A stretch of DNA of 45,495 bases, from assembly GCA_903870065.1 (NCBI GenBank), contig CAIQBN010000375.1, positions 1-45,495 on the forward strand, read 5' to 3'. This document shows, piece after piece, positions 1-45,495 of this stretch. The translations under genes and the position numbers were made by a program. The notes below the pieces were generated by a model. The model searched no databases, had not been told where the DNA came from, and worked only from the letters and a program-made list of their open reading frames with translations. Positions within the stretch are counted from its first letter, which is position 1, and every line of letters begins with the position of its first letter. This DNA comes from an uncultured beta proteobacterium. Lineage in GTDB: Bacteria; Pseudomonadota; Gammaproteobacteria; Burkholderiales; Burkholderiaceae_C.

Positions 1-759
1 ACCCGTACTACTTTCGAGATCGCTGCCAACCGACTGTCGGCAGTCGTGATGAACTTGGACATAGCGCGCTCTTCTGCCTCCAAGGGCGAGACCTTGCTCG
101 ATACCATTGCCAAACTCAGAGCCATGGCGGCAGACATGTTCGTGGTGCGCCACGGAGAGTCGGGTGCACCCTACCTGATCGCGCAACATGTGGCGCCGCA
201 CGTGCATGTGATCAATGCCGGGGACGGACGCCATGCCCATCCCACACAGGGTTTGTTAGACATGTTCACGATCCGGCACTACAAAAGTGACTTCTCCAAT
301 TTGACAGTGGCAATCGTCGGCGATGTGCTGCATTCCCGCGTGGCACGCTCCGACATCCATGCGCTAACGACCCTGGGTTGTGCTGAAGTGCGTGTGGTTG
401 GCCCCAAGACACTGGTGCCGTCAGACATGGCGCAAATGGGGGTGCGGGTGTGCCACACCCTGGAAGAGGGCATCAAGGATTGCGATGTCATCATCATGCT
501 GCGACTGCAGAATGAGCGCATGAGCGGCGCGCTACTACCATCGATGCACGAATTCTTCAAGAGCTACGGACTCACCCCAGAAAAACTGCGGTTGGGCAAA
601 CCGGACGCCATCGTCATGCACCCAGGACCTATCAACCGTGGTGTCGAAATTGATTCTGCTGTGGTTGACGGTGCTCAAAGCGTAATCTTGCCGCAGGTCA
701 CGTTCGGCATCGCCGTGCGCATGGCCGTGATGAGCATCGTTGCTGGCAATGAGGCGTGA
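1..759 (+). CDS. pyrB: aspartate carbamoyltransferase, C-terminal part (5' end outside window)
   Basis: Frame 1 is open from base 1 ([12 protein letters not shown]...); [22 protein letters not shown] and [12 protein letters not shown] motifs of ATCase. Confidence 0.95.
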
Positions 760-815
760 AGGGGTGACTGCCATGCAGGGCGATTTGCCAGCGCGATTTT
801 TGTGAAAGAACCACT

Positions 816-2108
816 ATGAAAACTCTGATCAAAGGTGGCCGGGTAGTCGATCCTGCCCGTGGCTATGATGAAAAAGCGGATGTAGCCCTCGTGGATGGTG
901 TAGTTGTAGCTATAAAAAGCATAGCAATTGATTTTGAACCGAATAACACTTTCGACGCGTCAAACTGTATTGTGATGCCTGGCTTGGTCGATTTGGCGGT
1001 GCGACTGCGTGAGCCGGGCCATGAACATGAAGGTATGTTGGCCTCTGAAATGGCGGCCGCGGTAGCCGGCGGTGTGACCAGCGTCGTTTGTCCGCCCGAC
1101 ACGGACCCCGTACTGGATGAAGCGGGTCTTGTGGAAATGCTGCGCCACCGCGCGTTGCAATTGCAGCAGGCGCGCCTGTATCCACTCGGGGCATTGACCC
1201 GCAATTTGGAAGGTGAAGTGCTGACCGAAATGTTGCACCTGACGCAGGCCGGTTGCATAGGCTTTAGTCAAGCGGAAGTTCCATTGGCCAATACGCAGGT
1301 CATGCTGCGGGCCCTTCAATACGCAAGCACCTTCGGTTACACCGTGTGGCTGCGTCCACAGGAGCTGTATCTGGGCAAGGGTGTGGCGGCCAGCGGTGCC
1401 TTGGCCACACGCATGGGCCTGAGCGGCGTACCCGTTGCAGCAGAAACAATTGCGCTGCACACCATCTTTGAATTAGTGCGAGCTACGCATGCACGTGTCC
1501 ACCTCTGCCGAATTAGCAGTGCCGCGGGTGTCGCGCTCGTGCGTCAAGCCAAGGCTGAAGGTTTGCCCATCACATGCGATGTGAGCATCAACTCCTTGCA
1601 TCTGACCGATGTGGATTTGGGCTACTTTGACAGTCGAATGCGCCTCAATCCACCCCTGCGCCAGCAGCGCGACCGTGATGCGTTGCAGGCTGCCTTGGCC
1701 GACGGCAGCATCGATGCACTGGTGTCCGACCATACGCCCGTGGACGAAGACGCGAAAGCCTTGCCGTTTGCCGAAAGCGAACCGGGCGCCACTGGTTTGG
1801 AGTTGTTGTTGAGTCTGACCTTGAAATGGGCAAGTGACAGTGGAATTGCCTTGGGGCAGGCCCTTGGCGCGGTCAGTAGTCGTCCAGCTACGGTGTTGGG
1901 AGCGGCAATTGGGCCGATGGCATCAAGCGCAGGCCGACTTGATGTAGGTTGTGTGGCTGACATCTGCGTTTTTGATCCGTCCGCTGCATGGATCGTCAAA
2001 CCGTCTGCATTGCGCAGTCAGGGACACCACACACCATTTAGCGGCTATGAGATGCTGGGTCGCGTGCGCGCAACTTTTGTTGGCGGACAGCCCGCTTATC
2101 TGGCCTGA
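816..2108 (+). CDS. pyrC': dihydroorotase-like protein, probably catalytically inactive PyrC' partner of PyrB
   Basis: Amidohydrolase/DHOase fold motifs (PGLVDLAVRLREPG, SDHTPVDED) directly downstream of pyrB; HxH metal ligands absent. Confidence 0.85.
   Translation: MKTLIKGGRVVDPARGYDEKADVALVDGVVVAIKSIAIDFEPNNTFDASNCIVMPGLVDLAVRLREPGHEHEGMLASEMAAAVAGGVTSVVCPPDTDPVLDEAGLVEMLRHRALQLQQARLYPLGALTRNLEGEVLTEMLHLTQAGCIGFSQAEVPLANTQVMLRALQYASTFGYTVWLRPQELYLGKGVAASGALATRMGLSGVPVAAETIALHTIFELVRATHARVHLCRISSAAGVALVRQAKAEGLPITCDVSINSLHLTDVDLGYFDSRMRLNPPLRQQRDRDALQAALADGSIDALVSDHTPVDEDAKALPFAESEPGATGLELLLSLTLKWASDSGIALGQALGAVSSRPATVLGAAIGPMASSAGRLDVGCVADICVFDPSAAWIVKPSALRSQGHHTPFSGYEMLGRVRATFVGGQPAYLA
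871..928 (-). repeat. ~55-bp repeat copy inside pyrC' coding sequence
   Basis: Reverse complement TTGCTATGCTTTTTATAGCTACAACTACACCATCCACGAGGGCTACATCCGCTTTTT. Confidence 0.6.
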
Positions 2109-2116
2109 GTTAAGGC

Positions 2117-2851
2117 ATGACCCGCATGCGTGCAAGTTGGCGGCTACTGCGCGTGGTGCTGCATATTATGGGTGGCATTTGGACCATCTGGACCGCCTTT
2201 CCTCGCCTGTCTCAGGAGCAACGGGAAGTCCAGGTGCAAGCCTGGGCGCTGAATATGCTTGTCAAGCTGGGCATCAAGATCGAAATAAGGGGCCAGGCCC
2301 CCTTGACCGGTCCCATGTTATTGGCCGCAAACCACATTTCATGGGCTGACATAGTGGTCATACATGCGACGCGCCATTGCCGTTTTGTCTCCAAAGACGA
2401 GGTGGGTCGATGGCCGCTGGTGTCTACTTTGGCCAATGCAGCGGGCACGCTCTACATCACAAGAGAGTCACGGCGTGACGCCATGCGGGTGGTGCATCAA
2501 ATGGCGCAATCTCTGCGAGATGGTGATGTATTGGCGATATTTCCCGAAGGAACGACTGGGGACGGTCAGAAGTTGCTGCCCTTTCATGCCAACTTGCTTC
2601 AGGCCGCGATCGCAGCCAATGCGCCGGTTCAGCCGGTAGCGCTGCAATTTGCAGATGCAGAAACGGGGCAAATCAGTTTTGCACCCTGCTACGTGGGTGA
2701 CGACAGCTTATGGCAATCACTGTGGCGCACTCTGTGCGCTAGCAATGTCAAGGCAGTGGTCAAGTTTGGAACGCCGGAGTTGCCAAAAGGCCGCGACCGG
2801 CGGACCTGGGCGGCCGATTTGCATGTCGCCATTGACACATTACGCGGCTAG
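2117..2851 (+). CDS. 1-acyl-sn-glycerol-3-phosphate acyltransferase (PlsC family)
   Basis: NHISWAD (HX4D) and FPEGTTGDG motifs. Confidence 0.9.
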   Translation: MTRMRASWRLLRVVLHIMGGIWTIWTAFPRLSQEQREVQVQAWALNMLVKLGIKIEIRGQAPLTGPMLLAANHISWADIVVIHATRHCRFVSKDEVGRWPLVSTLANAAGTLYITRESRRDAMRVVHQMAQSLRDGDVLAIFPEGTTGDGQKLLPFHANLLQAAIAANAPVQPVALQFADAETGQISFAPCYVGDDSLWQSLWRTLCASNVKAVVKFGTPELPKGRDRRTWAADLHVAIDTLRG

Positions 2852-3936
2852 CTTGGGTCCGCTGCACTCTCGGTATGGCGTTTGAAAGTCACCACATGGT
2901 CAACTTGGGGTCGAATTCCAATCCACTCACCTAGCCGGTGGTCATGGTGGCTGGGCACATGGGCTTGCACAATCTGGCCACCCGCCAGGCGCAGCGTATA
3001 AAGAAACTCGGCACCTCGAAAAGCCTTACGCAGGATTTCAGCTTTGACTGGCGCGTCGTCGTCGTGCACGATATCGTCCGCACGCAGCAATACATCACAA
3101 TGGCCCGATTCAAAGGCAGACGGCAAAGGACACTCCGCAATATTGCTTAGCTCACCCAGTGCGGTTTGGACGACTGTCTGGCCATCCACTTCCACCAGTG
3201 TGGCCGGCGCAAAAACACCATGCCCAATAAATTCAGCAACAAAGCGAGTCGCGGGACGGTGGTAGAGTGAATAGGCATCGTCCCACTGGTGCAAAGTGCC
3301 ATCGGACATGACGCCGATCATGTCACCGATGGCAAATGCTTCGAGCTGGTCATGCGTTACAAACAAGGCAGTCGCGCCCGCTGCTTTCAGAATGCCGCGT
3401 ACTTCGTGGGCCAATCGCTCGCGCAGGTCGACGTCCAGATTGGAGAAAGGCTCATCTAGCAACAGCAACTGGGGTTTGGGTGCCAAAGCGCGAGCCAGCG
3501 CCACGCGTTGTTGTTGCCCCCCCGACAGTTCGTGGGGATAACGCAAGGAGGTATCCGACAGCCCGACCCACGCCAATACTTCAGCAACTCGTTCAGTGCG
3601 CAGTGCACTGGGCATGTCGTGAATTCCGAATGCAACATTGCGTTCAACGTTCAGGTGCGGAAATAGCGCGTAGTCTTGAAAAACCATGCCGATGCGCCTT
3701 TGCTCCGCAGGTACGTGGCTTGTCGCACTGCTGACCGTGCGCCCACCCAGCTTGATGTCGCCACTACTGACGGGCTCCAGTCCAGCGACGGCGCGCAGCA
3801 AAGTGGTTTTGCCACAGCCCGACGGTCCGATCAAAACGCCGATGTCTCCGGCGCGAAGTCCAAACGACACATTTTGAACAGCCGCTTGCTCGGATCCGGT
3901 GTAGCGCACCTTGAGTTGGGAAACAGAGAGAAACAT
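2848..3936 (-). CDS. Fe3+/polyamine-type ABC transporter ATP-binding protein (FbpC-like)
   Basis: Walker A GPSGCGKTT, signature LSGGQQQRVALARAL, Walker B LLLLDEPF. Confidence 0.9.
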   Translation of the reverse strand: MFLSVSQLKVRYTGSEQAAVQNVSFGLRAGDIGVLIGPSGCGKTTLLRAVAGLEPVSSGDIKLGGRTVSSATSHVPAEQRRIGMVFQDYALFPHLNVERNVAFGIHDMPSALRTERVAEVLAWVGLSDTSLRYPHELSGGQQQRVALARALAPKPQLLLLDEPFSNLDVDLRERLAHEVRGILKAAGATALFVTHDQLEAFAIGDMIGVMSDGTLHQWDDAYSLYHRPATRFVAEFIGHGVFAPATLVEVDGQTVVQTALGELSNIAECPLPSAFESGHCDVLLRADDIVHDDDAPVKAEILRKAFRGAEFLYTLRLAGGQIVQAHVPSHHDHRLGEWIGIRPQVDHVVTFKRHTESAADPS

Positions 3937-3951
3937 GGTGCCGATTTTAGA

Positions 3952-3966
3952 TGACTACAATTCTCA
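3952..3966. promoter_or_regulatory. candidate Fur-type operator (7-1-7 imperfect inverted repeat TGACTAC-A-ATTCTCA)
   Basis: 10/14 match to TGATAAT-N-ATTATCA, in the short divergent spacer between the two iron-type ABC genes, overlapping a TACAAT -10-like hexamer. Confidence 0.35.
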
Positions 3967-3989
3967 TTTAGTTTGGGCCGTTGGCCACC

Positions 3990-5627
3990 ATGCCTCTTCT
4001 CTCTACCGTCAAGTCCCCGTCCCGCTGGTTTTTGTTGCTGTTGATCGGCGTATTGATGTCGCCTGTGCTGGCCGTGCTGGCATCGTGGCTACCGCTCAGC
4101 GACGCATCGGGGCAGGCGATGGCCATTTTGCGTGAAATGGGCAGCACGGTATTGCCCGAATATATGTGGACTACCGTCCAGCTTTGCCTGATGGTAACGT
4201 TTGGCGTGTCTGTCATAGGCCTCTCTACCGCAGTGGTGGTGACACTTTTTGACTTTCCCGGGCGGCGCGTATTTGAATGGGCGCTCTTGTTGCCGCTGGC
4301 AATGCCCGCGTATGTCGTTGCCTATGCATATACTGATTACCTGCAATTTGGTGGCCCATTGCAAACCATGGTGCGCACGATGTTTGGACTGCAAGGGCGT
4401 GTTTTTCCCGAAGTGAGAAATGTTGTGGGCGCGGCCTGGGTATTTACATTCACCCTCTACCCCTACGTATATTTGCTCGCGCGTACGGCGTTGGGCGAGC
4501 GAACCGTCCACCTCATGGAGGCGTCTCGCTTAATGGGAGCGCCACTGGGTCGGCGTCTGCGCATGGTGGCATTGCCGCTGGCGCGCCCGGCCGTTGCAGC
4601 GGGCGTTGCCCTGGCCCTGATGGAAACGCTGGCCGACTTTGGTGTGTCGAGTTATTTTGGTATTCAAACTTTCACTGCAGGCATCTACAAAGCATGGTTG
4701 GCTATGGACAATCGCATCGCGGCGTCACAGTTGGCGACGATGTTGCTGTTGTTGGTGGCCGTCCTGTTGGGGCTAGAAAGGCGGGCGCAAAGGAGAATGC
4801 GCTTTGCTGTGACCAAGGGCGCCCGCGCGGGGTCGTCCGATGCGCAGGCCGTGCGCTTGGATTGGCGCCAAGCCGCAGGCGCATGGTTTCTTTGTGTTAT
4901 TCCGGTTGTGATGGGTTTTGTGCTTCCAATACTTTTTATGCTGCGACCGCTTGCCTCCGAGGCCGCTGAAGTGCCCTGGGCACGATTTGGCGAATGGGCA
5001 TTCAACAGTGTGCGCTTGGGAGCGATCACGGCAGCGTTGGCGGTCGCCATTGCACTTGTGCTTTCCTTCAGCGTGCGGCGCAGTCCACACGGGTCAGTGC
5101 GTGCGGCCGCACAGCTCGCTGGCATTGGCTACGCGATCCCGGGTGCAGTGGTTGTTGTGGGCCTGTTGCTACCTGTTGCCTGGCTGCAGGACTTTGTCCC
5201 ACAAGCGCAAATTGCCTATGTTGTTACAGCAACCTCGGTTGGTATTGTTTGGGCCTACCTCGTGCGATTTTGTGCTGTTGCGCTGCAGTCTTTGCAAAGC
5301 GGGTATGCCAGATTGCCTATCAGTCTGGACGAATCTGCACGCATGCTCGGCGCATCGCCACTGCAGACGCTGGTGCGGGTGCACTGGCCATTGCTACGGC
5401 GGTCGGTCGCAGCAGCGGCTTTGCTTGTTTTTGTCGATGTCATGAAGGAACTGCCGGCCACACTTGTTTTGCGTCCATTTAACAGTGATACCTTGGCCGT
5501 AGTGGCCTACCAACTTGCACGCGACGAGCGCCTCGGGGAGGCCGCACTGCCGTGCTTGGTGCTTGTGCTGGTCGGCTTGTTTCCTGTCATGCTGTTGAGT
5601 CGTACTTTGCGTGGTAGTGGACGATAG
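3990..5627 (+). CDS. iron ABC transporter permease (FbpB-like, two fused permease halves)
   Basis: ~540 aa, multiple TMs, two EAA-type loops (EASRLMGAPLGRRLRMVALPLARPA; ESARMLGASPLQTLVRVHWPLLR). Confidence 0.88.
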   Translation: MPLLSTVKSPSRWFLLLLIGVLMSPVLAVLASWLPLSDASGQAMAILREMGSTVLPEYMWTTVQLCLMVTFGVSVIGLSTAVVVTLFDFPGRRVFEWALLLPLAMPAYVVAYAYTDYLQFGGPLQTMVRTMFGLQGRVFPEVRNVVGAAWVFTFTLYPYVYLLARTALGERTVHLMEASRLMGAPLGRRLRMVALPLARPAVAAGVALALMETLADFGVSSYFGIQTFTAGIYKAWLAMDNRIAASQLATMLLLLVAVLLGLERRAQRRMRFAVTKGARAGSSDAQAVRLDWRQAAGAWFLCVIPVVMGFVLPILFMLRPLASEAAEVPWARFGEWAFNSVRLGAITAALAVAIALVLSFSVRRSPHGSVRAAAQLAGIGYAIPGAVVVVGLLLPVAWLQDFVPQAQIAYVVTATSVGIVWAYLVRFCAVALQSLQSGYARLPISLDESARMLGASPLQTLVRVHWPLLRRSVAAAALLVFVDVMKELPATLVLRPFNSDTLAVVAYQLARDERLGEAALPCLVLVLVGLFPVMLLSRTLRGSGR

Positions 5628-5739
5628 GCCCGCTCGGCTTTGGCAGCGGCGCCCTAAGCAAATGATTGGGAACTTGTTGGTGCGTTGCGGGGTAGCAATT
5701 CGGTGAATCTCAGCATCTCAAGGCGCGTTTGAAGTTCGC

Positions 5740-5753
5740 TTGATGTAGATCAG
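5740..5753. promoter_or_regulatory. candidate FNR/ANR-type box TTGAT-GTAG-ATCAG
   Basis: 9/10 match to TTGAT-N4-ATCAA; a TATAAG -10-like hexamer at 5773-5778 places it near -40. Confidence 0.55.
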
Positions 5754-5890
5754 GGTAGCTTCAAAAACTCAATATAAGGGTTTGCCCTATGTTGCGTTGC
5801 AGCGTACAGTTTCATTGATGGTTAGTGCTAGTTGATGTTGCTGTGTTTTGTTCACCCGCGGTCACCTAGCCGCCACCGTGATGAAACGCG

Positions 5891-6454
5891 GTGGCCTATT
5901 TCAAAATTCACCATGACAACAAGGAAATCACCGTGACTACAGAAGCAGAGGTCAGGAAAACACCATTTGTGATCGAGTGGCGAGACGGATTCAAAATCGG
6001 CGTAGCTCAGGTAGATCAGGAGCATCGCCACTTGTTTACGCTTGTGCGTGCTCTCAATCTCGATTCCGTGGATCAGACGGTTGAGGAACTTCTGGATTAT
6101 GTGGTCACACATTTTTCCAATGAACAAGAACTGATGGAAAAGAGCGGATACCCTGCGTTTGAGCAGCATTTGAAATTACACGAAGAGTTTGCATCCCAGG
6201 TTGCCGACTTTTTGGGAAGTGGTGCTGTCTGGACGGAAGATCGCATTCAAGAGTTGCGTCGATTTTTGAACAAATGGCTGATCGGGCACATCATGACCCA
6301 TGATTTGCGCTTTGGAAAATGGTTTGCCAGCAAAGGGACACCAGTTGCCCCTCCCGCCAAACCAGAAGCGCACCAGACCGGCTTTTTCGCCCGCCTATTT
6401 GGCCCGAAAAAACACGGACAGTCTGTTCGGGACAATGCACATCGAACGCGTTGA
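5891..6454 (+). CDS. bacteriohemerythrin
   Basis: Hemerythrin metal-ligand pattern (VDQEHRHLF, HFSNEQELM, FEQHLKLHEEF, IGHIMTHDL); GTG start, alternative GTG at 5933. Confidence 0.88.
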   Translation: MAYFKIHHDNKEITVTTEAEVRKTPFVIEWRDGFKIGVAQVDQEHRHLFTLVRALNLDSVDQTVEELLDYVVTHFSNEQELMEKSGYPAFEQHLKLHEEFASQVADFLGSGAVWTEDRIQELRRFLNKWLIGHIMTHDLRFGKWFASKGTPVAPPAKPEAHQTGFFARLFGPKKHGQSVRDNAHRTR

Positions 6455-6669
6455 GCGGGCAGGGTTGTCCTTGCATACCGATGTGACGGGCACCGTTGCA
6501 TTCGGTGCGCTTGAATGTGCCGCCAAAACTGAACCTGGCGGTTGACGGGAGTCGCAAATCAGGCTGTAACCCGCATGGAAACTAATTTTTGAATTTGTCG
6601 ACCGGCACACCATCATTCAAGATTGTGTCACTGCCTGGGGCGAGATTGTTATTGTTGGTAACCACAAAC

Positions 6670-6745
6670 AAAAAACCCGGCCTTGGACCGGGTTGTGTCC
6701 CTGAGTTCAGGGGACGCTTTGCGTCAGGCAATCGCCTGAGCAAAT
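6670..6745 (-). ncRNA. candidate structured small RNA 3' region: consecutive hairpins ending in a Rho-independent terminator
   Basis: Inverted repeats TCAGGC/GCCTGA, GACGC/GCGTC, GTCCCTGA/TCAGGGGAC and AACCCGG/CCGGGTT, the last followed by a T-run on the minus strand; no minus-strand gene ends here. Confidence 0.35.
6674..6694 (-). terminator. Rho-independent terminator reading on the minus strand
   Basis: AACCCGG-ccttgga-CCGGGTT stem, then TTTTTTG on the minus strand. Confidence 0.6.
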
Positions 6746-7046
6746 AATGAATTTTTCGGTGGAAATTTCTTTGCGAAAAATCAAAAAGTATGAACCTTTC
6801 AGGTCAATGCATTTTTTGCAGGTCACAACTCAGCTTCCCCAAAAGGCTCTGACAACCATCGCCGGTGCATCTTCGGCGGCATTGTCACCAGTAGCTGCGA
6901 GCAAAACCGTTTTTTCGCCCGATAGGTCAGGTGTTTCTGACTCAGTTTCACAGCGGGACAGGTTGTAGAACCAACAGTTCAATAATTGCCTGCGACCTCA
7001 CCGTCCTGCGGTTTCGACGCCTCAAACTGCTCAGGTCAATCATGCT

Positions 7047-7856
7047 TTGGACTCCAAATCCCGTGCCATACTTGCCCTCATGCGGCAATATCCGCTGGAC
7101 ATCTCTGCCACCTATTCCGAAGGCGGCATCAGTGCCACCGGGCGGCTGGACCTGCTTGCCACCCCGCAGGCCTCTACGCTGACAACATTGACCATTGTTA
7201 GCTCGACCAGTGTGCTGCTGGCCGGCGATTCGCTGGCATTGAAGGCCTTGGCTGTGTATGCGGACCAGTCACTCAAAACGGTAGCAGCGGTGTGGCAGGT
7301 TGACCATGAAGCGGTGCAAATCACCCAAAGCGGTGTGTTGACCGTGGGTAGTTTTACAGTGGACGGGCCGGTATTGGTGAGTGCCAGCTTTACCGAGGCA
7401 GGCATCACGACCGTTGCGGAGTTTCAAATGCAATTGCGGCAGGCAGCGTTTGCCTCGCCCTTGCAACTTGAGGTGGAGGCCACGGGTCCGCGCAACCGCT
7501 ATGGCCTCTCCGCGTGGGTGCGCCTGCCCGTCAACGCGCTACCCTTAAGCCGCAATGCAGTGTCGCCTGACGCCACCGGGCGTGGCGAATACAAGATGTA
7601 TGTCGTGGCCCTTGCCCCCGGCGGAGCGGGCCAGTCACTTGGTTTTGTGCTGAACCGCAACAAGGAATGGCAAGCCCTGAGTTCGCCGCTACCCGAGTAT
7701 TTGAGCGGCGTCGTGGATTCGCGGGACTATCTTGTCACCATTTTTGATCAGGTCGATAGCCGGTTAATTGCAGGAACAGCAATCTACATCGGTTTCGGAA
7801 CCAGTGATACTGAGATGCTGGCCCAGGGGCGCTATCGCATGCTGCAGGTGCTGTAA
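7047..7856 (+). pseudogene. 5'-truncated bacterial Ig-like (BIG2-type) repeat protein, C-terminal remnant
   Basis: One full Ig-like unit (LTIVSSTSVLLAGDSLALKALAVYADQS...VLVSASFTEAGITT) preceded by only the last strands of another (LDISATYSEGGISATGRLDLLA); same frame upstream is interrupted by TAG at 6966. Confidence 0.5.
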
Positions 7857-7991
7857 GACGGGTGCGCGTCCGAGTTAGAAATAGTCCAACTTCTTTTTTG
7901 CTGAACTGGCTAGGGTCATCTGGGTTTGGTTGGTACGGAGTTCAGCAATGGTTGGCTGTGTGTGCCATTGAGGCGCTTTGTTGGTAACGGG

Positions 7992-8066
7992 TGGTCCCGC
8001 TGACAGGAATCGAACCTGTATCTAGCACTTAGGAGGCACTCGTTCTATCCATTGAACTACAGCGAG
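7992..8066 (-). tRNA. tRNA-Arg (anticodon CCU), CCA encoded
   Basis: Reverse complement CTCGCTG-TA-GTTCAATGGATAGAAC...AGTGC-CTCCTAA-GTGCT...ACAGG-TTCGATT-CCTGT-CAGCGGG-A-CCA folds as a cloverleaf. Confidence 0.95.
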
Positions 8067-8102
8067 ACAGGCCGATATTGTAAGGGGCAGCTTACCGATG
8101 AA

Positions 8103-9317
8103 TTATTTTGTCAGGTGCCGCATTGCATCTTCGAGCCCCTTGAGGGTCAGCGGGTACATTCGGTTGTGCATGATTTGCTGGACCACGGAAATGCTCTGAC
8201 GGTATTGCCAAACACCCTGCGGCTCCGGGTTAACCCAGGCGAACTTGGGAAAAGCATGAATAAGCCGCTGCAACCATTCAGCTCCTGGTTCCTCATTGTT
8301 GTATTCCACGCTGCCGCCCGGTTGCAATATTTCATACGGGCTCATGGTGGCATCGCCAACAAATATGAGCTTGTAATCCTTGTTGTACTTGCGGATGATG
8401 TCCCAGGTCTCAAATTTTTCCGCAAAACGGCGGCGGTTGTTTTTCCACATAAAGTCATAGACACAGTTGTGAAAATAATAAAACTCGAGGTGCTTGAACT
8501 CGGTCTTGGTCGCGCTGAATAGTTCTTCCACGCGTTGAATGTGTTCGTCCATCGTGCCGCCGACGTCCATCAGCAGCAGTACCTTGACGTTGTTGTGCCG
8601 TTCGGGCCGCATTTTGATATCCAGATAACCCGCGTTGGCCGCGGTCCTGCTGATCGTTTCGTCCAGATCAAGCTCATCTTCATGCCCCTCGCGGGCGAAC
8701 TTGCGCAAGCGGCGCAGGGCAATCTTGATGTTGCGCGTACCCAGTTCCTGGGTGTCGTCGTAGTCCTTGTATGCGCGTTGGTCCCAGACCTTCACTGCGC
8801 TTTTGTTGCGGCCTTTGTCCTGCCCAATGCGGATGCCTTGGGGGTTTTGGCCATAAGCGCCAAAGGGTGAGGTGCCACCCGTCCCAATCCACTTGCTGCC
8901 GCCTTCGTGGCGCTCCTTCTGTTCTTCAAGACGCTTTTTGATGGTTTCCATCAGTTCGTCCCAGCCCATTTTTTGGATTTTGGCTAACTCTTCAGGGCTG
9001 AGGTTGAGCTCCAAATTCTTGCGCAGCCACTCCAAAGGGATTTCCTTGGTGAAGTCTGCAAGCATTTCCACCCCCTTGAAGTAGGCGGCAAAAGCGCGGT
9101 CAAATTTGTCGTAATGCTTCTCGTCCTTGACCAGCGCCGTGCGACTCAAAAAGTAAAAATCGTCGATTTTGTAACCCGAGGGCTCGGCATCGTCTTCGGG
9201 AACAGGCGTAGCAGGCCCGACCACGCCTTTTTGGAGGGCTTCCAGCAGCGTCAAATATTCCTTGACGGATACCGGCAATTTTGCCGACCGCAGGGTGTAA
9301 AAAAAGTCCAGCAGCAT
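8103..9317 (-). CDS. VWA domain-containing CoxE-like protein
   Basis: LLLMDVGGTMDEHIQRVEELFSATKTEFKHLEFYYFHNCVYD (degenerate MIDAS); co-directional with a MoxR ATPase. Confidence 0.88.
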   Translation of the reverse strand: MLLDFFYTLRSAKLPVSVKEYLTLLEALQKGVVGPATPVPEDDAEPSGYKIDDFYFLSRTALVKDEKHYDKFDRAFAAYFKGVEMLADFTKEIPLEWLRKNLELNLSPEELAKIQKMGWDELMETIKKRLEEQKERHEGGSKWIGTGGTSPFGAYGQNPQGIRIGQDKGRNKSAVKVWDQRAYKDYDDTQELGTRNIKIALRRLRKFAREGHEDELDLDETISRTAANAGYLDIKMRPERHNNVKVLLLMDVGGTMDEHIQRVEELFSATKTEFKHLEFYYFHNCVYDFMWKNNRRRFAEKFETWDIIRKYNKDYKLIFVGDATMSPYEILQPGGSVEYNNEEPGAEWLQRLIHAFPKFAWVNPEPQGVWQYRQSISVVQQIMHNRMYPLTLKGLEDAMRHLTK

Positions 9318-9326
9318 GGCGTGCTC

Positions 9327-9920
9327 CTAGCGGGGTTTATCCAGCAGGTACAGCAATTGCGACTTGGCTTCGGGCCACTCACCCGATCGCATGCTGTACA
9401 TCACGGTGTCGCGAATGGTGCCATCACGGCGTAGAGCGTGGCCACGGATCACGCCGTCTTTCTTCGCGCCAAGGCGCTCAATCGCTACCTGCGAAATAAA
9501 ATTGAAATTGTCGGTGCGCCAACCCACAACGTGGCAGCCCAGCGACTCAAAGGCATGCGTCAACAGCAGCAACTTGGAAGTAGTGTTGACATGGCTGCGC
9601 TGACTGCTTTTTCGGTACCATGTGTAGCCGATTTCGATGCGTTTGATCGCCGGAACGATGTCGTGGTAACTGGTGCAGCCGAGTAACTCGCCAGTCGCCG
9701 ATTCAAGCACGGCGAATGCAAAGCGGTTGCCCGCCTCGCGCATCGACAGGGCGCTCTCGATGTAGCTGCGAGTTTGTTCGGGTTCTGGCACCGAGGTCAC
9801 CCGGATGTTCCACAATTCGCCATCGGCGGCGGCGGCGCGCAGCCCGCCTTCGTGGTTCAAACCCAGTGGAACCAAATCGACGCCGCGAGCGCTCAGGGTA
9901 ATGGGTTGGACAAATGCCAC
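9327..9920 (-). CDS. GNAT family N-acetyltransferase
   Basis: FAVLESATGELLGCTSYHDI...RIEIGYTWYRKSSQRSHVNTTSKLLLLTHAFESLGCHVVGWRTD (RimJ/RimL-like). Confidence 0.85.
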   Translation of the reverse strand: MAFVQPITLSARGVDLVPLGLNHEGGLRAAAADGELWNIRVTSVPEPEQTRSYIESALSMREAGNRFAFAVLESATGELLGCTSYHDIVPAIKRIEIGYTWYRKSSQRSHVNTTSKLLLLTHAFESLGCHVVGWRTDNFNFISQVAIERLGAKKDGVIRGHALRRDGTIRDTVMYSMRSGEWPEAKSQLLYLLDKPR

Positions 9921-9925
9921 TGCGT

Positions 9926-10150
9926 TCAGTCCTTGCCTTTGGTTGCCTGTGCGGCGCGCCAGCGCCGGGCGACTTGCAGACCCAGCCCGCCACCCAGCCC
10001 CACCAGTGCGATCGCCCCGATGCTGGCATTGCCATAGCCTGGGGCAAATATGTCCAGACCCAGGAGCAGTCCAACCCAGTAGCCCAGCAGCGCACCGCCG
10101 ACAAAACCCATTGCGTCAGACAGACCTTCGAGAAACAGTTTGTTGTTCAT
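9926..10150 (-). CDS. small Gly-rich membrane protein, unknown function
   Basis: 74 aa with two hydrophobic Gly-rich segments, tightly spaced in the VWA-MoxR gene run. Confidence 0.65.
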   Translation of the reverse strand: MNNKLFLEGLSDAMGFVGGALLGYWVGLLLGLDIFAPGYGNASIGAIALVGLGGGLGLQVARRWRAAQATKGKD

Positions 10151-10168
10151 CGTAGTTAGTGGTGTTAC

Positions 10169-11023
10169 TTAGCGGTTGTGACGTTGCATGAACATCAACT
10201 TTTCGAACAGTGTTGAGTCCTGTTCGTTTTTCAGTAGTGCACCCACCAGCGGCGGCACTGTCATCTTGTCATCCTTGGAGTGCAAGGCTTCTGGCGATAT
10301 GTCTTCAGCCATCAGGAGTTTGAGCCAGTCCAGCAACTCGCTGGTGGAGGGCTTCTTCTTCAAACCAGGCAAGTTGCGCACATCGTAAAACGTTTCCATT
10401 GCAGCGCTCAGCAGGTCTTTTTTCAGTCCTGGGAAGTGCACATCCACAATACTTTGCATGGTGGCTGCGTCGGGAAACTTGATGTAGTGAAAAAAGCAAC
10501 GCCGCAAAAATGCGTCTGGTAATTCTTTTTCATTGTTTGACGTTATGAACACCAAGGGGCGGTGCTTCGCCTTGATCAGTTGACGCGTCTCGTAGCAATA
10601 GAACTCCATGCGGTCAATTTCGCGTAACAAATCGTTCGGGAATTCAATGTCGGCCTTGTCAATTTCATCGATCAACAGGGCCACCGGTTGCTCAGCGGTA
10701 AAAGCTTGCCATAACACGCCTTTGACGATGTAGTTGTGAATGTCCTTGACGCGCTCACCACCGTCAATATCCGACAACTGACTGTCGCGCAGGCGGCTCA
10801 CTGCATCGTATTCATAAAGGCCTTGCTGCGCTTTGGTGGTCGATTTAATGTGCCATTGCAGAAGTGGCATATCGAGCGATTGGGCCACTTCCTCGGCCAG
10901 CATGGTTTTACCGGTGCCGGGTTCGCCCTTGACGAGCAAGGGGCGCTGCAGCGTGATGGACGCGTTGACCGACAGCATCAGATCCTGCGTTGCAACGTAG
11001 TTTTTTGTTCCGTGAAATTTCAT
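10169..11023 (-). CDS. MoxR-family AAA+ ATPase
   Basis: Walker A GEPGTGKT, Walker B LLIDEIDKAD, sensor ITSNNEKELPDAFLRRCFFHYI. Confidence 0.92.
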   Translation of the reverse strand: MKFHGTKNYVATQDLMLSVNASITLQRPLLVKGEPGTGKTMLAEEVAQSLDMPLLQWHIKSTTKAQQGLYEYDAVSRLRDSQLSDIDGGERVKDIHNYIVKGVLWQAFTAEQPVALLIDEIDKADIEFPNDLLREIDRMEFYCYETRQLIKAKHRPLVFITSNNEKELPDAFLRRCFFHYIKFPDAATMQSIVDVHFPGLKKDLLSAAMETFYDVRNLPGLKKKPSTSELLDWLKLLMAEDISPEALHSKDDKMTVPPLVGALLKNEQDSTLFEKLMFMQRHNR

Positions 11024-11150
11024 GGCAGGTATGTTTTGGGCAAAGAAGTGAAGGCCAAGGAGCAGCTTAGAGGTTGTACAGAGTGCAAGACGCTGATCTA
11101 TATAATGAAAATTAGATTTACATCAAACATTGTCTAATTGTCCTTGCAAA

Positions 11151-11816
11151 ATGAACAAACTGTTGCTAACTACTTTCGTTGCCCTTGTCGCTCATGTGAC
11201 CCCTTTGACGGCCAGTGCCCAAGAAATCAAGGGTGATGCACAAGCAGGCGAGAAAAAAATTGCCCTTTGCATAGGATGCCACGGTATTGTTGGCTACCAG
11301 GCCAGTTTTCCCGAGATCCATAAGGTGCCCAAAATTTCCGGTCAAGGCGCAAAGTTTGTTGCGGCGTCTCTGGTTGCATATAAAAAAGGTGAACGCAAGC
11401 ATCCAACCATGCGTGGCATTGCAGATGCATTGAGTGAGCAGGATATTGCGGATATTGCCGCCCACTATGAAACTAGTGGCGTGACAGCAGGGGCAGCGGC
11501 GCCTGGTAAGGCTGCAGATGGTTCATCCAAAGCGATGGAGCTGGTTGCCAAGGGGGGCTGTGTGTCTTGTCACGGCGACAGTTTCAGTAAACCAATTGAC
11601 CCAACCTACCCCAAAATTGCAGGGCAGCACAGTGATTACTTGTTTGTTGCACTGAAGGCCTACAAGACCGAGGGAAATCCGATGATTGGCCGTGGCAATG
11701 CCATCATGGCGGGTGTTGCCAAACAGTTCACCAATGCGGAGCTGAAAGAACTGGCCAACTACCTTGGCAGCCTGCCCGGCGAACTCAAGACGGTGTCGCA
11801 ATCGAAATTCAAATAA
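11151..11816 (+). CDS. diheme cytochrome c (c4-type)
   Basis: Signal peptide (MNKLLLTTFVALVAHVTPLTASAQ) and two CXXCH motifs (CIGCH, CVSCH). Confidence 0.9.
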   Translation: MNKLLLTTFVALVAHVTPLTASAQEIKGDAQAGEKKIALCIGCHGIVGYQASFPEIHKVPKISGQGAKFVAASLVAYKKGERKHPTMRGIADALSEQDIADIAAHYETSGVTAGAAAPGKAADGSSKAMELVAKGGCVSCHGDSFSKPIDPTYPKIAGQHSDYLFVALKAYKTEGNPMIGRGNAIMAGVAKQFTNAELKELANYLGSLPGELKTVSQSKFK

Positions 11817-11825
11817 GGGGCGCTG

Positions 11826-12260
11826 TCAGTCTCGGGTGGCGTGGCGCTGCACGCACGTCACATAGGCTTGGCCGTCGGGCGGGCGTCCTGCCCGCTGGCT
11901 TTCCCACAGCATGGTTCCCAGGCACTCCATGGCGTCGTGGTGCGCTTCGTGGAGTGAGTCGCGGCGGTGCGTGAGCAGCTCAACCGCCTGTCGGATGCCA
12001 CGCGGTTGATCAATGCTGCATTGTTCCGTAATCGACAGGTGCATTGAGAGATGAAGGAACGGGTTGATTTTGCCCTCCCGCAAATCGTTCATGCTGGCCA
12101 GTGCGGCATCGACATCCTGCAAGTCGGAGTTGAATTCCGGATGTTGATCGATCCATTGACTTGCTATGGTTTCAATAGCTTCGAGCGGCTGTCCCGCGCG
12201 GGCTTTGGAAAAAACCGAACAGAAGAATCGGCGAACATCGGCTTGAGACGGGTTAAACAT
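11826..12260 (-). CDS. DUF1841 family protein
   Basis: MFNPSQADVRRFFCSVF...WIDQHPEF...NPFLHLSMHLSITEQ. Confidence 0.85.
   Translation of the reverse strand: MFNPSQADVRRFFCSVFSKARAGQPLEAIETIASQWIDQHPEFNSDLQDVDAALASMNDLREGKINPFLHLSMHLSITEQCSIDQPRGIRQAVELLTHRRDSLHEAHHDAMECLGTMLWESQRAGRPPDGQAYVTCVQRHATRD
12161..12216 (+). repeat. possible degenerate copy of the ~55-bp repeat family, inside the DUF1841 CDS
   Basis: TTGCTATGGTTTCAATAGCTTCGAGCGGCTGTCCCGCGCGGGCTTTGGAAAAAA resembles the other copies; overlaps a conserved coding region. Confidence 0.3.
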
Positions 12261-12336
12261 GGCACGAGATTACCATGACCGAATGGTCAGACAGTGTGCG
12301 GCTGTGATGTGCTGCTAGCACCGACGTAGCAACGAA

Positions 12337-13098
12337 ATGAGCATGCACTTTCCAATCGTTACTGATCCACTTTTCTACGCCGTCTCAGTCCCGGCGGTGT
12401 TGTTGCTTGGCGTGAGCAAAAGCGGTTTTGGCGCCGGGTTTGGTTCATTGGCGGTTCCGATGATGGCGCTGGCGATATCGGTGCCGGAGGCCGCTGCCAT
12501 CTTGATGCCGGTATTGCTGGTAATGGACTTGCTGGGAATGGCAGCCTTTCGCAAAGACTTTGACAAGGACCTGCTGAAGTTTTTATTGCCCTTTGGTGTG
12601 CTCGGAATAGCAATTGGCGCGGTGCTGTTCAAAGTGCTTAATCCACAGCCCGTTGCCGCGATTGTGGGAGTCGTTACCTTGACGTTTCTTGCGCAACGCG
12701 TCATGCTCCCGCCGCGACCTGACAGTGCGCCGCCGCCGCGCTGGCTTGGTGCGATCCTTACCACTACCTCCGGCTTTACCAGTTTCATTGCGCATGCCGG
12801 CGGGCCGCCCATCAGCGCCTATGTCATTCCACTGCGCCTGTCGCCAGTCAAGTTCACCGCGACGATGGCGTTCTTCTTTTTTGTTGTCAACTTGTCCAAA
12901 TGGATTCCCTACGCGTGGCTCGGGCTGCTGGACTGGCGCAACATGGCCACGTCTTTGGTGTTGTTGCCATTGGCGCCGGTTGGTGTTTGGGTTGGCGTGC
13001 GCCTGGCGCGACGAATCGGGCAGGTATTGTTTTACCGCTTCCTTTATGTGGGTATGTTTCTAACCGGCTCGAAACTGCTTTGGGACGGTTTGCGCTGA
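12337..13098 (+). CDS. TauE/SafE (TSUP) family sulfite exporter-like permease
   Basis: GVSKSGFGAGFGSLAVPMMAL and FTSFIAHAGGPPISAYVIPLRL with multiple TMs. Confidence 0.88.
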   Translation: MSMHFPIVTDPLFYAVSVPAVLLLGVSKSGFGAGFGSLAVPMMALAISVPEAAAILMPVLLVMDLLGMAAFRKDFDKDLLKFLLPFGVLGIAIGAVLFKVLNPQPVAAIVGVVTLTFLAQRVMLPPRPDSAPPPRWLGAILTTTSGFTSFIAHAGGPPISAYVIPLRLSPVKFTATMAFFFFVVNLSKWIPYAWLGLLDWRNMATSLVLLPLAPVGVWVGVRLARRIGQVLFYRFLYVGMFLTGSKLLWDGLR

Positions 13099-13317
13099 GA
13101 GCTGTGCGGAAATGGCATCACGGCAAGTGCCCATTGGCGGTCCTGTATTTGATTTTGATCATTCCTTTGTCGGGTGAGGAGCGGCGTCCAAGTTTCGCAA
13201 CCGTTAACTGAAAGTAAAGTTGTGCCCTGCTGTCGACCATTTTGCACAGCGACCCGTTGACTGCGAATGGAGGGCATGTATGCAGGTCTGGCTTGTTTCG
13301 TTCTGGAGGGTGAGTTC

Positions 13318-13791
13318 ATGAAATCCATGGGTGTCGGGGGCGTGGTGGTTGTTGCACTGCTTGGTTCGCTGTCGTTTGGGGCGGTGGCGCAGCCGCGTGA
13401 CAAGGGCAGGGGTTGGCATGGCGACATACGGCATTTTGAAAGCCGTGATATGCACCAATGGCGCGCCGGTTCCTGGCGGCATGGCTCACATGGTGGCCGG
13501 CTGGGATGGTGGTGGGTGGCCGGCGGGTTGTGGTATTTCTATCCACAGCCGATTTACCCTTATCCAGACCCCTATCGCCCTTCGACCGTCATCATTGAGC
13601 AGGCCGCACCGCCACCCATTGTGGTGCAAGCGCCGGTTCCTTCCGTGCCGGAAGCACCTGCCGTTCAGGTCCGACCTGCCGCGCAGCTTTGGTATTACTG
13701 CGATGCGGCGAAAGCCTATTATCCTTATGTGGCAACCTGCCCGACCGGCTGGAAGTCGGTACCAGCAACCCCACCAGGAGTATCGCAATGA
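13318..13791 (+). CDS. secreted protein, unknown function
   Basis: Signal peptide (MKSMGVGGVVVVALLGSLSFGAVAQ), W/G/H-rich body, C-terminal WYYCDAAKAYYPYVATCPTGWKSVP. Confidence 0.7.
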   Translation: MKSMGVGGVVVVALLGSLSFGAVAQPRDKGRGWHGDIRHFESRDMHQWRAGSWRHGSHGGRLGWWWVAGGLWYFYPQPIYPYPDPYRPSTVIIEQAAPPPIVVQAPVPSVPEAPAVQVRPAAQLWYYCDAAKAYYPYVATCPTGWKSVPATPPGVSQ

Positions 13792-14300
13792 CAAGGACAC
13801 GATCGAGTTTGGTTCGTATGGGCAGCGCGCTGTGTGTTGCCTGTTTGGCCGCATGTGTATCTGCTCCGCAGGGGCCGCGCGTAGCAGTGATGCCGACACC
13901 GGGTAAGCCCCTGGATTTGTTTGCGGCGGAGGATCAATATTGCAGGAGCTACGCACAGCAATCTTTAGGCCCCGACCGGCGTGCCGAGGCAGCAGTCGGT
14001 TCGGCAGTGGTTGGCACCATTCTGGGCGCGGCGGTAGGCTCAGTAATGAGCTCCCGCCGTCACGACAACACTGCTGCAGGAGCCGCAACCGGACTACTCA
14101 TGGGCACGGCCATTGGGGCGAGCGGCAGCGCAGCCGAAGGCATGGGCGCCCAGCAGCGGTATGACATCGCCTACGAGCAATGCATGGTGTCAAAAAATAA
14201 CCAATCTTCGCGTCGATACTATCGCCAGAGTCCGGCAGTGGTGCCGCAAGCGGTGCAGCCCCCTTATTACCCACCGCCACCACCGCCTCCGCCACAATAG
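13788..14300 (+). CDS. glycine-zipper lipoprotein-like protein with poly-Pro tail
   Basis: Lipobox-like CLAAC; GSAVVGTILGAAVGS and GAATGLLMGTAIGASG zippers; ATGA overlap with the upstream gene. Confidence 0.75.
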   Translation: MTRTRSSLVRMGSALCVACLAACVSAPQGPRVAVMPTPGKPLDLFAAEDQYCRSYAQQSLGPDRRAEAAVGSAVVGTILGAAVGSVMSSRRHDNTAAGAATGLLMGTAIGASGSAAEGMGAQQRYDIAYEQCMVSKNNQSSRRYYRQSPAVVPQAVQPPYYPPPPPPPPQ

Positions 14301-14303
14301 TGG

Positions 14304-16118
14304 TCATGTTGAAGTCCGTTGGGACTGCTCCTCGCGTTCTCGAGCGATTTGCTCCTCGAGTTGCTGTCGTCCTTGTTTGACCACCGAGATCAGTTTCGCG
14401 CTGTCCTTGTAATGCGGGTGGAGTTGCTCAAACAGTTCCAAATTGTGCTGACGAAAGCGCAGCGTGATTTGTTCGGCCTGGGCAACGGTCTGACCCATTA
14501 ACTCCAGCACGCTTCTCGCGCTCAACAAGCTGGACTCAAATAGTTCCCGTTGAACGAGCATGACGCCGCGCTCGCGCAACTGATTCCAGTGTGTGACATC
14601 ACGTGCCCGCGCCACGATGGCAAGTTCAGGGAAATGCGCATGTACCAGATCGACTATTTCTAGTGATTGCGCCACATCGTCCACCGCCACGACCAGGACC
14701 CTGGCCTGTGCTGCACCGGCCGTGCGCAGCAGGTCCAGACGGGTTGCATCGCCAAAAAACACCCGGTAGCCAAACCGCCTGGCCGCTTCAATCATCTCAG
14801 CGTCATGGTCCAACACCGTGCAGGGTTGCCCCTGCGCCAGCAATATGCGGGCCACGATTTGCCCATAGCGACCGAAGCCCGCAATAAGGACGGGCGCGTT
14901 CTGTGGCTCCGAAATTTCCTCCATTGGCGTCATGCCCCAATGGGCGTACCGGGGTAGCAGCAACTTGTCGATCGCAAGCAAAATCAGGGGGCTCACAAGC
15001 ATGGAAACCGCCACGGCACCAATTAGCAGCGATGCTGTTTGCGCAGGCAGCACCTGCGAACCCGCGGCCGCTTGAAACACCACAAAAGCAAATTCGCCCC
15101 CCTGCGCCAGAAGCAGGGTAAAAATCGGCCGTTCCTGAAACGGTAGTCCCAGGAATTTCGAAATGAAGTAGATCACCAACGCCTTGACGGACAGGAAACC
15201 CAGCACAATGGCCGCCATTTGCAGCGGTGCCGATCGCAATATGCCCAGGTCGACTCCCATCCCAACCGCGATAAAAAATAAACCCAACAGCAAACCCTTG
15301 AACGGTTCGATATTGGTCTCTAGCTCACGCCGGTATTCGCTTTCAGCCAGCAAGACGCCGGCAAGAAATGCGCCCAGCGCCATTGAAAGTCCCACCATCT
15401 GCATCAATGCGGCGATGCCCACGACGAGCAGCAGCGATGCCGCCGTGAATATTTCAGGGGTTTTGCTAAGCGCTATCCAACGCAGGACTGGGCGTAGCGC
15501 CAATCTACCGCCGACCACGATGGCGGCGATGACTGCTATTATTTTAATAGCTTCAAACCATCTATCGGCGAGGGCTAGAGGCTGGTTTGGTTCAAGAGAG
15601 CCGGCTAGAAGAGGCAACAGGGCCAGAATTGGAATGGCCGCGACGTCCTGAAATAGCAATATGGAGAAGCCGGCTTGACCACTGCCGGTAGGCAGCAGGT
15701 TGCGTTCTCCCATCACCTGCAGAGCAATTGCGGTGCTTGAGAGTGCCAGTCCCAGTGCGGCGACCAGCGCGACCGTCGATGTCACATTGCATAACTTGGC
15801 GACCACAAAGAGGGCTGCTACACAGCCCAGCACTTGTGCACTGCCCCATCCAAAAATCGGACGACGCAGGTTCCAAAGGCGCTTGGGCTCAAGCTCCAGT
15901 CCGACCAGAAACAGCATCAGGACCACCCCAAATTCGGCGAAATGCAAAATATCCTGCACGTTGGTGACAAAGCCCAGGCCCCAGGGGCCAATTGCAATGC
16001 CTGCTGCCAAGTAGCCAATGATGGAGCCCAGCCCCAGCGCGCGGCTCAGTGGCACGGCAATGACCGCCGCACTCAGGTAAATGAAGCTGTTGATTAACCA
16101 GGCGGGTGTGTGTTCCAT
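14304..16118 (-). CDS. CPA2-family monovalent cation:proton antiporter (KefB/KefC-like) with TrkA-N domain
   Basis: GLELEPKRLWNLRR, GAFLAGVLLAESEYR, TrkA-N VLIAGFGRYGQIVARIL. Confidence 0.92.
   Translation of the reverse strand: MEHTPAWLINSFIYLSAAVIAVPLSRALGLGSIIGYLAAGIAIGPWGLGFVTNVQDILHFAEFGVVLMLFLVGLELEPKRLWNLRRPIFGWGSAQVLGCVAALFVVAKLCNVTSTVALVAALGLALSSTAIALQVMGERNLLPTGSGQAGFSILLFQDVAAIPILALLPLLAGSLEPNQPLALADRWFEAIKIIAVIAAIVVGGRLALRPVLRWIALSKTPEIFTAASLLLVVGIAALMQMVGLSMALGAFLAGVLLAESEYRRELETNIEPFKGLLLGLFFIAVGMGVDLGILRSAPLQMAAIVLGFLSVKALVIYFISKFLGLPFQERPIFTLLLAQGGEFAFVVFQAAAGSQVLPAQTASLLIGAVAVSMLVSPLILLAIDKLLLPRYAHWGMTPMEEISEPQNAPVLIAGFGRYGQIVARILLAQGQPCTVLDHDAEMIEAARRFGYRVFFGDATRLDLLRTAGAAQARVLVVAVDDVAQSLEIVDLVHAHFPELAIVARARDVTHWNQLRERGVMLVQRELFESSLLSARSVLELMGQTVAQAEQITLRFRQHNLELFEQLHPHYKDSAKLISVVKQGRQQLEEQIAREREEQSQRTST
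15533..15590 (+). repeat. ~55-bp repeat copy inside the KefB-like coding sequence
   Basis: TGCTATTATTTTAATAGCTTCAAACCATCTATCGGCGAGGGCTAGAGGCTGGTTTGG; near-consensus. Confidence 0.8.
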
Positions 16119-16176
16119 GCCAGTAACATAGCAAATTTTGGTATTGACCCCGTTTAGTGGTCAACTGGCGAGGAAA

Positions 16177-16797
16177 ATGATGCCCATCGTTGTTGTGGCC
16201 AATCCCAAAGGCGGCGTTGGCAAGTCCACTCTGGCGACCCAAATCGCTGGATATTTTGCTTCGAGAGGCCATGCTGTGATGCTTGGTGATGTCGATCGGC
16301 AGCAATCTTCACGGCTTTGGCTGGGTTTGCGTCCGCAATCTGCGCGCCTGATATCGACGTGGGATGTTCGCTCCGATGCCATTGCAAAACCCCCTAAGGG
16401 CACCACCCACGTGGTGCTCGACACACCGGCCGGCCTGCACGGAAAACGCCTCAATGAGGTCATGAAAATTGCCGACCGCATTGTGGTGCCCTTGCAGCCC
16501 AGCGTGTTCGACATATTTGCCACACGTTCCTTTCTGGACGAACTGATGCAAAACAAGCATGCTGGAAAGGCAAATATTGGCCTGGTCGGTATGCGGGTCG
16601 ATGCGCGCACCATAGCGGCCGATCATCTGCATGAGTTTGTGGACATGCTGGGCGTGCCGGTGCTGGGCTACTTGCGCGATACGCAAAACTACGTGCATTT
16701 GGCGGCGCGGGGCCTCACGCTGTTTGATGTGGCGACCAGCCGGGTGGAAAAAGACCTGGACCAGTGGCAAACCCTGTGTCGCTGGCTCGACACCTGA
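16177..16797 (+). CDS. ParA-family ATPase
   Basis: PIVVVANPKGGVGKSTLATQIAGYFASRGH (deviant Walker A). Confidence 0.88.
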   Translation: MMPIVVVANPKGGVGKSTLATQIAGYFASRGHAVMLGDVDRQQSSRLWLGLRPQSARLISTWDVRSDAIAKPPKGTTHVVLDTPAGLHGKRLNEVMKIADRIVVPLQPSVFDIFATRSFLDELMQNKHAGKANIGLVGMRVDARTIAADHLHEFVDMLGVPVLGYLRDTQNYVHLAARGLTLFDVATSRVEKDLDQWQTLCRWLDT

Positions 16798-16825
16798 TTG
16801 ATCAGGCAGGACCTACAGTGCGACG

Positions 16826-17281
16826 ATGAAAACTTTTCAAACTCTGTCGGAATTGATACCCCTGGTCGGACAGGAGGTTGTGGTCAGCGACTGGATCACG
16901 GTGTCCCAGGAGCAGGTCAATTTGTTTGCGCAAGCCACAGGTGACCATCAGTGGATTCATGTTGACGAAGAGCGTGCCAAGGCAGGCCCATTTGGTGCGC
17001 CGATTGCGCATGGGTTCCTGACGCTGTCGTTGTTGCCGCGCTTTTTTGAGTCGTCCATCGCAATTGTGCAAACACGCATGGGGGTTAACTACGGACTCAA
17101 TAAAGTGCGCTTTATAGCGCCGGTTCCTGTGGGTAGTCGACTGCGCGCCCGTATGAAGTTGCTTGCCTGTGACCCAATTGACAACCAAGGCATGCAAATG
17201 ACCTGGGAGGTGACCACCGAGCGCGAGGGTTCAGTCCGACCGGTGTGTATTGCCGAGTCGATTGCGCGCCACTATCCGTGA
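16826..17281 (+). CDS. MaoC family (R)-hydratase/dehydratase
   Basis: FAQATGDHQWIHVDEERAKAGPFGAPIAHGFLTLSLLP hot-dog/MaoC motif. Confidence 0.92.
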   Translation: MKTFQTLSELIPLVGQEVVVSDWITVSQEQVNLFAQATGDHQWIHVDEERAKAGPFGAPIAHGFLTLSLLPRFFESSIAIVQTRMGVNYGLNKVRFIAPVPVGSRLRARMKLLACDPIDNQGMQMTWEVTTEREGSVRPVCIAESIARHYP

Positions 17282-17751
17282 GGGTCTTCAGTCGCAAATC
17301 CGTTTTGTCGCCACGCCTCGAACACGGTGACCGCCACTGCATTCGATAAGTTGAGACTGCGCTGTCCGGCTTGCATGGGCAGCTTCAGGCATTGCTTTAG
17401 CGAGAAGCAGGCGCGGACCGCCTGCGAGAGTCCGCGTGTTTCCGCACCGAATACCAGCCAGTCACCACGACGAAAGTGCGTTTCAAAAACGTGACCGGAG
17501 CCTTTGGTGGTGAGTGCAAAAAGGCGGTCCGGGTCGGGTTGCTGCAGATCCAAAAAATCTTGCCACCCCAGGTGACGGTGCACGCTTGCGTATTCGTGGT
17601 AGTCCAGTCCCGCTCGGCGCATGTGTTTGTCGTCCATTGAAAACCCGAGCGGCTCAATCAAGTGCAAGGCACAGCCTGTGTTGGCAGCCAGGCGGATGAT
17701 ATTGCCGGTATTGGGCGGAATCTCAGGTTCGACCAGAACAATATTGAACAT
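17272..17751 (-). CDS. trmL: tRNA (cytidine(34)-2'-O)-methyltransferase
   Basis: MFNIVLVEPEIPPNTGNIIRLAANTGCALHLIEPLGF and LPMQAGQRSLNLSNAVAVTVFEAWRQ SPOUT motifs. Confidence 0.92.
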   Translation of the reverse strand: MFNIVLVEPEIPPNTGNIIRLAANTGCALHLIEPLGFSMDDKHMRRAGLDYHEYASVHRHLGWQDFLDLQQPDPDRLFALTTKGSGHVFETHFRRGDWLVFGAETRGLSQAVRACFSLKQCLKLPMQAGQRSLNLSNAVAVTVFEAWRQNGFATEDPHG

Positions 17752-17820
17752 GGTTGTTATTGTCGTTGCAGGTCAATGGATGCAGCTAAGCAGTCAGACC
17801 GTTTGAATATAAGGGCAATA

Positions 17821-17873
17821 AAGTGCCGTAGCCCTCGTTTCTATTAGGCAAGAAGCTATCATTAACATAGCAA
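17821..17873 (-). repeat. ~55-bp Comamonadaceae-type repeat, copy in the trmL/comF intergenic region
   Basis: Reverse complement TTGCTATGTTAATGATAGCTTCTTGCCTAATAGAAACGAGGGCTACGGCACTTT aligns with the other copies. Confidence 0.7.
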
Positions 17874-17884
17874 ATGAAGTTCCG

Positions 17885-18607
17885 TCATTCTGTTCTTGCA
17901 AAGACCATACCCGTGATGTGTGCTGCGCCCGATGCCCGCAGTGCGCTTGCCGCGGCGTGCAACGAGGCACCACTGGTCATGACGTCATCCAGTACAACGA
18001 TGCGCTTGCCACGAACGTATTCCACCTTGAACGGGTCCACGGCAAATGCGTGCTGCACACTGCGAAGTCGTTCGCTACGGGGCAAGGTTCGCTGCGGTGG
18101 CGTGTCGGTTACCCGCAGCAAAATGTCCTGTGCTACTTTTTGCCGATCCAGGGCGGTCGCCAGAACGTGTGATTGGTTGTAACCGCGTTCGCGCAGGCGC
18201 TCTTTCGACATCGGCATGGGCATCAACATGTCACAGGACTCCAGTGCCGGCTCAACCCAGGGGGCGGCGCGCAACAACTGAGCGAAAGTGGCTGCCCACC
18301 CCGGCTGTTCCCGAAATTTGAAATCGCCGACGAGATCAGACCAAGGGTAGGCGTAGGCCACCGCGGTCAAGCAGGCGTCTAGTGGCGGTGGAGTCAAAAT
18401 GCAGGCGCCACATTGGCGCGTTGCCGCTAAGAGCGCGCGGGCGCAGGTTTGGCAGCGGTGGCAGGGCTGGGCAAAGGCATTCACGCATGCCTCACATACC
18501 GGCCGCGACGGCCACGCATGGCAGACCGCGCAGCGACTTGGTAGACGCTGGGTTAGTCCTTGTATCAGTCGGCGAAACACCGGGCCAATATACTCGGTCC
18601 GCCACAT
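17885..18607 (-). CDS. ComF family phosphoribosyltransferase-like protein
   Basis: N-terminal Cys pairs (CAVCHAW...CEAC...CHRCQTC...CGAC) and PRPP loop RIVVLDDVMTSGAS. Confidence 0.9.
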   Translation of the reverse strand: MWRTEYIGPVFRRLIQGLTQRLPSRCAVCHAWPSRPVCEACVNAFAQPCHRCQTCARALLAATRQCGACILTPPPLDACLTAVAYAYPWSDLVGDFKFREQPGWAATFAQLLRAAPWVEPALESCDMLMPMPMSKERLRERGYNQSHVLATALDRQKVAQDILLRVTDTPPQRTLPRSERLRSVQHAFAVDPFKVEYVRGKRIVVLDDVMTSGASLHAAASALRASGAAHITGMVFARTE

Positions 18608-18641
18608 CCGATGCGTTGCGTGGCCCCTTTTTTATTTTTTC

Positions 18642-19550
18642 ATGTCTCACTCTTTGCCTCCTACCATTGCGCCCCAGGCCGCTGCACGCTGGGCACAGCT
18701 CGCGCCGATGGCCACGTCACCTTGGTTGCATGAAGAAGTGGCAAGTCGCATGGCAGAGCGCTTGCAGTGGATCAAGTTGCAACCGCGAAGCTGGATCCAT
18801 TGGGAGCCGCTGCGCGGTGGATTGCAGGTGCACAAACGTCTGCTGGAACACTATCCCGGCTCCCTGAGCCATTTGGTGCAGGGTGTTGAAAAGCATGCCA
18901 GTCTGGTGCGCCAGACTGTATTGCCGTCTTGGTGGAGTCCATCCCGATGGACTGGGCCGCGGCAGCTTTTTGGTCTGCCTGCCGAGCCCGCCCAGATGGT
19001 GTGGTCCAACATGGGGCTGCATATGGCCGCAGACCCCCAGGGACTGATTGGCCAGTGGTGCGGATTGCTGGAGCCCAACGGGTTTTTGATGTTTTCCTGT
19101 CTGGGTCCCGACACGTTGCGGGAGTTGCGCACCGTCTACGCGCAACAAGGGTGGCAACAGCCGTCGCATGCATTTACCGACATGCATGACTGGGGTGACA
19201 TGCTGTTGCAGGCAGGTTTTGCCGAGCCGGTCATGGATATGGAGCACATAACGCTGACTTTCGAGACTCCCGAACGATTGCTGCTCGAGTTGCGTGAATT
19301 GGGGCGCAATTTGCATGTGGACCGGTTTGGCGGCTTGCGTGGGCGACAATGGCGCTCCCAATTGCTGGGCGCATTGGAGAAATTAGCGCAGCCGGGCGGG
19401 GGCGGCACGTTGCACTTGACTTTCGAGGTGGTCTACGGTCATGCGTTCAAGGCGCAAACCAGCGCAGGTAAGGGCAATGAAGCAACGATTTCTTTGGACG
19501 AAATGCGGGCGACCTTGCGCAAGGTCAATAAAAATGGTGCGACCGGTTGA
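18642..19550 (+). CDS. BioC-like class I methyltransferase with atypical motif I
   Basis: MVWSNMGLHMAADPQGLIGQWCGLLEPNGFLMFSCLGPDTLRELR resembles BioC; canonical GxGxG absent. Confidence 0.7.
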   Translation: MSHSLPPTIAPQAAARWAQLAPMATSPWLHEEVASRMAERLQWIKLQPRSWIHWEPLRGGLQVHKRLLEHYPGSLSHLVQGVEKHASLVRQTVLPSWWSPSRWTGPRQLFGLPAEPAQMVWSNMGLHMAADPQGLIGQWCGLLEPNGFLMFSCLGPDTLRELRTVYAQQGWQQPSHAFTDMHDWGDMLLQAGFAEPVMDMEHITLTFETPERLLLELRELGRNLHVDRFGGLRGRQWRSQLLGALEKLAQPGGGGTLHLTFEVVYGHAFKAQTSAGKGNEATISLDEMRATLRKVNKNGATG

Positions 19551-19714
19551 CTTTGGGGCTTGACACATACGGCGGAGTCTGATTTTGCCGAAGATTGCTG
19601 GGCTACAATAACCTCAAAACCGAGGGCTGGCGACCCTTGTCTGTGCGCCGTTGCTGGTGCGTGCGGCCAAGTTTTTGGCACTGTTCAATCTGATTCGACG
19701 AAGAAAAGACCAAG

Positions 19715-20899
19715 ATGAAGAGCATTTTTAAACCATTGGCTTCACTGCCCCTCGCGGTGAGCGCCTGGGCCAGTACTGCAGTGTTTTCGCTGGCGCATGC
19801 TGTCAATGACTTGCCAGGCGGCCCAGCGGTAAACCAGCTCAATTTGGCGCCACCTGCCACCAAGATTGCAGAAGAGCAGCATTGGCTGCACTGGTTCATG
19901 ATGATCGTGTGCACGGTTATTTTTGTGGCCGTGTTTTCGGTCATGTTTTATTCCATTTGGAAGCACCGCAAGTCCAAGGGACACAAGCCAGCAACATTCC
20001 ACGAATCCGTCGTCGTTGAAATCGTCTGGACCGTCATTCCGTTCATCATCGTTATCCTGATGGCTCTGCCAGCCACCAAGGTCGTCGTGGCCATGAAGGA
20101 CACGACCAATGCAGACCTGACCATCAAGGTCACCGGAATGCAATGGAAATGGGGTTACGACTATATAAAAGGTGAGGGTGAGGGCATCGGTTTTGTGTCG
20201 TCCCTTGATCCGGCACAGCGCGCCATGTCGGACGCGGGCGGCCCAAAGAAGGGTGAGTCGGTCGATGACTATTTACTCAAGGTCGACAAGGCGTTGGTCG
20301 TCCCGGTTGGTAAAAAGGTCCGCATTATCACGACCGCAACCGATGTCATTCACGCGTTCGCTGTGCCTGCCTTTGGCATCAAGCAAGACGCCATTCCCGG
20401 ATTTGTGCGCGACACCTGGTTCAAGGCAGAGCGCACGGGTGACTTTTATGGTCAGTGCCAGGAACTGTGTGGTAAAGAGCATGCCTACATGCCAATCCAT
20501 GTCAAGGTTGTCTCTGCTGCCGACTACAGCCTCTGGGTTGAAGGTGAAAAGAAAAAGTTAGCCGCAAAAGCCGATGATCCAGCCAAAGTCTGGGCGCTTG
20601 CTGACCTGAGCAAGCGGGGTGAAAAGGTCTATGCCGCCAACTGTGTTGCGTGCCACCAGCCCAATGGCAAGGGCGCGGGTCCCATCAAGCCCCTAGACGC
20701 AGCTGCCATCGTGCTCGACTCTGACAAGAGTAAACAAATTGGGGTGTTACTCAACGGCCAGAATAATGGCGCCATGCCAGCTTGGAAAGCGCTCAGTGAC
20801 ACCGATATTGCTGCGGTGATTACCTACACCAAGAACAACTGGTCCAACAAGACGGGTCAGATCGTGCAGCCGGCTGAGGTGCTGGCTCTGCGCAAGTAA
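19715..20899 (+). CDS. coxB: cytochrome c oxidase subunit II with C-terminal cytochrome c domain (caa3-type)
   Basis: CuA motif CQELCGKEHAYM; CXXCH in VYAANCVACHQPNGKG. Confidence 0.95.
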   Translation: MKSIFKPLASLPLAVSAWASTAVFSLAHAVNDLPGGPAVNQLNLAPPATKIAEEQHWLHWFMMIVCTVIFVAVFSVMFYSIWKHRKSKGHKPATFHESVVVEIVWTVIPFIIVILMALPATKVVVAMKDTTNADLTIKVTGMQWKWGYDYIKGEGEGIGFVSSLDPAQRAMSDAGGPKKGESVDDYLLKVDKALVVPVGKKVRIITTATDVIHAFAVPAFGIKQDAIPGFVRDTWFKAERTGDFYGQCQELCGKEHAYMPIHVKVVSAADYSLWVEGEKKKLAAKADDPAKVWALADLSKRGEKVYAANCVACHQPNGKGAGPIKPLDAAAIVLDSDKSKQIGVLLNGQNNGAMPAWKALSDTDIAAVITYTKNNWSNKTGQIVQPAEVLALRK

Positions 20900-20948
20900 T
20901 CAGCGCAAGCCGATTGACCGAATTTAGTGAATTGAGAAGGAAATCAGG

Positions 20949-22571
20949 ATGAGTGCCGTACTAGACCACCACGATCATGCCCATGACGACCACCACGACC
21001 ACCATGCGCCGTCGGGTTGGCAGCGTTGGGTATACGCCACGAATCACAAGGATATCGGGACCTTGTATTTGCTGTTCGCTTTCACCATGTTGATGGTCGG
21101 TGGCGTTCTGGCGCTGATTATTCGCGCCGAATTGTTTCAGCCTGGTCTGCAAGTGGTGAATCCGGAGTTGTTCAATCAGCTCACCACGATGCACGGTCTC
21201 ATTATGGTGTTTGGTGCCATCATGCCGGCCTTTGTCGGTTTCGCGAACTGGATGATCCCCCTGCAAATTGGTGCGGCGGACATGGCTTTTGCGCGTATGA
21301 ATAACTTTAGTTTCTGGCTGATGATTCCGGCTGCGGCGATGTTGGTTGGCTCGTTCTTTATGCCCGGAGGTGCCCCTGCCGCTGGTTGGACGCTGTACGC
21401 ACCGCTGACACTGCAAATGGGTCCCTCCATGGATGCCGGCATTTTTGCCATGCACATTCTGGGTGCCAGTTCCATCATGGGTTCGATCAACATCATTGTG
21501 ACCATCCTGAACATGCGCGCTCCTGGCATGACGCTGATGAAGATGCCCATGTTCTGCTGGACCTGGCTGATCACCGCCTACCTGCTGATTGCAGTGATGC
21601 CCGTGTTGGCAGGCGCCATCACCATGACGTTGACCGACCGCCACTTTGGCACCAGTTTTTTCAACCCGGCAGGTGGTGGTGACCCGGTGATGTACCAGCA
21701 CATCTTCTGGTTCTTCGGCCACCCTGAGGTCTACATCATGATTTTGCCGGCCTTCGGCATCATCAGCCAGGTGGTCCCGGCCTTTGCGCGCAAGAAGCTG
21801 TTTGGCTACGCATCCATGGTGTATGCCACATCGTCGATCGCCATTCTGTCCTTCATTGTCTGGGCGCACCACATGTTCACCACCGGAATGCCGGTGACTG
21901 GTCAGCTGTTCTTCATGTACGCCACCATGCTGATCGCGGTGCCCACCGCCGTGAAGATTTTCAACTGGATCGCCACGATGTGGCAAGGCTCCATGACGTT
22001 CGAGACGCCCATGCTGTTTGCAGTGGGCTTTATCTTTGTGTTCACCATCGGCGGATTTACCGGGTTGATGCCTGCGGTGGCGCCCATTGACATCCAGTTG
22101 CAGGACACCTACTACATCGTCGCCCACTTCCACTATGTGCTGGTGGCCGGATCGTTGTTTGCGATGTTCTCTGGCGCCTATTACTGGTTGCCCAAGTGGA
22201 CTGGCGTGATGTACAGCGAAACACGGGGTCAGATTCACTTTTGGTGGTCGATTATCTCTTTCAACATCACCTTCTTCCCAATGCACTTCCTCGGTTTGGC
22301 AGGCATGCCGCGCCGCTACGCGGATTACCCGATGCAGTTTGCAGATTTCAACGCGGTTGCGTCGGTCGGTGGGTTCCTTTTTGGATTTGCCCAGGTGTAT
22401 TTCTTCCTCTTCGTCGTGCTACCAGCCATGCAGGGCAAGGGTGAGAAGGCAGTGCAGAAGCCATGGGAAGCAGCAGAAGGTCTGGAGTGGGAAGTCCCAT
22501 CCCCGGCACCCTTCCATACTTTCGAGACTCCGCCCAAATTGGATGCGACCGCGACCAAGGTCATTGGTTAA
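20949..22571 (+). CDS. coxA: cytochrome c oxidase subunit I
   Basis: [54 protein letters not shown]. Confidence 0.98.
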
Positions 22572-22576
22572 GTGCC

Positions 22577-22690
22577 ATGATGACCCCGGAGCAAAAGAAA
22601 GCCAATGCCAGAACCGGATTGATTCTGGCGTCTGTTGCGGTGCTGTTTTTCGTCGGATTTATGGTCCGTATGGTTTTGTTTGGCAAGTAG
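22577..22690 (+). CDS. small single-TM cytochrome oxidase-associated protein (37 aa)
   Basis: MMTPEQKKANARTGLILASVAVLFFVGFMVRMVLFGK between coxA and ctaG. Confidence 0.75.
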   Translation: MMTPEQKKANARTGLILASVAVLFFVGFMVRMVLFGK

Positions 22691-22693
22691 GCG

Positions 22694-23293
22694 ATGCGGC
22701 TGGAGCGCGAAAATCTTCTGATGGTGCGCAAACTGGCTGTGATCACAGTCGGAATGTTTGCGTTCGGCTATGCATTGGTGCCGATTTACCAATCGATTTG
22801 TGAAATGACGGGTATCAACGTTCTGGCGTTGGGCGAGCGCAATATTCCGGGTGCAGCGGCGGGTCTGCCGGCCAACACCCAAGTTGATATGAGCCGCACC
22901 ATCACGGTCGAGTTTGACGCCAATACGCGTGGCCCCTGGGAATTCAAGCCAGCGCAGCGTTCGGTTGAAGTTCACCCCGGGGAGTTGACCACCGTGATGT
23001 ACGAATTCCAGAACACCCAAAACCGGCGAATGTCGGCACAGGCAATACCTAGTTATGCGCCCCAGCAGGCATCCGCGCATTTCAACAAGCTGGAGTGTTT
23101 TTGCTTCAAGCAGTACACACTGGAGCCGGGTGAGAAGAAGGCCTGGCCAGTTGCCTTTGTCATAGATCCAAAGCTGTCGCGTGATGTGAAGACCATCACC
23201 TTGTCCTACACTTTTTTTGAAGTGGGTGGCAAGACACCTCCGGCGCCGGTTGCTGCCGCGTCGCCCGCCGAAATCAGTGGGGGTCGTTCGTGA
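22694..23293 (+). CDS. ctaG: cytochrome c oxidase assembly protein (Cox11 family)
   Basis: FGYALVPIYQSICEMTGIN, FNKLECFCFKQYTLEPGE. Confidence 0.95.
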   Translation: MRLERENLLMVRKLAVITVGMFAFGYALVPIYQSICEMTGINVLALGERNIPGAAAGLPANTQVDMSRTITVEFDANTRGPWEFKPAQRSVEVHPGELTTVMYEFQNTQNRRMSAQAIPSYAPQQASAHFNKLECFCFKQYTLEPGEKKAWPVAFVIDPKLSRDVKTITLSYTFFEVGGKTPPAPVAAASPAEISGGRS

Positions 23294-23508
23294 GCGAGAA
23301 AACCCCTTTGTCCTCGAATGCACAACCATCTATCTGGTGTAGTGTGAAACTGGTCGCTTGGTCTTTTTTGGGCATTCGCAGCAACCGGGAATATCAGCAT
23401 GACCTGGCCAAAGTCAGCCCCATGCATGTGGTTTTGGTTGGACTTGTCAGCGTACTGGTCCTGGTTGTGGGACTGATTGGGCTGGTCAATTGGGTCGTTG
23501 CAAAATAA
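23290..23508 (+). CDS. DUF2970 family small membrane protein
   Basis: SFLGIRSNREYQHDLAKVSPMHVVLVGLVSVLVLVVGLIGLVNWVV; GTG start overlaps the ctaG stop. Confidence 0.8.
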   Translation: MSEKTPLSSNAQPSIWCSVKLVAWSFLGIRSNREYQHDLAKVSPMHVVLVGLVSVLVLVVGLIGLVNWVVAK

Positions 23509-23580
23509 TGGAAACACTGTGGGTGAAACCCGTTCGCCGTCTGGCAGCAGGTTCGGTCCCCAACTGAATAGGAGAAAGAA

Positions 23581-24462
23581 ATGAGTTCAACACCACACGG
23601 CGCAACACCGTATTACTTTATTCCGGGACCGTCGCGCCACCCGGCAATGGCCGCATTGGGTCTGTTTTTTGTGATCCTTGGCGCGGGACAGTGGATTAAC
23701 GGTGCCGAATGGGGCAAGTATGCGCTGGCGCTTGGAATGGTGTGGTGGCTCACCGTACTCTATCAATGGTTTAGCCAATCCATTGGCGAGAGTGAAAGTG
23801 GCCAATATGGCCACAAAATCGATATTTCCTTCCGTTGGAGCATGACCTGGTTCATCTTTTCAGAGGTTATGTTCTTTGGCGCGTTCTTTACTGCCTTATG
23901 GTGGGCGCGCGCGCATTCCGTGCCCGCGCTTGGTAGCTTGGATAACGCCTTGCTGTGGCCTAATTTCAAGGCAGTGTGGCCCAGCGTGGCAGCCGGTATG
24001 ACGGCCTCTCCGGCCGGCATTGTCGAACCGTTCTCGACCATGGGGCCATTCTGGTTACCAACCATCAATACTGCGCTGCTGTTGACCTCTGGCGTGACCT
24101 TGACCATTGCCCACCATGCACTGGTGGCTGGCAACCGCGCGAAAACAATCGGGTTTATGTGGATCACTGTGCTGTTGGGAGTGACCTTTTTGTGCGTGCA
24201 AGGATATGAGTATTACCATGCCTACACACTCTACAACTTGAAGCTGAACTCCGGGGTGTTTGGTTCGACCTTCTTCATGCTCACTGGCTTCCACGGCTTT
24301 CACGTGTTTGTTGGCATGTTGATGTTGTTGTTTATTACCCTGCGACTTCAAAAAGGGCATTTCACACCCGAGCGGCACTTCGGTTTTGAAGGTGCGGCCT
24401 GGTATTGGCATTTTGTTGACGTGGTCTGGTTGGGCCTTTATATCCTGGTGTATTGGCTCTGA
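23581..24462 (+). CDS. coxC: cytochrome c oxidase subunit III
   Basis: YFIPGPSRHPAMAALGLF, FFMLTGFHGFHVFVGMLML, AWYWHFVDVVWLGLYILVYW. Confidence 0.97.
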   Translation: MSSTPHGATPYYFIPGPSRHPAMAALGLFFVILGAGQWINGAEWGKYALALGMVWWLTVLYQWFSQSIGESESGQYGHKIDISFRWSMTWFIFSEVMFFGAFFTALWWARAHSVPALGSLDNALLWPNFKAVWPSVAAGMTASPAGIVEPFSTMGPFWLPTINTALLLTSGVTLTIAHHALVAGNRAKTIGFMWITVLLGVTFLCVQGYEYYHAYTLYNLKLNSGVFGSTFFMLTGFHGFHVFVGMLMLLFITLRLQKGHFTPERHFGFEGAAWYWHFVDVVWLGLYILVYWL

Positions 24463-24480
24463 TTGCGCTGGCAGCCGGCA

Positions 24481-24507
24481 AAAAGGCACCGCTTGCGGTG
24501 CCTTTTT
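24481..24507. terminator. bidirectional Rho-independent terminator between coxC and the convergent DUF2909 gene
   Basis: AAAAGGCACCG-CTTG-CGGTGCCTTTTT. Confidence 0.85.
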
Positions 24508-24536
24508 AGTTGAAGACCGGCAGGATCTGTAGCGCG

Positions 24537-24758
24537 TTAGCGCCCGCTTGGAATGCCTGTCGGATGAATGTAATCCAGGCTCCAGGCAAGCAAAATGCAT
24601 CCAAACAGCACGATCGATACGGCAACGCGCAGTCCGAGGGCCCACGCCATCTTTCGCGAGGTTTGAACTTTTTCTTTTCCCGAGCGCAACATAAAGAACA
24701 GTGCCGCCCCGAGGCTAGCAAGAATGGCCAGAAATGCAAGGGCTACAAGGTATGTCAT
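24537..24758 (-). CDS. twin transmembrane protein (DUF2909-like)
   Basis: MTYLVALAFLAILASLGAALFFMLRSGKEKVQTSRKMAWALGLRVAVSIVLFGCILLAWSLDYIHPTGIP. Confidence 0.75.
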   Translation of the reverse strand: MTYLVALAFLAILASLGAALFFMLRSGKEKVQTSRKMAWALGLRVAVSIVLFGCILLAWSLDYIHPTGIPSGR

Positions 24759-24773
24759 GAACAGGATTATCTG

Positions 24774-25511
24774 GTGATCGGCCGATTCAAGTTTGTCGTC
24801 ATTACATTGGCCACGGTGCTTGCGGTGGCCAGCACGGTTGGCATGGGCGTGTGGCAATTGTCGAGGGCGGCGGAAAAGCAGGCGCGCCAAGCAAGGATGG
24901 ATGCCCAGGACGCCAAGCCGCCACTCAACGCTGCTGATTTTTTCGCCGCAAAAGACCCAACGTCCATGCTGCACCGGCGTGCCCGTTTGCGGGGCACATG
25001 GGCGGCGCCATCCCTGTTGTTTCTGGAGAATCGCCCAATGGACGGGCGGGTCGGTTTTTTGGTTTTGATGCCCTTTGTCCTTGAGGCCGGTCAAGGCACG
25101 TTGGTCGTGCAGCGAGGTTGGGTTCCCCGTAGTCTGGATGATCGCCAGCGTGTGCCACCTGTTGATACACCTGTTGGCGTTGTGGAAATTGAGGGGCGAA
25201 TTGCCCTGGCGCCATCTGACCTTTTTGTGCTGGGTACCCCACAGGGAGGACCAATACGGCAAAATCTGGACCTGCCACAATGGAGGGTTGAAACTGGGCT
25301 GCCTTTGGCCCCGGTTACCTTGCAGCAGACTGGTTTCGACCCAGGTGGCATGTCCAGGGACTGGCCAACAGTCAGTTTGGGGGTTGAAAAGAATTATGGC
25401 TACGCCTTCCAGTGGTTCGGTATGGCATTTCTTTTTGTCGCGCTCTACATTTGGTTTCAAGTATTCCGCCGTTTTATTTTCCATCGCAAGGACCCGATCA
25501 AGCATGCCTAG
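24774..25511 (+). CDS. SURF1 family cytochrome oxidase biogenesis protein (start approximate)
   Basis: MGVWQLSRAAEKQ, LENRPMDGRVGFLVLMPF, VQRGWVPR, NYGYAFQWFGMAFLFVALYIWF. Confidence 0.9.
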   Translation: MIGRFKFVVITLATVLAVASTVGMGVWQLSRAAEKQARQARMDAQDAKPPLNAADFFAAKDPTSMLHRRARLRGTWAAPSLLFLENRPMDGRVGFLVLMPFVLEAGQGTLVVQRGWVPRSLDDRQRVPPVDTPVGVVEIEGRIALAPSDLFVLGTPQGGPIRQNLDLPQWRVETGLPLAPVTLQQTGFDPGGMSRDWPTVSLGVEKNYGYAFQWFGMAFLFVALYIWFQVFRRFIFHRKDPIKHA

Positions 25512-26202
25512 CGCGACAAAAACCTCCCAAGTCGGGGAGCAGCCCCTGGGGATGACCGTCCATTCGCTGCCCTCGCCACAGGACTTGACTGGCAATGCGT
25601 CGGTCCGAACGCAGGCAGGGCGCTGGAAAATGCTGGCCGTTCTGCTCGTATGTATTGCCCCGGTTGTTGCATCCTATTTCACGTTTTACGTCGTGCGCCC
25701 CGAAGGGCGCCGCAATTTTGGCGAATTGATTGATCCCCAGCGCGCACTGCCGGATCTGGTGGGTCGTGCCCTGGACGGCAAGCCAGTCAATTTGCGCGCA
25801 TTGAAAGACCAATGGCTGCTAGTTAGCGTCGGCTCTGGCGCATGTGACGCACAGTGTGCGCGCCATCTGTATATACAGCGCCAACTGCGCGAAGGACTGG
25901 GCAAAGAAAAGGAACGTATGGATTGGGTCTGGCTGGTCAGCGACGAAACCCCGGTGGCGGACGCCTTGCTGCCGGCGCTCAAAGAAGCAACGGTTTTGCG
26001 CCTTGCTGCCAACGATCTGGCGACTTGGCTGGCGCCCCAGCCGGGGCAGGCGCTGCAGGATCATCTGTACCTGGTCGATCCCCGGGGCAAGTGGATGATG
26101 CGCTTTCCGGCGCCCATTGACACTCAGTCAGCTGCGAAAATCCGGCGCGATCTCGATCGCCTGTTGCGCGCTTCCGTTCATTGGGACAAGTCCGGACGCT
26201 GA
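25504..26202 (+). CDS. membrane-anchored Sco/thioredoxin-like protein with CxxxC motif
   Basis: Single N-terminal TM; LLVSVGSGACDAQCARHLY; downstream DHLYLVDPRGKWMMRFP; lies between SURF1 and ctaA. Confidence 0.75.
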   Translation: MPSATKTSQVGEQPLGMTVHSLPSPQDLTGNASVRTQAGRWKMLAVLLVCIAPVVASYFTFYVVRPEGRRNFGELIDPQRALPDLVGRALDGKPVNLRALKDQWLLVSVGSGACDAQCARHLYIQRQLREGLGKEKERMDWVWLVSDETPVADALLPALKEATVLRLAANDLATWLAPQPGQALQDHLYLVDPRGKWMMRFPAPIDTQSAAKIRRDLDRLLRASVHWDKSGR

Positions 26203-26225
26203 GTCTGCAAAGCAAGATTCTTTTC

Positions 26226-27383
26226 ATGCACCCAAACCTTTACGATTTTTCCCCATTGGCTCGGATGCTGGTGATGGGGCTTTTGCTTGCCTCCGGCCCG
26301 TTGCTGATGGTCTATTTGCGCAATCGCAGTGCGAGTCCGCTGGGGCGCTTGCATGCACTCACCGTGGTGACGCTATTTTTGACCTTCGATCTGGTTCTGT
26401 TTGGTGCATTTACCCGCTTAACCGACAGTGGCTTGGGCTGTCCGGACTGGCCCGGATGTTACGGTAGTGCCAGTCCGTTGGGGGCTAGCCTGGAAATTGA
26501 AACGGCCCAGCAGGCGATGCCGACAGGACCGGTGACTGCCAATAAAGCCTGGATCGAAATGGTGCACCGCTACTTGGCAATGGGCGTTGGGGTGCTAATT
26601 ACTGTGTTGGCAGGCACTGCCTGGCTGGGTCGCAAATCGCCCATAACGCGCCCGGTAATCAGCCCCTGGTGGTCCACTGTCACCTGGATTTGGGTTTGCG
26701 TACAAGGCGCATTTGGTGCGCTAACGGTCACTATGAAGCTTTTTCCCGCCATTGTGACTTTGCATTTGCTGGGTGGCTACATCTTATTGGCGTTGCTGGC
26801 CGTTCAAGTAACGCAATTGGCCCAGCAACAGGGGGTGCAGCAAATGAGCCTCGTTTCGAGTCGATTGCAAATGGCTGTGGGCATGGCGTTGGCCTTGCTT
26901 TTTGTGCAGTCGGCATCAGGCGCCTGGGTTAGCACCAATTACGCGGTATTGGCATGTGCGGAGTTCCCCAAGTGTCAGGGGCAATGGTGGCCGCAAATGG
27001 ACTTTGGAGGCGGGTTTGAGTTTTGGCGGCCACTGGGATTGAATCGACAGGGTGCGCATATCAGCTTCCAGGCCCTGACTGCGATTCATTTTGTGCATCG
27101 ACTGTTGGCCATCGTGACGTTGGCTGTGCTCGCCGCTTTGGCATGGAAGCTATACCGACATGATTCATTGCAGCGCACCGGTCGAACATTGGGGATTTTA
27201 TTGGCCGTGCAGTTTGCTACTGGTTTGAGTAATGTGGTCCTTGACTGGCCAATTGTTGCAGCGGTCTTGCATACCGGAGGTGCAGGTGCCATGGTTGTTG
27301 TGCTGACATCACTCTGGGCATCAACCATTTCCGTGCGCGAGGGCACCGACGCACTCAGGACTTCTGGCGGGGCACTAGCATGA
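26226..27383 (+). CDS. ctaA: heme A synthase (COX15/CtaA)
   Basis: [50 protein letters not shown]. Confidence 0.95.
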
Positions 27384-28276
27384 CTGGTCAGGTTCCCGTG
27401 TCCGCTCCATCCGTGTTCCAGCAGTTTTACGCGTTGACCAAGCCGCGAGTGATTCAACTGATCGTGTTTTGTGCACTAATTGGTATGGTGCTGGCTGTTC
27501 CGGGCGTGCCATCGCTGGCCAACACCGGTCTCGCGGCCATGGCCTGCGTTGGGATCTGGCTTGTTGCAGCGGCAGCAGCAGCGTTCAATTGCATTGTCGA
27601 GCAAGGCATTGACGCCAAGATGAAGCGCACCGCGTGGCGCCCGACGGCGCGCGGTGAGCTGAGCAACGTGCAAACTCTGTTTTTTTCGGGCGCGCTGGGC
27701 GCATTGGGCTCAGCGTTGCTTTATTTTTGGGTCAATCCATTGACCATGTGGCTCACCTTTGCGACGTTTGTCGGTTATGCCGTCATTTACACAGTCATTC
27801 TGAAGCCGCTGACCCCGCAAAATATTGTGATCGGGGGTGCATCTGGCGCCATGCCACCCGTGCTGGGATGGTCCGCCATGACAGGTGATGTTGGACCCGA
27901 GGCTTTGATCCTTTTTTTGATTATTTTCCTTTGGACGCCACCCCACTTTTGGGCGCTTGCCTTGTACCGGGTCGAAGACTACCGCAAGTCAGGGTTGCCA
28001 ATGCTGCCGGTGACGCACGGAAGCGAATTCACACGCCTGCAAATTCTGCTCTACACCTTCGTGTTGTTTGCGGCATGCTTGTTGCCCTTTGTGTATGGCA
28101 TGAGTAGCTGGATCTATTTGGCGTCCGCGGTGGTGTTAGGTGTCGGCTTTTGCCTCTATGCCTGGTATCTGTGGCGCGATTATTCGGACGAGTTAGCCCG
28201 GCGGACTTTTCGTTATTCGCTCATCCACTTGAGTGCATTGTTTGCCGCTCTCTTGCTTGACCACTACTTGCTGTAA
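27380..28276 (+). CDS. ctaB: protoheme IX farnesyltransferase
   Basis: [70 protein letters not shown]. Confidence 0.97.
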
Positions 28277-28303
28277 TTAATGACCCGATCAGACGCATTA
28301 AAT

Positions 28304-28915
28304 ATGAATAAACGAATTGCTATGAAAAATATAGCTGCTTGCGCTTTGTTTACGGGGGCTGCAGTGCTATTTTCTGCCTGCTCGCCACAGCAGGCGACCT
28401 TTGTGTCCGTAGACGTCACCGGCGCGGACTATGCCAAGAATTTCGAGTTGACCGATCACAACGGGCAGGTCCGGCATTTGCCGGATTTTGCTGGCAAGGT
28501 GGTCGTCATGTTTTTTGGGTACACCCAGTGTCCTGACGTTTGCCCGACCTCGCTGTCCGAACTCGCAGAAGTCAAAAAAGCGTTGGGAAGTGACGGCGGA
28601 CGCCTGCAAGTGCTTTTTATCACGGTGGATCCGCAGCGTGACACCCAGGAGGTGCTGAAGAGTTATATGTCAAACTTTGATCCAAGCTTTTTGGCACTGC
28701 ACACCACTCCCGAAAAGCTGCCCGAGCTTGCCAAGGAGTACAAGATTTACTTCAAGAGGGTCGATGGCCAGACGGCGACAAGCTACACCATGGACCATTC
28801 GGCGGGCAGTTATGTGTATGACACCAAGGGTCAATTGCGTTTGTTTACACGCTACGGGATGGGTGCCAAGGGCTTGACTGAGGACATCCGACTGCTGCTA
28901 AAACAGGCATCGTAG
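28304..28915 (+). CDS. SCO family copper chaperone, lipoprotein (start 28304 or 28322)
   Basis: FFGYTQCPDVCPTSL, FITVDPQRDT, MDHSAGSYVYD; lipobox FSAC. Confidence 0.92.
   Translation: MNKRIAMKNIAACALFTGAAVLFSACSPQQATFVSVDVTGADYAKNFELTDHNGQVRHLPDFAGKVVVMFFGYTQCPDVCPTSLSELAEVKKALGSDGGRLQVLFITVDPQRDTQEVLKSYMSNFDPSFLALHTTPEKLPELAKEYKIYFKRVDGQTATSYTMDHSAGSYVYDTKGQLRLFTRYGMGAKGLTEDIRLLLKQAS
28317..28373 (+). repeat. ~55-bp repeat copy forming the start/signal peptide of the SCO gene
   Basis: TTGCTATGAAAAATATAGCTGCTTGCGCTTTGTTTACGGGGGCTGCAGTGCTATTTT. Confidence 0.6.
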
Positions 28916-28944
28916 ACTTACTTTTTTCTGGAGAAACCGCCACG

Positions 28945-29505
28945 ATGCCATCTAGACCCCTATCCCACCAAGCCGCGCTCCTCGTGATCGACATGCAACG
29001 TGGAATTTGCGAAGGCGAGTACCAGGCGTTCGAGGCTGACGCATTGGTTGAACGTATCAATTCCTTGGCCAAGAGGGCGCGTGAGGCAAAGGTTCCTGTG
29101 ATCTGGATCCATCATGAAGAAGCGACCGGTCCGCTGCAGCACGGCACTGACGGGTGGCAACTCGCTCAAGGACTAAGCACCCAAACCAGTGACATTCTGG
29201 TTCGCAAAGCCACGCCCGACTCTTTTCTCCGTACCGGGCTGGAGCGTCTGCTTAAAGCCCATGGGGTCGACTCACTCATCGTCTGTGGATTGCAGACCGA
29301 GTATTGTGTGGATACAACAACCCGCCGTGCGCTGGCTCTTGGTTATCCGGTACAACTGGTGTCAGACGGGCACTCCACACTGGATACTGCTACGCTCACT
29401 GCGTCAAAGATTATCGAGCACCACAACGCAACGCTGGCCAATATCGATAGCTTCGGTTCGCGCGCGACGCTGGTAGCGGCCGCAGATGTTGGATTTCTGC
29501 AATGA
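28945..29505 (+). CDS. cysteine hydrolase, isochorismatase family
   Basis: ALLVIDMQRGICEG, LIVCGLQTEYCVDTTTRRALALGY. Confidence 0.92.
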   Translation: MPSRPLSHQAALLVIDMQRGICEGEYQAFEADALVERINSLAKRAREAKVPVIWIHHEEATGPLQHGTDGWQLAQGLSTQTSDILVRKATPDSFLRTGLERLLKAHGVDSLIVCGLQTEYCVDTTTRRALALGYPVQLVSDGHSTLDTATLTASKIIEHHNATLANIDSFGSRATLVAAADVGFLQ

Positions 29506-29518
29506 CTCCGATATCCGC

Positions 29519-30460
29519 TTAGGCGTATTCGGCCAGAGTCACCTTCATTTTTTTCATGGCAGCCACTTCGATCTGACGGATCCGCTCGGCGCTGACGCCA
29601 TATTCTGCAGCCAGATCGTGCAAGGTCATGCCGCCGGAGTTGTCGTCGGCCACTTTCAGCCAGCGCTCCTCCACAATGCGACGGCTGCGCGCGTCCAGTG
29701 CCGCCAGCGCGGTAGCGATGCCTTCAGTTGCCAGCACATCGCGTTGGCGCGCCTCGATCATGGCGACCGGTTCATGGCTGGTGTCTGTTAAATAGGCGAT
29801 TGGCCCGAATGCATCATCGCCGTCATCGGACGGACCGGGGTCAAGCAGCACATCTCCGCCAGACATGCGGGTTTCCATTTCAATGACTTCTTCGGGCTTG
29901 ACCTTGAGCTCACGCGCCATGGCGGTGATCTGCTCTGAATTGAGGGTATCGCGGTGGGTTCCAGCATCGGCCGCAGCGTCGTCACTCTTGAAGCGCTGCT
30001 TCATCGAGCGCAAGTTAAAAAACAACTTGCGTTGTGCCTTGGTCGTGGCAACTTTGACCATGCGCCAGTTTTTCAGGATGTACTCATGAATTTCAGCCTT
30101 GATCCAGTGCAGGGCGTAGCTCACCAGGCGCACGCCTTGATCCGGGTCGAATCGCTTGACTGCCTTCATCAGGCCAACATTGCCCTCTTGAATCAGGTCG
30201 CCATGTGGCAACCCGTAACCGAGGTACTGACGGGACACCGACACCACCAACCTCAAGTGAGATAGCACTAACTTACCTGCAGCCTCAAGATCGTTCTCGG
30301 TTTTAAACTGACGCGCAAACTTTTGCTCCTCTTCGAGAGTGAGCATTGGCAAGCGATTCGCTGCTGAAATATAGGCATCCAGATTGCCCAATGAAGGCAC
30401 CATCGACCAAGGATTGGCCAACGCCAGCGAGGGGGATGCGGATCCAATGTGTACGGACAT
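29519..30460 (-). CDS. rpoH: RNA polymerase sigma-32 factor
   Basis: LVLSHLRLVVSVSRQYLGYGLPHGDLIQEGNVGLMKAVKRFDPDQGVRLVSYALHWIKAEIHEYILKNWRMVKVATTKAQRKLFFNLR. Confidence 0.97.
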   Translation of the reverse strand: MSVHIGSASPSLALANPWSMVPSLGNLDAYISAANRLPMLTLEEEQKFARQFKTENDLEAAGKLVLSHLRLVVSVSRQYLGYGLPHGDLIQEGNVGLMKAVKRFDPDQGVRLVSYALHWIKAEIHEYILKNWRMVKVATTKAQRKLFFNLRSMKQRFKSDDAAADAGTHRDTLNSEQITAMARELKVKPEEVIEMETRMSGGDVLLDPGPSDDGDDAFGPIAYLTDTSHEPVAMIEARQRDVLATEGIATALAALDARSRRIVEERWLKVADDNSGGMTLHDLAAEYGVSAERIRQIEVAAMKKMKVTLAEYA

Positions 30461-30490
30461 ACCTGAACTCCTTGTGTATCGGATGCAATA

Positions 30491-30517
30491 TTAGCACTCT
30501 CTGTGAGTGAGTGCTAA
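30491..30517. promoter_or_regulatory. CIRCE element (HrcA operator) upstream of rpoH
   Basis: Exact TTAGCACTC-N9-GAGTGCTAA. Confidence 0.95.
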
Positions 30518-30573
30518 TAGAGAAGTTCAATGTCCCTGATAAAAATGTTGGTGCTGCTGCTAAAGCCGGACGT

Positions 30574-31866
30574 CTACCGGATATCCCACTCCGACAATTG
30601 CTGATTGGTTGCGATCAGCCGGGTCACCAGCATGTTAATGAACGCCTTGTCGAAGCAGGACTGCAACTCGGCGGACGCCTGTCGAAGCGAGGCGCTCTTG
30701 ATTTTCAGGACCGAAATTTTTGACTCGGCAATGACGGTGGCCGAGCGCAAATTTTCGTCAGCCTGCAGGTACGCCATTTCACCAATACTCACGCCAGCAC
30801 GCAGGCGGGTTAGCGCCAGCTTGCGTTTACTGACCTTGACCACGCCTTCTAGTAAAAGGTAGAAGGATTGCCCCACGGTTCCTTCTTCCATCAGAAGCGT
30901 TCCAGACTCCAACGCCCGGATACGTCCGAGCCGCAAAGTCTCCCATATCGCCACATCGGAGAAATTTTTGAAAAAGTCCAGCTGACGCAACGCTTGAAAC
31001 CGCTCGACTTCCGTGATTTGGGTCGCCAGCTTGGTGATGCTGCTGCTGGCACCAATGACGGCATTGGCAAAGTCGCTCCATTGCGCATAACGATTTTGCG
31101 GCTTCTTGGCCAGGGCGGTTCGAACCACGTCATCGAGCGAAGGCGGTAAATCGGGCCGCAGCACGCGCACCGGCACCGGTTCATCAGCTCCAATTTTGTA
31201 CAGGGTGGCGTAGTCGCTTTCTCCCTGAAACGGCTTTTGTCCGGTCAACAATTCATATAAAACAACCCCTAGCGAAAACATGTCGGAGTGTTGAGTCAGG
31301 CTTTCCTCACGAATCTGCTCCGGTGACATGTAAGACGGAGACCCAGTCAAGCCCGCAAGCTGGGTGATATCACCGTTTTGCGACAACGCGGTGCCAAAGT
31401 CGGTCAGCTTGACTTCGCCGTCATCACGCAGCAGCAAGTTCGCCGGCTTGATGTCACGATGCACCAGACCATGCAAGTGGGCGTATTCCAAAGCGTTGCA
31501 GCACTTGAACGCGATATCGAGCACTTCCGACACGGGCAGCAGCATGTCTGGCGATGTGTGTTGTTCCAGCGAGCGCCCCTTGACGTACTCCAGTACCAAG
31601 TAGGGTGGGTCGGCATGTTCGTCCACATCCACCAGAGAGACAATGTGAGGGTGGTTGATTCGTCCGGCAAGCACGGCCTCGTTGTGCAGCATTCGCCGGT
31701 ACTTGGCGGCCTGCATCGGGTCACTGAGCAAATGCGGGTGGATTTGTTTGATGGCGACCCAGTTGCCCCTGAAAGTGTCATGCGCCAAATACACAACGCC
31801 GCTGGCACCGCGACCTAATTCGCGTTCAATACGGTATTTGCCAATGACAACGGGTCCGGAATTCAT
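30574..31866 (-). CDS. Ser/Thr protein kinase with C-terminal cyclic-nucleotide-binding-like domain
   Basis: GRGASGVVY, VAIKQIH, VHRDIKPANLLL, LTDFGTA, SPEQIREESLT; C-terminal SGTLLMEEGTVGQSFYLLLEGVVKV...GEMAYLQADENLRSATV. Confidence 0.92.
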   Translation of the reverse strand: MNSGPVVIGKYRIERELGRGASGVVYLAHDTFRGNWVAIKQIHPHLLSDPMQAAKYRRMLHNEAVLAGRINHPHIVSLVDVDEHADPPYLVLEYVKGRSLEQHTSPDMLLPVSEVLDIAFKCCNALEYAHLHGLVHRDIKPANLLLRDDGEVKLTDFGTALSQNGDITQLAGLTGSPSYMSPEQIREESLTQHSDMFSLGVVLYELLTGQKPFQGESDYATLYKIGADEPVPVRVLRPDLPPSLDDVVRTALAKKPQNRYAQWSDFANAVIGASSSITKLATQITEVERFQALRQLDFFKNFSDVAIWETLRLGRIRALESGTLLMEEGTVGQSFYLLLEGVVKVSKRKLALTRLRAGVSIGEMAYLQADENLRSATVIAESKISVLKIKSASLRQASAELQSCFDKAFINMLVTRLIATNQQLSEWDIR

Positions 31867-31919
31867 ATATAAAATTGGCCTCTAGCCCTCGTTGAATAAG
31901 CAGGTGTAGCTATTAAAAC
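31867..31919 (-). repeat. ~55-bp repeat copy between the kinase and Bug genes
   Basis: Reverse complement TTTTAATAGCTACACCTGCTTATTCAACGAGGGCTAGAGGCCAATTTTA; near-consensus. Confidence 0.85.
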
Positions 31920-31929
31920 AGGAGCATTT

Positions 31930-32934
31930 TCAGTCCACCCGCGCACCGGATATTTTTACGACCTGCGCCCATTTGCGATGTTCGCTCTCGATCAATGTGG
32001 CAAATTGGGCCGGCGTGTTGCCGCTGGGTATGGCGCCTTGGGCAAGCATTTTTTCGCTAATTGCCGGGTTGTTGAGCGCCTTGGCAACTTCTTGCTGCAA
32101 GCGATTGATCACTTCGGTTGGCGTGCCGGCAGGTGCCAGCAGCCCAAACCAGCTGGTGGCCTCGAAGCCTTTTAGTCCTGCAGCCTCTTCAATGGTTGGG
32201 GCGTCAGGCAGAGCGGCAGACCGGGTGGCACTGGTTACCGCCAGGGCTTTGAGTTTCCCGCTCTTGATCAACTGCATCGCCGACGGCAAATTGTCAAACA
32301 TCACGTCGACCTGGCCGCCCACCAGATCCAATAGTGCAGGACCGGATCCACGGTAAGGGATATGGGTCATGAATACGCCGGTCTGGCTTTTGAACAGTTC
32401 ACCTGCCAGGTGGATGGATGTGCCGTTTCCGCTGGACCCCATGTTGAGCTTGCCAGGCCTGGATTTGGCCAACACGATGAAATCCTTAACGGTATGGATG
32501 CCGTTTGCAACTGCCATTTCGCTGGGGACCACCATCACGTTGGGCACGCTTGCGACCAACGTGACGGGCGCAAAATCCTTGAACGGATCGTAGGGCAGCT
32601 TGGGGTACAGCGCGCGATTGATGCCGTGCGTACCCACGGTGCCCATCAACACGGTGTAGCCGTCAGCCGCCGACTTGGCAACCTGCTCTGCTCCGAGGTT
32701 GCCGCCCGCGCCGGGCTTGTTGTCGACCACAAATTGCTGACCGAATGCCTTGCTCAACTCTGGCGCAATGGCCCGCGCCAGAATGTCGGTGGTGCCACCC
32801 GGAGCAAAGGGAACCACGATGCGCACCGGCTTGTTGGGCCAGGCACTTTGAGCGATGGCAGCGCTGCTGCACAATGCCAGCAACACGGCAGAGCCGGCAA
32901 GAAGCAGTCGGCGACTCGAATTGAATGGTTTCAT
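31930..32934 (-). CDS. tripartite tricarboxylate transporter substrate-binding protein (Bug/TctC family)
   Basis: [63 protein letters not shown]. Confidence 0.93.
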
Positions 32935-33025
32935 GGTGGGTCTCCCGTTTTGGCCTGTGTAGCCCATCATAAACAGTTGTTCAGTGCAGCGCGCAACGAC
33001 GACAGGCGAAAACCGGTTATCGGCC

Positions 33026-33952
33026 TCAGGGCGCAATCTGCAGCTGAGCCAAGTCCAGCAACCGATAGTGCGCGCACCGGCCCTTGTCTCTGTCCCCATC
33101 ATCGCTCACCAGAATGACCATTTGGCGCCCATTCACGGTGGCTGCGCTGACCCCTTCCGTGTTTTCAAATCCGGGCACCCCGTCGGCCGAGACACGGCGG
33201 GCGGTTGAGCCAGGTTTACCGTTCCAGAACCACAGTTCAAAGCAAATACCCTGGCGCGTCGGCGGGCCAGCAACAATAAGAAAACCGCCCAGCGCCTGCA
33301 AATAAGCCATGGCACGAATTCCATTGCCATTCAAATCCAACGTGTCAAGAACCGCAGAAATTTGGGGTGCTGCATGTTGTTCGAAAACCCCAACCGGGTT
33401 TGTAATGGTGGCGACGATGGCGCGCTGATCGATCAACGGGCTGCGAAAGCCGACCAACAGGCGTTGCTGGTCGGCGCTGATTTCCAGGGCTTCCATGTTC
33501 AGCCCGCCCTCACTTTTTGCATCGCCGCTTGCGGCGGCCTCTGCCAGAATCGGATGGGCCTCGGATAACGCCTGTTTTAGCCCCCCCACCACCACCGGTT
33601 CCGTGATCCGGTGGCCGTCGATGCGAAAGCGCGCCAGTTTGTTACGCAATTTCTTATTGTCCCCGTCCGCATTGCGGGAGTGGGATGTGAGTGCATAAAT
33701 ATTGCCGGCCTGGTCGGCCGTGATGCCCTCCAGATCATCGAGTTTCCAGACGGCATCACCAGCCTGAAAAAACCCGGGACTTAGCGCCGTGGTAGTCACT
33801 TGGCCGTGGGCATCGAAAGTAATCAGGCTGAAGGGATGGTCCTTCTCATCCTCGATCACCAAAAAGCGCCCATCGGCCAGTTGCTGGATGCCTGAGGGTT
33901 CATAGATTCCGTCGAGTGGCACTAGCTGTGCGGTAATGGGCTGCATGGTCAT
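33026..33952 (-). CDS. DUF3616-like protein
   Basis: [68 protein letters not shown]. Confidence 0.7.
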
Positions 33953-34053
33953 GATTGTCAACGAAGTCAGCTGGCATGAAAGGCGCTCGCCGCGGTGCCA
34001 GGCGATATGATGCGCCAGATCAGACTGCCGCAACCCACAAAGAGACACCTACC

Positions 34054-35712
34054 ATGCGAACCCTTGCCAGCTCTGCGCGCAGTTGCCTGCCGTCACTTGT
34101 CCGTTGCACAGTTTTTGCTGTGGCTTGTGGGGTCGCATGTGGGGTGGCAGTTGCGCAGGCTACATGGAACACCCAGACCGGGGTGGTGTTGGTCGGCAAG
34201 GTGGTCACCATGAATGATGCGGGTGACGTGCTGCCAGATGCGCGGGTCTGGCTCGCCGACGGCGTGATTCAGGCCGTCGCCCGCATGGGAGAGGCCTTGC
34301 CGGACGGCGCCAGGGACGCACCAGTTGTGCAGAGTCAGGGCGTTATTTATCCCGGCATCATCGACTTGCACAACCACCCCGAATATGCAATTTACCCACT
34401 GATGCCGATTCGGCGCAGCTACCGCGACCGCTACGAGTGGCGCTGGTACGACGATGCCTATAACAAGCGCATCACGTTTGCGCAAGAGGTTCTGACGCGG
34501 CCGCATTACCTGGACTTGGGCATGGAGATTGGACGGTACGGGGAATACAAGGCACTTGCAGGGGGTACCACCACCTTGCAAGGAGGACGTATCAACCTGG
34601 CCTATTCCAAAGAAGAATGTCTGGTGCGCAATATCGAGAATTCGGCGGTAGAGTCGCGCATGGCGAGCAGTCGTGTTGATATGGGGCGCAGTTCGAAGGA
34701 GTGGGCTGCGATGCAGTCCGAACGCGCCAAGGGCCTGTTGGTGGTGCACTTGGCAGAAGGACCCTCACCGCGCATGGCGACAGAATTTTTCGCGCTCAAA
34801 GACAGTAACCTGCTCGGCCCCGAGCTTATCGCGATTCATGGTGTGGGCCTGACTGAACCCCAGATCCAGGAACTGGCAGCCGTGGGTGCGAAACTGGTGT
34901 GGTCACCCCTGTCCAACTTCATGTTGTATGGCAAGACGGCCAATGTAGCAGCAGCCAAACGCGCCGGTTTATCGATCAGCCTGGCACCGGATTGGGCGCC
35001 ATCGGGCAGCAAGTCCAGCCTGGGGGAGCTCAAAGTGGCGGATTTGGTCAACAAGCATGCGCTTGGGGGGTTGTTCAGCGACCGAGAACTGGTGGAAATG
35101 GTAACGCGCAAGCCCGCCGATGCCATGGGTTGGGGGCAGCGACTGGGACAGATCAGCCCAGGGTACCTGGCCGACGTGCTGGTAGTGGATGACCGTCAAC
35201 CCGACCCCTATCGCAATTTGATCAACACGATCGAAGAACAGATTCAACTGGTTGCCGTGCGCGGGGAACCGCTGTATGGGGACGCCGATGTGCTGAAGTT
35301 GGCGCGGGGAACCATGGTTGGGCTGGAGTTGACGTCGACATTCAAGAAGGCTGGTCGCAGCAAAGCCATGACACCCAATTGTCCTTCGACAGCATTGGCC
35401 CCGATGACCGTGGCAGAGACGAAAGCGCGTATTCAGCAGGGCTTGCAGTTTGATGCCGGGCAATTGGCCAGTCGCTTGACGCCGGAGCAGTTGGCGAAAG
35501 ATTTTGCCCAGTGCAGCTTGCCGCCGCCCAGCGTCAACGCATCCAGCGCGGATGCACGGCGCCTGCTGGCCTGCCGTTTTGGTTTACCGTTCGAAAAGAC
35601 CCGTTTGAGCGCGCTGACCACCAACGAGGACACTGAGTTTTTCTCCAGGCTGATGAAGAATCCCAATTTGCCGAAGTATTTGCGGACCCTGCCGCGGTAT
35701 TACCGACAATGA
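34054..35712 (+). CDS. secreted amidohydrolase-family protein
   Basis: Signal peptide; GIIDLHNHPEYAIYP, LVWSPLSNFMLYGKTANVAAAKRAGLSISLAPDWAPSG; ~100-aa C-terminal extension. Confidence 0.85.
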   Translation: MRTLASSARSCLPSLVRCTVFAVACGVACGVAVAQATWNTQTGVVLVGKVVTMNDAGDVLPDARVWLADGVIQAVARMGEALPDGARDAPVVQSQGVIYPGIIDLHNHPEYAIYPLMPIRRSYRDRYEWRWYDDAYNKRITFAQEVLTRPHYLDLGMEIGRYGEYKALAGGTTTLQGGRINLAYSKEECLVRNIENSAVESRMASSRVDMGRSSKEWAAMQSERAKGLLVVHLAEGPSPRMATEFFALKDSNLLGPELIAIHGVGLTEPQIQELAAVGAKLVWSPLSNFMLYGKTANVAAAKRAGLSISLAPDWAPSGSKSSLGELKVADLVNKHALGGLFSDRELVEMVTRKPADAMGWGQRLGQISPGYLADVLVVDDRQPDPYRNLINTIEEQIQLVAVRGEPLYGDADVLKLARGTMVGLELTSTFKKAGRSKAMTPNCPSTALAPMTVAETKARIQQGLQFDAGQLASRLTPEQLAKDFAQCSLPPPSVNASSADARRLLACRFGLPFEKTRLSALTTNEDTEFFSRLMKNPNLPKYLRTLPRYYRQ

Positions 35713-35769
35713 TAAAAATAGCCTCTAGCCCTCATTAAATAAGGGTTTTATGCTATTCATTCAATAGCG
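35711..35769 (-). repeat. ~55-bp repeat copy immediately after the amidohydrolase stop codon
   Basis: Reverse complement CTATTGAATGAATAGCATAAAACCCTTATTTAATGAGGGCTAGAGGCTATTTTTATC. Confidence 0.85.
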
Positions 35770-35842
35770 TATTTTTGATTTTCTGATTTTTCCTTGGGGT
35801 ATTGCCATGGACACCCAGTCGCCCCTGCGGGCAGCCAGCGTG

Positions 35843-36382
35843 TCAAAACGATGATCCCGGCTCACTGAGAAAGGCCACCTCCGGCGCGCTCGAAGCCCTG
35901 TCAAGCACGTGGTTTCGATGTGGATAGCGGCCAAAGCGCTCAATGATTGCCTGATGCCGTAGTTCAAAGTCCAAATTAGCTTCCATGCCGGGTTGCGAAA
36001 ACAATTCCACTGCTTGCTGGTGAATCACAACGGATTCGCTGTGCATATAGGGCATGTAGGCAAAAATCCGTTGCGCCACTGGCAGGCTCTGGTCCTCGCC
36101 AGTGGCGACCAATTCTTGCGCCAGTACCAGAGCCAGATCATCCTGGGCAAAGGCGCGCGGCGTGTCCCGGAAAACATTGCGTGAAAACTGATCAAGCACC
36201 AAAATCTCTGCCAGCCGCCCCTGTGCCGTGGTGCGCCAGGCGTATAGCTCGCAGCGGGCAGCGGCCTCCAGTGTGGAGCCAAAGCGCCAGCGCATTGCCT
36301 CATCGAGTGCCGGGTCTTTGGTGAAGTGCTGAGCGCCAGTGAGCTCGTGAAACCAGAAGTGAAGGATGTCATTGGCGTGCAT
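35843..36382 (-). CDS. DUF924 family protein
   Basis: ILHFWFHELTGAQHFTKDPALDEAMRWRFG, LAEILVLDQFSRNVFRDTPRAFAQD. Confidence 0.9.
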   Translation of the reverse strand: MHANDILHFWFHELTGAQHFTKDPALDEAMRWRFGSTLEAAARCELYAWRTTAQGRLAEILVLDQFSRNVFRDTPRAFAQDDLALVLAQELVATGEDQSLPVAQRIFAYMPYMHSESVVIHQQAVELFSQPGMEANLDFELRHQAIIERFGRYPHRNHVLDRASSAPEVAFLSEPGSSF

Positions 36383-36606
36383 GGGACTTATCCTGAATTG
36401 GTGGTGCAGTGGTTGGGCACAGTGTATTTGAGTTCCGAATCGCGCCTTACCACAGGTCGGTTCGCGAAATATCCGATGCCAGCGCACTGCCTAAAAACGC
36501 AGCACTGCTGGCAAAGTGAGTACTGGTGTGGGTTTGACGGCTTGTAAACACGCTTATCCACAGCCTAGCCCACAGACCGCAGGGGCAAGTATTTTTTTGG
36601 ACGTGT

Positions 36607-36855
36607 TCAGTGTGTGACGAATGTGTAGATGACATCTTCGCTCTCAACCATGTCCAGAATGCTGTCGAGCACCGCTTCGTCGTGGGTGCTGGACCATGTT
36701 TCTTCAGGGTCGCTGGAAAACAGGGGCTCAATTGCCATATCCAGAAACTGATTGTCGGGCAGCTTGATAACCTGCCCGCCCTCGGAGGTTCGAACCAGCT
36801 CCCAGTCCTGCGGTACTGACATTTCGAGTTCAATGGTGACACGTAGCTTTTTCAT
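36607..36855 (-). CDS. hypothetical protein (82 aa)
   Basis: ORF only: MKKLRVTIELEMSVPQDWELVRTSEGGQVIKLPDNQFLDMAIEPLFSSDPEETW. Confidence 0.55.
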   Translation of the reverse strand: MKKLRVTIELEMSVPQDWELVRTSEGGQVIKLPDNQFLDMAIEPLFSSDPEETWSSTHDEAVLDSILDMVESEDVIYTFVTH

Positions 36856-36983
36856 GAGGACTCTCCAGAAGGCTTGATGGTACGGGTTAATGCAGGACAA
36901 ATTGTGGGATTGTTTCGACTGTGATTCCATCCACTCGTAGGCCGTCCAGCCAGCAGGGCGCGGGTGGGTACCAGATCACGAGG

Positions 36984-38294
36984 CTAGTGCGCGAGTTTTT
37001 TGAGTTTGGCCATGTGGTTGCGGTAGACCGCCGCACACGCCAGCAGGTTGCGCAGCAGCCAGCCGTTGGAGACGATCAACCCCGCACCAGCGGCTTGGGT
37101 GAACCATGTTGGCCAGATTACCGCCGACAGTAACAAAGTCAGACTCAGGTAGTGGCTGATGGCCTGCCTGTCAATTTGGTGCTGCGCCAGTACTATTTTC
37201 ATATTGGGCGCATTGAGGCGACCCTCTCCGTGCTCGCGCAAATGCAACCAGACCAAGAAGGGCACGATCTTGTACATCATGCCAATGATCACGGAGGTGA
37301 AGCCCCCGAACAAAACCAGGACACCCAGCAGCATTGGCCAGCCCCGCCATGCGCCAAATGGTGCAAACCAGGCCGCCGCCATCCACACCGCGCATGCAGT
37401 CACGGTGCACAGCATGGCCAGAAACCACAGCCGCCCGGTGGTATCTCGCCTGGCGCGCCGACTGCGCTGCTGCAGGTGCAAGGTCATCACCGCCAGCGCT
37501 GCCGCGATCAGAACAATGCCTGCAGCGAGCGTCGATGCCAGTGGTTCCCAACCCAGCCAATCGGCAGCCGACCAAAGCAGCACAGATGTGCTTGCACTCA
37601 CCGCAAAGCTTCCGGCAAACCAGTGTGGGTAGGCAGGTGTTTGCTGAAACATGGGTACCACCGTCAGGGCGACTGAGCCGACCGTAATCAAGCCCCAGCC
37701 GACGAATCCCCAGGTCAGGTGCAAGTTGGTGAGCAGTGCCAGTGGCAACGTCAAAGACCAGTCCAAGGACAATGCGAGCAGGGCGCCCAGGCTGACAGTC
37801 ACCCCTAGACCGCTTAGTGCCAAGCGCAGTCCGAAAACCACATGGCTCTTGGTTTGTGTTCTGTGCAACGCCAATGCCGCTGCCACAATAAACCCGCCTA
37901 CGCCAATGCATAGCAAGGACGCCGCAATGGTAAACAGCGGGGGCCAGGGTACCAAAAACGCAGCGACCAGGCACAGAGCGCCTGGCGTGATGGTGGTGTG
38001 TACCAGGCCCGCAACACGTGGCGCGCGGGCGATGGACGCGCCCGCCACCACTGGAAGCAATTGTTGAAGGGAACCCAGTACCGATTGCAGTACAAAGCCG
38101 GCGGTGATCAAGTGGGTTAGGGCTAGGGCAGCGGGTGACCAACGCGTCTCGAACAGGGATGGGCCGCTGTAGATCATCAGGCAACCCGCCGCCATGCCAA
38201 ACAACGGGGCTGTCAAAAAGAACCGCATCGGTACTCCGATTGCCGGGGTGCTTTCCAGGGACAGCGTGGCCTGCATCAGGCGGACATGCGCCAA
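36984..38294 (-). CDS. multi-TM membrane protein with conserved-looking intramembrane His (NnrS/heme-copper-oxidase-like)
   Basis: ALTHLITAGFVLQSVLGSLQQLLPVVAG, GLVHTTITPG, NLHLTWGFVGWGLITVGSVALTVVPMFQQTP, IGMMYKIVPFLVWLHL. Confidence 0.7.
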   Translation of the reverse strand: MAHVRLMQATLSLESTPAIGVPMRFFLTAPLFGMAAGCLMIYSGPSLFETRWSPAALALTHLITAGFVLQSVLGSLQQLLPVVAGASIARAPRVAGLVHTTITPGALCLVAAFLVPWPPLFTIAASLLCIGVGGFIVAAALALHRTQTKSHVVFGLRLALSGLGVTVSLGALLALSLDWSLTLPLALLTNLHLTWGFVGWGLITVGSVALTVVPMFQQTPAYPHWFAGSFAVSASTSVLLWSAADWLGWEPLASTLAAGIVLIAAALAVMTLHLQQRSRRARRDTTGRLWFLAMLCTVTACAVWMAAAWFAPFGAWRGWPMLLGVLVLFGGFTSVIIGMMYKIVPFLVWLHLREHGEGRLNAPNMKIVLAQHQIDRQAISHYLSLTLLLSAVIWPTWFTQAAGAGLIVSNGWLLRNLLACAAVYRNHMAKLKKLAH

Positions 38295-38512
38295 ATCAGA
38301 ATTTCAATCGTGCCTTGGGGGGTGATTTCTGTCCGATGTGTAAAGCCCTGCTTTTGCAGCGCGCGATACAGTGGAAAGGGTTCGCGCAAAAGGATCAGTT
38401 TCAGCGTTTGTCCAGCACCTAGCAAATCAAGCGCTTCCATGGTCACGACAAAGGGCTCGGGGGGTTCCATATCGCGCGCATCGATAGTGATGTCGGTCGT
38501 AGTGGTTTCCAT
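38276..38512 (-). CDS. DUF2249 domain protein
   Basis: ITIDARDMEPPEPFVVTMEALDLLGAGQTLKLILLREPFPLYRALQKQGFTHRTE. Confidence 0.85.
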   Translation of the reverse strand: METTTTDITIDARDMEPPEPFVVTMEALDLLGAGQTLKLILLREPFPLYRALQKQGFTHRTEITPQGTIEILIWRMSA

Positions 38513-38516
38513 CGTT

Positions 38517-38969
38517 TCAGTCCCGCTGGTGTGCAATTTTTTCCGCCAATTGGGTTATCAATGCGCCGCGTTGGGCGACGAGCTGCTGGTCACACAGGGG
38601 GTACAGGACGTTTTCTTCTTTGACATTGTGCTGTTGCAGCATGATGAGAAGGGTTTCCGCCTCACCGGCAAAGGCATCCGCATCCCTCTGATCCACCGCA
38701 TGGCGCGCAGCCGCCATCAAATCGCGTAGCTGGAGATGCTCATTTCGCATAACCTGGGTCGGGCCTGCACGCAGGGCTGTCATGGCCTCGAAAGCGGGAA
38801 ACAACAAGCTCTCTTCGGCTTCAAAGTGCTGCAAAACCAATTGTTGAAACTGTGCGAAGGCGGCACTTGCCCGACCCCACTCCTGCTGAAGGACAGCATG
38901 CTCGGCCTCGATAAGAGACCCGTCACACAGCCGATGGTCGCGGGTCAATAGTGCTTGGATGGTGGGCAT
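38517..38969 (-). CDS. hemerythrin HHE domain protein (start approximate)
   Basis: LLTRDHRLCDGSLIEAE, FQQLVLQHFEAEESLLFPAFEA, MRNEHLQLRDLM, LQQHNVKEENVLYPLCD. Confidence 0.88.
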   Translation of the reverse strand: MPTIQALLTRDHRLCDGSLIEAEHAVLQQEWGRASAAFAQFQQLVLQHFEAEESLLFPAFEAMTALRAGPTQVMRNEHLQLRDLMAAARHAVDQRDADAFAGEAETLLIMLQQHNVKEENVLYPLCDQQLVAQRGALITQLAEKIAHQRD

Positions 38970-39092
38970 GAAGGCTGCAAGCAAATGGAAAAGTCCATTG
39001 TGCGGCGACCTGCCCTATCGAACCTTAAACCGTATTAATTCCAGCACCTGGTGAAGTGCTGGCTGTGTGCCGGTTTTGCGGTTGGTAAAAAC

Positions 39093-39716
39093 TCAGGATG
39101 CGGCAAATGCGGCGTAGTACCGCTGTACGGCTGGTGTTTGCGCAATGCGCTGCATGTGCGCGTTCAGCTGTGGGGCATGTTGTTCCACCAAATCAGTGGG
39201 TATGTGGTCCATCCGGCCAGAGTTGAGCCCGCGCACATCCACAAACACTTTAAGGTCTGCCACGGTTAACCGGTTGTCGGCGAAGAACTCACCGCCATGT
39301 GCCTGCAACTGGCTTTGCAGCCAGCCAAGGTACTTCGGCATGGACCCATTGACCAGCGCCAGGCGGGCGGCTCTTTGTTCGTCACCCTTCATGCTAAAGC
39401 TAGGTCCGAGCTTGACGCCAGCTTCTTCCACCACATAGGACACCTCATCACACAACAGCGCCTGGTAGGCGTCAGTGGGGTAAAGACCGGCCAGCTTGCC
39501 GGCATAGCGCAACATGGCATCGCATTGGGTGACCTGAACGCCGTCGACGTGCAGCACAGGCACCTGACCAAAGGGCACTGTCTTGCGCACCTCGGCAAAC
39601 TCCGGGAATGTAAAGCGATGGTCTTCAAACGTGATGCCGCCAACCGCCAGCGCCAAGCGAATCGGCTCGGCACGGCCGCCGTGAAAATCGAAGTAGGACA
39701 GTTTTAGTTGGGGCAT
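39093..39716 (-). CDS. glutathione S-transferase (sigma-like)
   Basis: KLSYFDFHGGRAEPIRLALAVGG, QVPVLHVDGVQVTQCDAMLRYAGKLAGLYP. Confidence 0.92.
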   Translation of the reverse strand: MPQLKLSYFDFHGGRAEPIRLALAVGGITFEDHRFTFPEFAEVRKTVPFGQVPVLHVDGVQVTQCDAMLRYAGKLAGLYPTDAYQALLCDEVSYVVEEAGVKLGPSFSMKGDEQRAARLALVNGSMPKYLGWLQSQLQAHGGEFFADNRLTVADLKVFVDVRGLNSGRMDHIPTDLVEQHAPQLNAHMQRIAQTPAVQRYYAAFAAS

Positions 39717-39815
39717 AGTGGACTCTTGAAGTGGTTTGGATGTGGCAGTCCCGCGCAGCGGGGTGGCCAGCCGAATTCTAGGTGCGATTGCCGATTACGC
39801 TGACTTACGCCACTT

Positions 39816-40094
39816 TTATGCCACTTTGATGGCGTTGCCAAACGCCACACGGCCACGCACCATGTTGGCTTCCGGCTTTGGGTCGGAGTAGTACCACACT
39901 GCATCAGTAATCATCTCGCCGTTGATTAACAGCGAGTAATAACTGGCCTGGCCCTTCCATGCGCAACTGGTCTTGTGGTTGCTGAAGGTGACGTATTCTT
40001 TTTTCAATGTACTTTCAGGGAAGTAGTGATTACCTTCAACCAGCACAGTGTCTTCGCTCTCGGCAATGGTGATGTTGTTCCAGGTGGCTTTCAT
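39816..40094 (-). CDS. DUF427 family protein
   Basis: MKATWNNITIAESEDTVLVEGNHYFPESTLKKEYVTFSNHKTSCAWKGQASYYSLLINGE. Confidence 0.9.
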   Translation of the reverse strand: MKATWNNITIAESEDTVLVEGNHYFPESTLKKEYVTFSNHKTSCAWKGQASYYSLLINGEMITDAVWYYSDPKPEANMVRGRVAFGNAIKVA

Positions 40095-40301
40095 GAATTT
40101 TGGTTTCTCATTTTGGGTGGCTTGTTTCTGGTCCGTGCGGCCGAAGCGGACCCAACTATATCGCGCTCTCCGCCACGCACTATCAAAGCAGGTCAATCAA
40201 ATGCGGAGGTTAAAAGTGGCGGCAGTCGAACATGACGCCATGTTACTCAGCGGCAGAATTCTCTGAGGTGATGCCCCCACCATAACCATCGGAAATTGCC
40301 C

Positions 40302-40772
40302 TTATGGCAGTCCCGCCGTTTGCTTGGCGTGCAATTTGGCGGCAATGTATTCACCGTGGGTGACGTGCAGCAAGCCCGCTACCTTGCTGATGACGTGGTT
40401 TTCGTGCGCGTCCAAAACGCCATCCGCGTAGGCAACATCCCACATGTGCTCCACAACTTGGATTTTTTGGGCGTGGGTGAAGTGCTCGTTGATGGCGCTG
40501 GTGTAGTGAAAGTAATCGTTACTATTCTTGACTGAGCGTTCTGCTTGGACCAGCAGGTGTTCCATTTCGTCGTCTGTCAGTGCAAACTTGCCGCGCAGAG
40601 CCAAAACGGCTGCGCGACGTTCTGTGTCGCTGATGTTGGAGTCCGAGCGCATCACCTCCAGCAGTAACACGGCGGTGGCCAGCTGCAAGCCGTGTTCGTC
40701 GCTGACAGACAATGCGCGGTCCTGCGCGAGGTTGAAAAATTGGGCCAGCAGGGTTTTAAGAGGACTCAGCAT
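40302..40772 (-). CDS. TerB-like tellurite resistance/co-chaperone domain protein
   Basis: LQLATAVLLLEVMRSDSNISDTERRAAVLAL, VEHMWDVAYADGVLDAHENHVISKVAGLLHV. Confidence 0.88.
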   Translation of the reverse strand: MLSPLKTLLAQFFNLAQDRALSVSDEHGLQLATAVLLLEVMRSDSNISDTERRAAVLALRGKFALTDDEMEHLLVQAERSVKNSNDYFHYTSAINEHFTHAQKIQVVEHMWDVAYADGVLDAHENHVISKVAGLLHVTHGEYIAAKLHAKQTAGLP

Positions 40773-40939
40773 GTCCCCGATTGTGACCGGGTTAGTGCGG
40801 GCCGAGCACTGGCGCTGCGGAGTGAAACGTGCAAAAAAATCGTTGTATATCCATACGGAAACTACAAATGCGTCGCCGATGTGCCGTGTGCTGCACCAGC
40901 GCATGCCGTGGCAGATGGAGTCATCATTGTTCTGGGTGA

Positions 40940-40990
40940 AATGTTGCACCAGCCCTCGTCGTACAAGCGCTTATTGCTATTGAAAGTGCA
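40940..40990 (-). repeat. ~55-bp repeat copy between the TerB-like and zinc-ribbon genes
   Basis: Reverse complement TGCACTTTCAATAGCAATAAGCGCTTGTACGACGAGGGCTGGTGCAACATTT. Confidence 0.65.
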
Positions 40991-41026
40991 GCATTTAAGC
41001 GGCCAGGTTTTCTGGCTAAGACCGTG

Positions 41027-41764
41027 TCAGTCAAGCATGCTGGAGACCAGGGTAAGGCCTATCGACCACAAGTCCACTTCGGTTGATGCATTGCTGGTCA
41101 CAAGGGCGTTGCGTCGGGCGTGTGGCTCGCGCAGCGCGCTTTGACGGTCGCGCTCGAGCATGATCAGGGCGTCGGCCACGTCGGGAGTAGGGGCGCTGGC
41201 CGATGCCGACTTTGCTGCATGGGCATAGCCACGAAGGGCGCGTTCCACCGCCGTTGGGTCCAGCAGGGAGAAGGCCGAGCGGCAGTGCGGGCAGGCGTGA
41301 TCTGTTCGAAGATCTACCGGCGCACCACAGCTGCTGCAATGGATGACGTTAACTTGCCTGGCAATGTTGTCGATCTCCGGCCGGGTCAGGAAGCGCACAA
41401 AGCCCTTTTCAATCATGAACGACGAAAATGCGCTGAAGCGGCCATGCCCTTTGGCGCATCGGTAGGTGATGTAACGCCCGCTGCGCACCACATCAAAACC
41501 TTGTGTCAAGGTCGTGTTACAACGTGGGCAGTGCACTTGGGCTGCCAGCGGTTGGCGTGACGCTGCGCGTTGCTCATGCAACAATCTGAACAGATCGGCC
41601 ACTGCAGCGGGTGTCAGCTTCAGGTTCTCTTGCGGGTCAATCCACATGCCCTGGCAGTGAAAACACAAATCCAACTCAATAGTGCTCCCGTCATTGCCTG
41701 GCAGTGCGTGCACCTGCATGACTGAGTGGCACGATGGGCATGGGAGGGAATTTGATGGAGCCAT
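41027..41764 (-). CDS. zf-TFIIB-type zinc-ribbon protein
   Basis: CxxC pairs CPSCH...CFHC, CPRCN, CSSCG...CPHC. Confidence 0.8.
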   Translation of the reverse strand: MAPSNSLPCPSCHSVMQVHALPGNDGSTIELDLCFHCQGMWIDPQENLKLTPAAVADLFRLLHEQRAASRQPLAAQVHCPRCNTTLTQGFDVVRSGRYITYRCAKGHGRFSAFSSFMIEKGFVRFLTRPEIDNIARQVNVIHCSSCGAPVDLRTDHACPHCRSAFSLLDPTAVERALRGYAHAAKSASASAPTPDVADALIMLERDRQSALREPHARRNALVTSNASTEVDLWSIGLTLVSSMLD

Positions 41765-41787
41765 GGCGGTGTTGGCGAAAGGTATCC

Positions 41788-42903
41788 TTAGCCGGTGGTC
41801 AATTCGAAACTTCCCAGTGCCTTGGCATGGCCATTGAGAATTGCGTCAACCCGGTGCAGCCCCGGATAATGCTTGCGTGTGGTCATCTCGGCAAGGGATA
41901 TTTGCTTGTGTACGCGTTGTGTTTCGTGTGCGGCCAAATTCAGTATCTTGAGTTTGAACACTTTGGCGCGACTTTGGCCGTTGGCCTTGATGTAATGCAC
42001 TGAAAAGTCCACCAGAACCCGCTGGGGTTCCTCTGTGCTGTTGGTCACTTCAAACGCCACTGCCAGCCTGCCGCCAATCACCGCATGCTTCGGTTCAACA
42101 CTGGGCTGGCCAATTACCACATGGGCCAAGACGCCAAAGCCCAGCGCAGCGAGTGCATCCGGGTCGCCTCGTTTCACGGCAGAGCGCAGTGCGTGCTGGA
42201 CAATCCATTTCCGCTCGAATGTGGCGCCTTGCTGCCAGGCTTTTGCCGTGGCCGCCAAAAGGGCAGGGTGGTCTTTGCCGATGTCGTTGAGGTTGTTGGC
42301 AACCGAGCGCCGTACATACAGCGCCGGGTCGTCTTTCAGCTGCTCGAGCAGGGCTAGCACCGGCGCCGGATCGTGCTGAAATGCGCTCAAACGCGCAGCC
42401 CAGGGCAGCCTGGGCCGGGTGCCCTCGGACACCAGTCGGCGCACATGTTCGCTTGGGTCACGCGTCCACTCGGTCAGTCGCGCCAGCGTCGCTTCGGGAT
42501 GTTGTTGCAAAAAGGGCCGAATGCTGAACTCTGCGGTGAAGCGCTGGGTGAGCGTATGCTGCGCCTGCATCGACATTTCAAAATGCCCGAGCCCAAACTC
42601 AGCTACGAATAGGGTGTGTGGCAAGTAGAGAAATGACGCCATCGACAAGCCCGGTGCGCGGCCATGCGGTTGGTCGATGGATGCCAGCAAAATGTGCAGC
42701 GCTTCCCGGTAGTCGGATGGCAAATGCCGTTGCAGCGCACGTGCGATGTGTTTGCCACGAGGCATCAACGCCAGCGCGTCATAGCCGGTGAGTGCGTCGT
42801 GCAAGAAGGCACGCACCGCAAATTTTGGATGTACAGCAGCAACCATGCCGGCGATTGCCTGGGGAACATCAGGGCCATATTGGGCAACGAGGGGTTCAGC
42901 CAT
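41788..42903 (-). CDS. DNA alkylation repair protein (HEAT-like, AlkC/AlkD-type)
   Basis: FLYLPHTLFVAEFGLGHFEMSMQAQHTLTQRFTAEFSIRPFL, DPSEHVRRLVSEGTRPRLPWA, YVRRSVANNLNDIGKDHP. Confidence 0.85.
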   Translation of the reverse strand: MAEPLVAQYGPDVPQAIAGMVAAVHPKFAVRAFLHDALTGYDALALMPRGKHIARALQRHLPSDYREALHILLASIDQPHGRAPGLSMASFLYLPHTLFVAEFGLGHFEMSMQAQHTLTQRFTAEFSIRPFLQQHPEATLARLTEWTRDPSEHVRRLVSEGTRPRLPWAARLSAFQHDPAPVLALLEQLKDDPALYVRRSVANNLNDIGKDHPALLAATAKAWQQGATFERKWIVQHALRSAVKRGDPDALAALGFGVLAHVVIGQPSVEPKHAVIGGRLAVAFEVTNSTEEPQRVLVDFSVHYIKANGQSRAKVFKLKILNLAAHETQRVHKQISLAEMTTRKHYPGLHRVDAILNGHAKALGSFELTTG

Positions 42904-43547
42904 CAGGCGCGGTCTAAATCGCGAATCAGGGAAACGACCTTGGTGGTGATGATGTCAACCGCCGGCCCGTTTGCTCCATGCGGGAAAATCAGGTCGGCCT
43001 GGCGCTTGGTTGGTTCAATAAACTGCTTGTGCATGGGTCGCACCGTTTCGAGGTATTGCTTGACCACGCTATCGGTGCTACGCCCGCGCTCGGAAATATC
43101 ACGCTGCAGACGGCGGATAAAGCGCACATCAGCTGCGGTGTCGACATAGACCTTCAGCGACATCATCTTGCGCAGTTCGGCGTCAAACAGCGCAAACAAA
43201 CCTTCAATCACAATGACCGGCGCGGGCTTGACCGTAATCGTCTTGGTGGAGCGGTTGTGCAGCGTAAAGTCGTATACGGGCATTTCAATAATCTCGCCCC
43301 GGCACAGCGCTTGTACCTGCTGCATCATCAGCGGCCAATCAAACGCCTGTGGGTGGTCGTAGTTCGCTTTGCTCCGCTCCTCAGCAGATAAATGAGACTG
43401 CTCGTTGTAGTAGTCATCCTGCATCACCACCGCAGCCATTTCCGACCCGATCGAAGCGAGCACCTCACGCGTGACGGTTGACTTGCCACTGCCGCTGCCC
43501 CCTGCGACACCGATTACGAATGGCTGATGGTTGCGGGTGTTAGTCAT
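42903..43547 (-). CDS. udk: uridine kinase
   Basis: IGVAGGSGSGKSTVTREV, QDDYYNEQSHLS, NYDHPQAFDWPLM. Confidence 0.95.
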   Translation of the reverse strand: MTNTRNHQPFVIGVAGGSGSGKSTVTREVLASIGSEMAAVVMQDDYYNEQSHLSAEERSKANYDHPQAFDWPLMMQQVQALCRGEIIEMPVYDFTLHNRSTKTITVKPAPVIVIEGLFALFDAELRKMMSLKVYVDTAADVRFIRRLQRDISERGRSTDSVVKQYLETVRPMHKQFIEPTKRQADLIFPHGANGPAVDIITTKVVSLIRDLDRA

Positions 43548-43553
43548 GCGAAT

Positions 43554-45419
43554 TCACTTGCCCCAACTATCCTTCAACCCTACCGCCAGATTAAAAACGG
43601 GCTTGGTGCCCTGCACGTGGTCCACCCGGTCCGCCACAAAGTAACCGTGCCGTTCAAACTGAAATTTTTGATCTGGCATCGCATTGGCCAATGACGGCTC
43701 AACAATTGCAGTCACCACTTTCAAACTTTTCGGGTTCAGACTTTCGATGAAATCTTTGCCGCCCGCGTCCGGCTGGGCGTCCAAAAACAGGCGGTCGTAC
43801 ATGCGCACTTCGGCGTTAATGCCGTTGGCCACGCCCACCCAGGTGATGGCAGCTTTGACCTTGACGGATTCGCTGCCGGGGGTGCCGCTCTTGGTGTCAG
43901 GCACTACGGTAGTCAGTACTTCTGTGATGGTGCCGTAGATGTCTTTGATGCAGCCGGTGCACTCGATGACATAGCCGCCTTTCAGGCGCACCCTGTTGCC
44001 GGGAAATAAACGCTTGTAGCCCTTGGGCGGAACCTCTTCAAAGTCTTCGCGGTCAATCCAGACTTCCTTGCCAATCGTGAAGTGGCGTGGCGGCGGCGGC
44101 TCGACTCCGTGCGGCGCTGCTTCAGAAGAAGCGCCATGCGGCGCGTGTGGCAGTGCAGGCTGGGTGCACGGCTCCAGGTGTCCCGGGCCCATGACTTCGT
44201 CCCAGTTGGTCATGGTGAGCTTGACCGGGTTGAGTACAGCCATGCCGCGGTGGGCCTTGGTTTCCAGGTCGTCTCGCAGGCAGCCTTCCAGTGTGGAATA
44301 GTCCGTCCAACCACCGGCCTTGCTGGTGCCGGTGCGTTCGTGCAACAGGTGCAGGCTTTCCGGCGTGTAACCACGTCGGCGCAGGCCGACAATGGTCGGC
44401 ATGCGCGGGTCGTCCCAACCGTTGACTTTGTGGTCGTACACCAGCTGTGCCAATTTGCGTTTGCTAGTGATCACGTAGGTGATGTTGAGCCGTGAAAATT
44501 CGTATTGACGGGGTGCGGGCGCAGCCAGCAGGCCGCCTTCAATCAGCCGTTCGAGTAGCCAGTCGTAAAACGGGCGCTGGTCTTCAAACTCCAGCGTGCA
44601 GATGCTGTGGGTGATTTGCTCCAGTGCGTCTTCAATTGGATGGGCATAGGTGTACATCGGGTAGATGCACCATGCGTCGCCGGTGTGATGGTGGGTGGCG
44701 CGGCGGATGCGATAGATAGCCGGGTCTCGCATGTTGATGTTGGGGCTGGCCATGTCGATCTTGGCACGCAGAACCATGGAGCCATCTTCATGTTTACCAT
44801 GGCGCATTTCACGGAAACGCGACAGATTGTCTGCGGGCGTGCGGTTGCGAAACGCGCTGTCCACACCGGGCTTTCCGAAGTCGCCCCGGTTGATGCGCAT
44901 TTGCTCCACAGTCTGCTCGTCCACATAGGCGTGGCCAGCCTCAATCAGATACTCCGCCGCACGGTACATGAAGTCAAAGTAGTCGCTAGCCTGGTAGGGT
45001 TCAGCAGTGGGGGAGCCATTCCAGTTAAAGCCGAGCCATTTGATGGCGTCTCGGATGGAGTTGACGTATTCGATGTCTTCCTTCTCCGGGTTGGTGTCAT
45101 CAAAGCGCAAGTGACATATGCCACCGTATTCGCGGGCCAGACCGAAGTTGATGCAAATGCTTTTGGCGTGCCCAATGTGCAGGTACCCGTTGGGTTCGGG
45201 CGGAAAACGGGTACGTATTTTGGCTGGATCCAGCGGCGCTCCAGCGTGGTGCGCGGCGTCACCCGGACTGCCTGCCCAGCGTCGGCTGGAGTAGGTTCCT
45301 TTTTCCAGATCGTTGTCGATGATTTGGCGCAGGAAATTACTGAGTTTTGGGGCGTTGGCAGCGGTTGATGCAACTGCGCTGGTACTGGTGTTCAGATTCG
45401 TTGGGTTCGATGAGCTCAT
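43554..45419 (-). CDS. glnS: glutaminyl-tRNA synthetase
   Basis: RFPPEPNGYLHIGHAKSICINFGLA (HIGH), LRFDDTNPEKED, VITSKRKLAQLV (KMSKS-like). Confidence 0.97.
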   Translation of the reverse strand: MSSSNPTNLNTSTSAVASTAANAPKLSNFLRQIIDNDLEKGTYSSRRWAGSPGDAAHHAGAPLDPAKIRTRFPPEPNGYLHIGHAKSICINFGLAREYGGICHLRFDDTNPEKEDIEYVNSIRDAIKWLGFNWNGSPTAEPYQASDYFDFMYRAAEYLIEAGHAYVDEQTVEQMRINRGDFGKPGVDSAFRNRTPADNLSRFREMRHGKHEDGSMVLRAKIDMASPNINMRDPAIYRIRRATHHHTGDAWCIYPMYTYAHPIEDALEQITHSICTLEFEDQRPFYDWLLERLIEGGLLAAPAPRQYEFSRLNITYVITSKRKLAQLVYDHKVNGWDDPRMPTIVGLRRRGYTPESLHLLHERTGTSKAGGWTDYSTLEGCLRDDLETKAHRGMAVLNPVKLTMTNWDEVMGPGHLEPCTQPALPHAPHGASSEAAPHGVEPPPPRHFTIGKEVWIDREDFEEVPPKGYKRLFPGNRVRLKGGYVIECTGCIKDIYGTITEVLTTVVPDTKSGTPGSESVKVKAAITWVGVANGINAEVRMYDRLFLDAQPDAGGKDFIESLNPKSLKVVTAIVEPSLANAMPDQKFQFERHGYFVADRVDHVQGTKPVFNLAVGLKDSWGK

Positions 45420-45445
45420 GCTGCAGATTCTAGACGCCGAAAAAA

Positions 45446-45471
45446 AAGGCACACCGTCAATGGTGTGCCTT
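45446..45471 (-). terminator. Rho-independent terminator (minus strand) of a gene beyond the right edge
   Basis: AAGGCACACC-gtcaat-GGTGTGCCTT, followed on the minus strand by a T-run. Confidence 0.8.
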
Positions 45472-45495
45472 GTGATTGGCAACCGGGGTTGCCAA

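Follow-up and report, generated by a model that had tools for sequence, protein, structure and literature searches.

A conserved hemerythrin, DUF2249 and heme-copper-oxidase-like membrane protein operon as a putative nitric oxide-handling module

The amounts of nitric oxide (NO) and N2O released by denitrifiers are decided by how they handle NO. In a 45,495-nucleotide stretch of a contig from an uncultured beta proteobacterium of the order Burkholderiales (the whole stretch analysed, hereafter the window), three co-directional genes of the minus strand, running from position 38969 down to 36984, raise the question of what a hemerythrin, a DUF2249 protein and a multi-helix membrane protein encoded side by side could achieve together. 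The initial annotation had read them as an undescribed O2 or NO system made of a diiron protein, a small sulfur-carrier-like protein and a heme membrane protein. All three genes were recovered, with the Pfam domains expected for the two small proteins:

Positions 38517 to 38969, minus strand: hemerythrin-domain (HHE) gene, 150 aa, Pfam PF01814 (E 5.6e-20).
Positions 38276 to 38512, minus strand: DUF2249 gene, 78 aa, Pfam PF10006 (E 2.5e-17).
Positions 36984 to 38276, minus strand: gene of a membrane protein of 430 aa, with 12 predicted transmembrane (TM) helices and heme-copper oxidase homology according to AlphaFold, Foldseek and alignments.

The spacing between the hemerythrin and DUF2249 genes was measured at 4 bp, as had been noted. 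The overlap of 19 bp first reported between DUF2249 and the membrane-protein gene requires an alternative TTG start at 38294; since the alignments of the homologues begin at the ATG of position 38276, only one base is shared with the DUF2249 stop (TGATG). For the hemerythrin gene, the start was placed at the ATG at 38969, an in-frame TTG upstream at 38984 being less likely. The tight coupling of the three genes is confirmed, though with a start other than the one first noted. Downstream of the operon, an ORF of 107 aa without Pfam match occupies positions 36607-36930 of the minus strand.

Is this arrangement peculiar to the window, or does it recur? Searching genome contigs revealed 27 loci with a homologue of the membrane protein, and within the order a match was obtained in 57 of the 200 genomes; three of these were later excluded (the genome of the window itself and two matching at E near 5e-4), leaving 54 carriers among 199 genomes. 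Using profiles of the two small proteins, the order hemerythrin, DUF2249, membrane protein was found to be kept in 45 of the 52 homologous loci that offer 1 kb or more of upstream sequence, and the co-conservation of the three genes is far beyond chance. These ordered loci span the Betaproteobacteria, Competibacter and SUP05/Thioglobus in the Gammaproteobacteria, as well as Sulfurovum and Helicobacter in the Campylobacterota. Variants were also recovered: DUF2249 is missing from loci L010, L039 and L056 and from Cupriavidus necator, and the Nitrospirota loci (L022, L023, L026 and L028) combine DUF2249 and the membrane protein without hemerythrin; next downstream come a gene for Fe-S assembly (PF01883 in L026) and one for a 417-aa protein that matches nothing in Pfam. 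Distant homologues belonging to the window's own family (L066-L070; 27-31% identity) adjoin tandem DUF2249 or sit, rearranged, between DUF2249 and hemerythrin. On the megaplasmid pHG1 of C. necator H16 (L073, 7545-10030), a hemerythrin, the membrane homologue and a Crp/Fnr regulator are flanked by NnrS and nosZ, this homologue being full-length (E 1.6e-84) and annotated 'hypothetical protein'; the locus tags of the hemerythrin and membrane-protein genes there are H16_RS32790-H16_RS32785.

The nature of the membrane protein was addressed through its predicted fold, as the window protein matched no Pfam or NCBIfam model and a PHROGs search returned no match. The AlphaFold2 model, produced from the window and locus sequences, has 12 helices (mean pLDDT 93.7) in what is predicted to be the subunit I fold of the heme-copper oxidase (HCO) superfamily. 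In the Foldseek comparison with the PDB, the best 50 matches were all chains of this superfamily, with CcoN on top (TM 0.70, E 7.1e-7) and cNOR at TM 0.61, and CcoN was also the sole match to the family in a profile search of PDB sequences. Furthermore, the protein consists of three homologous four-helix units: hhalign joined EU1 to EU2 (E 3.7e-5) and EU2 to EU3 (E 8e-4), EU1 to EU3 alone being not significant, and the alignments to CcoN and COX1 are offset by repeat units. The initial annotation had found the protein reminiscent of both NnrS and HCO subunit I. Some family members match COX1 weakly (3e-8) and 5 of 53 match NnrS (PF05940) weakly (best E 8.2e-4); the window protein itself has no NnrS match, the gathering score not being reached, and a profile-profile comparison with NnrS based on at most 13 sequences gave no significant match (E 0.0078, probability 5%).

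Four intramembrane histidine motifs had been singled out in this protein. Conservation was counted over 57 aligned membrane-protein sequences, invariant meaning where sequence is present, and residues H61, H99, H192 and H351 are numbered from the TTG start:

Positions 38112 to 38114, minus strand: codon of H61 (H55 from the ATG), TM2, motif LTHLITAG, invariant.
Positions 37719 to 37721, minus strand: codon of H192 (H186 from the ATG), TM6, motif NLHLTWGF, invariant, at a helix depth equal to that of H61.
Positions 37242 to 37244, minus strand: codon of H351 (H345 from the ATG), in TM10 at its cytoplasmic end, motif KIVPFLVWLHL after GMMYKIVPF, kept in 54 of 57 sequences.

The fourth, H99 of LVHTTIT, is kept in just 34 of the 57 and drops out of the set, and the most conserved block of the protein is GMMYKIVPFLxWxH. 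The loop charges fit a cytoplasmic N-terminus; in this orientation H61 and H192 are equally deep near the periplasm, and H351 lies where TM10 reaches the cytoplasm. In offset repeats, H61 falls on the second His of the HVH motif of CcoN and H192 on the TM2 heme His of CcoN, both of which serve as heme ligands in CcoN. From these sequence patterns, a single bis-His heme held between TM2 and TM6 would be the natural reading. The ligands of a CuB/FeB centre were not found in the alignment: TM6 has one conserved His, TM7 none and TM10 no HxH, so that the binuclear centre is missing, and an oxidase or NO reductase (NOR) of known type was consequently rejected.

The DUF2249 protein also matches TusA (PF01206, E 1.3e-8), a family in which the CPxP motif provides the catalytic cysteine. 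In the window protein this position reads EPPEP, and no cysteine is conserved across the aligned DUF2249 homologues; the sulfur-carrier reading of the initial annotation is therefore unsupported on mechanistic grounds, and we rejected a TusA-type carrier. As regards the literature on this domain, we take COG4309 to be DUF2249. In the genome comparison of Rodionov et al. (PMC1274295), COG4309 is co-transcribed with norB and belongs to NsrR/NnrR regulons; in haloarchaea, DUF2249 genes are induced under denitrification, and one DUF2249 forms part of a fusion with an Fe-S carrier NTPase (PMC11218638); and the Thermus DUF2249 proteins DrpA and DrpB affect nitrate respiration (PMC6282519).

For the hemerythrin, the proposal of a diiron protein was upheld. 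Besides its PF01814 domain, the window protein has the whole diiron ligand set (H12, H48, E52, H78, H114 and E118), residues conserved over the 54 aligned sequences, and, in DHxxCD, a cysteine (C15) that is near-invariant in them. The same composition of four His and two Glu is known from YtfE (PMC9052748). Its best NCBIfam matches are likewise YtfE/RIC, at 31.8 bits for a cut-off of 254, and the Pfam search found no ScdA_N domain, so the protein was ruled out as RIC/YtfE/DnrN. These nearest matches, together with the Fe-S assembly protein directly downstream in Nitrospirota and the haloarchaeal fusion to an Fe-S carrier NTPase (PMC11218638), would nonetheless suit a repair of iron-sulfur or other iron centres under nitrosative stress, in which the hemerythrin would supply the iron, a role suggested for RIC/YtfE, and would be partnered by DUF2249 and the membrane protein. 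We consider such a repair function improbable, as the low RIC score and absent ScdA_N speak against it and it leaves an HCO-type membrane protein unexplained. Another hemerythrin domain is encoded in the window (5999-6310, plus strand), and the host genome holds 15 in total.

The genomic company of the operon points to denitrification, and the co-occurrence with nir genes that the initial annotation had suggested checking was found. A strong cytochrome-d1 (NirS-type) domain is present in 38 of the 54 carriers versus 16 of the 145 non-carriers (Fisher p 8e-16), and NnrS in 50/54 versus 51/145 (p 3.5e-14), both p values ignoring the shared ancestry of the 199 genomes. Within 20 kb of the membrane-protein gene, a d1 gene occurs in 15 carriers and an NnrS gene likewise in 15, and 31 of the 54 show d1, NnrS, ccoN or several of these. 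The proximity of d1-domain genes (15/54) could indicate a role in maturing cytochrome cd1 nitrite reductase or in heme d1 trafficking, but we hold this to be highly improbable, as a strong d1-domain gene is lacking in 16 of the 54 carriers and both Helicobacter and Sulfurovum have the operon. The same 16 genomes and its carriage by Helicobacter imply that the operon is not strictly tied to denitrification.

A role in O2 handling was also weighed, in which the hemerythrin would bind low O2 and the membrane protein help to supply O2 or electrons to cbb3 respiration, as proposed for Mhr of Pseudomonas aeruginosa, a hemerythrin that binds O2, is regulated by Anr and is linked to cbb3 (PMC12403760). 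The Rhodocyclales loci lie in a ccoG-fixH...hemN region, with NnrS and a Crp/Fnr regulator likewise nearby, and in at least four genomes ccoN is no more than 15 kb away. However, CcoN-type matches are near-universal in the order (174 of 200 genomes), and their co-occurrence was therefore dropped as evidence, whereas the association with NirS and NnrS is specific; the ligand set of the hemerythrin is moreover of the YtfE type. O2 handling thus appears possible, if rather unlikely.

Regulatory signals were sought upstream of the hemerythrin gene, where an FNR/DNR-type palindrome, TTGATNNNNATCAA (TTGAY-N4-RTCAA), is matched at 8 or more of 10 positions in 37 of 47 loci, many of them close relatives, against a background of 6.7% in mononucleotide-shuffled sequences. 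These boxes lie mostly at -62 to -94 ahead of the hemerythrin domain, and the window has a weaker site there:

Positions 39025 to 39038, minus strand: degenerate palindrome TTAATACGGTTTAA, matching 7 of 10 positions, where homologous operons carry the FNR/DNR-type box.

Across the whole window, 29 FNR-like boxes (at most two mismatches) were counted for 16 expected, a number reached by 0 of 100 shuffles, with one-mismatch sites at 5740, 11113 and 13149. The operon could itself be a regulatory sensor of NO, nitrate or O2 controlling denitrification genes, as proposed for Thermus DrpA/DrpB, whose deletions change nar expression (PMC6282519), and Crp/Fnr regulators stand next to it in C. necator and Rhodocyclales. 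This remains very doubtful, given that it encodes no DNA-binding, kinase or cyclase domain and that a 12-TM HCO fold is unusual in sensors.

The host genome (88.7% complete) encodes two NirS-type genes, NnrS beside a Crp/Fnr gene, ccoN and a nosZ-type gene that stays under the TIGR04244 cut-off, and a COX1 scan found no evident cNOR or qNOR in it. It also holds an HCO subunit I (contig C5, 8340-9635; L060, 1165-2871, minus strand) with a COX2-like protein directly upstream and a motif, FGHSSQQ, that can be read as placing Gln at the active-site Tyr position of oxygen reductases. Such a substitution is the signature of eNOR (PMC8756737), which makes this protein a candidate eNOR in a nirS-bearing genome. 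In addition, a divergent pair of HCO subunits I shares WGGGHVxQ (contig C5, 704-1891, L061; contig C321, 1472-2632, L062), and no NCBIfam model names their HCO part; one adjoins a cytochrome b/FlpD/ferredoxin fusion, and the other, with a C-terminal TPR domain, lies beside a ResB/CcsA-like pair. In the window, a strong COX1 match (539 bits; 21051-22379, plus strand) is probably a conventional CtaD.

How new is such a system? The proposal that it was undescribed proved only partly right. Pei et al. (2014) reportedly named membrane proteins of this kind HCOH, for heme-copper oxidase homology, and suggested that they bind one heme and have a role in NO detoxification. The haloarchaeal study (PMC11218638) associates DUF2249 with the HCO superfamily, citing Pei et al. 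2014, and with hemerythrin, citing another paper, and the pairing of COG4309 with norB had been described as well (PMC1274295). The HCOH class and its association with DUF2249 and hemerythrin are already known, and the operon belongs to this class, which is known but uncharacterised in function; our literature search found no experiment on any member of the membrane-protein family.

Considering the genes, the predicted fold, the conservation, the gene order, the co-occurrence with nirS and NnrS and the FNR/DNR-type boxes, we propose with moderate confidence that the three genes form one functional unit, a putative accessory NO-handling module of denitrifying and microaerobic bacteria with an NnrS-like, HCOH-type heme membrane protein. 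The latter would be a catalytically reduced relative of HCOs and NO reductases, arranged as three repeats of four helices, whose invariant TM2 and TM6 histidines, equally deep near the periplasmic face, may hold one heme of b type, in line with what has been proposed for proteins resembling NnrS. The YtfE-type diiron site of the cytosolic hemerythrin would bind NO (or nitrite or O2), and DUF2249 could serve as an adaptor docking this diiron protein onto the conserved cytoplasmic end of TM10 (GMMYKIVPF...H). The membrane heme might give electrons to the diiron site, or receive NO-derived signals from it, and NO would be captured or turned over at the membrane. Within this scheme, what we infer is that heme is bound, that NO is the substrate, that DUF2249 acts as an adaptor and which way the electrons flow. 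A novel type of NO reductase or NO trap made of two parts, in which an HCO-descended heme protein devoid of its own active site would feed electrons via DUF2249 to a cytosolic diiron protein doing the NO chemistry, seems unlikely. As some loci have no DUF2249 and those of Nitrospirota no hemerythrin, an electron path that strictly requires all three parts does not apply everywhere. The NO-handling module proposed here is widespread, occurring in 54 of 199 genomes of the order and in other classes and phyla, strictly organised and apparently regulated like denitrification genes, with a membrane part for which no Pfam or NCBIfam model exists.

Set against known systems, the operon combines familiar parts in its own manner. 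As a putative heme protein of the membrane within NO and denitrification regulons, the membrane protein resembles NnrS, to which it is also linked by a similar distribution and the weak matches of a few members; the window protein and the members individually shown nevertheless stay under the PF05940 cut-off, the conserved motifs are others, and a separate NnrS gene exists in 50 of the 54 carriers. CcoN and cNorB resemble it in fold and in the aligned heme-b ligand histidines, but the window protein has neither the CuB/FeB triad nor the high-spin heme His, and where canonical HCOs show a TM2/TM10 histidine arrangement, the invariant residues here are in TM2 and TM6. The hemerythrin has the domain and the four His and two Glu of YtfE/RIC/DnrN, yet it lacks ScdA_N, falls far under the RIC cut-offs and has the conserved DHxxCD cysteine instead. 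DrpA/DrpB and COG4309, the latter earlier found adjoining norB, offer the same domain in a denitrification context, whereas the DUF2249 of the window stands alone as a single domain, its stop codon overlapping with the start codon of the membrane-protein gene. The three-unit HCOH proteins share with the window family 12 TM helices in three four-helix repeats, the HCO fold, few conserved histidines, a denitrification context and the association with DUF2249; compared through their description in citing papers, they differ in that both fully invariant histidines of the window family lie in TM2 and TM6.
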